Assembly: GCA_008933835.1 (NCBI GenBank)
Contig: WBUG01000029.1
Coordinates: 1-42,374 of the forward strand
Direction of reading: 5' to 3'
DNA: 42,374 bases
From: Bacteroidota bacterium
Lineage (GTDB): Bacteria; Bacteroidota; Ignavibacteria; UBA10030; UBA8401
The translations under genes and the position numbers were made by a program. Below the pieces are notes generated by a model. The model did not search any database. It was not told the DNA's origin and worked only from the letters and a program-made list of their open reading frames with translations. The stretch's first letter is position 1. Every line of letters begins with the position of its first letter. This document shows positions 1 to 42,374 of the stretch, in pieces.

Positions 1-90
1 CAGACGCGGTCTGAAGCGATGATTCGAGAGCGGGAGATCAAACGGCAAAAGAGCCGTTCAGCCATCGCTCGAATCATTGAGGGACGATAG
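1..90 (+). CDS. GIY-YIG nuclease-family protein, C-terminal fragment
   Basis: The reading frame is open from the first base and ends at TAG 88-90, giving about 29 residues with the pattern TRSEAMIREREIKRQKSR followed by AIARIIEG. The T(R/E)SEA-xxRE(K/R)xIK-xxKS signature is the usual C-terminal end of small GIY-YIG (UPF0213/YhbQ-like) single-domain nucleases of about 80-100 residues. The catalytic GIY...YIG part lies outside the window, so activity cannot be judged. A strong hairpin follows 12 bases after the stop. Confidence 0.72.
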   Translation, partial: QTRSEAMIREREIKRQKSRSAIARIIEGR

Positions 91-102
91 CTGGGAGAGC
101 GT

Positions 103-127
103 CCCGATGCCCCGAAGGGGCATCGGG
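103..127. repeat. Perfect 11-bp hairpin with GAA loop
   Basis: CCCGATGCCCC (103-113) pairs perfectly with GGGGCATCGGG (117-127) around GAA. Read on the minus strand, the apex is a C(UUCG)G tetraloop, which is exceptionally stable. No T-tract follows on either strand, so it is not a textbook intrinsic terminator, although its place just after the GIY-YIG stop fits a transcript-end or mRNA-stabilising role. The same CCCGATG/CATCGGG core recurs in the terminator at 18747-18767. Confidence 0.75.
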
Positions 128-461
128 TAGGTCAGCGGTTCCCTGCCCGACTGCCATGCGGTGAGGCAACACATCTTCGCATCACAACACACCGCTCTCT
201 GTTGACCACCATACCTTCTTTGCATCGAATGTATGTCTGTGGACATCATCCAGGCCTGGAAGAAACCGTCAAGTTTCATTTCCTAATTGTCGTTGTGAAT
301 TGTCTTCGATAGATGACAATCAATTTCCTTCGTCCCTTGCATCGTGCCCCGTAGCGTATCAATCAAAAGAAGCGTACCTTCTCCACAGTACCATCATCGC
401 CCTTCCCGCCTGAACCGTGCTGCCGGCTAAACGCCACCATTCAATCGCGCAAAGGTTTCCT
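128..461. other. Intergenic region upstream of the secreted glycosidase-like gene
   Basis: No convincing gene is seen here. It is visibly more AT-rich than its surroundings and must hold the promoter of the gene at 462. It contains an inverted repeat ATTGTC (299-304) and GACAAT (315-320) spaced by 10 bases, a possible operator. A TTGCAT (337-342) and TATCAA (357-362) pair resembles promoter boxes, but the 14-base spacing is too short to call. Confidence 0.5.
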
Positions 462-3400
462 ATGAGAACGCTCTCTCTCCTTTCCGTAGCAATGCAAATC
501 GCTTTCGCTTCATGGCCGGACACCACCTCCACCGAAGTCGTGACCAACGGTGTCGTGCACACCCAATACACGCTCCCCGGCCCGTTCACACTGGACGTTC
601 TTGAGATCGACACGAAAGCGCCGTACATCCAATTCGAAAGTTACCGGCCGAACGGACTCACAAAGACCACCGTGCAGGCCGCCGCCAACGACCAACCGGG
701 GCACCGTGTCATCGGCGCCATCAATGCGGACTTCTTCAGCTTCGAAACCGGATGGCCGATCCATAATCAGGTCGTGAACGGCAAAGCGGTGCTCGGTATC
801 TCCTCCATCAAATCCTCCTTCGCGGTGACCTCTGACCGCCGCGTCGTCATCGACGGTTTCAGTTTCACCGGAAGTCTGAAAGCGAAGAACGGCACGGTGC
901 TGACCCTCACCGGCAGCAACACGACCCGCAACGCGGCGCAGACGGTCCTCTTCTCATCGTACAAAGGCGCGGCGACAGGAACCGATGCGACAGGACAAGA
1001 GGCGGCCTTGAAGGTCCTCTCGGACCTTTCCGCCAACGACACGCTGACCGCGGTGGTGACGCAGAAAGGGAGCGGCAACCTGGCGATCCCCGGGGACGGA
1101 TACGTGGTCTCCGGCGGAAGCGGGTCTCCGGCGACGTTCGTCGCCAACGCGCTCGCGGTGGGCGATACAGTCCGCCTCTACCTCAATTACGTTCCGCGGA
1201 GCGGCGCCGACATCAAGCGCATCACCCAGCTCATCACCGGCAACGGCCGTCTCATCAAGGACGGCGTCGCCTATCCCGCCATCGGAGATTATGACCAGTC
1301 CGGCTCCAGCTTCAATGAGGCCCGGCATCCCCGCACGTTCGTGGGATACAACGACGACACGAGCAAGGTCTACTTCTGCACGGTGGACGGACGGCAGACA
1401 TCGAGTCTCGGCATGTCCTTCACCGAGATGGCGAACTTCCTGCTCGCCATCGGCGTGAAGGACGCCTTCAATCTCGACGGCGGCGGCTCCACAACGATGG
1501 TGGTGCGCGGAGCAGTGGTGAACTCGCCGTCCGATCCCGGCGGAGAACGTTCCGTCGCCAATTCGCTCCACGTCGTCAGCACCGCGCCGGTCGGCACTTT
1601 ACACTATCTCAACCTTCTGGAGAACCGCCGTGACGTGTTCCAGGGACTGAGCTACCAGTTTCACGCCGAAGGGAAGGACGAGCACCGCAATCCGCTCCCC
1701 CTGCCCGCCGGAACAACATGGGAGTGCACCCCGTCCATCGGCACCGTTTCCGCCTCCGGACTCTTCATGGCGAACCAGGTGAACGACAGCGGCTGGGTCA
1801 CCGTCCGTTACAACGGCATCGCCGATTCGGCACGCGTCTATGTCCGCATCGTGAAGGAACTCCGCGTGTATCCCGCCTCCCTCTCCATGGTCCCCGGCGA
1901 ACAGGTGTCATTGACGATCTACGGCATCGATACCGGGAACAACGACGTGCTTCTTGAAGGGAACCAGGTGTTCACGTCCATCGCCGGTCCGAACATCCAT
2001 TTCGATGCCGGCACCCGGACCGTCACCGCCCAGGGATTCGGGAAAGGGACGATCACCATCTCTCTCGACACCGTGAAGCGGGCGATGACGTACGATTTCT
2101 CCGGCGTCGATACCACCGTCTTTGCGGAACGGTTCGACGATCTCTTCCTCTGGTCGCAGGACGTCACCGGCACCGACCCGGACAATGTTTTCTTCGGGTT
2201 GAGCACCGACACGGCATACTCCGCTCCTGGCTCCTACCGGGTGTTCTACAGCTTCCCCACCACGGACGCGGTGGTCGCTCAGCTGCGGACCGACCTGCCG
2301 CTCGCAAGCCGGCCGGACAGCATCTTTCTGAAAGTGTACGGGAACGGCGGCGGTCATACGCTGCGTCTGCTCTTCACCGACAAGGACGGCGAATCGTTCT
2401 CCATCACCTCGCCGTCGTCCGTGACCTGGAACGGCACATGGCAGAACGTCGGCTTCAAGATGGTGAACGCCAAACCGGTCACCTCGGGGACGCTCGATTT
2501 CCCCGTCACGCTGCGCGAGGTCCAGGTGTCCATCGGCGAGGCGGTCACGTCCGGTTCCAAAGCGGTCGGCACCATCTTCCTGGACGACATCACCGTGCAT
2601 TATCCAAACCGGGCGGTGGCGCCGTCGGTGCTGTACGATTTCAATTCCGGCATCACGGGATGGCTGCAGCCGTTCGGCGTGGGGAGCGGGCAGACGGTCG
2701 GGATCCTGACCACGTCGAAGCTCGAACATTCCGCCGAGCAGCGGTATGAAGGGAGCGGCAGCGGCAAGTGGACCCTCATCGACGACCCGGCGCTGACCAC
2801 GAACTGGAACATCCGCATCGCGCGCACCACCAGTGCGGAGCTGGCGGACATGCTGCGCGGCAGCTACATCGGCGCCTGGGTATGGGCGAACGGCAATCTC
2901 GGCATCACGATGCGCACGGTCATCCGCGGCGGCGCCAGCGGACTGTGCCAGGGTCCCGCCTTTCCCGTGAATCACACCGGATGGAAGCTCATCGGCGTGC
3001 GCCTCGATGCGGCGAAGTTCACCACGTATATCACCTCCGGCACCATCGTGGACGCAGGGAACAAGTTCAACGGCTTCCACGTGGAGGCGAACAACGCGAC
3101 GGTGGACGGAAAGACGGTGGTCTTCTACGTGGACAAGATGGTGACGAGCGCGTTGACGGTCCCCTCCGGATTCATCGATTTCGGCGCGGCGTGGGATTCC
3201 ACCGGCCGGCAGGTACGGGTGGCGTGGGGAGTGAACTCGGAGATCAGCATCAACCGGTACGTGGTGGAGCGGAGCAATGACGGAACGCTGTTCGCGGAGG
3301 TCGGCAGCGTCCCGGCCGTCGGCAACGCCGACACGACGCAGCGGTACTCGTACTATGACGATATCGGCGCGCTCACCTCGGCGGTGTACCGCATCCGCCA

Positions 3401-3746
3401 GATCACGAACGACGGCGGACAGACGACGACCCCCGCGATCGCATTCACGCTCAGCGGCGCAGCGTCTCCGGAATTCACACCGCACACCTTCGCGCTCTAC
3501 CAGAACTATCCCAACCCGTTCAATCCGGTGACCACCATCCGCTTCACGCTGCCCAGTTCCGCATACACGTCCCTGACGGTGTACGACCTGCTCGGCCGGA
3601 AGGTGTCGACCCTTGTCGACGGAACGCTTTCCGCCGGAACGCACACGGCGAATTGGGATTCCACGTCGCTCTCGAGCGGCGTCTATCTCTACCGCCTGAA
3701 CGCCGGACCGTACTCCGAAACGAGGAAAATGTTGGTCGCCAAGTAA
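462..3746 (+). CDS. Secreted phosphodiester glycosidase (NAGPA)-family protein with T9SS sorting domain
   Basis: Predicted secreted protein of 1094 residues. The start at 462 is chosen because AAAGG lies just upstream and it gives a signal peptide (MRTLSLLSVAMQIAFA). Residues about 25-375 match the phosphodiester glycosidase domain (PF09992, related to the enzyme that uncovers mannose-6-phosphate): an early INADFF motif, HPRTFVGYN near 288 and NLDGGGSTTM near 336. The middle looks like an Ig-like (Big) domain (about 470-560) and carbohydrate-binding-like beta-sandwich segments, followed by a fibronectin-like stretch (VERSNDG). The last 85 residues (FALYQNYPNPFNPVTTIRF onward) form the type A T9SS C-terminal sorting domain, so the protein should cross the outer membrane through T9SS. 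The substrate is unknown; a cell-surface or environmental polysaccharide phosphodiester is a guess. An in-frame ATG/CTG region back to 417 is open but would spoil the signal peptide. Confidence 0.88.
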   Translation: MRTLSLLSVAMQIAFASWPDTTSTEVVTNGVVHTQYTLPGPFTLDVLEIDTKAPYIQFESYRPNGLTKTTVQAAANDQPGHRVIGAINADFFSFETGWPIHNQVVNGKAVLGISSIKSSFAVTSDRRVVIDGFSFTGSLKAKNGTVLTLTGSNTTRNAAQTVLFSSYKGAATGTDATGQEAALKVLSDLSANDTLTAVVTQKGSGNLAIPGDGYVVSGGSGSPATFVANALAVGDTVRLYLNYVPRSGADIKRITQLITGNGRLIKDGVAYPAIGDYDQSGSSFNEARHPRTFVGYNDDTSKVYFCTVDGRQTSSLGMSFTEMANFLLAIGVKDAFNLDGGGSTTMVVRGAVVNSPSDPGGERSVANSLHVVSTAPVGTLHYLNLLENRRDVFQGLSYQFHAEGKDEHRNPLPLPAGTTWECTPSIGTVSASGLFMANQVNDSGWVTVRYNGIADSARVYVRIVKELRVYPASLSMVPGEQVSLTIYGIDTGNNDVLLEGNQVFTSIAGPNIHFDAGTRTVTAQGFGKGTITISLDTVKRAMTYDFSGVDTTVFAERFDDLFLWSQDVTGTDPDNVFFGLSTDTAYSAPGSYRVFYSFPTTDAVVAQLRTDLPLASRPDSIFLKVYGNGGGHTLRLLFTDKDGESFSITSPSSVTWNGTWQNVGFKMVNAKPVTSGTLDFPVTLREVQVSIGEAVTSGSKAVGTIFLDDITVHYPNRAVAPSVLYDFNSGITGWLQPFGVGSGQTVGILTTSKLEHSAEQRYEGSGSGKWTLIDDPALTTNWNIRIARTTSAELADMLRGSYIGAWVWANGNLGITMRTVIRGGASGLCQGPAFPVNHTGWKLIGVRLDAAKFTTYITSGTIVDAGNKFNGFHVEANNATVDGKTVVFYVDKMVTSALTVPSGFIDFGAAWDSTGRQVRVAWGVNSEISINRYVVERSNDGTLFAEVGSVPAVGNADTTQRYSYYDDIGALTSAVYRIRQITNDGGQTTTPAIAFTLSGAASPEFTPHTFALYQNYPNPFNPVTTIRFTLPSSAYTSLTVYDLLGRKVSTLVDGTLSAGTHTANWDSTSLSSGVYLYRLNAGPYSETRKMLVAK

Positions 3747-3754
3747 CTTTCACC

Positions 3755-3783
3755 TTGCACCGTGAGGCCAGTTTTCGTATTTT
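3755..3783 (+). promoter_or_regulatory. Sigma70-like promoter of the tRNA-Ser/tRNA-Pro unit
   Basis: TTGCAC (3755-3760), a 17-base spacer and TATTTT (3778-3783) lie about 28 bases upstream of tRNA-Ser. The extended TATTTTAG also resembles the Bacteroidota TAnnTTTG element. The predicted transcription start is near 3790. Confidence 0.65.
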
Positions 3784-3810
3784 AGTGCACTGTTAAGCCA
3801 AAAGAGATAT

Positions 3811-3903
3811 GGAGAGGTGGGAGAGTGGCTTAATCCAGCGGTTTGCTAAACCGCCGTACGCTGTAAAGGCGTACCGAGGGTTCAAATCCCTCCCTCTCCG
3901 CCA
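3811..3903 (+). tRNA. tRNA-Ser (anticodon GCT)
   Basis: Acceptor arms GGAGAGG (3811-3817) and CCTCTCC (3893-3899) pair, followed by G and an encoded CCA (3901-3903). The anticodon stem GCGGT/ACCGC encloses loop TTGCTAA, placing anticodon GCT at 3845-3847, which reads AGC/AGU serine codons. A long variable arm (GTACGC...GCGTAC) and T-loop TTCAAAT support a class II serine tRNA. It is the first member of a two-tRNA transcript. Confidence 0.96.
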
Positions 3904-3928
3904 GTTTCACCGCTTCAGCATCATTGTT

Positions 3929-4003
3929 CGGGGTGTGGCTCAGCCCGGTTAGAGCGCTTGGTTCGGGACCAAGAGGCCGGAGGTTCGAATCCTCTCACCC
4001 CGA
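3929..4003 (+). tRNA. tRNA-Pro (anticodon CGG)
   Basis: Acceptor arms CGGGGTG (3929-3935) and CACCCCG (3996-4002) pair, with A4003 as discriminator. The anticodon stem CTTGG/CCAAG encloses TTCGGGA, giving anticodon CGG for the CCG codon. The T arm GAGG-TTCGAAT-CCTC is intact. CCA is not encoded (ACGA follows), unlike the tRNA-Ser 25 bases upstream, so tailing by a nucleotidyltransferase is expected. Confidence 0.95.
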
Positions 4004-4016
4004 CGAACAATCCAAT

Positions 4017-4047
4017 AAAAAGGGGACGTGATGAACGTCCTCTTTTT
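4017..4047 (+). terminator. Intrinsic terminator of the tRNA unit
   Basis: GGGGACGT (4022-4029) and ACGTCCTC (4035-4042) form an 8-bp stem with one G-T pair and loop GATGA. It is flanked by AAAAA and followed by TTTTT (4043-4047). It ends the tRNA transcript before the OmpA-like gene. Confidence 0.85.
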
Positions 4048-4095
4048 GTTCCCTCCCTTCCGTTCGTCATCCATGATCAGTCGAAAGGACCGGCC

Positions 4096-5097
4096 ATGAA
4101 GACCTTCCACCGCCTCATTCCGTTCACGTTCCCCTTCCTCCTCGCCGCCTGCGTGTCGCTCGGACGGTTCGAGGAGATGCAAACACACCGTGACGCGCTT
4201 CAGGTCTCCCTCGATTCCCTGAAGAACGTCGTCGCGGAAATGGACGTCCGCATCGGCCAACTGCGGACGGAGAACACCGGCCTCTCATCAAAGCTCGCCG
4301 AGAAGCAGCAGCGCATCGCCGACCTCGAACTGATGTCCGACACGCTCACCGAACGCTCCCGGGCCCTGCAGAACGAGCTCGACATGCTGAAGCAGAACTA
4401 CGAGCAGTCCAAGTCGCGCAATTCGGCGGAGATCAAGAAGCTCCTCACCAATCTCGAATCGTTGCAGCGGGACGTCGCATCACGCGAACAGCGGCTGCGC
4501 GATTTCGAGGAGGCGCTCGCCGTACGCGATTCGTCCCTCGCCGTGATGCAGAGCGACCTCATCGGCCGCGAACAGAAGGTGGTGGACCTCCAGCGCCGTC
4601 TCTCGGCGCGCGACTCCGCCCTGAACGCCCTCAAGACCCGGCTGAACGATGCGCTCCTCGGCTTCACCAGCAGCGGGCTCTCCATCACCGTCGTGAAGGG
4701 ACGCGTGTACGTCTCCCTCTCCAACCAGCTCCTCTTCTCCACCGGCCGAACGGACATCGACAAGCGCGGTAAGGAGGCGCTGAAGGACCTTGCCACCGTG
4801 CTCAATCAACAGACCGACCTTTCCATCCTCGTCGAAGGTCATACGGACAACCAGGCGGTGAAGAACCTCGGCGCCATCAAGGACAACTGGGACCTGAGCG
4901 TCCTCCGTGCCACCGAAGTGGTCCGCTACCTGACCGGCGAAGGGAAGATGGACCCGAAGCGCATCACCGCTTCTGGCCGCAGCGAGTATCTGCCGGTGGA
5001 CACCGCATCGACACCGGATGCGCTGGCGAAGAACCGCCGCACGGAGATCATCCTCATTCCCCGACTCTCCGAACTGTTCGAGATCCTCGAGCAGTGA
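4096..5097 (+). CDS. OmpA-family lipoprotein with long coiled coil
   Basis: Lipoprotein of 333 residues, start taken at ATG 4096 (GGACCGGCC upstream). The signal peptide ends in lipobox LAAC with Cys19 as the lipidation site. Residues about 30-205 are heptad-rich, charged coiled coil (LRTEN...LAEKQQRIADLE...). Residues about 215-330 form an OmpA C-terminal peptidoglycan-binding domain: LLFSTGRTDID, VEGHTDN and NRRTEIIL carry the Asp and Arg positions that contact diaminopimelate. It probably anchors the outer membrane to peptidoglycan, held at the membrane by its lipid and reaching the wall through the coil. The stop overlaps the next gene's GTG (GTGA), so the two are probably co-translated. 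Confidence 0.9.
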   Translation: MKTFHRLIPFTFPFLLAACVSLGRFEEMQTHRDALQVSLDSLKNVVAEMDVRIGQLRTENTGLSSKLAEKQQRIADLELMSDTLTERSRALQNELDMLKQNYEQSKSRNSAEIKKLLTNLESLQRDVASREQRLRDFEEALAVRDSSLAVMQSDLIGREQKVVDLQRRLSARDSALNALKTRLNDALLGFTSSGLSITVVKGRVYVSLSNQLLFSTGRTDIDKRGKEALKDLATVLNQQTDLSILVEGHTDNQAVKNLGAIKDNWDLSVLRATEVVRYLTGEGKMDPKRITASGRSEYLPVDTASTPDALAKNRRTEIILIPRLSELFEILEQ

Positions 5098-6071
5098 CCG
5101 CTCTCCGCGCTCTCGTCATCATCACGGCCGCCGCGATCGTCATCCTCTGCGGCGGCTGCGCCGTCGCGGTTCCGGACCCCGTGCCCGAACACCGGCGTTG
5201 GCTGACGCTTCCGCCGGACATCCGCGTGCTGCTCGATGCACCGGCGGCCGTGGACAGCACCCTCCCCTCCGCGCTCATCCTTTACGCGCTGCCGAACGGC
5301 AACACCATCGAGATGACCGCAGGACGGACGATGCACGAAGGGCTCGACTGGCACTATGACATTCAGCACATCGCCGCACAGACACGTTTCCTCCGCGCAG
5401 CATCAAAGGATCGGAACATCTTCGTCGCCTACCTCGAAACGCCGCAGAAGAGCTGGCCCGCCTGGCGTCGGACCAATCCGGACAACGCTTCGGTCATCGC
5501 GCGCACGGCGGACATCCTTCGGTTCGAGACCGGGGCGATGGACAACGTCACCCTCTCGGGCCACAGCGGCGGCGGGAGCTTCATCAACGGATTCCTGAAC
5601 GCGTACGACACCCTCCCCGCGTTCGTCCGCCGCATCGCCTACCTCGACGCCAACTACAGCTTCGACGACGATTCCCTCGGCCATGGAAGGAAACTGACGC
5701 ACTGGCTCGCCGAAGACACGGCGAGAACGCTGGCGGTCATCGCCTACGATGACCGGGAGATCACCCTGAACGGAAAGAAAGTGGTCGGACCCGACGGCGG
5801 AACGTACCGCGCGACGCAGCGGATGCTGCACAGTTTCCGTCTCCGCACCTCCATCGATTCTTCCTCCGCTCCCCCGCTGACGGAGTGGCGCGGATTCGGC
5901 GGACAGAGCCGCTTCATCGTTCATCAGAATCCCGATACGCTCATCCTGCACACGGTGCTGGTGGAACGGAACGGCTTCATCCACGCCATGCTGCTCCGTA
6001 CCCCCCAGGAAGAACATGGGTACCGGTTCTACGGAGAACGCGTCTACGGCCGCCTCATACGGAGCGAATGA
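5094..6071 (+). CDS. Alpha/beta-hydrolase-fold lipoprotein
   Basis: 325-residue protein starting at GTG 5094 inside the previous stop codon. The N-terminus MTALRALVIITAAAIVILCGGC has a lipobox (CGGC) with Cys22, so the protein should be membrane-anchored and periplasmic or surface-exposed. LSGHSGGG around Ser158 is a nucleophile elbow of the GxSxG type. ALILYALPNGN near 60-70 would supply the first core strand and oxyanion region, and a late His in HAMLLRTPQEEHGY may complete the triad. The family looks like an uncharacterised esterase or peptidase-like hydrolase; substrate unknown. The next gene starts directly after its stop, suggesting an operon of three genes (4096-7418). Confidence 0.75.
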   Translation: MTALRALVIITAAAIVILCGGCAVAVPDPVPEHRRWLTLPPDIRVLLDAPAAVDSTLPSALILYALPNGNTIEMTAGRTMHEGLDWHYDIQHIAAQTRFLRAASKDRNIFVAYLETPQKSWPAWRRTNPDNASVIARTADILRFETGAMDNVTLSGHSGGGSFINGFLNAYDTLPAFVRRIAYLDANYSFDDDSLGHGRKLTHWLAEDTARTLAVIAYDDREITLNGKKVVGPDGGTYRATQRMLHSFRLRTSIDSSSAPPLTEWRGFGGQSRFIVHQNPDTLILHTVLVERNGFIHAMLLRTPQEEHGYRFYGERVYGRLIRSE

Positions 6072-7418
6072 ATGGAACGACCCGCACTGAAACGCGAACT
6101 CTCCCTCCTCCAGGCGGTGGCGGTGAACATGATTGATATGGTGGGGATCGGTCCGTTCGTCGTGCTCCCCATCGTCATCGGCATCATGGGCGGACCGCAG
6201 CACGTCCTGGCCTGGGTGGCGGGGGCGGTGCTCGCGATGGTCGACGGGTTCATTTGGGCGGAGTACGGTGCGGCGCTCCCCCGCGCCGGCGGAAGTTACG
6301 TCTTTCTGAAGGAGGCGTACGGTCCCCGGTGGGGCCGTCTGATGTCGTTCCTCTTCATCTGGCAAACGATGATCCAGGCGCCGCTGGTCATCGCCTCCGG
6401 ATCCATCGGATTCGCCCAGTACCTCTCCTTCCTCGTTCCATTGGACGACGTCACGCGCCGCATCGCCTCCGGTTCTCTCGTCATCCTTCTGACCGTCATC
6501 CTCTACCGCCGCATCTCCACGCTCGGCCGCATCTCGGTGGCGTTATGGGCGGGAGTGCTGGCGACCATGGCGTGGTTCATCATCGGAGGACTGTGGCACT
6601 TCGATCCCGCGATGGCGTTCTCGTACCCTCCGGGGGCGTTCGATTTCGGCTGGCTGTTCTGGGTGGCGCTCGGGCAGGCGACGGTGCAGACGATGTACTC
6701 GTACCTCGGATACTACAACGTGAACCATCTCGGCGGTGAGATCCGCGACCCGGCGCGGAACATTCCGCGCGCGATCTTCATCTCCATCGCCGGCATCGCG
6801 CTGCTCTACATCGCGATGCAGTTTGCCGTCATCGGCGTGATACCGTGGCAGGAGGCGAAGGAGTCCCCCTTCATCGTCAGCACGCTCATCGAACGGCTCT
6901 ACGGCAGCAGCGCCGCGGCCCTCGCCACCGTGCTGGTCCTCTGGATCGCCTTCGCGTCCCTCTTCGCGGTGATGCTCGGATACTCCCGCATCCCGTACGC
7001 CGCGGCGGCCGACGGCAACTTCTTCCCCTCCTTCGCCCGGCTCCATCCCGTGAAGGATTTCCCCCACATCTCCCTGCTGTGGCTCGGCGGTGCGGCGTTC
7101 GTGTTCAGTCTTCTGTTCCGGATGGCGGACGTCATCAAAGCGATCCTGGCGATGCGGATCCTGGTGCAGTTCATCGGCGGGGCGGCGGGAGTGATGCTGC
7201 TGCGGCGGAGACTGGGAACGGGGAACATCCCGTACCGGATGTGGCTCTATCCTCTTCCCGTGGTGCTGGCCATCGTGCTATGGGCATCGGTGCTCGCGTC
7301 CACCGGAGCGTCGTTCGCGCTCTCCGGCCTCACGGTCCTCTCCGCCGGCGTCGCGGCCTTCATGGTCCGGGCGCGTATCCGGCGCGAATGGCCGTTCACG
7401 GCTCCGTCTCAGGAATGA
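6072..7418 (+). CDS. APC-superfamily amino acid/polyamine permease
   Basis: Integral membrane protein of 448 residues with about 12 hydrophobic helices. The first helix carries NMIDMVGIGPFVVLP, matching the G-[IS]-G-x unwound segment of APC transporters that binds the substrate amino group. GEIRDPARNIPRAIFISI after helix 6 is the conserved cytoplasmic loop typical of the amino-acid permease branch (compare GGEVKNPxRNIPRA). The substrate cannot be read from sequence. The start ATG directly abuts the upstream stop. Its 3' end overlaps the convergent Sel1 gene by 23 bases. Confidence 0.88.
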   Translation: MERPALKRELSLLQAVAVNMIDMVGIGPFVVLPIVIGIMGGPQHVLAWVAGAVLAMVDGFIWAEYGAALPRAGGSYVFLKEAYGPRWGRLMSFLFIWQTMIQAPLVIASGSIGFAQYLSFLVPLDDVTRRIASGSLVILLTVILYRRISTLGRISVALWAGVLATMAWFIIGGLWHFDPAMAFSYPPGAFDFGWLFWVALGQATVQTMYSYLGYYNVNHLGGEIRDPARNIPRAIFISIAGIALLYIAMQFAVIGVIPWQEAKESPFIVSTLIERLYGSSAAALATVLVLWIAFASLFAVMLGYSRIPYAAAADGNFFPSFARLHPVKDFPHISLLWLGGAAFVFSLLFRMADVIKAILAMRILVQFIGGAAGVMLLRRRLGTGNIPYRMWLYPLPVVLAIVLWASVLASTGASFALSGLTVLSAGVAAFMVRARIRREWPFTAPSQE

Positions 7419-8904
7419 CGAACTCTGCGTCGGAGGGACGGAGACCGTCGTGGATGCGCTGCAGGGCGGCGTAGGCGCTCCGGCTCCCCCGCTGCATCGC
7501 TGCACGGTACAACTGCACCGACGGACCGTAGTCCTTCGTGCCGGCTGCGGACGCTTCGAGATGACGCGCCAGCATCAGTTGTGCGACGATGGAGCCTTCC
7601 GTCACTCCTTCGCGCAGCATCCGCTGCGCAGAATCGTACGGAACGGATCCTGCCCCGGCGATGAGCCGTGCGGAGGCGAGCCTCACATTCGCCTCACCGG
7701 AACCCCCATCCGCCGCACGCATCCACCACGACAACCCTTTGGCGGTATCGCGTGCGACGGCCTGTCCCGCGAAGTAGACCGAACCCAGTTCCACCTGCGA
7801 AGGCAAGAATCCGGCGGTCGCGCCTTTCTGCAGAGCGGCGACGATGTCCTGCCGCTGCACCAGTGGCATCACTTCCGTCAGTGCGAGTCCCGAAATGACG
7901 AAGAGCGCTTCGACATCGCCTTTCAACGCCTTTTGCTGCATCCGTTGGACGCGGTTCCCGTCGTTGAGCAGGCGCAGCAGCAGCGCGGGCGCGCGATGCG
8001 ACTCCAGCCGTACCGCCCGCAGGTAGGCGGTCACCGCTTTCACCGTGTCGATTCCGGTACCGATGCCGCTCTCATAACAGCGGCCGATGATGGTGAACTC
8101 TTCCGGAACACCCCACTCCGCATGCCGGAGCAGCGCGCGGAAGAGCGCGGAATCGCTCCCCGGCTTCACCTCGGCGGCGCGTTTTCTCCATGCGTCCCCG
8201 AGCGATGCGAGGAGCTCCCGCAGGTCGAACTCGTTCTCCGCCTCCTGTTCCAGCGGATTGTCGAAATTGAGCGTGAGCGGTTCGAACGTGGCCGTGACGT
8301 TCGCGGAGGCTCTGGCCAGAGCGCCGGTGGTGTCGCGGTTCAGAGCCCGGATGCGGTCGATCTCCGGAAGCACTTCCTTTGCCGGACCGTATCCCTGGTT
8401 CGCTGCGATGCGCATCCAATGCGCCGCTTGCTCCAGGTCCTTGGCCACCACTAGATTGTCCGTATAATAGAGCGCATAGGCGAAGGCACCTTCGCGCACC
8501 CCTTTGCGCGCGGCGGTGCGGAAGTACCGGAAAGCATCGAAGGGGTCCCAGACCCCTCCCCATCCGTTGTGGCGAAAGACGCCGAGATTGAACGGAGCGA
8601 GCAGATGACCGGCATCGGCCGCCTTACGGATGAGTTCGAACGCCCGCGCCGTGTCCGCCGGGAACCCCTGTCCGGCGAGATGACGAACGCCGAGCTCATG
8701 GAGCGCTTCCGCATCCCCCGAGTTCGCCTTCCGGACGAGCGAGAATCCTTCCCACAACTGATAGGTGACCGTGGAAGGGCGAACGACCGAAAAGGCCTGG
8801 GAGAGCCGGAATCGCGCTTTGAAGGCGGAGACCTGCGTCGAATCGGCGGCGGAAAGGAGCGCCGGGAAGACGACAAACAGTGACACAATAATTAAACGGT
8901 TCAT
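7396..8904 (-). CDS. Secreted Sel1-like repeat protein
   Basis: 502 residues from ATG 8904, chosen because AGGAAG sits about 6 bases upstream and yields signal peptide MNRLIIVSLFVVFPALLSA. At least five Sel1-like (TPR-related) alpha-helical repeats are visible: EALHELGVRHLAGQGFPAD near 65, APFNLGVFRHNGWGG near 105, EFTIIGRCYESGIG near 270, PSQVELGSVYFAGQ near 365 and ANVRLASARLIAGAG near 400, most with the A(x)4-AAxxG spacing. Such solenoids act as protein-interaction scaffolds in the periplasm; the partner here is unknown. It is a single gene, divergent from the ABC exporter and convergent with the permease. Confidence 0.82.
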   Translation of the reverse strand: MNRLIIVSLFVVFPALLSAADSTQVSAFKARFRLSQAFSVVRPSTVTYQLWEGFSLVRKANSGDAEALHELGVRHLAGQGFPADTARAFELIRKAADAGHLLAPFNLGVFRHNGWGGVWDPFDAFRYFRTAARKGVREGAFAYALYYTDNLVVAKDLEQAAHWMRIAANQGYGPAKEVLPEIDRIRALNRDTTGALARASANVTATFEPLTLNFDNPLEQEAENEFDLRELLASLGDAWRKRAAEVKPGSDSALFRALLRHAEWGVPEEFTIIGRCYESGIGTGIDTVKAVTAYLRAVRLESHRAPALLLRLLNDGNRVQRMQQKALKGDVEALFVISGLALTEVMPLVQRQDIVAALQKGATAGFLPSQVELGSVYFAGQAVARDTAKGLSWWMRAADGGSGEANVRLASARLIAGAGSVPYDSAQRMLREGVTEGSIVAQLMLARHLEASAAGTKDYGPSVQLYRAAMQRGSRSAYAALQRIHDGLRPSDAEFVIPETEP

Positions 8905-9016
8905 CCGTCTTCCTGTTGATGGGGACACACGTTAGACGAACAGCAACGGAATACGTTCCGCTGAGCATTCACGACGGGATCGGACCGATGCCGTCACCGA
9001 CCGAGGAGACCGCCGA

Positions 9017-10813
9017 ATGAAATTACTCTTTTCGTACCTGAAAAACTACTGGCCGCTGGTGCTGCTGGCGCTCTTCCTGGCCGCGGTGAACCAGACGTTC
9101 TCGCTGATGGACCCGCTCATCTTCCGGTACGTCATCGACGAGTACGCCATGCGGTTCGATCAGTACACCACGGAACAGTTCCTCCGCGGCGTGGTGACGC
9201 TGTTGCTCGCCTCCATGGGGGTCGCGTTCGTCTCGCGCGTCGCGAAGAACTTCCAGGACTACTACATCAACGTCATCGTCCAGCAGCTCGGAGCCCGCAT
9301 CTACGCGGACGGCATCCGGCATTCGCTGGACCTTCCGTACTCCGTCTTCGAGGACCAGCGGAGCGGCGAGACGCTCGGCATCCTCCAGAAGGTGCGGACC
9401 GACGTGGAACGGCTCGTCTCCGCCTCCATCAACATCGTCTTCACCTCCGTCGTCGGCATCGTGTTCGTGATGACCTACGCGTTCACGGTGCACTGGCTCA
9501 TCGCACCGGCCTACTTCCTCACCGTCCCCATCCTCTCCTTCCTCAGCTCCACCCTGAGCCGGCGCATCAAAGGGGTGCAGAAGACCATCGTGGCGGAGAC
9601 GACGGCGCTGGCGGGTTCGACCACCGAATCGCTCCGCAACATCGAACTCGTGAAGAGCCTCGGACTCGCCCAGCAGGAGATCGAACGGCTGAACGGCACC
9701 ACGCGCCGCATCCTGGGTCTGGAACTGAAGAAGGTGAAGTACATCCGCGGGCTGAGCTTCATCCAGGGGACCTCCGTGAACTTCCTCCGCACCTCCATCC
9801 TCTTCCTGATGATGTACCTCATCTTCAGCCGCGAGATCTCCGTCGGTCAGTTCTTCTCCCTCTGGATCTACTCCTTCTTCATCTTCGGTCCGCTCCAGGA
9901 ACTGGGGAACGTCATCACCATCTACCGGGAAGCGGAGGTCTCGCTCAGCAACTTCGACCGCATCCTGCGCACGCCGAAGGAGCCGCTCCCCCCGTCACCG
10001 GTGACCGTGGAACGCATCTCGGCCCTCTCCTTCGATTCGGTGGCGTTCCGCCATCAGACTGCGCGGACGAACGCACTGGACGGCATCTCGTTCTCCGTGA
10101 AGCGGGGCGAAACGGTGGCGTTCGTGGGACCGTCCGGCGCCGGAAAGACCACGCTCGTGAAACTGCTCGTGGGATTGTACCGCCCGGATGCCGGCGTCAT
10201 CCGGTACGACGCGCACGCGCACGACACCGTGGACATCAACGCGCTGCGCGAGCGGATCGGTTTCGTCACGCAGGACACGCAGCTCTTTTCGGGGACCATC
10301 CGGGAGAACCTGCTCTTCGTGAACCCGAGGGCGACGGACGAGGAATGCCGGGAAGTGCTGCGGAAGGCCGCCTGTCTGCCGCTGCTCGAGCGGGCGGAGC
10401 AGGGTCTCGATACGGTCATCGGTGAAGGGGGCGTGAAGGTGTCGGGCGGGGAGAAACAGCGGCTCTCCATCGCTCGGGCGCTGCTGCGGCGTCCGAACCT
10501 GCTGGTGTTCGACGAAGCGACCTCGTCGCTCGATTCGCTCACCGAAGAGGAGATCACGGAGACCATCCGTTCCCTCTCGTCGGAGCGGGACCTCATCACC
10601 ATCCTCATCGCGCACCGGCTCTCCACCGTGATGCATGCGGACCGCATCTACGTCCTTGAGAAAGGACGGATCACGGAGTCGGGACGGCACGAGACGCTCG
10701 TGCGCAAGAAGGGGCTCTACTACGCCCTCTGGCGGCAGCAATCGGGCGAGAACGCCGCTCCGGCGCCGCGAACGAACGGACGGGGTTCCGTCCGCCGCAC
10801 GGCGCGCCGCTAG
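9017..10813 (+). CDS. ABC exporter half-transporter (MsbA/LmrA-like)
   Basis: 598 residues with a fused membrane domain and ATPase, start ATG 9017 behind GAGGAGA. Six hydrophobic helices lie at about 11-31, 57-75, 137-156, 160-180, 252-270 and 278-296. The nucleotide-binding domain has Walker A GPSGAGKTT (371-379), Q-loop VTQD (417-420), signature VSGGEKQ (475-481), Walker B LLVFDE (495-500) and H-loop His533, so it should be active as a homodimer or as half of a heterodimer. Lipid, drug or peptide export are all possible. It stands alone, with its last 4 bases overlapping the convergent mgsA gene. Confidence 0.92.
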   Translation: MKLLFSYLKNYWPLVLLALFLAAVNQTFSLMDPLIFRYVIDEYAMRFDQYTTEQFLRGVVTLLLASMGVAFVSRVAKNFQDYYINVIVQQLGARIYADGIRHSLDLPYSVFEDQRSGETLGILQKVRTDVERLVSASINIVFTSVVGIVFVMTYAFTVHWLIAPAYFLTVPILSFLSSTLSRRIKGVQKTIVAETTALAGSTTESLRNIELVKSLGLAQQEIERLNGTTRRILGLELKKVKYIRGLSFIQGTSVNFLRTSILFLMMYLIFSREISVGQFFSLWIYSFFIFGPLQELGNVITIYREAEVSLSNFDRILRTPKEPLPPSPVTVERISALSFDSVAFRHQTARTNALDGISFSVKRGETVAFVGPSGAGKTTLVKLLVGLYRPDAGVIRYDAHAHDTVDINALRERIGFVTQDTQLFSGTIRENLLFVNPRATDEECREVLRKAACLPLLERAEQGLDTVIGEGGVKVSGGEKQRLSIARALLRRPNLLVFDEATSSLDSLTEEEITETIRSLSSERDLITILIAHRLSTVMHADRIYVLEKGRITESGRHETLVRKKGLYYALWRQQSGENAAPAPRTNGRGSVRRTARR

Positions 10814-11190
10814 AGCTTTCCGACGATCATGTTCGCCGTGGCGATATTGGTCGCCAGCGGCACGTTGTGGACGTTACAGACCCGCAGCAGCGTATGGATG
10901 TCCGGATCGTGCGGATGCGCGTCCAGCGGATCGGTGATGAAGATGACCGCATGCACGTCGCCGTTCACCACGCGGGCCGCGATCTCGGCGTCGCCGCCGT
11001 ACGGTCCGGAACGGTAGCAGCGTACCTCGAGGCCGAGTTTCTCCCGGACCATCGTTCCCGTGGTCCGCGTGGCGATCAGATGGTATTTGGAGAGCCGTTT
11101 CCGGTTCTTCTGGACGAAGTCGAGCAGGTCCGCTTTCTTTCCGTCGTGTGCGATGATGGCGATGGTCTTCCGCCGGTCCGAACGTTTCAT
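10810..11190 (-). CDS. mgsA: Methylglyoxal synthase
   Basis: 126 residues; converts dihydroxyacetone phosphate to methylglyoxal and phosphate, the glycolytic bypass used under phosphate limitation or sugar-phosphate stress. Recognised by AIIAHDGKK near the N-terminus, TGTMVREKLGL, SGPYGGDAEIAA (catalytic GD-A/Q region, Asp in GGD) and DPLDAHPHDPDIHTLLRVC, NVPLATNIATA near the end. Slightly shorter at the C-terminus than E. coli MgsA (152). Its ATG overlaps the stop of the namZ-like gene by 4 bases, so it is the last gene of the long minus-strand run. Confidence 0.94.
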   Translation of the reverse strand: MKRSDRRKTIAIIAHDGKKADLLDFVQKNRKRLSKYHLIATRTTGTMVREKLGLEVRCYRSGPYGGDAEIAARVVNGDVHAVIFITDPLDAHPHDPDIHTLLRVCNVHNVPLATNIATANMIVGKL

Positions 11191-12422
11191 TTGTCCCCGT
11201 AGAGCATGACCGCCTTCCGGACCGCAGCGAACGAGTCCATCCCGTTCCGCCAGTCCTTCACGATGTCCTGATATCCTTCCCCCCGTACGATGCGTTCCCG
11301 CGCGGCCGGCGTTCCCATCAGACGGTCGAAGCCGCGGTCTCGGAACTTCAGCGAGTCGGGATGGAGCCGATGCAGCGCCCACACCACCGCGACACCGGTC
11401 CGGACCGGTTCGAACGCATTCCGGTCCGTCACCGTGACGGACACGCCGGAACATTCCCGGTCCTGATACTTCGGACGGGACGCGGTGAACGGTATCTCCC
11501 GCGGCGTGAACTTCGCCGCCGAGAAACGGACGCCCGGAAGGCCCTGATCGTTCAGCAGCTTCGCCACCGCCTCGCCGTTCATCCACGGCGCTCCGAACGT
11601 TTCGAACGGGCGCTCCGTGCCGCGTCCTTCGGAGACGTTGAGCCCTTCGATGATGCAGAGCCCCGGATAGACGACCGCCGTGGCGAGCGTGCTCATGTTC
11701 GGCGAGGGCTTCACCCACCGCAGCCCGGTCTGGTCGTACCACATGGACCGCTTCCATCCCTCCATCGGCACGACGGTGAGCTTCGCCTTCATCCCGTCCT
11801 TCAGCCATCCTTCGCGGTTCGCCGCTTCGGCGAGCTCTCCGACCGTCAGTCCGTGCGCGGTCGGCATCGGCGCCCAGCCGACGAAGGTCTTCAGTGAATC
11901 GACACGCATCGGTCCTTCGCAGCGGACTCCGGTGATGGGATTGGGACGGTCCAGGACGATGATGGGGATCCCCTGTTCGGCGGCGGCCTCCATCGCGAGG
12001 AACATCGTGCTGATGTACGTGTAGAAGCGCGCGCCGACATCCTGGATGTCGTACATCAGTACGTCGACACCCTTGAGCATCTCCGGCGTCGGTTTGTTCA
12101 CGCTGCCGTAGAGGGAGTAGACCGGCACACCGGTGCTCGCGTCCACCGTGTCGCGGATGGTGCGTCCGTCCGGCGCGTCGCCCCGTACGCCGTGTTCCGG
12201 ACCGAAGAGCGCGGCGAGCGTGACATCCTTCCGGCTCGCCAGCGCGTCGGCGAGATGCACGCCGTCAGACCGAAGCGCGGTGTGGTTCGTGACGAGTCCG
12301 ATACGCTTCCCTTTGATGAGGTGGATATGGGAATCGAGGATGCGGTCGGCTCCCGTCCGGACCGGACCGGTCCCGGCGAACGCGACCGCGGCACCGAGCA
12401 GACACATGAGCATGGTCTTCAT
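11187..12422 (-). CDS. namZ: NamZ-family exo-beta-N-acetylmuramidase (DUF1343)
   Basis: 411 residues from ATG 12422, with signal peptide MKTMLMCLLGAAVAFAG. Conserved DUF1343 blocks are present: KRIGLVTNHTA, ALFGPEHGVRGDAPDG, YDIQDVGARFYTYISTM, VLDRPNPI and NVSEGRGTERPFE. The characterised family member in Bacillus removes terminal MurNAc from peptidoglycan fragments, and Bacteroidota carry many homologues. This protein should therefore act on wall fragments in the periplasm. It overlaps its neighbours on both sides by 4 bases (NUDIX upstream, mgsA downstream), so expression is coupled. The family is secure; the exact substrate is inferred from homologues. Confidence 0.9.
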   Translation of the reverse strand: MKTMLMCLLGAAVAFAGTGPVRTGADRILDSHIHLIKGKRIGLVTNHTALRSDGVHLADALASRKDVTLAALFGPEHGVRGDAPDGRTIRDTVDASTGVPVYSLYGSVNKPTPEMLKGVDVLMYDIQDVGARFYTYISTMFLAMEAAAEQGIPIIVLDRPNPITGVRCEGPMRVDSLKTFVGWAPMPTAHGLTVGELAEAANREGWLKDGMKAKLTVVPMEGWKRSMWYDQTGLRWVKPSPNMSTLATAVVYPGLCIIEGLNVSEGRGTERPFETFGAPWMNGEAVAKLLNDQGLPGVRFSAAKFTPREIPFTASRPKYQDRECSGVSVTVTDRNAFEPVRTGVAVVWALHRLHPDSLKFRDRGFDRLMGTPAARERIVRGEGYQDIVKDWRNGMDSFAAVRKAVMLYGDK

Positions 12423-12961
12423 TCGTTGCTCCTGAGCTTCGGTTTGACAATGCACCACGCGGCGAGGGACATCCCGTCCCAGATCGTGCCGGCGGTGATG
12501 AGCGCATCGACCTCGTCCGGCGTGCACCGGAGGAGTTCGAACTCTTCGGTCTCGTCCGGACGGCGGTCCGACGGGCGGAGTCCCCGTGCGATGTAGACAC
12601 GGCACATCTCGTTCGTCACGCCGTTGAACGGGTTGAACGTTCCCGCTTCGACCAGTCGTTCGGCGGAATGTCCGGTCTCCTCCTCCAGTTCGATGGCCGC
12701 CATCTCCGCATGCGTCCTCCCCTCCTTCACGCCGCCGCACGGGAATTCGACGCTCTCACGGTCGCACAGGTAGCGGTACTGGTTGACGAGCAGCAGGCGT
12801 CCGTCGCCGTCCACCGGCACCACCATGCTCGAACCGCGGGAATCGACGAAATGATACTCCCCTTGCGCGCCGCCGGGAATGCGGAACCGGTCCAGGCGGT
12901 ACGTCCACCAGGGGTTCTCCGTCACGATCCGTGACGATTCTTTGGTCCACCGTTTCAACAT
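12419..12961 (-). CDS. NUDIX hydrolase (ADP-ribose pyrophosphatase-like)
   Basis: 180 residues with start ATG 12961. The fold resembles ADP-sugar pyrophosphatases (YRLDRFRIPGG, then LLLVNQYRY and FPCGGVKEG). The NUDIX box at about 76-98 keeps the acidic cluster IELEEETGH (E91, E93-E95), but two consensus positions differ: Arg82 replaces the Glu of GX5E, and Ile90 replaces the Arg of REUxEE. The metal-binding Glu residues are present, so activity is still plausible, probably on ADP-ribose or a related nucleoside diphosphate sugar. It overlaps the namZ-like start by 4 bases. Confidence 0.86.
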   Translation of the reverse strand: MLKRWTKESSRIVTENPWWTYRLDRFRIPGGAQGEYHFVDSRGSSMVVPVDGDGRLLLVNQYRYLCDRESVEFPCGGVKEGRTHAEMAAIELEEETGHSAERLVEAGTFNPFNGVTNEMCRVYIARGLRPSDRRPDETEEFELLRCTPDEVDALITAGTIWDGMSLAAWCIVKPKLRSNE

Positions 12962-12981
12962 CCTGACCTCCGAAAATGGAA

Positions 12982-13010
12982 GAACCGGAAAACCCTGCGG
13001 CCTCCGGTTC
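12982..13010 (-). terminator. Hairpin between ndk and the NUDIX gene (candidate terminator)
   Basis: GAACCGGA (12982-12989) and TCCGGTTC (13003-13010) form a perfect 8-bp stem with a 13-base loop. On the minus strand it is followed by a mixed TTCCATTTT tract, so it may be a weak terminator or a processing site splitting the long gene run after ndk. Confidence 0.4.
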
Positions 13011-13035
13011 CACCGTCATCGTACGAGCCGCGGGC

Positions 13036-13455
13036 TCAGACCAGTTCCGACTCCGCGAAGAAGAACGCGACCTCGATGCGGCCGTTCTCGGCCGAATCGG
13101 AGCCGTGCACGATGTTCTCGCCCTTGCTGTCCGCGAAGAGCTTCCGGATGGTCCCCTCCGCCGCCTCTTTCGGGTCGGTCGCTCCGATGAGCGTCCGGTA
13201 GTCGGCCACGGCGTTCTCCTTGCGGAGCGCGACCGGCACGACGGGACCGGAGGTCATGAACTCGACGAGCGACGCGAAGAAGGGGCGTTCCTTATGGACG
13301 GCGTAGAACGCGCCGGCCTGTTCTTTGGTGAGACGGACCTGCTTCATGCCCAGGACGGTGAAGCCCGCCTTCTGGATGCGCGAGAGGACCTCGCCCTGCA
13401 GACCTTTCCGGACGCAGTCCGGTTTCATGATGCACAATGTTCGTTCGATGGCCAC
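13036..13455 (-). CDS. ndk: Nucleoside diphosphate kinase
   Basis: 139 residues; transfers the gamma phosphate of ATP to nucleoside diphosphates. Start GTG 13455 (reads GTG-GCC-ATC) preceded by GGAG. The family is unmistakable: [12 protein letters not shown] at the start, catalytic His117 in [13 protein letters not shown] near 56-60 and SGPVV near 69. Standard length. It lies 9 bases downstream of sucD. Confidence 0.97.
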
Positions 13456-13464
13456 GGTATCTCC

Positions 13465-14469
13465 TTATCGCTTCTTGTTGGTTGTGGATTTCTTCGTCGT
13501 GCGTTTCTTCGGTTTCGGCGCCGGTCCTTTCTTCGCCTTCCGCGGCTTGATGACCGAGGTCGCCTTGTACTTCTTCTGTAGCGCGAGCTTCATCGTCTCT
13601 CCCATCATCGCGGGGGAGTCGACCACGGCGATGCCCGCCGCGCGCATGGCGTCCATCTTCTCCTTCGCCGTCCCCTTGCCGCCGGAGATGATGGCGCCGG
13701 CATGGCCCATGCGGCGCCCCGGAGGCGCGGTCCGGCCGGCGATGAAGCCGACGACCGGCTTGCTCACGTGCTTCCGGATGTACGCGGCGGCCTCCTCCTC
13801 GGCGCTGCCGCCGATCTCGCCGATCATGATGATGCCGTCGGTCCTGTCATCCTCGTTGAAGAGCGTGATGGCATCGATGAACCGCGTGCCGATGATGGGG
13901 TCTCCGCCGATGCCGATGCAGGTGGACTGACCGATGCCCCGTTCGGTGAGCTGCCAGACCGATTCGTAGGTCAATGTTCCGCTCCGCGAAACGACGCCGA
14001 TGCGACCCGGCTTGTGGATGAACGCCGGCATGATGCCGACCTTCGCCTCGCCCGGGGTGATGATGCCGGGGCAGTTGGGACCGATGAGCCGGACCCCCTT
14101 GCGGGTGATGTACTCGTACGCCTTCACCATGTCCTTCACCGGGATCCCTTCGGTGATGCAGACGATCAGTTTCACACCGGCGTCCGCCGCTTCCATGATG
14201 GCGTCCGCCGCGAAACCGGCCGGGACGTAGATGATGGAGGTGTCGGCTCCCTGGTGCTTCACGGCGTCGGCGACGGTGTCATACACCGGCACGGCGCGGT
14301 TGAACTGGTCCTTCTCGTTCCCTTTGTACTTCAGGCCGCCCTTGCCCGGCGTGACGCCGGCGACGACGTTCGTTCCGTACGCCAGCATCTGCGACGTGTG
14401 GAACGTTCCTTCGCCGCCGGTGATGCCCTGGACGACGAGTCGTGTCTTCTTGTTGACGAGGATGCTCAT
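13465..14469 (-). CDS. sucD: Succinyl-CoA synthetase alpha subunit with Lys-rich C-terminal tail
   Basis: 334 residues from ATG 14469; the alpha subunit of the TCA-cycle enzyme that makes ATP or GTP from succinyl-CoA. CoA-binding domain at 1-125 ([23 protein letters not shown]), then IGPNCPG (near 124), and the phospho-His loop [10 protein letters not shown] near 255. Usual SucD is about 290 residues; this one continues past KYKATSVI with about 30 residues that are mostly Lys, Arg, Pro and Thr (13468 to about 13555), a basic tail absent from standard SucD. No beta subunit (sucC) is in the window. The 5' leader is C/A-rich and lacks a visible Shine-Dalgarno. Confidence 0.95.
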
Positions 14470-14497
14470 AGATGTGTGGTGTTGTGTGTGGATGGTC

Positions 14498-15934
14498 TTA
14501 CGAGAACCGTTCGAGGACGCCTCCGGCGCGGAGGAGCGTCGCTTCGTCGAAATGTCTTCCAAGCAGCTGCACGCCGACCGGTAACCCCGCGGCGTCCGTG
14601 CCGCCCGGAACGCTGAGCCCGGGAATGCCGGCGAGGTTCGCCGAGACGGTGTAGATGTCGCTCAGGTACATCTGCATCGGGTCTTCCGTCTTCTCCCCGA
14701 GCCGGAACGCCGTACCGGGGGCGATGGGGGTCAGGAGACAGTCGACCTGCCCGAAGACCCGGAGGAAATCGTCGCGGATGAGCCGCCGTACCCGCTGCGC
14801 CTTCCCGTAGTAGGCGTCATAGTAGCCGGACGAGAGGACGTAGGTGCCGAGCATGATGCGCCGCTTCACTTCCGCGCCGAACCCCTCGCTCCGCGAACGG
14901 ACGTACATGTCGTTCAGTGCGTTCGCCTCCGGCGAACGGTATCCGAACCGTGCGCCGTCGAACCGCGCGAGATTGGAAGAGGCTTCGGCGGTCGCGAGAA
15001 TGTAGTAGACCGGGATGGTGTATTCGGTGTTCGGCAGGGACACTTCCGAGAACACGGCGCCGGCCTCCTTCAGGCGGGCGATGCTCCGCTCCACCACCGT
15101 CCGGACCCCGGCGCCGAGCGCATCGCTGAAATATTCCTTCGGCAGACCGATGCGGAGTCCCTTCACGCTGCCGGTCATCGCCGCGCGGTAGTCCGGCACC
15201 GGCATGTCCGCGGAGGTCGTGTCCAGCGGATCATGACCCGCCGTGACCGAGAGGACCGTGGCGATGTCGGTGCAGGAGTTCGCGAAGATGCCGATCTGGT
15301 CGAAGGAAGAGGCGAAGGCGGTGAGGCCGTACCGTGAGAGCCGTCCGTAGGTCGGTTTAAGACCGGCGATACCGCAAAGACCCGCCGGCTGACGGACGGA
15401 GCCGCCCGTATCGCTGCCGAGCGCGACGGTGGCCATGCCGGCGGCGACCGCGACGGCCGAGCCGCCGCTGGAACCTCCGGGAACCCGTTCGGGATCGAGC
15501 GGATGCCGGACCGGACCGAATGCGGAATTCTCGTTGGAGGAGCCCATCGCGAACTCGTCCATGTTCGTCCGTCCGATGAACAGCGCCCCGGCCTTCCGGA
15601 GCTTCGCGATGACGGTGGCGTCGTACACCGATTCGAACCGTTCGAGGATGTGCGAACCGCACGAAGCGCGCTTCCCTTTGATGGCGATGAGGTCCTTCAC
15701 CGCCACCGCCATCCCGGCGAGCGGACCCGCCGTTCCGTCCGCAAGCGCAGCGTCGGCGGCCAGCGCCGAAGCGGCCGCATCCTCCCGGAAGAGCTCCAGG
15801 AAGGCGTTCAGCTCCTTCCGCCGGTCGGCCATGGCGAGGTACGCCGCGGTACGGTCCGCGACGGATTCGCCGCCGCGGCCGAGGCGAGGCCGGTAGGATT
15901 CGTACGGTTCCCGGGTGTCGACGGCAGAGGTCAT
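14498..15934 (-). CDS. gatA: Asp/Glu-tRNA amidotransferase subunit A
   Basis: 478 residues of the amidase-signature family. It hydrolyses glutamine and hands ammonia to GatB for converting Glu-tRNA(Gln) or Asp-tRNA(Asn). The Ser-cisSer-Lys triad is in place: Lys80 (AVAVKDL), Ser155 (PGGSSGGSA) and Ser179 (GSDTGGS). Also typical are [16 protein letters not shown] and [14 protein letters not shown], which separate GatA from other amidases. gatB and gatC are not nearby. It sits 13 bases downstream of tatA and 28 bases upstream of sucD. Confidence 0.95.
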
Positions 15935-15947
15935 CGCGGGCGAAGCG

Positions 15948-16139
15948 TCAGGACTTCTTCTCGTCCGTCTTCGTCTCGGTGATCTCTTTGTTCAGCTCGT
16001 TCTGCACGTCGTTCATCCCCTTCTTGAACTCGCTGACCCCTTTGCCGAGGCCGCGCGCGAGCTCGGGGATCTTCTTCGCGCCGAAGAAGATGAGCACGAC
16101 GAGGAGGATGAGGATGATCTCCTGTGTTCCTAGACCCAT
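15948..16139 (-). CDS. tatA: Sec-independent translocase TatA/E
   Basis: 63 residues. One hydrophobic helix (EIILILLVVLIFFG) is followed by the FGAKKIPELARGLGKGVSEFKKG hinge and amphipathic helix, then an acidic/basic tail. It forms the pore of the twin-arginine translocase that exports folded proteins. An in-frame GTG one codon upstream (16142) is equally possible as start; AAAGGAAGG fits both. tatC is not in the window. Confidence 0.93.
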   Translation of the reverse strand: MGLGTQEIILILLVVLIFFGAKKIPELARGLGKGVSEFKKGMNDVQNELNKEITETKTDEKKS

Positions 16140-16157
16140 CACGATTGCCTTCCTTTC

Positions 16158-16868
16158 TTACACGGTGTGTTCTGCGAATGAACCGATGAGTGATGCGAAG
16201 ATCTTCACGCCGTCCGCCGAGCCGAGCCGCTCTTCGCACGCCCGTTCCGGATGAGGCATCATCCCCATCACGGTGCCGGTCTCATTGATGATGCCGGCGA
16301 TGCCGCCGACGGACCCGTTCGGGTTCGACGCGGCGTCCACGGTGCCGTCCGGCGCGCAGTACCGGAAGAGCACGCGTCCCTCCCCCTCAAGCCGCTTCAC
16401 CGTCTCGTCGTCGGCGAAATAATTCCCGTCCCCGTGGGCGATGGGGATGTTCAGCACCTCCCCGTCGCGCAGGCCGGCGGTGAACCGTGTCCGCGGATTC
16501 TCGGTGCGGACGGTGAGATGCCGGCATGCGAATCGGAGCGACGTGTTGCGCATCAGCACGCCGGGAAGCAGACCCGCTTCGCACAGGATCTGGAAGCCGT
16601 TGCAGATGCCCATCACCACTCCCCCCTGTCGGGCGAACCGTACGACCTCGTTCATGACCGGCGAGAAGCGCGCGATGGCGCCGGTGCGCAGGTAATCGCC
16701 GTAGGAGAATCCTCCGGGGAGGATGATGACGTCGGAACCCTTCAGGTCCGTCTCTTTGTGCCAGAGGAACTCCGCCGGATGTCCCAGCACATGCTTCACC
16801 GCATGGTACGCGTCATGGTCGCAGTTGGAACCGGGGAAGACGACGATGCCGAACCGGACCGAGCTCAT
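16158..16868 (-). CDS. purQ: Phosphoribosylformylglycinamidine synthase glutaminase subunit
   Basis: 236 residues; class I glutaminase supplying ammonia to small-type PurL in step 4 of purine synthesis. Catalytic Cys89 in [13 protein letters not shown], His206 and Glu208 in MPHPERA; N-terminal [10 protein letters not shown] and [17 protein letters not shown] are PurQ-specific. The ATG overlaps the purS stop by 4 bases, so the two are translationally coupled, as expected for partners in one PurLQS complex. PurL must be encoded elsewhere. Confidence 0.97.
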
Positions 16869-17113
16869 ACCTTCGTCACCGTGAACGTATAGTCCTCCAT
16901 CACCGTGTTCGCCAGCAGTTTCGCGCAGGCGTTCTCCGTCAACCGGCGCGCCTCCGTCTCATCGGCCGCCTCCACGGTCATGGTGATGGACTTTCCGATG
17001 CGGACGTTGCGCACCGCGTCCATGCCGAGCGTGTGGAGCCCGAGCTCCACCGCCTTCCCCTGCACGTCGAGGATGGATTTCCGGAGGGTCACCGTGATGG
17101 TCGCTTGATACAT
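16865..17113 (-). CDS. purS: Phosphoribosylformylglycinamidine synthase subunit PurS
   Basis: 82 residues; small structural subunit that docks PurQ onto PurL. Typical sequence: [38 protein letters not shown] and a C-terminal [12 protein letters not shown]. Its presence shows the organism uses the three-subunit (PurS/Q/L) enzyme rather than the long PurL of Proteobacteria. It lies 18 bases downstream of pssA. Confidence 0.96.
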
Positions 17114-17131
17114 GTCATTCCTCAGAGTGGT

Positions 17132-17884
17132 TCACACATCGTAACCGGGCGCCTCTTCCGTCTCCTCTTCCCGCTTCCCGCCGGAACGGACCCACCGCGC
17201 CGCATGCTGCACGATACCGAAGAGGACGAAGGCCGACATCAGATAGAAGACCGCCTCCCCTTTCGTGAAGATGAGCAGGAGCGCCGCGAAGAAGTACGAG
17301 ATCATCTTCACCGGATGCTTCTTCACCTCTTTCGCGCTCAGTTTCGGGAAGGTGTCGTACCGCACGGTGCTCACCATGACGAGCGCGATGACGACCACCA
17401 GGGCCGGCAGCATCGTTTCGGGGAGCCCCGTCAGCGTTCCGTCGGGCGTCACGAAGGTCAGGACGAAGGCGACGAGCGTGAGCGCTGCGGCGGGGATGGG
17501 GAGGCCGGTGAAGTGGTCCTTCTCGAAACCGACGAGCTGCACGTTGAATCGGGCGAGCCGGATGCCGCCGAGGACCATCTGCAGCGAACTGATGATGATG
17601 CCCCACTCCTCCAGACGGTGGAGCGAGAGCGCGTAGACGAGGTACGCGGGGGCGGCGCCGAACGAGACCACGTCCGAAAGGGAGTCGATCTCCACGCCGA
17701 ACTGGCTGGCGGAGCGTGTCAGGCGGGCCATGAGGCCGTCGAGCGAATCGAACAGGGCGGCGAGGACGATGAAGTACCCCGCTTCCACGAACTTCCCGTC
17801 GCTCGAATGGATGATCGACAGGAAACCGCAGAACATGTTCAGCACCGTGAAGAGCGTCGGTACGACGGCGCGCGTCATCATCAT
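17132..17884 (-). CDS. pssA: CDP-diacylglycerol-serine O-phosphatidyltransferase
   Basis: 250 residues; makes phosphatidylserine from CDP-diacylglycerol and serine at the inner membrane. The CDP-alcohol phosphotransferase motif DG-x2-AR-x8-G-x3-D-x3-D is complete (D49, G50, A53, R54, G63, D67, D71). Several hydrophobic helices and the PTLFTVLNMFCGFLSI start are typical of the Bacillus/Bacteroidota type II enzyme. ATG 17884 (first of three consecutive ATGs) overlaps the psd stop by 4 bases; product and next enzyme of the same pathway are thus coupled. Confidence 0.95.
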   Translation of the reverse strand: MMMTRAVVPTLFTVLNMFCGFLSIIHSSDGKFVEAGYFIVLAALFDSLDGLMARLTRSASQFGVEIDSLSDVVSFGAAPAYLVYALSLHRLEEWGIIISSLQMVLGGIRLARFNVQLVGFEKDHFTGLPIPAAALTLVAFVLTFVTPDGTLTGLPETMLPALVVVIALVMVSTVRYDTFPKLSAKEVKKHPVKMISYFFAALLLIFTKGEAVFYLMSAFVLFGIVQHAARWVRSGGKREEETEEAPGYDV

Positions 17885-18531
17885 CGCAGCACCGCCACGA
17901 CGGTCTCGCCCGCCGTCGTCTTCTCGTTGAGGCGCACCTTCACCTCCGCGGTCACCGGTACGTAGATGTCCACCCGGGACCCGAACTTGATCATGCCGAA
18001 CCGTTTCCCCCGCTCCGCTGTGTCCCCCACCGCCACCGGGGCCACGATGCGCCGGGCGATGAAACCGGCGATCTGTTTGAAGAAGACCTTTCCCCGTTCG
18101 TTCTCGATGCCGATGTGCGTCTGCTCGTTCTTGAGCGAGGCCTTGTCCTCCCACGCCGCGAAGAACTCGCCGGGGATGTGTTCGAAATGCCGGATGACGC
18201 CTGACACGGGATGCCGGTTCACGTGCACGTTTACGGGGGACATGAAGACGCAGATCATCAACGCCTCCCCCTTCATGAAGCGTTCTTCCGTCACCCGTTC
18301 GATCTTGATGACCGTTCCGTCCGCCGGAGAGACGACGTTCTCTTCGCCGGGAGGAACGGTGCGCTCAGGATCACGGAAGAAATTGAGGGTGAAGATGAAC
18401 AGGAGGATGGCCGCGGCGACAAGGGTGGTACGGACGATCGCCTGGTCGATGAACAGGTAGGCGCCCAGACCGATGACCACGCACAATGCCGTGACCGTGA
18501 AGAAGACATCGTAGCCGTACTCGGTGACCAA
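17881..18531 (-). CDS. psd: Phosphatidylserine decarboxylase (short type)
   Basis: Makes phosphatidylethanolamine. The proenzyme self-cleaves at Gly-Ser in KFGSRVDIYVP to form the pyruvoyl group; FFRDPERTVPP and SPVNVHVNRHPVSG are family blocks. I start it at TTG 18531 (GGAG 9 bases upstream), giving 216 residues beginning (M)VTEYGYDVFF, the usual short-Psd length. An upstream ATG at 18594 would add 21 residues (QFRGCTCSLHP...) not expected in the family, and a promoter at 18598-18626 predicts transcription starting near 18591, inside that ATG. The family is certain, the start moderately so. First gene of the eleven-gene minus-strand run. Confidence 0.93.
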   Translation of the reverse strand: MVTEYGYDVFFTVTALCVVIGLGAYLFIDQAIVRTTLVAAAILLFIFTLNFFRDPERTVPPGEENVVSPADGTVIKIERVTEERFMKGEALMICVFMSPVNVHVNRHPVSGVIRHFEHIPGEFFAAWEDKASLKNEQTHIGIENERGKVFFKQIAGFIARRIVAPVAVGDTAERGKRFGMIKFGSRVDIYVPVTAEVKVRLNEKTTAGETVVAVLR

Positions 18532-18597
18532 TGCGAACGTCTCCGGTGTTTCAAGAATAGGATGAAGTGAGCAGGTGCAACCGCGAAATTGCATGCT

Positions 18598-18626
18598 AAC
18601 TTACCGAAAAAATGAGGCAAAGTCAA
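18598..18626 (-). promoter_or_regulatory. Promoter of the psd-led gene run
   Basis: On the minus strand, TTGACT (18626-18621), a 17-base spacer and TAAGTT (18603-18598) match sigma70-type boxes. The predicted start of transcription is near 18591, leaving a leader of about 60 bases before the TTG start of psd. Confidence 0.55.
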
Positions 18627-18746
18627 TCTTGCTTATTTTCGCATGTTTCGCTACATTGACAGTAATGATAGAACTTGACCCGGTAAAAATTTCGATGGTC
18701 TCACGGAAGAAGAAACTCCTCCGCACGACTCCACCGGTGTAACGAC

Positions 18747-18775
18747 GTCCCGATGCTCCATCGGGACTTTTTTTT
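18747..18775 (+). terminator. Strong intrinsic terminator upstream of the Nif3-like gene
   Basis: GTCCCGATG (18747-18755) and CATCGGGAC (18759-18767) form a perfect 9-bp stem with loop CTC, followed by eight T (18768-18775). It points along the plus strand but only antisense-oriented genes lie upstream, so it would end a short plus-strand transcript or attenuate the gene starting at 18790. Confidence 0.85.
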
Positions 18776-18789
18776 CTCCCGGCGCCACT

Positions 18790-19896
18790 GTGACGATACA
18801 AGAATTCTCCGACATCTTCGAAACGCTCGCACCGTCCTCCATCGCCTGGAAGAACGACAACGTCGGACTCCAGATCGGCCGGCCGGAGGCGGCGGTGCGG
18901 AACATCCTCGTCACGCTGGACGTCACGGCGGAGTGCATCCTCGAAGCAAAGCGGATCGGCGCAAGCCTCATCGTCGCGCACCATCCTCTCCTGTTCCATC
19001 CGCAGCGCAGCATCACCGACCGCACCCGCGTGGGCTCCCTCTCGCTCGCCCTGGCAGAGGAACGGATCGCGCTCTTCGCGGCGCACACCAACCTGGACAG
19101 CGTTCCCTGGGGGGTAAACGGCGCGCTCTCGATGGCGCTCGGTCTGCAGACCCCTTCCATCCTCTCTCCGCTCTCCGGAAGTCTGGAGAAGATCGTCGTG
19201 TACGTCCCGGCGGACCATGCGGACAGTGTGGCGGAGGCGATGTACGCCGAGGGTGCGGGGATGTTCGCCCGGTACGACCGGTGCAGCTTCCGGAGCGCCG
19301 GCATGGGAACGTTCCGCGGGAAGAACGGCGCGAAGCCGTTCATCGGCACGCCGGGCAGCGATGAACGCGTCGAAGAGACCCGCATCGAAATGATGTGCGA
19401 AACGTGGCGGACCCCCAGCGTGGTCCGCGGCATGCTCGCCGCCCATCCGTACGAAGAGGCGGCGTACGACGTCGTTCCGCTCGCCAATGCGCACGGCGAA
19501 TACGGCCTGGGGATGATCGGCACGCTGCCGAAGCCGATGTCCGCCAAAGCGTTCCTCGCCCGCGTGAAGCGCGCGCTCAAGACCCCTGCGCTCCGGTACA
19601 CCCCCGGCGACGGCCCGGTGCGCACCGTGGCCGTGTGCGGCGGTTCCGGCGAGAGCGTGATCGGCGACGCGCTGCGGCGCGGCGCCGACGCCCTGGTGAC
19701 GGCGGACCTGAAGTACCACACGTTCCAGGAGCATCAAGGACGCCTGCTGCTGGTGGATGCCGGACACTACGAGACGGAACGTCTCGTGCTGCCCGTCCTC
19801 GCCGGCGCGCTGCGCGAAGCGCTGCGCCAGAGGTCGTACCGGGGAAGCGTCATCGTGACGCGCACCTCCCCGAACCCGGTGTTCTACCATACATGA
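18790..19896 (+). CDS. Nif3-like dinuclear metal-centre protein (YqfO type)
   Basis: 368 residues, GTG start at 18790. The NIF3/DUF34 family forms hexamers with a two-metal site; GTP cyclohydrolase-like roles have been proposed but the function is unsettled. Metal ligands are visible in VAHHPLLF (near 74-81), AAHTNLD (near 101) and the late DAGHYETE. The middle (about 135-240, VVYVPADHADSV...AAHPYEEAAYDVV) is the CutA/PII-like insert of the long YqfO form. A gene for a zinc-ribbon coiled-coil protein follows after 22 bases, a pairing common in Bacteroidota and Firmicutes. Confidence 0.92.
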   Translation: MTIQEFSDIFETLAPSSIAWKNDNVGLQIGRPEAAVRNILVTLDVTAECILEAKRIGASLIVAHHPLLFHPQRSITDRTRVGSLSLALAEERIALFAAHTNLDSVPWGVNGALSMALGLQTPSILSPLSGSLEKIVVYVPADHADSVAEAMYAEGAGMFARYDRCSFRSAGMGTFRGKNGAKPFIGTPGSDERVEETRIEMMCETWRTPSVVRGMLAAHPYEEAAYDVVPLANAHGEYGLGMIGTLPKPMSAKAFLARVKRALKTPALRYTPGDGPVRTVAVCGGSGESVIGDALRRGADALVTADLKYHTFQEHQGRLLLVDAGHYETERLVLPVLAGALREALRQRSYRGSVIVTRTSPNPVFYHT

Positions 19897-19918
19897 CCGA
19901 ACTAAGGAGACCATCACA

Positions 19919-20644
19919 GTGGAAGAGACTCTTCGCCTATTGTTCCAGCTGCAGCGTGTCGACACCAACCTCGACGATGTCGAGGAATCGAAGGGGGACC
20001 TCCCCGCGACGGTGCGCGGCCTCGAGGCACAGATCGCCGAAACGACCGATATCCTGAACGCGAAACAATCGTCCATCGACGCCTCCGTCCTGGCCCGCAA
20101 CACGGCGGACAACGACATCAAGGACTTCGAGGAGAAGCTGAAGAAGTACAAGGCGCAGCAGTACCAGGTGCGCAACAACAAAGAGTACGACGCCATCACG
20201 AAGGAGATCGAGTACGCCGAGGAATCGGTGCGGAACCTCACGAAGCAGTTCGAGGATTTCGAGAACCGGATGAGCATCGCAAAGAACGAACTGAACGAAG
20301 TGCAGGAGCGTCTGAACGAACTCCAGGGCGTGCTGACCGAACGCCAGGCCGAGCTCGCCGAACTGTCCAAGGAGACCGAGGAGGAGGAACGGAAGTACCG
20401 ACACGAGCGCGAGAAGCTGCTCGTCCGCATCGGCAAGGACATCCTGGCGAAGTACACCATGATCCGTTCCGCCCGCGGCAAGGCGGTCGTGCCGTTCCGG
20501 AAGGAATCGTGCGGCGGATGCGGCAACCGCATCCCTCCGCAGCACATCATCGAGATCCGGCGCAACGATAAGGTGTACGTCTGCCAGCATTGCGGCCGCA
20601 TCGTCGTTTCGGACGAACTGGCCCAGTCCGTCGCCGCCTCATGA
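19919..20644 (+). CDS. Coiled-coil protein with C-terminal C4 zinc ribbon (DUF164)
   Basis: 241 residues, GTG start at 19919 behind AAGGAGA. Residues about 5-185 form a long antiparallel-type coiled coil including the family marker QYQVRNNKEYDAITKEIEYAE. The end holds a zinc ribbon with CGGC and CQHC pairs and the intervening NRIPPQHIIEIRRNDKVYVC. The family (PF02591, CT398/HP0958-like) includes proteins that tie RpoN and flagellar export together in some bacteria, but no flagellar genes are seen here, so the role is unknown. It overlaps the RNase H gene by 4 bases. Confidence 0.92.
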   Translation: MEETLRLLFQLQRVDTNLDDVEESKGDLPATVRGLEAQIAETTDILNAKQSSIDASVLARNTADNDIKDFEEKLKKYKAQQYQVRNNKEYDAITKEIEYAEESVRNLTKQFEDFENRMSIAKNELNEVQERLNELQGVLTERQAELAELSKETEEEERKYRHEREKLLVRIGKDILAKYTMIRSARGKAVVPFRKESCGGCGNRIPPQHIIEIRRNDKVYVCQHCGRIVVSDELAQSVAAS

Positions 20645-21054
20645 AGTGTCTCGCCTTCACCGACGGCGCCGCCCGGGGGAACCCGGGCGAATCGGGCATC
20701 GGCGTCGTGGTCAAGGACGAGCACGGAACGGTGCTCGCCACCGTGAAGCGGTATCTCGGCACCGCCACGAACAATCAGGCGGAGTACACCGCCCTGCTCG
20801 CCCTGCTGGAGTTCCTCCGCACCGCCGACGCCCCGCGGTGCACCGAGCTGGTGGTCCACACGGACAGCGAACTGATGGCTCGCCAGTACAGCGGCCAGTA
20901 CAAGGTGAAGGACGCCGGCTTGAAAGTGTTGTACGAAAATGTCAAATTACAGGTGAAACAGGCCCCGTTCACGGTCACGGTCCGGCACATCCCCCGCGCG
21001 CAGAACGCGGAGGCGGACCGTCTGGCCAACGACGCCATCGACCTCCGGGCCTGA
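20641..21054 (+). CDS. rnhA: Ribonuclease HI-family protein
   Basis: 137 residues from ATG 20641, which overlaps the previous stop (ATGA). The four catalytic acids are present: Asp8 (FTDGAARGNPG), Glu48 (NNQAEYTALL), Asp75 (HTDSELM) and Asp126 (NAEADRLAN). It should cut RNA in RNA-DNA hybrids. It lacks the basic protrusion of E. coli RNase HI, as in the compact archaeal/Bacillus YpdQ-like group. Last gene of the Nif3-zinc ribbon-RNase H operon. Confidence 0.92.
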   Translation: MKCLAFTDGAARGNPGESGIGVVVKDEHGTVLATVKRYLGTATNNQAEYTALLALLEFLRTADAPRCTELVVHTDSELMARQYSGQYKVKDAGLKVLYENVKLQVKQAPFTVTVRHIPRAQNAEADRLANDAIDLRA

Positions 21055-21100
21055 AGCGGAACGTCGTATCACGACCATGCCCGTCATCGTCCAAATTCTC

Positions 21101-21117
21101 TGCATCATCATGATGCA
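21101..21117. repeat. 17-bp perfect palindrome upstream of rnpB
   Basis: TGCATCATCATGATGCA is a perfect inverted repeat with 8-bp arms around a central C, in the gap between the RNase H gene and rnpB. It looks like a dimer-binding operator; no protein is assigned. Confidence 0.55.
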
Positions 21118-21140
21118 CGCCGCCCTTCGCTCGCTCGAAC

Positions 21141-21160
21141 GGTCGGGAACGATCTTTTTT
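21141..21160 (+). terminator. Short terminator after the RNase H gene
   Basis: GGTCG (21141-21145), loop GGAA and CGATC (21150-21154) form a 5-bp stem with a GNRA loop and one G-T pair, followed by TTTTTT (21155-21160). Weak stem but good T-tract; it separates the upstream operon from rnpB. Confidence 0.5.
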
Positions 21161-21188
21161 AATTCATCATCTCTTCACTCACGACAGC

Positions 21189-21663
21189 GGAACGTCGTGC
21201 ATCGTCAACAAGGCGTTGGCGTGCGCCAGGCAATCGCTGTAGTTCATCACGAATTACGGAGGAAAGTCCGAACTCTGTCCCGCGGCGTCCCAGACGTCCG
21301 GGACGGGCACAGTGCCGGATAACATCCGGGGTCCCGAGCGATCGGGATACGGAAAGTGTCACAGAAAACATACCGTCCCGGTCAAACGGGATAAGGGTGA
21401 AAAGGTGCGGGGGGCGATCAAGTCCCCTTAATGTAAGAGCGCACCGCGTCCGCAGTAATGCGGACGGCAGGACAAACCCCACTGAGAGCAAGACCGTGTA
21501 GGTTTCGTCATCCGCTCTGCGGATAGAGAGACGCCCGCTCAATTCCTTCGGGAGACGAAACGGGTAGGTCGCTAGAGCGTTCCAGCGATGGACCGCCCAG
21601 AGAAATGATTGCCTCCTCCGCTTCACCGCGGAGAAGACAGGATTCGGCTTATCGGCACATTCC
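21189..21663 (+). ncRNA. rnpB: RNase P RNA (type A)
   Basis: The catalytic RNA that matures tRNA 5' ends. Universal blocks are present: CGGAGGAAAGTCCG (21257-21270, P4 5' strand/CR-I), ACAGAAAACATACCG (21361-21375), GAGAGCAAGACCG near 21484, AGAAATGATTGCC near 21601 and ACAGGATTCGGCTTAT (21637-21652, P4 3' strand/CR-V). The ends are estimated from P1 pairing (GGAA...GTGC near 21189-21200 with GCACATTCC near 21655-21663) and may be off by some bases. The predicted length of about 475 nt is on the long side for type A. Confidence 0.93.
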
Positions 21664-21717
21664 TTCGCCTTTTTGACGGCACGACGTTCGGAGTGAAAGA
21701 TGCATCTTCTCACCGGG

Positions 21718-21738
21718 ACCCTCCCCATGCGGGAGGGT
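21718..21738 (+). other. Perfect 8-bp hairpin between rnpB and recJ
   Basis: ACCCTCCC (21718-21725) and GGGAGGGT (21731-21738) pair around CATGC with no T-tract. It lies 55 bases after the rnpB 3' end and 18 bases before the recJ start chosen here, so it could stabilise or end the rnpB transcript or sit in the recJ leader. Confidence 0.6.
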
Positions 21739-21756
21739 TCGCACCGGAGAAATGCA

Positions 21757-23463
21757 TTGACGACCAAGAAAGCATACCGGTGGACGGTCGCTCCTCCACC
21801 GCCGGACGGCCTCCTCACGAGACTGTCCGAAGAGCTCACCATCGCACCCTCGCTCGTCTCGGTGCTCATCAACCGGGGCATCGATTCCTTCGAACGGGCA
21901 CGGCAGTACTTCCGCCCCTCCCTCGATCAGCTCCACGACCCGTTCCTGATGGACGGGATGCACCTTGCGGTGGACCGGCTGCTCCGCGCCCGCGACCAGA
22001 AGGAGAAGGTGCTCGTCTACGGCGACTATGACGTGGACGGCACGAACGGCGCGAGCATGCTCCATCTCTTCTTCAGCGAGATCGGCTGCACCTCCGCCTA
22101 CTACATCCCCGACCGTCTCACCGAAGGGTACGGCATCTCGCAGACCGGCGTGGAGTACGCGAAGAAGGAAGGGGTCACCCTCCTCGTCGCCATCGACTGC
22201 GGCATCACCGCGCTCGCCCAGGTGGAGTACGCCCGGCAGCTCGGCATCGACGTCATCATCTGCGACCACCACGAACCGGCCGAGGAGATCCCGAACGCCG
22301 TCGCGGTGCTCGACGCGCTGAAACCGAACTGCCGATATCCCTTCAAGAGCCTCTGCGGCACCGGCGTCGGCTTCAAGTTCATCCAGGCCATCGCCCGCAC
22401 CATCGGTCAGGACCACCTCGTCCCCAAGTACATCGACTTCGTCGCCCTCGCCACCACGGCGGACATCGTCCCGCTCGTGGACGAGAACCGCGTCTTCGTG
22501 CGCCTCGGCCTCGAACGCCTCAACACCGACACCCGCCCGGGCATCCGCGCGCTGCTCGAAGGGGCCGGTCTGAAGATCGGACAGATGACGACGGGACAGG
22601 TCGTCTTCGCGCTCGCTCCGCGCATCAATGCAGTGGGACGGCTCGGGGACGCCAAACGGGCGGTGGAACTCCTCATCAGTACCGACTTTGAGAGCTCCGT
22701 CCGCTTCGCCCGGGTGCTGGAACAGGAGAACCTCAACCGGCGGAAGATCGACGAAGGGGTGTTCGAGGAGGCGAAGAATCTGGTGGAAGAGTACTTCACG
22801 AAGCACGGCGACGGCGCCATCGTGATGCATCAGGAGCAGTGGCACCCCGGCGTGGTCGGCATCGTCGCGTCGCGCATGGTGGAGCGGTACTACCGCCCCG
22901 CCGTGATGCTCACCACCGTGGAAGGGGTCGCCAAGGGCTCCGCCCGGAGCATCGCCGGCGTGAACATCCATCAGGCGCTGAAGACGGTGGAGGACAAGCT
23001 GCTGCAGTTCGGCGGTCATAAGTACGCCGCCGGCGTGAGCGTGGACCTGGACCGCATCGACGAGTTCCGCGACGCGTTCAACGCGGTCATCCGCGGCATG
23101 CTCACCGAGGACCTGCTGACTCCGGAGATCCACATCGACACGGAGATCGACCTCTCCGAACTGACGCCGAAGTACCTGCGCGTGCTGAAGCAGTTCGCTC
23201 CGTTCGGCCCCCAGAACATGCGCCCCACCTTCCTCGCGCGCGAGGTCTCCGTCGTCGGGCTCCCCCGCATCGTCGGGAAGGACCATCTGCGGTTCAAGGT
23301 GAAGAAGAACGGCGTGACGTTCGACTGCATCGGGTTCGGGCTCGGCAGCCTGCTCGAGCTCGTGAAGACGAAGCAGAACGCGCTGGATGTGGTGTTCTCC
23401 ATCGACGAGAGCGACTTCATGGGATCGGCGATGACGCAGCTCAAGATCAAGGACGTGCGGTGA
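21757..23463 (+). CDS. recJ: Single-stranded-DNA exonuclease RecJ
   Basis: 568 residues from TTG 21757, preferred because GGAG lies 7 bases upstream and an upstream in-frame ATG (21700) would run through the hairpin at 21718-21738. DHH-family motifs in order: DYDVDGTNGASM (90 onward), AIDCGIT (near 145), ICDHHEPAEEIPNA (near 168-181), then the DHHA1 domain with GGHKYAAGVSV (near 415). It acts 5'-3' on single strands in RecF-pathway and mismatch repair. Its last 4 bases overlap the ruvC start, joining it to Holliday-junction genes in one operon. Confidence 0.95.
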   Translation: MTTKKAYRWTVAPPPPDGLLTRLSEELTIAPSLVSVLINRGIDSFERARQYFRPSLDQLHDPFLMDGMHLAVDRLLRARDQKEKVLVYGDYDVDGTNGASMLHLFFSEIGCTSAYYIPDRLTEGYGISQTGVEYAKKEGVTLLVAIDCGITALAQVEYARQLGIDVIICDHHEPAEEIPNAVAVLDALKPNCRYPFKSLCGTGVGFKFIQAIARTIGQDHLVPKYIDFVALATTADIVPLVDENRVFVRLGLERLNTDTRPGIRALLEGAGLKIGQMTTGQVVFALAPRINAVGRLGDAKRAVELLISTDFESSVRFARVLEQENLNRRKIDEGVFEEAKNLVEEYFTKHGDGAIVMHQEQWHPGVVGIVASRMVERYYRPAVMLTTVEGVAKGSARSIAGVNIHQALKTVEDKLLQFGGHKYAAGVSVDLDRIDEFRDAFNAVIRGMLTEDLLTPEIHIDTEIDLSELTPKYLRVLKQFAPFGPQNMRPTFLAREVSVVGLPRIVGKDHLRFKVKKNGVTFDCIGFGLGSLLELVKTKQNALDVVFSIDESDFMGSAMTQLKIKDVR

Positions 23464-24008
23464 CCATCATCGGCATCGATCCGGGCACCCTCGTCGCCGG
23501 ATTCGGCGTGGTGGAGGCGGAGGGCTCCTCCCTCACCCTGCTGGAGGTCGGCGTCGTACGGAACGCCGCGTCGCTGTCGATGCCGCTCCGCCTGCGGCGC
23601 CTCCACGAAACGCTGCTCGCCGTCATCGACCGTCACCACCCGGACGAGTTCGCCATCGAAACGGCCTTCTACTCCAAGAACGCGCAGTCCGCGCTCAAGA
23701 TCGGTCAGGCGCGCGGCGCCGCCATCCTTGCCGGAGCGCTGCGCGAACTTCCGGTGACGGAGTACGCTCCTCGCGAGATCAAGAAGGCGGTGACGGGGAA
23801 CGGCGGCGCGTCGAAGGAACAGGTGCGGTTCATGATGATGTCGTTGCTGCGGCTCTCCGCCGCCCCGAAGCATTTCGACGCCACGGACGCCCTCGCCGTG
23901 GCGGTCTGCCACGCCTTCCGGACCGCCGCACCGCGCAAGGGTTTCCGCGACTGGTCGTCGTTCGTCGCCGCCCATCCCGAACGGGTCATCGCCCCGAAGC
24001 GGCGCTGA
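23460..24008 (+). CDS. ruvC: Holliday junction resolvase RuvC
   Basis: 182 residues from GTG 23460 (GTGA overlap with recJ). Cuts Holliday junctions together with RuvAB. The acidic tetrad is intact: Asp7 (IGIDPG), Glu67 (FAIETAF), Asp140 and Asp143 (HFDATDA). The C-terminus is slightly longer than the 173-residue E. coli protein. Confidence 0.96.
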   Translation: MTIIGIDPGTLVAGFGVVEAEGSSLTLLEVGVVRNAASLSMPLRLRRLHETLLAVIDRHHPDEFAIETAFYSKNAQSALKIGQARGAAILAGALRELPVTEYAPREIKKAVTGNGGASKEQVRFMMMSLLRLSAAPKHFDATDALAVAVCHAFRTAAPRKGFRDWSSFVAAHPERVIAPKRR

Positions 24009-24016
24009 GTTTCACG

Positions 24017-24045
24017 TTGGATGCGAACGAAAGAGTGATTACATT
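24017..24045 (+). promoter_or_regulatory. Possible promoter for a leaderless ruvA transcript
   Basis: TTGGAT (24017-24022), a 17-base spacer and TACATT (24040-24045) end only 6 bases before the ruvA ATG. No Shine-Dalgarno is visible between them. Transcription would begin at or next to the ATG. Confidence 0.45.
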
Positions 24046-24051
24046 GGCGGC

Positions 24052-24654
24052 ATGATCACCTACCTGCACGGCACGCTCACCCGCAAGACCCCCACCGAGA
24101 TCACGGTGGAGGTCCATGGCGTCGGCTACGCCGTCCACATCTCCCTCTCGACGTACGAACAGCTCCCGGAACCGGACAGCACGGTGAAGGTGCTCACCTA
24201 CCATCACATCCGCGAGGACGTCCAGGCGCTCTACGGCTTCATGCGGGAGAACGAACGGGAGATGTTCCTGATGCTCATCGGCGTGTCAGGCATCGGCCCG
24301 CGCATGGCGCAGACCATCCTTTCCGGCATCCGCACGGAGGAGCTCGTCCGCACCATCACGCACAGCGCCCTGTCGACCCTGACCGCCATTCCGGGAGTGG
24401 GCCGCAAGACCGCCGAGCGACTGATCCTGGAACTGAAGGACCGGGTGGCGAAGATGGAGGGTGCGGAGAAGATCATCGACCTGCCGACCGCGCCGTCGGC
24501 GCTCCGCGGCGAGGCGCTGAACGCGCTGCTCTCGCTGGGATTCACGCGCGATAAGGCGGAGCAGACGCTTCGCGCCGTTCTGTACGATGCGAACGGTTCT
24601 GCGCTGTCGCTCGAAGAGCTCATCAAGAAGGCCCTGCAGCACTCCTCACGCTGA
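24052..24654 (+). CDS. ruvA: Holliday junction branch-migration protein RuvA
   Basis: 200 residues. The N-terminal OB fold starts MITYLHGTL with [13 protein letters not shown]. Two helix-hairpin-helix motifs follow, [18 protein letters not shown] and [20 protein letters not shown]. The C-terminal domain that contacts RuvB has [19 protein letters not shown]. It targets RuvB to four-way junctions. It lies 43 bases after ruvC; ruvB is not adjacent because the next gene (copA) is convergent, overlapping by 9 bases. Confidence 0.96.
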
Positions 24655-26883
24655 ACGACGCACCGCCCTCCGCAACCGCAGCGAGTTCGAGATCACGCTC
24701 ACCGAACTGAAGGCCATCGCGCCCGCAGCGATGGTCGGACTCAGCAGTCCCAGCGCCGCCATCGGGATTCCCACGACGTTGTAGATGAACGCCCAGAAGA
24801 GGTTCTGTTTGATGGTCGCGATGGTCCTCCGCGACAACAGGATCGCCTGCTCCACCGCCGCGATGTCGTGCCGCATCAGGGCGATATCGGCGGTCTCCAG
24901 GGCCACATCGCTCCCGGACGCCATGGCGATGCTCACGTCCGCCTGGGCGAGCGCCGGCGCGTCGTTGATGCCGTCCCCCACCATTCCCACCACCGCTCCG
25001 GCCGCCTGGAGCCGGCGCACTTCGTTTGCCTTCTCTTTCGGCGTCGCGTTGGCGACGATGGTCTCGATCCCCGTCTGTCCGGCCACCGCTCGCGCCGTGG
25101 CTTCGCTGTCTCCGGTCAGCAGCGTCACACTGATGCCCCGGCTCCGCAGCCGGGTCACGGCCTCCGCCGCACCAGACCGGAGGGTATCGGAGACGGCGAT
25201 AAGACCGGCCAACGACCGGCCGATGCCCACATAGACGGCCGTCAAACCCTTCGACTGCCATTCCCGGGCGATGCCTTCCGCCGGCCGGACGTCGATGAGC
25301 GATTCCCGAAGGAACGCTTCCTTACCGATGACGATCTCGACCCCCTCCACTCGTCCCGTGACTCCGAATCCAGGGTTGGCGATGAATCCGGTCACCGCCG
25401 ACGTCCGTACGGAGCGGGCCGCTGCGTGAGCGACGACCGCTTTCGACAGCGGGTGTTCCGAGGCCTGCTCCACGGATGCGGCCGCGGAGAGCACCTCGTC
25501 CTCAGTATGGCCGCCGAACGTGTGCACCTCCGAAACGGACGGACGCCCCTCCGTCAACGTACCGGTCTTGTCGAACACGATGTGCGTGATCGCTCCCGCC
25601 CGTTCGAGACTTTCAGCGTTCTTGATGAGAACACCCATCGACGCTCCGCGGCCCGTGCCGACCATGATCGCGGTGGGGGTGGCGAGTCCGAGCGCACAGG
25701 GACAGGCGATGATGAGGACAGCGATACCGTGCACCATGGATTGCACCAGACCGAGCCCGAACAGCGTCGATAACAGTACGACGGTCAATGCCGCAATGCC
25801 GATGACGACAGGAACGAAGACCGCTGCGATGCGGTCCGCCAACGACTGGATGGGAGCCTTCGAACCCTGGGCATCCTCCACCAAACGGACGATGTGCGCC
25901 AGCACCGTATCGCTTCCGACGGCGGTCGCACGAACATCGATCCGGCCGGTCGTGTTCACCGTGCCGCCGATGACGGTATCGTCCTTCCGTTTCGGTACCG
26001 GAACGCTCTCCCCCGTCATCATCGATTCGTCCACCGCCGAAGCGCCGTCCGCCACCACGCCGTCCACCGGGATACGTTCGCCGGGTCGGACCTGAACGAC
26101 ATCCCCGACCGTCAGCGTTCCCACCGGCACGTCGAGGAAAGAACCGTCCCGCAGCACGCGGGCCGTCTTGGGCTGGACGCTCAATAAGGTGCGCATCGCG
26201 TCCGACGCCCGCTGCTTCGCCCGGGCTTCGAGGAATTTCCCCAGAAGGATCAGGGTGATGATGGAAGCGGCGGTGTCGAAATAGACATGTCCGCGGTCGA
26301 CCGAACCGGGAAGCAGGTCCGGGAACAGGACCGCGACGCTGCTGTAGACGTACGCCATACCCGTGCCGAGGGCGACCAGCGTGTTCATGTCGGCCTCCGC
26401 TCGTTTGGCGAGCCTCCACGCGGTGGAATAGAACCGTCGTCCGGTACGGACGATGACGACCGTCGTGAGGAGGAACAGCACCCGGTTCACCGTCTCCATC
26501 GGCCACGACACGGTGTGCATGAACCAATCGGTCATCGACACCATGCTCAGCACCATCACCGGAACGGTCATGACGGAACTGATGTACAGATCGCGTTTCA
26601 AACGGTCCTGGGCGTCGCCGTGCGCTTCTTCCCGGCTCACGGAACGTTCCGGCAGGACGAGCGCATATCCAGCCTCCTTCACGGCCTCGGCCATCCGTTC
26701 CGTCGTCACACGGTCCGGATCGTACTGCACGGTCGCCTTCTCGGTGGCGAGGTTCACCGTGACCTTTGCGATACCGGCGACCGTACCGAGCGTTCGCTCC
26801 ACCCTCGCGACGCAGCTCGCGCACGTCATACCCTCCACCGGAAGCGTGACGGTCTGTATCCTTTTCTCTTCGGTCGAAGCCAT
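24646..26883 (-). CDS. copA: Cu(I)-exporting P1B-type ATPase
   Basis: 745 residues. One N-terminal HMA domain with GMTCASC (18-24), about eight membrane helices, actuator TGES (290-293), CPC in helix 6 (394-396), phosphorylation Asp438 in DKTGT, the P1B SEHPL motif (475-479) and GDGIND (636-641). The last two helices carry YN (701-702) and MxxSS (Met723, Ser726-727), the third part of the Cu(I) site that marks the P1B-1 subgroup. It pumps Cu(I), possibly Ag(I), out of the cytosol. It lies 13 bases downstream of the copZ-like gene and presumably shares its promoter and the operator at 27176-27201. Confidence 0.96.
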
Positions 26884-26896
26884 AGCGGAACCCTCC

Positions 26897-27106
26897 TTAC
26901 TGTTGTTCGGTCACCGTGTACCCCGCCTGCACCACGGCACGGCGGACGTCGTCATCGGTGACTGTGGTGTCGTTGAACGTGATCTCGGCTTTCCCGATCT
27001 GCACCGCGTCCACGGTGAGGCCCGGGATCCTGGAAAGCTCCTTCCGGACGGACATCACGCAGTGACCGCACGTCATCCCGCCGATGGAAATGGTCTGTTT
27101 CTTCAT
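26897..27106 (-). CDS. copZ: CopZ-like copper chaperone (HMA domain)
   Basis: 69 residues: a single heavy-metal-associated domain with GGMTCGHC near the start and the beta-alpha-beta-beta-alpha-beta pattern ending [12 protein letters not shown]. It should carry Cu(I) to CopA. The start ATG 27106 is chosen because GGAG lies 8 bases upstream; an ATG two codons earlier (27112) is too close to it. First gene of the copZ-copA pair, transcribed from the predicted copper-responsive promoter at 27147-27201. Confidence 0.93.
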
Positions 27107-27146
27107 GGTCATCGCTCCGATTGATGGTGAGTGCTGTTGACAGAAG

Positions 27147-27201
27147 CAAGATACGATGGACAGCCGTCGTGCTCCGTACATTTTACGGGGAGAAATGTAC
27201 A
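27147..27201 (-). promoter_or_regulatory. Predicted copper-responsive operator and promoter of copZ-copA
   Basis: A 26-bp element (27176-27201) has a perfect 8-bp inverted repeat, GTACATTT (27176-27183) and AAATGTAC (27193-27200), around TACGGGGAG. Exactly 22 bases downstream on the minus strand is TATCTTG (27153-27147), a -10-like box resembling Bacteroidota TAnnTTTG. No -35 box is seen; the operator covers that position, as for AraC-type activation. The same arrangement occurs at 28505-28559. Confidence 0.7.
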
Positions 27202-27205
27202 TCGG

Positions 27206-28474
27206 TCATTGCACGTGCAGATAGATCTGAACGCCAAGGGGTGCGGCACCATAACGTTCGCGCAGGAACGGACCAGCGATGGACAGCGTCGCCTGCACTC
27301 CCCCGTCGACCCGCAACGGACCGGCGGAACCGATACGGTGACGGAGACCGACCGAATGCTGCCGGACCCGCTCCGTGACCGAACTCTCGCTGCTGATGCC
27401 GAACTCTGCGCGGCTCTTTTCCACCCATTCGTGGCGGCTGTACAGGCCGGCATCCCGGAGCCGGTATGAAAGTTCGGCCAGATAGCTGTCCAGGACGGAA
27501 CCGTGAGCCGTATTACGGCCCCAAATGATGGTCAGCGTGAATGGAGCATCGTGATTCCGTCCGTTCGATTGCTGGAAAGAGGCGGTCAACCGGTCGACCG
27601 TCTCGTCATGCCCTTCCGGATCGTGAAGACGGCCGGACGATATCTGAAAGACCGATCCCGTCATGGGCCGAACGGTCAATCGCCCGCTATAGGAATCGAG
27701 TTTCAACCTGTCGAACCTGAAGCGGTCCTCATCCGGCTCGCGTCCGTTGAACCATGAGCCTTCCAGCGACCAGTCCCGGAACAGAAGGGCCGCGGTGACG
27801 ACGCCGAACGAGATGTGCGTCGCATCCTGCCAATGGTGACCGATCGGTGCGTCCGGATTCATCGCCGCGCTCGGCCGGTGCATGAACGGTTCCGGACCGA
27901 GCGCCGGCGCGCCGGGGTACCCCGCGGAGAACATCAGCGCGACGCCGTTCCCCGTTTCATGCCTCACGGCCAGCGACAGCTCGGAGATCAGGTCGTGCGG
28001 ATGCTGCCGGTCGACGAGCCGCCGCCGGTTCCAGGTCTCACCGGACTGGAACAAGAGCGGATAGCCCTCTCCGCCGTCGGTCACACGGTCCAGACTGAAC
28101 ATCGCTCTTCCTATGACCTGCGTCCGTCCGTTCACATGGTACCGAGCATCGGTCATGACCCAGTTCGGGATGCTCCATTCCTCATACGCCCGGGGTCCGT
28201 CATGCCGGAGGTACCGGATGAAGACGGAACCGTGAGCGGAGAGGTCCCATTCCGACGGAGCATCGTTCCGGAGTGCGTCGGCATGGTGATGCCCGTACGA
28301 AGGAGCGTCCAACGGCGGGACCGAATCGTTCTCGACGGCGGCGGGAGCATCGGCCGAAGTTCCTCGGGAAGGATGGTGATGGTGGCCGTCGGCTCGCCGG
28401 CCGGACGAGTCGATGGCCTGTCCGAAGACCGGCGATATCAGCAGAAGCGCGGCAAGGAAGGTTCTGGATTGCAT
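27206..28474 (-). CDS. His-rich predicted outer-membrane beta-barrel protein of the copper locus
   Basis: 422 residues, start ATG 28474. Signal peptide MQSRTFLAALLLISPVFG. The first 60 mature residues are rich in His (RADGHHHHPSRG, SYGHHHADALRND), a likely metal-binding segment. The remainder alternates polar and hydrophobic residues in short strands (WSIPNWVMTDARYHVN, QVIGRAMFSLDRV, FTLTIIWGRNT) and ends LGVQIYLHV, resembling an outer-membrane barrel. RQHPHDLISELSLA and PFMHRPSAAMNPDAPIGHHWQDATHISFG are further His-containing blocks. I do not recognise a named family. It lies between the copper chaperone and the HMA-AraC regulator, with its own copy of the operator, so a role in outer-membrane copper handling is inferred. 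Confidence 0.75.
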   Translation of the reverse strand: MQSRTFLAALLLISPVFGQAIDSSGRRADGHHHHPSRGTSADAPAAVENDSVPPLDAPSYGHHHADALRNDAPSEWDLSAHGSVFIRYLRHDGPRAYEEWSIPNWVMTDARYHVNGRTQVIGRAMFSLDRVTDGGEGYPLLFQSGETWNRRRLVDRQHPHDLISELSLAVRHETGNGVALMFSAGYPGAPALGPEPFMHRPSAAMNPDAPIGHHWQDATHISFGVVTAALLFRDWSLEGSWFNGREPDEDRFRFDRLKLDSYSGRLTVRPMTGSVFQISSGRLHDPEGHDETVDRLTASFQQSNGRNHDAPFTLTIIWGRNTAHGSVLDSYLAELSYRLRDAGLYSRHEWVEKSRAEFGISSESSVTERVRQHSVGLRHRIGSAGPLRVDGGVQATLSIAGPFLRERYGAAPLGVQIYLHVQ

Positions 28475-28504
28475 CTCGGTCCCTTTCACGGTGATTGATG
28501 GGAC

Positions 28505-28559
28505 CAAGATATGTCTCCTCCTCCGCCCAACCGTTACACTTTAGCGGGGAAGATGTGCA
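28505..28559 (-). promoter_or_regulatory. Second predicted copper-responsive operator and promoter
   Basis: 28534-28559 aligns without gaps to the copZ element at 17 of 26 positions, with arms TACAC...GTGCA and a shared GCGGGG/ACGGGG centre. TATCTTG (28511-28505) follows exactly 22 bases further on the minus strand, about 30 bases before the barrel gene's ATG. Operator sequence, spacing and -10 box are therefore all shared with 27147-27201. Confidence 0.7.
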
Positions 28560-28572
28560 CCGTGAGGCGGTA

Positions 28573-29196
28573 TCAACGGACCTTGTCGAGCGGCAGACGG
28601 TGATGACGGCCGGCATGTCCGCTGCCGAGCGCTTTGAACTGTGACGGGGTAAGGCCGGTGACCGATTTGAACTGATTGGACAGATGCTGAACGCTGCTGT
28701 ACTCCATCATGTACGCGATCTCGCTCAACGTTCGGTCGCCGTACTTCATCAATTCCTTCACCCGTTCGATCCGCTGACGGATATAGTACTGTTCGATGGT
28801 GACGTTCTCGACGGAAGAGAACAACACGCTCAGGGAATGATAGTCCCGGCCGACCGTTGATGCGATGAAGTCGGTGTACCGCCGTCCCGGTTCCGAACCG
28901 GTGCGATGGTGGACGAATGTGATGACCGCCTTCTTCACCGCTTCGATCAGGCGCGCGTTCGCATCCTCGATGAGTTCGAAGCCGTTCCGCTGCAGCACAT
29001 CCCGTACCGCATCGCGGTCCAACCCTCCCCGGACCGAACCCACCTCCGCTTCGCCGAGGTCGATACGGCGTACATCCAACCCCATGCTGGTGAACTCCTC
29101 CCGCACCACCCGGATGCACCGGTCGCACACCATGTTCTTGATGTACACGGTCTCGGTCCCCGCAGCGCCCTTCCCTCTCTTCGTTCGGACGGCCAT
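28573..29196 (-). CDS. AraC-family regulator with HMA-like metal-sensing N-domain
   Basis: 207 residues, ATG 29196 behind AGGAGA. Residues about 15-80 resemble an HMA fold (VYIKNMVCDRCIRVVREEF, then DVRRIDLGEAEV and DAVRDVLQRNGFELIED) with Cys24 and Cys27 in a C-x2-C pair, as in copper chaperones. Residues about 105-195 form the AraC DNA-binding domain with two helix-turn-helix units (ERVKELMKYGDRTLSEIAYMM and SSVQHLSNQFKSVTGLTPSQFK). Proteins of this two-part type occur in Bacteroidota. I infer a copper-sensing activator of the barrel gene and copZ-copA. Whether it also controls itself is unclear: only a TGCAC half-site is seen upstream, with TATATTG as a likely -10 box. Confidence 0.88.
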   Translation of the reverse strand: MAVRTKRGKGAAGTETVYIKNMVCDRCIRVVREEFTSMGLDVRRIDLGEAEVGSVRGGLDRDAVRDVLQRNGFELIEDANARLIEAVKKAVITFVHHRTGSEPGRRYTDFIASTVGRDYHSLSVLFSSVENVTIEQYYIRQRIERVKELMKYGDRTLSEIAYMMEYSSVQHLSNQFKSVTGLTPSQFKALGSGHAGRHHRLPLDKVR

Positions 29197-29315
29197 TCGT
29201 TCTCTCCTTTTCGTCGTTCCGCAATATACCGGTTTCTTTCCGACGCATCAACGGGTCGCGGGACTTGAAAGTGCATCAAAGATTGAGTACGATAATGAGA
29301 GAACAGGACAACGAC

Positions 29316-30158
29316 ATGCGAACGATCCTTATACTGATAGTACTTCTCGTCCGCCCGCTGGACGGTCAAGTCACCGTCCGGGTGGACTCGATCCCGTCCG
29401 CCGCACTCGGTCGAACGGTGCCGTTCACCGTCATCCTTCCCGACGGGTATCGGAAGAGCGACGAGCGGTATCCGACCCTGTACCTGCTGCACGGATACGG
29501 CGGAGACCATACGAATTGGAGCAAACTCACCGGCCTGCTCCGGTACCTCTCCGGCGACCGCCTCATCGTTGTCTGTCCGGACGGCAACAACGGCTGGTAC
29601 ACGAACGGCACGGACTCCTCCGCCCGGAACGAGGACCATCTTGTGCAGGAGCTCATCCCCGCTGTCGACCGGTCGTACCGGACCGTTCGGGCGAAACACG
29701 AACGCTCCGTCGCCGGACTCTCCATGGGAGGATACGGCGCGGTCAAGCTGGGAGTGAAGTATCCATCCCTGTTTTCCTTCGCCGCAGGACTGAGTCCCGC
29801 GCTTCAGTTCCCGTCGGACATGGACGATTCCGTCATCACCGCACGATGGTCGCCGGCGCTCCGGAACAGCGTACGGACCGCATTCGGTCTTTCGGAGAAC
29901 CGTCGTTGGACCGAGAACGATGTCTACCCGCTGCTGGAGCGTATGAACACGTCCGAACCGCCGTACTTCTATCTTTCCGTCGGTTCGTCCGACGCCTTCT
30001 CGGAGATCGTACTGCACACGCACCGGTTCGCAGCGGCGCTGCGGAAGAAAGGGATCCCGTTCGAGCTGCACGAAATGCCGGGACGGCACGACTGGAAATT
30101 CTGGGACCGGGAGATCGCCGCCGTCCTCTCCATCCTCCGTACACGACACCAACGCTGA
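29316..30158 (+). CDS. Secreted esterase D-family hydrolase
   Basis: 280 residues from ATG 29316, chosen for AGGA at 7 bases upstream and signal peptide MRTILILIVLLVRPLDG. Alpha/beta-hydrolase of the putative esterase family (PF00756; feruloyl esterase/S-formylglutathione hydrolase relatives): YPTLYLLHGYGGDHTNW near 60, nucleophile Ser in GLSMGGYGA near 137, Asp in VGSSDAF near 230 and His in PGRHDWKFW near 258. Secretion argues against a formaldehyde role and for a periplasmic carbohydrate or other ester substrate. The PEP carboxylase gene follows after 4 bases, but no functional link is evident. Confidence 0.86.
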   Translation: MRTILILIVLLVRPLDGQVTVRVDSIPSAALGRTVPFTVILPDGYRKSDERYPTLYLLHGYGGDHTNWSKLTGLLRYLSGDRLIVVCPDGNNGWYTNGTDSSARNEDHLVQELIPAVDRSYRTVRAKHERSVAGLSMGGYGAVKLGVKYPSLFSFAAGLSPALQFPSDMDDSVITARWSPALRNSVRTAFGLSENRRWTENDVYPLLERMNTSEPPYFYLSVGSSDAFSEIVLHTHRFAAALRKKGIPFELHEMPGRHDWKFWDREIAAVLSILRTRHQR

Positions 30159-30162
30159 CACC

Positions 30163-32907
30163 ATGGTTTCCGCAAACGACGAGTCACGCTCCGACCTTCT
30201 CCTTCGCGCCGAGATCCGCCTCCTCGGCGACATTCTCGGCGGTGTCATCCGCGAGCAGGAGGGAAAACGATTCTTCGACCTCGTCGAATTCTTCCGTCTT
30301 TCCTCCAAAACGCTCCGTACACGTCCGCAGGATGCGTTGAAGAAGCGTGTCACTCGGGCGCTCCGTTCGCTCGATATCGCGACCGTCCGGAAGCTCGTCC
30401 GCGCCTTCTCCATCTACTTCCAATTGGTCAACATCGCCGAGCAGCACCACCGCATCCGTCGTCTGCGCGACGACCGCCGCAAGGGGCCCGGCGCGGCTCC
30501 GGCCGGTTCCATCCGCCACACGCTGCAGACGGCCCGGAAGCGGAAAGTGACCGCCGCCGAGATGCGCCGGTTCCTCCAGACCGTCTTCGTCTCCCCCGTC
30601 TTCACCGCTCATCCCACCGAAGCGCTCCGCCGCACGGTGCTGGACAAGCACGCCGTCATCTGGGGCTCCCTGGAACGGATGGAACGGATGGAACTGCTGC
30701 CGGACGAACGGCGGCGCGAACGGGACGAGGTCACGCGCGTGGTGACGAGCCTCTGGCAGAGCGAAGAGACGCGGAAGTACGACATCACACCGATGGACGA
30801 GGTGACGAACGGGCTGTATTACTTCAAGAACGTCCTTCCCGAAGCGCTCCCCACCTTCTACGAGGAGTTCGAAGCGGCCCTCCGGGACACTTATCCGTCC
30901 CTCGCCGATGAACTGCCGTCGTTCGTCCGCTTCGGTTCCTGGATCGGCGGCGACCGTGACGGCAATCCGTTCGTCACGGCGGACGTGACCTGGGCCGCGC
31001 TCCTGAAACAATCCGCCGCCGCTGTCGACCTCTATCTGCGGGAAGTGGAGGCGTTGTACGGCATTCACAGCGAGTCCGCGACACAGGTCCCCGTCTCACC
31101 GGAGCTTCGGCAGCGGGTGGAGCGCGACATGGAACGAGCGGACGCTCCGCTTCCGTCGTACATCCGGAACCGCAGCGAACTGTACCGGCTGCATCTCTCG
31201 CACATCCACCGGAAGCTGACGAACTTCCGGAACCGCGGGGATTCCTCCGGTTCGTCGTTCCGGTACGCCGGCAGCGGAGAGTTCCTTGATGATCTGCGGG
31301 CGATGGAGGCAAGCCTCCGTTCGAACAAAGGAATGGTGCAGTCCCGCGGTCCGCTTCGGCGGCTCATCCGGCTTGCGGAGACGTACGGCTTCCATCTCGC
31401 CACGCTGGACGTCCGCCAGCACCGGCGTGTGCACAACGCCGCGCTCGCCGAACTGTGCGCCGCCGCCGGAGTGGAGTACGGAACGTTCTCGGACACCGAA
31501 CGGCAGCGTTGGCTCTCCGGCGCGTTGACCGGCGGAGTGTTCCTCCCGACGGACCGCGCCGCCCTTTCGGCAGGGACCGTTGAGACGCTGAAGACGTTCG
31601 ACGTGATGAAGCGGTCGCTCGATGAGATCGATCCTTCCTCAGTCCGTTCCTACATCATCAGCATGACCGAATCGCCCGCCGACGTGCTCGAGGTCCTCTA
31701 CCTCGCCGCACTCTCCGGTCTTTCCGGCAGGCTCGACATCGTGCCGTTGTTCGAGACCATCGGCGACCTCCGGGCGTCGGAGACGGTGATGGAGGGACTG
31801 TACACCGACCCCGCCTACCGCGCCCACCTGGCATCCCGGCGGAACCGGCAGGAGATCATGCTCGGATACTCCGACAGCAGCAAGGACGGCGGCATCGTCA
31901 CCTCCAACTGGGAATTGTACAAGACGCAGCGCGCTCTCTCCAAACATGCGGCCCGGCACGGCATCGACTGGATGTTCTTTCACGGACGGGGCGGAACGGT
32001 GGGACGAGGCGGAGGGCCGGAGTTCCAGGCCATCATGGCGCTGAACGGACGCTCCATCAACGGACGCATCAAGATCACGGAACAGGGCGAGGTCATCTCC
32101 CTGAAGTATTCCCATGCGGCGGTGGCACAGCGGACGCTCGAGCTGACCGCATCCGCGATGCTCCTGAAGTTCTTCGACAAGACGAACCTGAGCAAAACGA
32201 GGGTGGCGAAACATCCCGAATGGATGGTGACGATGGAGGAGGCGTCGCAGCGCGCATTCCGGCGGTACCGCTCGGTGGTGTACGACGACCCGGCGCTGGC
32301 GCGGTACTACTTCGCGGCGACCCCGCTGCGCGAGATCACGAGGATGCGCATCGGTTCCCGTCCCGCCAAGCGGGTGGATTCCGAACGCATCGAGGACCTG
32401 CGGGCCATACCGTGGGTGTTCGCCTGGATGCAGAGCCGGCACAATCTGCCCGGCTGGCTCGGCGTCGACGCGATGACCGGCGGGACGCCGGACGTGACGA
32501 CGGCGCTCCGCTCCATGTACCGGAACTGGGATTTTTTCAAGGCGCTGACGGACAACGTGCAGATGATCATGGCGAAGTCGGACATGGACATCGCGGGGGA
32601 GTACGCCGAGCTTGCCGGCGGAGAGGGTTTCCGTGCCGTGTACGAGACGCTTCGGGAGGCGAGCCGGCGTTCGGCGGAGGCGGTGCTGGCCGTGTCGGGA
32701 GAGCGGCGGCTGCTGGAGAGCAATCCGGTGCTGCAGCGCTCCATCCGGCTCCGGAATCCGTACGTGGACCCGCTCAGCTTCATGCAGATCGAACTGCTCC
32801 GCCGTCTCCGCCGCCAGCGTCTGCCGGAGGAACAGCGGCGCGAACTGGACGACGCGATGTTCCTCTGCATCAACGGCATCGCGGCAGGATTGCGGAACAC
32901 CGGCTGA
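30163..32907 (+). CDS. ppc: Phosphoenolpyruvate carboxylase
   Basis: 914 residues; adds bicarbonate to PEP to form oxaloacetate, refilling the TCA cycle. Catalytic His150 in [16 protein letters not shown] near 265, GYSDSSKD (568-575) and His607 with the [14 protein letters not shown] loop (606 onward) are all present. The C-terminus ends NTG as in the family. Full-length bacterial type. Convergent with the sirtuin gene, separated by 9 bases. Confidence 0.97.
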
Positions 32908-32916
32908 GACGGTCCC

Positions 32917-33648
32917 TCACCGGCCGATCAGCCGGTCGACGAGTTCCGGCATCCGCACGCTCGCGCTCCCTTCCAGCACCGTATACCCCGACAGCAGTTC
33001 GTAGTTCGGATGCGGGTCGATGAAGTACCGTTCCGGCGTGTTCCGGAAGAGCGGGAGCAGTCCCGCCGCCGGATACACCTGCGCCGATGTTCCCACGCCG
33101 ATGAAGATGTCCGCCGAAGCCACCAGCCGCATCAATTCTCCCTCCCGCAGGTCCACCGGTTCGCCGAACCAGACGATGTCCGGCCGCAGCGCGCCACCGC
33201 ATTTCGGACAACGGTCCCCGCTCCCCACCGGTCGTTCGATCCGGGAACGGTAGTCGCACTCCATGTCATCCCCCTCGCCGAACGACAGCGAACGGTGCCG
33301 TTCACACTTCTGCATGTCGATGCGGCCGTGCAGGTGCCACACATCGCGGCATCCCGCCCGTTCCAGCAGCGTGTCGATGTTCTGCGTGATGTTCGTGACC
33401 TCGTGCACCGAACCGAGCCTCGCGATGGCTTCGTGTGCGGGATTCGGCGCGCATCCTGCCTGCGCGCGGAAGCGCATCGCGTAGAAGTTCAGCACCAACT
33501 CCGGGTCCCTCCTCCACCCTTCCGGCGACGCCACATCCTCGATACGGTGCTGCTCCCACAGTCCGCCCGAATCACGGAACGTCGGGATCCCGCTCTCGGC
33601 GGAAAGTCCCGCGCCGCTGAACACGACGATGCGCAGCGCGGCGTTCAC
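32917..33648 (-). CDS. cobB: SIRT5/CobB-type NAD-dependent protein deacylase
   Basis: 243 residues, GTG start at 33648 behind GGAGGA. Rossmann motif SGAGLSAESGIPTFRD (11-26), TQNID (88-92), catalytic His107 in LHGR, and zinc-binding Cys115, Cys131, Cys147 and Cys150 in the CobB pattern. Tyr56 and Arg59 (FYAMRF) form the YxxR pair that in SIRT5 and E. coli CobB binds succinyl- and malonyl-lysine, so desuccinylase activity is likely besides deacetylation. The start overlaps the methyltransferase stop (GTGA), so the two are co-expressed. Confidence 0.94.
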   Translation of the reverse strand: MNAALRIVVFSGAGLSAESGIPTFRDSGGLWEQHRIEDVASPEGWRRDPELVLNFYAMRFRAQAGCAPNPAHEAIARLGSVHEVTNITQNIDTLLERAGCRDVWHLHGRIDMQKCERHRSLSFGEGDDMECDYRSRIERPVGSGDRCPKCGGALRPDIVWFGEPVDLREGELMRLVASADIFIGVGTSAQVYPAAGLLPLFRNTPERYFIDPHPNYELLSGYTVLEGSASVRMPELVDRLIGR

Positions 33649-34274
33649 CGTTCCTCCATACGGTAATCGGTTCGGCGGAAGGTCTTCCCTCCCGGCGCCG
33701 GGTGCAGCGAGGTGCGGACGACAGTGAAGCGGTTCCGGAGCATCGTATCGTTCAGGTCGGCGATGGAGACGTCGCGGTGGACGGCCTCGAGCGGGGCGAG
33801 ACTCTCCACCCCGGTGCGCGAGACGAAGGGCGCGCCGTTGTTCTCCTGGATGACGGTCGAGAGCACCGCGCCCGGATTCCCGAACTCGGTGACCAGCGGG
33901 AGGATGCGTTCGACCGGCACGTATTCGAGGAAGAGATTGGCGATGAACAGGTCCGCCGCGGGAAGGCTCACCGGCGTCCGGTTCAGGTCGGCGTTCAGCA
34001 GTTCCAGAACGTAACCCCGGGACCCGAACCGCGTGCGGCACACCTCCAGGAAGCGCTCATTGATGTCGATCCCGGTCACGCGGTGTGTTCGCGACGGGTC
34101 GACATGCTCGAGCCCGTTGCCGGTGGCGATGCCGAAGTACACCAGCGAAGCAGGACGGTGTTCGGCGAGCTGCGACCGGACGATGGAGGCAAGGAGCGCG
34201 GTCTGCGCGACGGAGGGATGCGCCATGTGGCGTTCGTAATCGTCCGGCGGTACGCCGGCCCAGGGTTCGTTCAT
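33645..34274 (-). CDS. Class I SAM-dependent methyltransferase-like protein
   Basis: 209 residues from ATG 34274 (MNEPWAGVPPDDYERHM). Motif I is LVYFGIATGNGLEHVDP, followed by acidic VTGIDINERFLEVC (ribose-binding Asp) and ELLNADLN, then ADLFIANLFLEYVP, all in the Rossmann order. The motif I variant G-I-A-T-G-N-G resembles the G-x-G-x-G loop. The substrate is unknown. It may be a small-molecule methylase, since no DNA- or RNA-target motif (NPPY/DPPY) is seen. Translationally coupled to the sirtuin gene. Confidence 0.8.
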   Translation of the reverse strand: MNEPWAGVPPDDYERHMAHPSVAQTALLASIVRSQLAEHRPASLVYFGIATGNGLEHVDPSRTHRVTGIDINERFLEVCRTRFGSRGYVLELLNADLNRTPVSLPAADLFIANLFLEYVPVERILPLVTEFGNPGAVLSTVIQENNGAPFVSRTGVESLAPLEAVHRDVSIADLNDTMLRNRFTVVRTSLHPAPGGKTFRRTDYRMEER

Positions 34275-34293
34275 CGGAAGGGGCGAAAATGAA

Positions 34294-34317
34294 GAAGGCA
34301 GAGTCTCCTCTGCCTTC
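34294..34317 (-). terminator. Terminator of the surface-protein operon
   Basis: GAAGGCAGAG (34294-34303) and CTCTGCCTTC (34308-34317) form a perfect 10-bp stem. On the minus strand the loop is GAGA (a GNRA tetraloop) and a moderate T-tract (TTCATTTT) follows. It lies between the end of the beta-propeller lipoprotein gene and the methyltransferase start. Confidence 0.72.
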
Positions 34318-34335
34318 CGGGATCTCCGCTGCGGA

Positions 34336-35430
34336 TCATTGGGTGTCGGTGGACAACCGGTAGAGGACGATACGGTCATTGTCCGTGTCGCAGACAAAGA
34401 GCGTGTTCTCCGCCACCGCCACGCTGCCCGGATGGCGCAGCAGCTGTTTCATGCCGGGGGTGCGGGCGCCGAACGACTCGGTCTTGAAGCGTCCGCGGTT
34501 GTTGAACTTGACGACGCTGTCCAGTTCCGCGTCCACGATGAAGATGTCGCGCCGGATGCGGTCGATGCCGACGCCGGCGGCGTTCCGGAACCGGTTGGGG
34601 CTCACGAAGTCGATGCTCCGCTGGTCCGGGTTCGCCGGGTCGAAGCGGGGGAGCCAGCCCTCGAACTCGGCGGACTTGTTGAAGGTCATCCAGATGGCGG
34701 CGTACTGGATGCCGTCAGAGCTCTGGGTGACGATGAAGTCTCCGCTGTTCGGGAAGACCGCGATGCCGGTCGGATGGTTCAGGTTCGTGACGGAGCTCCC
34801 CGCCCCCGCCTGCAGTTCGCCGATGGGGGTGATGAACGAGTCCTTCTTCGCCGCCGAAGGGCGGTACCGGAAGCGGAGCACGCGTCCGTCCGGGTCCACG
34901 ATGCTGCTGTTGTCCGGACCGTCGCGCGCCACGAGGTACTCGTCGTTGAGGATGACGCCGATGCCGACGAAGCGGCGTTTGGGACGGGCGGGTTCCTTCC
35001 AGACGGTGTCGATCTGCGCCGAGCTCAGGTCGTGCGCCGCCGCCACCAGCTTGATGCGGAGGATGACGCCGATGGTGTCGCCGGTGGATGGCTCCAGCGT
35101 TTCGGCGCCGACGAGCAGGTCGAGCCGCTGGTCCTGCGCGACCGCGACGGGATGCAGGATGGTGTCGCTCACGCTCAGCACCTGTCCCGCCTGATTGAGC
35201 ATCACAATGCGGTTGTTGTACGTGTCCGCGACATAGATGAGCTGGTCCTGGCCGTACAGGACGGCGCGGGGACGCTTGAACAGACCGGTCCAGGAGGTCT
35301 TCTCGACGTACGTGGTGTCGCCGATGGTGATGACATCGGTCTCCTTCGGCAGGGACGACAGGTCGAACTTCTCTTCGCATCCTATCGTGAACAGGAGCAG
35401 GACCGGGGCGATATAGCGGACGAGTTTCAT
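34336..35430 (-). CDS. NHL/beta-propeller-like lipoprotein
   Basis: 364 residues, start ATG 35430, which shares one base with the upstream stop (TGATG). Lipobox FTIGC with Cys18 in MKLVRYIAPVLLLFTIGCEEK. Repeated blade-like blocks contain the pattern IYVADTYNNRIVMLNQAGQ, TNLNHPTGIAVFPNSGDFIV, RNAAGVGIDRIRRDIFIVD and RHPGSVAVAENTLFVCDTDNDRIVLY, typical of NHL or 6-bladed propellers. Likely outer-membrane anchored; the ligand is unknown. Last gene of the operon with the PorV-like and TonB receptor genes. Confidence 0.86.
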   Translation of the reverse strand: MKLVRYIAPVLLLFTIGCEEKFDLSSLPKETDVITIGDTTYVEKTSWTGLFKRPRAVLYGQDQLIYVADTYNNRIVMLNQAGQVLSVSDTILHPVAVAQDQRLDLLVGAETLEPSTGDTIGVILRIKLVAAAHDLSSAQIDTVWKEPARPKRRFVGIGVILNDEYLVARDGPDNSSIVDPDGRVLRFRYRPSAAKKDSFITPIGELQAGAGSSVTNLNHPTGIAVFPNSGDFIVTQSSDGIQYAAIWMTFNKSAEFEGWLPRFDPANPDQRSIDFVSPNRFRNAAGVGIDRIRRDIFIVDAELDSVVKFNNRGRFKTESFGARTPGMKQLLRHPGSVAVAENTLFVCDTDNDRIVLYRLSTDTQ

Positions 35431-36464
35431 CAGTAGGTCAGGGCGACGGAGATGCGGTGCACGGTGCCGAGTTCGTTGAAATTGGTGTACGCATAGTCGA
35501 CGTTCGCGGTGGTGATGCCGAGCGGGATGCGCACGCCGGCGCCGAACGAGACGTCCTCCGCGGAGGAGGTCGAGCGGCCGAAGAGCGATTCGCCGATGGT
35601 CCGTTTTACGCCCGCGCGCAGGAAGAGCATCCGGTCGAACTCGTATTCGCCGCCGAGCCGTACGTTCTCGGCATTGTCGTTCGGATGGTTCAGCTGCACC
35701 GACACGGTGAGCCGGTTCGTCTCGTCCTGCCACGGCTCGAAGGCGTACCCGAGCTTGAACATGGTCGGCGGCGAGAAGTCCTGGAACGACGAGACGGAGA
35801 CGCCGGAGCCGGTGACCGCGCTGCCGGCAGGTTTCACGTTGTTGCCGAAGTTCGTGACCACCACCGAGAAGCGCGACGAACCGATCCCCATCATGTAGTA
35901 GGTCCCGATGTCCACCAGCACCGCGTCGGTGTGCAGCTCGCCGATGGTCTCTCGGACGTAGCGGACCGTGGCGCCGAAGCTGAACTGGTCCGTCATCTTG
36001 CGCGCGTACGTGGCGCCGACGGCGATGTCGCCGTACCGGAAGTAGTTCCCGGTGCCGCGCGGCATGTACTCCGTGGTGACCGGCATCGGGTCGGTGGAGA
36101 GCGACGTGAAGGAGAGTCCGACGACGTCGCTGCCGCCGAGCATGTACGCGGCGCCGACAAAGTCATGCGACAGGTCCACGAGCCAGGCGGCGTGCGAGAA
36201 GACCGCCTGGTTCTCGGTGATGTTGGTGAGTCCGGCCGGATTCCAGAAGAGCGCTCCGACGTCGTTCGCGGTGGCGACCGTGGCCTCCCCCATCGCCGCG
36301 CCGCGGGCGTCCGCGCCGATCTTGAGGAACTGGAACGAGGAGATGCCGGAGCGCTGTCCGCCGAGGTTCGGCACCAGCTGCGCGCGGAGCGGCGCGGCGA
36401 GCGCGAGACAGAGCGCGAGCAGCGGCAGGGAACGGAGCGGTATGGAGCGACGCAGGCCGGTCAT
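35430..36464 (-). CDS. PorV/PorQ-family outer-membrane protein
   Basis: 344 residues with signal peptide MTGLRRSIPLRSLPLLALCLALAAPLRA. The opening GISSFQFLKIGADARGAAMGEATVATANDVGALFWNPAGL is the UPF0164/PorV-PorQ signature, and the rest is a FadL-like beta-barrel ending VDYAYTNFNELGTVHRISVALTY. PorV shuttles T9SS cargo from the translocon to the attachment complex. Membership in a cargo-containing operon suggests a dedicated paralogue, though it may not be the main PorV. It is separated by one base from the receptor gene. Confidence 0.9.
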   Translation of the reverse strand: MTGLRRSIPLRSLPLLALCLALAAPLRAQLVPNLGGQRSGISSFQFLKIGADARGAAMGEATVATANDVGALFWNPAGLTNITENQAVFSHAAWLVDLSHDFVGAAYMLGGSDVVGLSFTSLSTDPMPVTTEYMPRGTGNYFRYGDIAVGATYARKMTDQFSFGATVRYVRETIGELHTDAVLVDIGTYYMMGIGSSRFSVVVTNFGNNVKPAGSAVTGSGVSVSSFQDFSPPTMFKLGYAFEPWQDETNRLTVSVQLNHPNDNAENVRLGGEYEFDRMLFLRAGVKRTIGESLFGRSTSSAEDVSFGAGVRIPLGITTANVDYAYTNFNELGTVHRISVALTY

Positions 36465-36465
36465 C

Positions 36466-39333
36466 TCAGAACCTCAGGGCGATGCCCAGACGGGCCGTGC
36501 GGGGCGCCAGGTAACGGGCCGGGTTGTAGGGATACGGGGAGATGGTCCCCTGCAGGTCCGGGAAGCGCGGATCGTTGTACGACAGCGGCGTATCGTCGCC
36601 GTACTCGTACGCCCGTCCGGTCACCGGATTGATGATCTGCGAGTTCTCGTTGTCGAACAGGTTCTGGACCTCCAGGCTCAGCGTCATCTTCGCGAAGCCG
36701 AGGTCGAAGTACTTCTCGATGTTCATGTTCACGTAGAACCAGTACTCCCCCACCTCCTGGTACGGGTTCTCGACGTTCGACCGGTACTCCGGACGGCCGT
36801 CCGCGCCGATGCCGGAGTAGAGCTGCTCGGTGTAGCGCTTGCCGGACTGGAAGAAGGCGCGCAGGTAGACGCTGTAGTCGTCCAGGATGCCCGGCGCGAA
36901 GTCGTACAGCGGTTCGTTCTTCTTCACGTTCAGCACGTTCGTGAGCTGCATCTGCACCGGACGGTCCCACGGCACGAAGTTCTCCTTGATGGAGGTCTCG
37001 CGGCCGCCGCTGGTGAGGTTGAAGAGCGCCTCGGTGGCCGAGGAGCTCTTGCCGGTGGCGATGGAGTACGAGCCGGAGAAGGTGGAACGGAAGTTCGCGT
37101 TGAACCGGTGCGTATATTCCACCTCCAGGCCCCGCGTGCGGGCGTAGTCGCTGTTCACGTACGTGGTGTACGACCCGCGGGAGAACCGGACGCTCGTGGC
37201 GCGCACGGAGCGGGCGGTGATGTAGTCGAAGATGTCCTTGTAGTACGTCGTCACCGTGAGCACGTCGTTCTCGGTGATCTGGTTCCGGATCCCCAGTTCG
37301 TACGCGACGGTGGTCTCGGGGTTCAGGTTCGGGTTGCCGATGATCTGCGCGGAGGAACGTGCGCTGCTCTCGGTGAGCTTGGAGTAGACGTACGTGGGAC
37401 GCGGCAGTTTCGAGAAATGGCCGTAGGAGAAGAAGAGGGTCTGGTTGTCCGAGACCGGGTGCGAGATGCCGAGACGCGGACTGAGACGCCCCTTCCAATG
37501 CCGTCCGAACAGCACCGAGGTCTGGTCCTTGTACTGCTGCCGGATCTCCTCCGAGGCGAGCGGGATGTTCGGGTTGTTCACGGCGTCGTCGACGAACTTG
37601 CCGGGGAACCAGTAGTCGAACCGGAGACCGAAGTTGAGCACCATGCCGCTGATGGTCACGTTGTCCTGCGCGTAGAGCGCGCCGGAAGCGGGGCTCACCT
37701 GGTAGATGTCGTTGTTGAGTCCGAGCGGCTTGATCCACGGCTGCGAGATGTCCGCCATCTGCAGGTACTGGAACTTCGCCTCGAAGCCGGTCTTGAACTT
37801 GTTCTTCTCGCTGAAGTGGTTGGTGAAGTCGAACTTCACCGTGTAGTCGTCGATGTAGTGGTCGCGCCAGTTGTACGGCCCTCCCACATCGTAGAACCCG
37901 TCGCCGGGGATGACGCCGATGCGGAGACTGTCCGGCCGGTAGTACTCGATGGGGAACGTGACGATGTCCCGCGGTTCGGAGTAGTACCGGTAGTCCTGCC
38001 CGTTCATGTCCCCGCGGACGTGCGCCGTGTACCGGCTGACGCGGATGTCGTAGTACGAACTGGGGTTCAGCGTGTGCGTCAGCGAGAAGGTGTGCTGGAT
38101 GTTGATCTGCGTAAAGGTGTTGGCGCTGTCGAGGATGTTCTGGTACTCGAACTGGTAGCCGGGCTGCGGCTCCTCGCGCTCCAGCGTCGTCTTGATGGTG
38201 GCGGTGTTCTGGTCGATGGAGACGGACTGGTTGTACGAGTACGCGAACTTGAACGTGGGCGAAGGCTTCCAGGTCAGTTTGCTCGCCCAGGAGAAGCTGT
38301 TCGCGAGGCGGAACGCCCAGTCCGAGCCGTTGAAGATGGACGACGTGAGCTGCGTCGGCACGCGCGCGCCGTAGGTGCCGGCGGGCTGCCCGTTCCGGAT
38401 GTCCTGCATCCACCGCGTGTAGCCGTCGGTGATGTTGGCGGAGAAACTGGCGAAGAAGCTCACGCTGCCGGGCAGCGCTCCGTGCAGCAGCGGCACCGGA
38501 CCGCTGATGTTGGTCTCGAGGATGTCGGTGTTGAAGAAGTGCCGCGTCCGCGTGCCGAGGAAGCGGTCGGTCTTGTACGCGATGCCGCCGCCGAAGCGGT
38601 CGCTCCCCTCCTTCGTCGTGATGTTCACGACGCCGGATGTCGCCTGGCCGTACTCGGCGTTGTAGCCGCCGGTGATGACCTCCATCTCCTGGATGGCATC
38701 GGGACTGATCTGCAGGCCGAAGCCGGAGCCGCCGAGCACGTCCTGCACCGACACGCCGTCCACCAGGTACGCGTTCTCGTACCCGCGGCTGCCGCGGATG
38801 TGGATCTCGTTGTCGGACTGCACGACGCCGGTCTGGAGGCCGACGACGTCCTTCACGTTCGTCACCGCCGCCACCGAGAGGTCCTCGGTCTTGATGGTGC
38901 GCTTGCTGGAGGTCTCCTCCACGTCGAACAGACGCTTCTCGCCGATGATGACCACTTCCTGCCCGAGCGACAGGACCGATTCGGTCATCGTCACGTCGAG
39001 CTCCACCGTCTTCCCCGCCTCCACTTTGATGCCCGAGTACTGGACCGTCTTGTATCCCAGCAGCGTGACGTCGATGTTGTAGACGCCGGGATTGACCCGT
39101 TCGATCTTGAAGTTGCCGTCGAAGTCCGCCGAGGCGCCGTAGTACGTCCCCTTCACCTGCACGTTCGCGCTGGGGAGCCCCTCCTTGTTCGCGCCGTCGA
39201 TGACCCGGCCGACGATGCGGCCGAGCGAGGCGGCGTTCGCCTGCTGGTCGCGGAGGCGGTCCAGCACCTGCCCGGCGGCGGAGCCGGCGAGCATCGTGAG
39301 GAGGAGCAGATATGGAAGGAGCGTCCGTCGCAT
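36466..39333 (-). CDS. TonB-dependent receptor with carboxypeptidase-regulatory-like domain
   Basis: 955 residues. Signal peptide MRRTLLPYLLLLTMLAGSAAGQ; a CarboxypepD_reg-like beta-sandwich (about 37-115, GRIVGRVIDGANKEGLPSANVQVKG); plug domain (about 125-230, IHIRGSRGYENAYLVDGVSVQD, GGYNAEYGQATSGVVNITTKEG); then a 22-strand-type barrel ending LGIALRF with terminal Phe. It imports, or in some models helps export, a large substrate using TonB energy; the substrate is unreadable. Its ATG shares a base with the previous stop (TGATG), so it is translationally coupled to the upstream lipoprotein. Confidence 0.93.
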   Translation of the reverse strand: MRRTLLPYLLLLTMLAGSAAGQVLDRLRDQQANAASLGRIVGRVIDGANKEGLPSANVQVKGTYYGASADFDGNFKIERVNPGVYNIDVTLLGYKTVQYSGIKVEAGKTVELDVTMTESVLSLGQEVVIIGEKRLFDVEETSSKRTIKTEDLSVAAVTNVKDVVGLQTGVVQSDNEIHIRGSRGYENAYLVDGVSVQDVLGGSGFGLQISPDAIQEMEVITGGYNAEYGQATSGVVNITTKEGSDRFGGGIAYKTDRFLGTRTRHFFNTDILETNISGPVPLLHGALPGSVSFFASFSANITDGYTRWMQDIRNGQPAGTYGARVPTQLTSSIFNGSDWAFRLANSFSWASKLTWKPSPTFKFAYSYNQSVSIDQNTATIKTTLEREEPQPGYQFEYQNILDSANTFTQINIQHTFSLTHTLNPSSYYDIRVSRYTAHVRGDMNGQDYRYYSEPRDIVTFPIEYYRPDSLRIGVIPGDGFYDVGGPYNWRDHYIDDYTVKFDFTNHFSEKNKFKTGFEAKFQYLQMADISQPWIKPLGLNNDIYQVSPASGALYAQDNVTISGMVLNFGLRFDYWFPGKFVDDAVNNPNIPLASEEIRQQYKDQTSVLFGRHWKGRLSPRLGISHPVSDNQTLFFSYGHFSKLPRPTYVYSKLTESSARSSAQIIGNPNLNPETTVAYELGIRNQITENDVLTVTTYYKDIFDYITARSVRATSVRFSRGSYTTYVNSDYARTRGLEVEYTHRFNANFRSTFSGSYSIATGKSSSATEALFNLTSGGRETSIKENFVPWDRPVQMQLTNVLNVKKNEPLYDFAPGILDDYSVYLRAFFQSGKRYTEQLYSGIGADGRPEYRSNVENPYQEVGEYWFYVNMNIEKYFDLGFAKMTLSLEVQNLFDNENSQIINPVTGRAYEYGDDTPLSYNDPRFPDLQGTISPYPYNPARYLAPRTARLGIALRF

Positions 39334-41051
39334 CAGTTCAGACCGAACTCGTTCTCGATGACCTGTTTGAAGAAGAGGGGCAGGCTGCCCGGCTTCCCGT
39401 TGAGGATGTGCAGCGGGAGCGCGAAGAGGACGAACCGCCGGTCGTTGTCGATGCAGGCGATGTCCGGCGCGCCGATGTACCGCGGCGGCGAGACGCGCGA
39501 GGAATCGATGCGGTAGATGTAGCGCGAATCGGTCCGCTTATAGATGCGCCGCATGTTCACCGTCTGCGAACTGACGGTGGCGCCCGAGACGTTCAGCGAA
39601 TCGACGACGAGGTCGGGATACCCGGCGGCGACGGAGAGCACCTTCACGTTCTTGCTGATGCTCCGGTCTGCGTTCGTCGGCGGCACGTTGTTATTCTGGA
39701 AGTACGTCGTGTCGGACGTGGTGCTGTCGATCGGCGAGAAGTCGTTCAGCGCCTTCAGTTCCGCGTACGTGACCGCCGTCTGGAACGTGGTGGAGAAGAT
39801 GACCTTCCCGCCGCTCTGCGTGTAATTGAAGAGGCCGACCTGCGCCGGCAGGATGCTCGGCGTGCGGTTCGTCACCCAGAGCACGAGCGGATAGAGCTGC
39901 AGCGTACGGATGAGGGCCGGGTTCAGGAACGCCGGCTGGCTGTTCACGATGTCCAGCACGTCGAACTGGGCGAGCGTCCCCCCCGCGATGAGGGGCGACG
40001 CGAAGACCTTCCGGTAGTACGGGACGACGGCGTTCTTCTCGGTGTTGTTCGTGACGCCGTAGTCGAGCACGAAGAGCATCTTCGCCGAGGGGCGCTTCAC
40101 GTACCATTTGCGCGAGGGGGCCGAAGGCATCTTCACGGCGGGACTGTACTCCCCCGCCACGTCGCGCGCCTGCAGGAAGAGTTCGTTGGTCGCGTTGAGC
40201 TTCAGACCCGGGACGGTGCCGCGGTACTGCATCGTCGGATAGGTGCCGGTATAGACCTCCGCCGGCGTCTCGGCTCCGGCGGCGTCGCTGGCCGTGCGGG
40301 AGACGATGAGTGTGACGGTGGTCGACGAAGAGGAGAGCGTCAGCCACCGCGACGGGGATGTCGTGTCGTTCAGCGCGATGCGGAACGAGGCGATGGTGTT
40401 GTTGCCGTCGATGTCGTTCGCGTACCACGAGAAGGTCGCGACGGTGTACGTCGTGTCCGGCTGCTGCACGGTGGTGGAATCGAGCGCGTTCACGGCGAAG
40501 AAGACGGTCGGCGGCGTGTTCTTGATGGGGAGCAGCTGCTGCGCGCTTGTCCGGTCCACCGCGCCGGCGAGGGTCGGCAGCGCCCTGTCCCCGCCGTCGT
40601 ACATTCCGTTCCCGTTCAGGTCCGCGTACGGCTGCGGAACGAGACGCACCGGCGTCCCTTCCGCCAGCGACGCGTCCTCGGCGAAGGTGTTGTCCACCGC
40701 CCGCGCCACCATCGTGAAGAGGCTCCGCTGTTTCAGGAGCGGCAGCGGGATGATGCTGTCGTTCCGTGTGGTCCAGGCGTACGTGAACGTGTCCGGGTAC
40801 GCCGCGGCGACGGTCGACGCCGATTCCGGTACGGCGATGAGGAATCCCTTGACGTACCCGTCCGGGTCCTCGCCGTACCAATGGGCGTGCAGCCGGGAGG
40901 AGGTCTCGTTGAGCGTGTCCGCGGACGAGAGCCAGAGACGCGTGCTCGGCATCCGGTTCGGCTTCGGGTCGTTCGGCAGTTCCTTCTGACAGGAACCGGC
41001 CAGCACGAGCGCGGCGAGCAGGACGATATGGAAGAGGCGTTTCATCATCAT
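39333..41051 (-). CDS. Lipoprotein of unknown function, beta-sandwich rich
   Basis: 572 residues with start within a run of three ATGs (41051, 41048, 41045). Lipobox LAGSC in MMMKRLFHIVLLAALVLAGSCQKE. Early residues (LWLSSADTLNETSSRLHAHWYGEDPDGYVKGFLIAV) and NDIDGNNTIASFRIALND resemble fibronectin- or cadherin-like blocks with DxDG turns. The second half (KMLFVLDYGVTNNTEKNAVVPYYRKVF, PLVLWVTNRTPSILPAQVG, GGKVIFSTTFQ) resembles an alpha/beta domain of the type that follows such repeats (GATase-like). No named family recognised. Surface-exposed partner of the TonB receptor encoded immediately downstream is the likely role. Confidence 0.75.
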   Translation of the reverse strand: MMMKRLFHIVLLAALVLAGSCQKELPNDPKPNRMPSTRLWLSSADTLNETSSRLHAHWYGEDPDGYVKGFLIAVPESASTVAAAYPDTFTYAWTTRNDSIIPLPLLKQRSLFTMVARAVDNTFAEDASLAEGTPVRLVPQPYADLNGNGMYDGGDRALPTLAGAVDRTSAQQLLPIKNTPPTVFFAVNALDSTTVQQPDTTYTVATFSWYANDIDGNNTIASFRIALNDTTSPSRWLTLSSSSTTVTLIVSRTASDAAGAETPAEVYTGTYPTMQYRGTVPGLKLNATNELFLQARDVAGEYSPAVKMPSAPSRKWYVKRPSAKMLFVLDYGVTNNTEKNAVVPYYRKVFASPLIAGGTLAQFDVLDIVNSQPAFLNPALIRTLQLYPLVLWVTNRTPSILPAQVGLFNYTQSGGKVIFSTTFQTAVTYAELKALNDFSPIDSTTSDTTYFQNNNVPPTNADRSISKNVKVLSVAAGYPDLVVDSLNVSGATVSSQTVNMRRIYKRTDSRYIYRIDSSRVSPPRYIGAPDIACIDNDRRFVLFALPLHILNGKPGSLPLFFKQVIENEFGLN

Positions 41052-41093
41052 GGCAGCGCCCAACGGCGGTTCACACCGCCGGAGGGCAATGGC

Positions 41094-42374
41094 TCACTTC
41101 ACGAGCATCATCTTCTTCACCTGGACGAAGTCGCCCGCGGTGACGCGGTAGAGGTAGAGGCCCGACGCGAGACGCGACGCGTCGAACTTCACCGAGTACA
41201 CTCCGCGTTCCTGCCGCTCGTTGACGAGCGTCGCCACTTCCTGGCCGATGACGTTGAAGACCTTCAGCGTCACCGATCCGGCCTGCGGGATGGCGTACCG
41301 GATGGTGGTGGCCGGGTTGAACGGATTGGGATAGTTCTGGTCCAGTCCGTACGCCGTCGCCACCGCCTGTTCGCGGCGGACGCCGGTCAGCGACACGCCG
41401 ACGAAATCGGCGTTCGAGCGCGGCACGAACTTGTACCGGTTGTTATTGTAGAAGATGATGCCGGTGAGCGAGGCGATCTTGTTCCCCGCGCGGAGGATGG
41501 TCATGCCCACGGCGGAATCGGCCGGCACGTTCGAGTAGGTGTGCTTGCCGTCGCGGCGCACGAGCACCGCCTGGCCGCCGTTCGAGATCTCGAACTCGGT
41601 CGGCTGGTCGAACACCGGCGAGACGTCCGTCACGACGACGGTGTCGAACCGCACGAGCATTCCCTCGTACTGCTCCGCCGCGAAGGTGCCGTTGGTGGCG
41701 CCCGGTCCGAAGACGGTCGTCTTCAGCACGACGGGGGCCGGAAGCGGAAGTCCGGTCGCGACGACGCGCGCAGAGGTGATGTTGGTGATGCGCGTGACCT
41801 CGTTCGTTTCGGAGATGTTCCCCTTCACCACCACGCTGTCGCCGTTGCGCAGCTTGGTCATGACGGAGTCCGGTCCGGAGATCCAGATGCCGCCGTACGG
41901 CTGGTTGCCGCTCTGCATGTACCAGGCGTTGGTGCCGGCGGCGGTGAGGGCCGAGATGCGGAGCGAGGAGGTGTCCGCCGTGACGATGCCGCCGACGGAA
42001 TCCACCGCGCCGAGGTACGGCGTGCGTCCGTTGATGAACGGCGTGTACTGCACGTCGCGGATGGTCAGCACCGGCTGCGCCGCGCGGTCGAGCGACTTAT
42101 AGAAGAAGGTCCCCTTCGACGTGTCGAACTGCACCAGGGTCGCGCTGTTGGCGAGATGCGTGGTGAGGTTCGCCTTGTCGCGCACCTTGATGAAGTACTG
42201 GACCGTGGCACCGGCCGCCTGCTTCGGTATGGTGCCGTAGTAGGTGGAGTCGACCCCCGCCTGCGGAGCGGTCATCCCGACGGTCTGCCATGCGCCGTTG
42301 TTCACGCGGTACACGACCATCGCGGAATCGATGACGGCACCGTTGCCGATGCCGGAGGTGACGCGGTACACTTT
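41094..42374 (-). CDS. T9SS-sorted surface protein, C-terminal part
   Basis: 426 codons from the window edge to the stop; the 5' part is missing. The beginning (SAMVVYRVNNGAWQTV...YYGTIPKQAAGATVQYFIKVRDKANL) is an Ig-like beta-sandwich. The middle (PVLTIRDVQYTPFINGRTPYLG, VVVKGNISETNEVTRIT, YEGMLVRFDTVVVTDVS) resembles the OB-like DUF5689/YhcR nuclease-associated domains of extracellular proteins. The last 85 residues (YGLDQNYPNPFNPATTIRY, then SGLYLYRVTAGDFVQVKKMMLVK) are a T9SS C-terminal sorting domain. It is the most upstream visible gene of the surface operon, 42 bases before the lipoprotein start. Catalytic domains may lie outside the window. Confidence 0.85.
   Translation of the reverse strand, partial: KVYRVTSGIGNGAVIDSAMVVYRVNNGAWQTVGMTAPQAGVDSTYYGTIPKQAAGATVQYFIKVRDKANLTTHLANSATLVQFDTSKGTFFYKSLDRAAQPVLTIRDVQYTPFINGRTPYLGAVDSVGGIVTADTSSLRISALTAAGTNAWYMQSGNQPYGGIWISGPDSVMTKLRNGDSVVVKGNISETNEVTRITNITSARVVATGLPLPAPVVLKTTVFGPGATNGTFAAEQYEGMLVRFDTVVVTDVSPVFDQPTEFEISNGGQAVLVRRDGKHTYSNVPADSAVGMTILRAGNKIASLTGIIFYNNNRYKFVPRSNADFVGVSLTGVRREQAVATAYGLDQNYPNPFNPATTIRYAIPQAGSVTLKVFNVIGQEVATLVNERQERGVYSVKFDASRLASGLYLYRVTAGDFVQVKKMMLVK

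Follow-up and report, generated by a model that had tools for sequence, protein, structure and literature searches.

The copper locus and its two predicted promoter modules

The copper locus of the window (the whole stretch of 42,374 nucleotides that was analysed) lies on the minus strand and follows the order HMA-AraC regulator, barrel gene, copZ and copA (Table 1). The copA gene starts 13 bp past the stop codon of copZ and its product matched the copper-translocating P-type ATPase model TIGR01511 above the cut-off. For copZ the best NCBIfam matches were CopZ, under the equivalog cut-offs. The barrel protein matched no Pfam or NCBIfam family; its structure model is a beta-rich barrel of moderate confidence (pLDDT 69).

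Table 1. Genes and predicted regulatory features of the copper locus
Feature	Position	Strand	Description
copA, Cu(I)-exporting P1B-type ATPase, 745 aa	24646-26883	minus	Pfam E1-E2_ATPase/HMA
copZ, Cu(I) metallochaperone, 69 aa	26897-27106	minus	Pfam HMA 3e-10
-7 box of the copZ-copA promoter, predicted	27153-27147	minus	TATCTTG; 22 bp 3' of operator copy 1
Operator copy 1, predicted	27201-27176	minus	TGTACATTTCTCCCCGTAAAATGTAC; 5' of copZ
Half-sites of copy 1	27201-27196 and 27180-27175	minus	TGTACA and TGTACG; 21 bp apart
Barrel gene, 422 aa	27206-28474	minus	His-rich N-terminus and predicted outer-membrane-type beta-barrel
-7 box of the barrel promoter, predicted	28511-28505	minus	TATCTTG; 22 bp 3' of operator copy 2
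Operator copy 2, predicted	28559-28534	minus	TGCACATCTTCCCCGCTAAAGTGTAA; 5' of the barrel gene
Half-sites of copy 2	28559-28554 and 28538-28533	minus	TGCACA and TGTAAC; 21 bp apart
HMA-AraC regulator gene, 207 aa	28573-29196	minus	N-terminal CopZ-like and C-terminal AraC-type DNA-binding domain
Regulator's own promoter, predicted	29222-29251	minus	TTG (29251-29249), N20, TATATTG

An earlier note on this DNA had described two related 26-bp elements, one upstream of copZ and one upstream of the barrel gene. Both are present, although we counted 18 identical positions out of 26 and not the 17 that had been given. In both copies the element is followed on the minus strand by the same gap of 22 bases and then by TATCTTG, as the window sequence confirms. 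In the 42-kb window this box is confined to these two promoters, with one occurrence at each, and that of the barrel promoter lies about 31 bp ahead of the ATG. The perfect 8-bp inverted repeat reported for copy 1 (GTACATTT-N9-AAATGTAC) is there as well.

In the window, a position weight matrix (PWM) scored the two elements at 22.4 and 14.3 bits, the next best place reaching -2.1. The sequence-only model R2 was trained on 57 sites from relatives, those of the window being excluded; because sites from genomes of the window's family are among them, R2 is independent of the window itself but not of its relatives. Searched against the whole 3.57-Mb genome at E<=10, R2 returned two matches only, which are the two elements noted before: copy 2 was the top match of the genome with 18.4 bits (E 0.0086), and copy 1 followed with 14.1 bits (E 0.19). 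A sigma-70 promoter scan gave a single weak match (27209-27180, 9/12) that overlaps element 1 and none at element 2, and a sigma-70 promoter at the element was rejected on these grounds. An RNA element or riboswitch was likewise rejected since an Rfam search of the element gave no match.

A regulator with a CopZ-like and an AraC-type domain

Sequence profiles of the regulator match domains of ATP7B and CopZ as well as AraC-type domains. The Pfam family HTH_18 was matched above its cut-off (1e-14), and the search for Pfam HMA (PF00403) gave no match in the regulator. Since the relation of the N-terminal domain rests on profile and fold comparison, we name this domain CopZ-like and do not call it a member of Pfam HMA. 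In the structure model (mean pLDDT 82) a ferredoxin-like domain is joined through a linker helix to an AraC-type DNA-binding domain. The N-terminal domain shows the beta-alpha-beta-beta-alpha-beta order of a ferredoxin-like fold with a CxxC motif, and a fold search retrieved CopZ (2qif) with a TM score of 0.77 by target length. The C-terminal domain contains the double helix-turn-helix of AraC/XylS proteins; the fold search retrieved 3oio for it (TM 0.81), and also MarA, SoxS and AraC. The N-terminal motif NMVCxRC is invariant in 25 of 25 aligned relatives, with both C24 and C27 invariant.

The predicted promoter of the regulator gene itself carries a TTG at -33 in addition to TATATTG, in contrast to the two target promoters, which are devoid of such a TTG. 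This internal contrast supports the view that TATCTTG is a genuine -7 box and that the two target promoters depend on an activator. No operator was found upstream of the araC gene of the window, where the best score was -22.8 bits, and autoregulation in this genome was therefore rejected. At the Pontibacter loci an operator is present upstream of araC.

Architecture and position of the predicted operator in relatives

Loci with relatives of the HMA-AraC regulator were collected (110 in number), and 102 distinct loci were scanned with an operator-only matrix, each locus being left out in turn. The PWM was restricted to sites scoring 27.5 bits or more; a 14-bit threshold had drifted into AT-rich background. 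The best site was located 40-180 bp upstream of the start of araC, copZ or copA and on the same strand in 64 of the 102 loci, and 2.75 would be expected from the fraction of sequence that falls into such 40-180 bp intervals. In most relatives the element lies just 3' of the regulator stop codon, with copZ or copA following approximately 80-105 bp later.

In the logo of 63 sites, positions 1-6 and 22-27 each form a half-site T-R-T-A-A-C with AT-rich sequence between them; a spacer almost without information and, at position 49, TA-nn-TT(T)G follow. An offset of 21 matches 5.1 of 8 columns of this logo and any other offset at most 4.0, as for a tandem direct repeat near the promoter of the kind found with AraC/XylS proteins. 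Tandem half-sites 21 bp apart are a known arrangement for AraC-type dimers (araI1-araI2), and the 21-bp repeat of TRTAAC is thus what would be expected for a dimer of this type. The inverted repeat that the earlier note had pointed out in one copy did not hold up as the conserved architecture: on average 3.1 of 8 arm positions agree with it across the 63 sites, whereas the direct repeat reaches 4.6 of 6, and the inverted-repeat reading was rejected. The long inverted repeat is perfect in one of the 63 sites, namely copy 1, and is a fortuitous peculiarity of that copy.

Downstream of the 64 sites TAnnTT follows after 22 bp in 43 cases and after 21 bp in 13, with at most 5 cases for each other distance, a statistic that is partly dependent because the model by which the training sites were selected contained the box and was seeded on the 22-bp spacing. 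Matching spacing was also found at loci outside the training set, for example L012, L042, L060 and L077. The shorter spacing of 21 bp characterises a subset of sites at L096, L101, L098 and similar loci. A TTG at -33 spacing (N17-22 from the box) was found in none of the 63 sites, with a mean of 5.7 in shuffled sequences, and the claimed lack of a -35-type box therefore extends to all of them. The operator adjoins or overlaps the -33 region at a fixed distance from the -7 box. This combination of a fixed 22-bp spacing and an absent -33 box is the class II pattern that had been suggested for the window, and it is kept across the family.

Co-occurrence of predicted operator and regulator

In a sample of 395 genomes drawn from the Bacteroidota phylum, the regulator was detected in 180 (E<=1e-20) and the site in 120 (E<=0.01). 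Of the 180 genomes that carry the regulator, 113 also have the site, versus 7 of the 215 that lack the regulator (Fisher p about 1e-41, a value that is overstated because the genomes are related; for about 20 or more of the 113 there is an overlap with the training sites of the model). The copA gene was found in 336 of the 395 genomes, and at least 156 regulator-free genomes consequently carry it. Within the window's order the copper locus holds a site in 8 of 8 regulator-bearing and in 1 of 9 regulator-free genomes; in two of the former, G097 and G228, the sites at the copper locus are below the genome-wide threshold. Altogether 67 of the 180 regulator-bearing genomes have no genome-wide match at E<=0.01, some of them, such as the two just named, having weaker sites that are lost under the stricter filters. 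The scan of related genomes, which the earlier note had proposed as a check, thus shows that the motif is kept, along with the regulator, 5' of copZ or copA and 5' of barrel homologues, and that it is largely missing from genomes without the regulator.

One genome (G004) has a strong operator-promoter before copZ (L141, G004:C33:24968-25024), and an HMA-AraC gene was not found there; the gene either lies in an assembly gap or was recently lost. In another genome (G059) a divergent regulator beside the site was rejected as a candidate: it belongs to the ordinary AraC-type proteins, lacks an HMA domain and has non-copper genes as neighbours, so that this genome was counted as regulator-free.

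Predicted target genes

Homologues of the barrel protein are encoded in 14 of the 395 genomes. In 6 of these, the window counted, a site with E<0.01 lies upstream of the barrel homologue (L143, L146, L147, L149, L152 and L153), and at L106/L146 regulator, site and barrel gene follow each other as in the window. The protein has many residues (W, H, D and R) that are invariant across the phylum. We regard it as a candidate outer-membrane copper protein and a likely recurrent member of the copper regulon.

Other sites precede genes for CusA/CzcA-type RND pumps (L125, L130), for proteins that combine an HMA domain with a membrane part (L116-L118) and, in Pontibacter (L055), for a CDF exporter, names which were assigned by reading the sequences and not by family search. 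The same operator, with TACCTTTG, is found again kilobases 3' of araC in Pontibacter (L055 12321, L037 9647, L063 11555, L044 10238, L042 10398). Single genomes of family f30, for instance G296:C6 (L119), hold as many as 10 operator matches; several of these fall within one 30-kb stretch, which suggests a larger copper regulon there. Several extra sites were also seen in Flavobacterium-like genomes, where their targets are mostly unassigned.

Proposed mechanism and alternatives

On the basis of the sequence comparison, both elements are very probably operators of the adjacent HMA-AraC protein, which would act as a copper-dependent class II activator of copZ-copA and of the barrel gene. The earlier note had named the same protein for this function, and the conservation of the sites, their spacing and their co-occurrence with the regulator are in agreement with it. 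We assume that a dimer, or two tandem subunits, would occupy the two TRTAAC half-sites, whose distance of 21 bp corresponds to two helical turns and would place both subunits on the same side of the DNA helix. The downstream half-site takes the place of a -33 box. With the protein bound there, the housekeeping RNA polymerase would be kept at the TAnnTT(T)G -7 box, which follows after 22 bp, and the fixed spacing would enforce the contact between protein and polymerase. Transcription would presumably start shortly behind this box. Activation is most likely triggered by binding of Cu(I) to the CopZ-like domain with its invariant CxxC, by which the protein would be switched to its activating form. 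The copZ-copA pair and the barrel gene would be induced separately, and the regulator would be transcribed from its own complete -33/-7 promoter. Across the phylum, such an arrangement of site and regulator probably serves to turn on copper export.

Other explanations of the two elements can be conceived. The HMA-AraC protein could be a copper-relieved repressor that blocks the polymerase at the -33 region, and the downstream half-site does overlap this region, where a bound protein could also have a blocking effect. A blocking protein would, however, not need the strict spacing of 22 or 21 bp to the -7 box, and a promoter freed from it would be weak with the -33 TTG missing in 63 of 63 promoters. 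AraC-family proteins are, moreover, mostly activators, and we consider repression unlikely. That the element is bound by another copper regulator of the CsoR, CopY, CueR or CusR type, with HMA-AraC a mere neighbour, would account for the site before copZ in G004, where no HMA-AraC was found, and the inverted repeat of copy 1 superficially resembles a CopY- or CsoR-type palindrome. Against this stand the co-occurrence of the site with HMA-AraC across the phylum and the conservation of a direct repeat instead of the CopY palindrome TACANNTGTA or a CueR-type dyad, which make a different regulator very unlikely.

The fixed distance between element and box would also be expected if the element belonged to an alternative-sigma promoter, or were an RNA element, and not an operator. 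Yet the half-sites precede the box by approximately 27 and 48 bp, which is too far for a -35 element, and the box itself is of the usual Bacteroidota type TAnnTTTG, similar to that in the regulator's own promoter (TATATTG, with TTG at -33); an RNA element is at odds with the negative Rfam result and with the position of the element upstream of the predicted start. Either possibility is extremely improbable. Chance or shared ancestry of intergenic DNA without any function deserves practically no credence: an ancient duplication, for example, could explain why the two copies in the window agree at 18 of 26 positions, but it would not explain the phylum-wide conservation of half-sites and box around a spacer almost without information, nor why 64 sites instead of 2.75 were correctly positioned in the leave-one-out test.

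Comparison with known systems

AraC-type activators and HMA domains are each well known. A literature search, with subscription papers outside its scope, gave no description of an HMA-AraC copper regulator or of its operator, and within this literature the statement that the site had not been described before stands. A 2024 analysis of Bizionia argentinensis reported MerR-type and CopY-type proteins that lack the known copper-binding sites and left AraC unmentioned (PMC11213822); how Bacteroidota sense cytoplasmic copper therefore appears to be open. We think it likely that the operators belong to a previously undescribed, phylum-wide copper regulon, in which a CopZ-like-AraC activator, a 21-bp direct repeat and a fixed distance of 22 bp to TAnnTTTG would also govern RND pumps and the barrel gene. 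The finding offers a concrete sensor, operator and promoter geometry, from which target genes could be predicted from sequence alone, and the regulator would be an AraC-family activator with a metallochaperone fold as its sensor.

The predicted targets, a Cu(I) export ATPase and its chaperone, are those of CueR (MerR family), CsoR and CopY. The DNA-binding fold is unrelated to that of these regulators, and the operator, which lies 5' of the -7 box, is a direct repeat. The CueR site is a dyad placed between -35 and -10 boxes; such a MerR-type dyad, with the two boxes 19-20 bp apart, was not found at the sites described here, where the operator lies wholly upstream of the unconserved 22-bp spacer; CsoR is a repressor. 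The operator of CopY is TACANNTGTA (PMC7253601), a palindrome that is absent from the site consensus. With CopZ and other HMA metallochaperone domains (2qif, the ATP7B domains) the N-terminus of the regulator shares the ferredoxin-like fold and an invariant CxxC-type motif, NMVCxRC, but in the regulator the domain is fused to a DNA-binding domain and does not reach Pfam HMA. The AraC/XylS class II activators (AraC at araI, MelR, RhaS, SoxS/MarA) correspond to the proposed system in their AraC-type DNA-binding domain, in tandem direct half-sites 21 bp apart by the -35 region and in a fixed spacing to the -10 or -7 box. They differ from it in their sensor, which is a cupin there and a CopZ-like HMA domain here, in the promoter, which is of the Bacteroidota TAnnTTTG type here, and in the ligand, which for the HMA-AraC regulator is presumed to be Cu(I).
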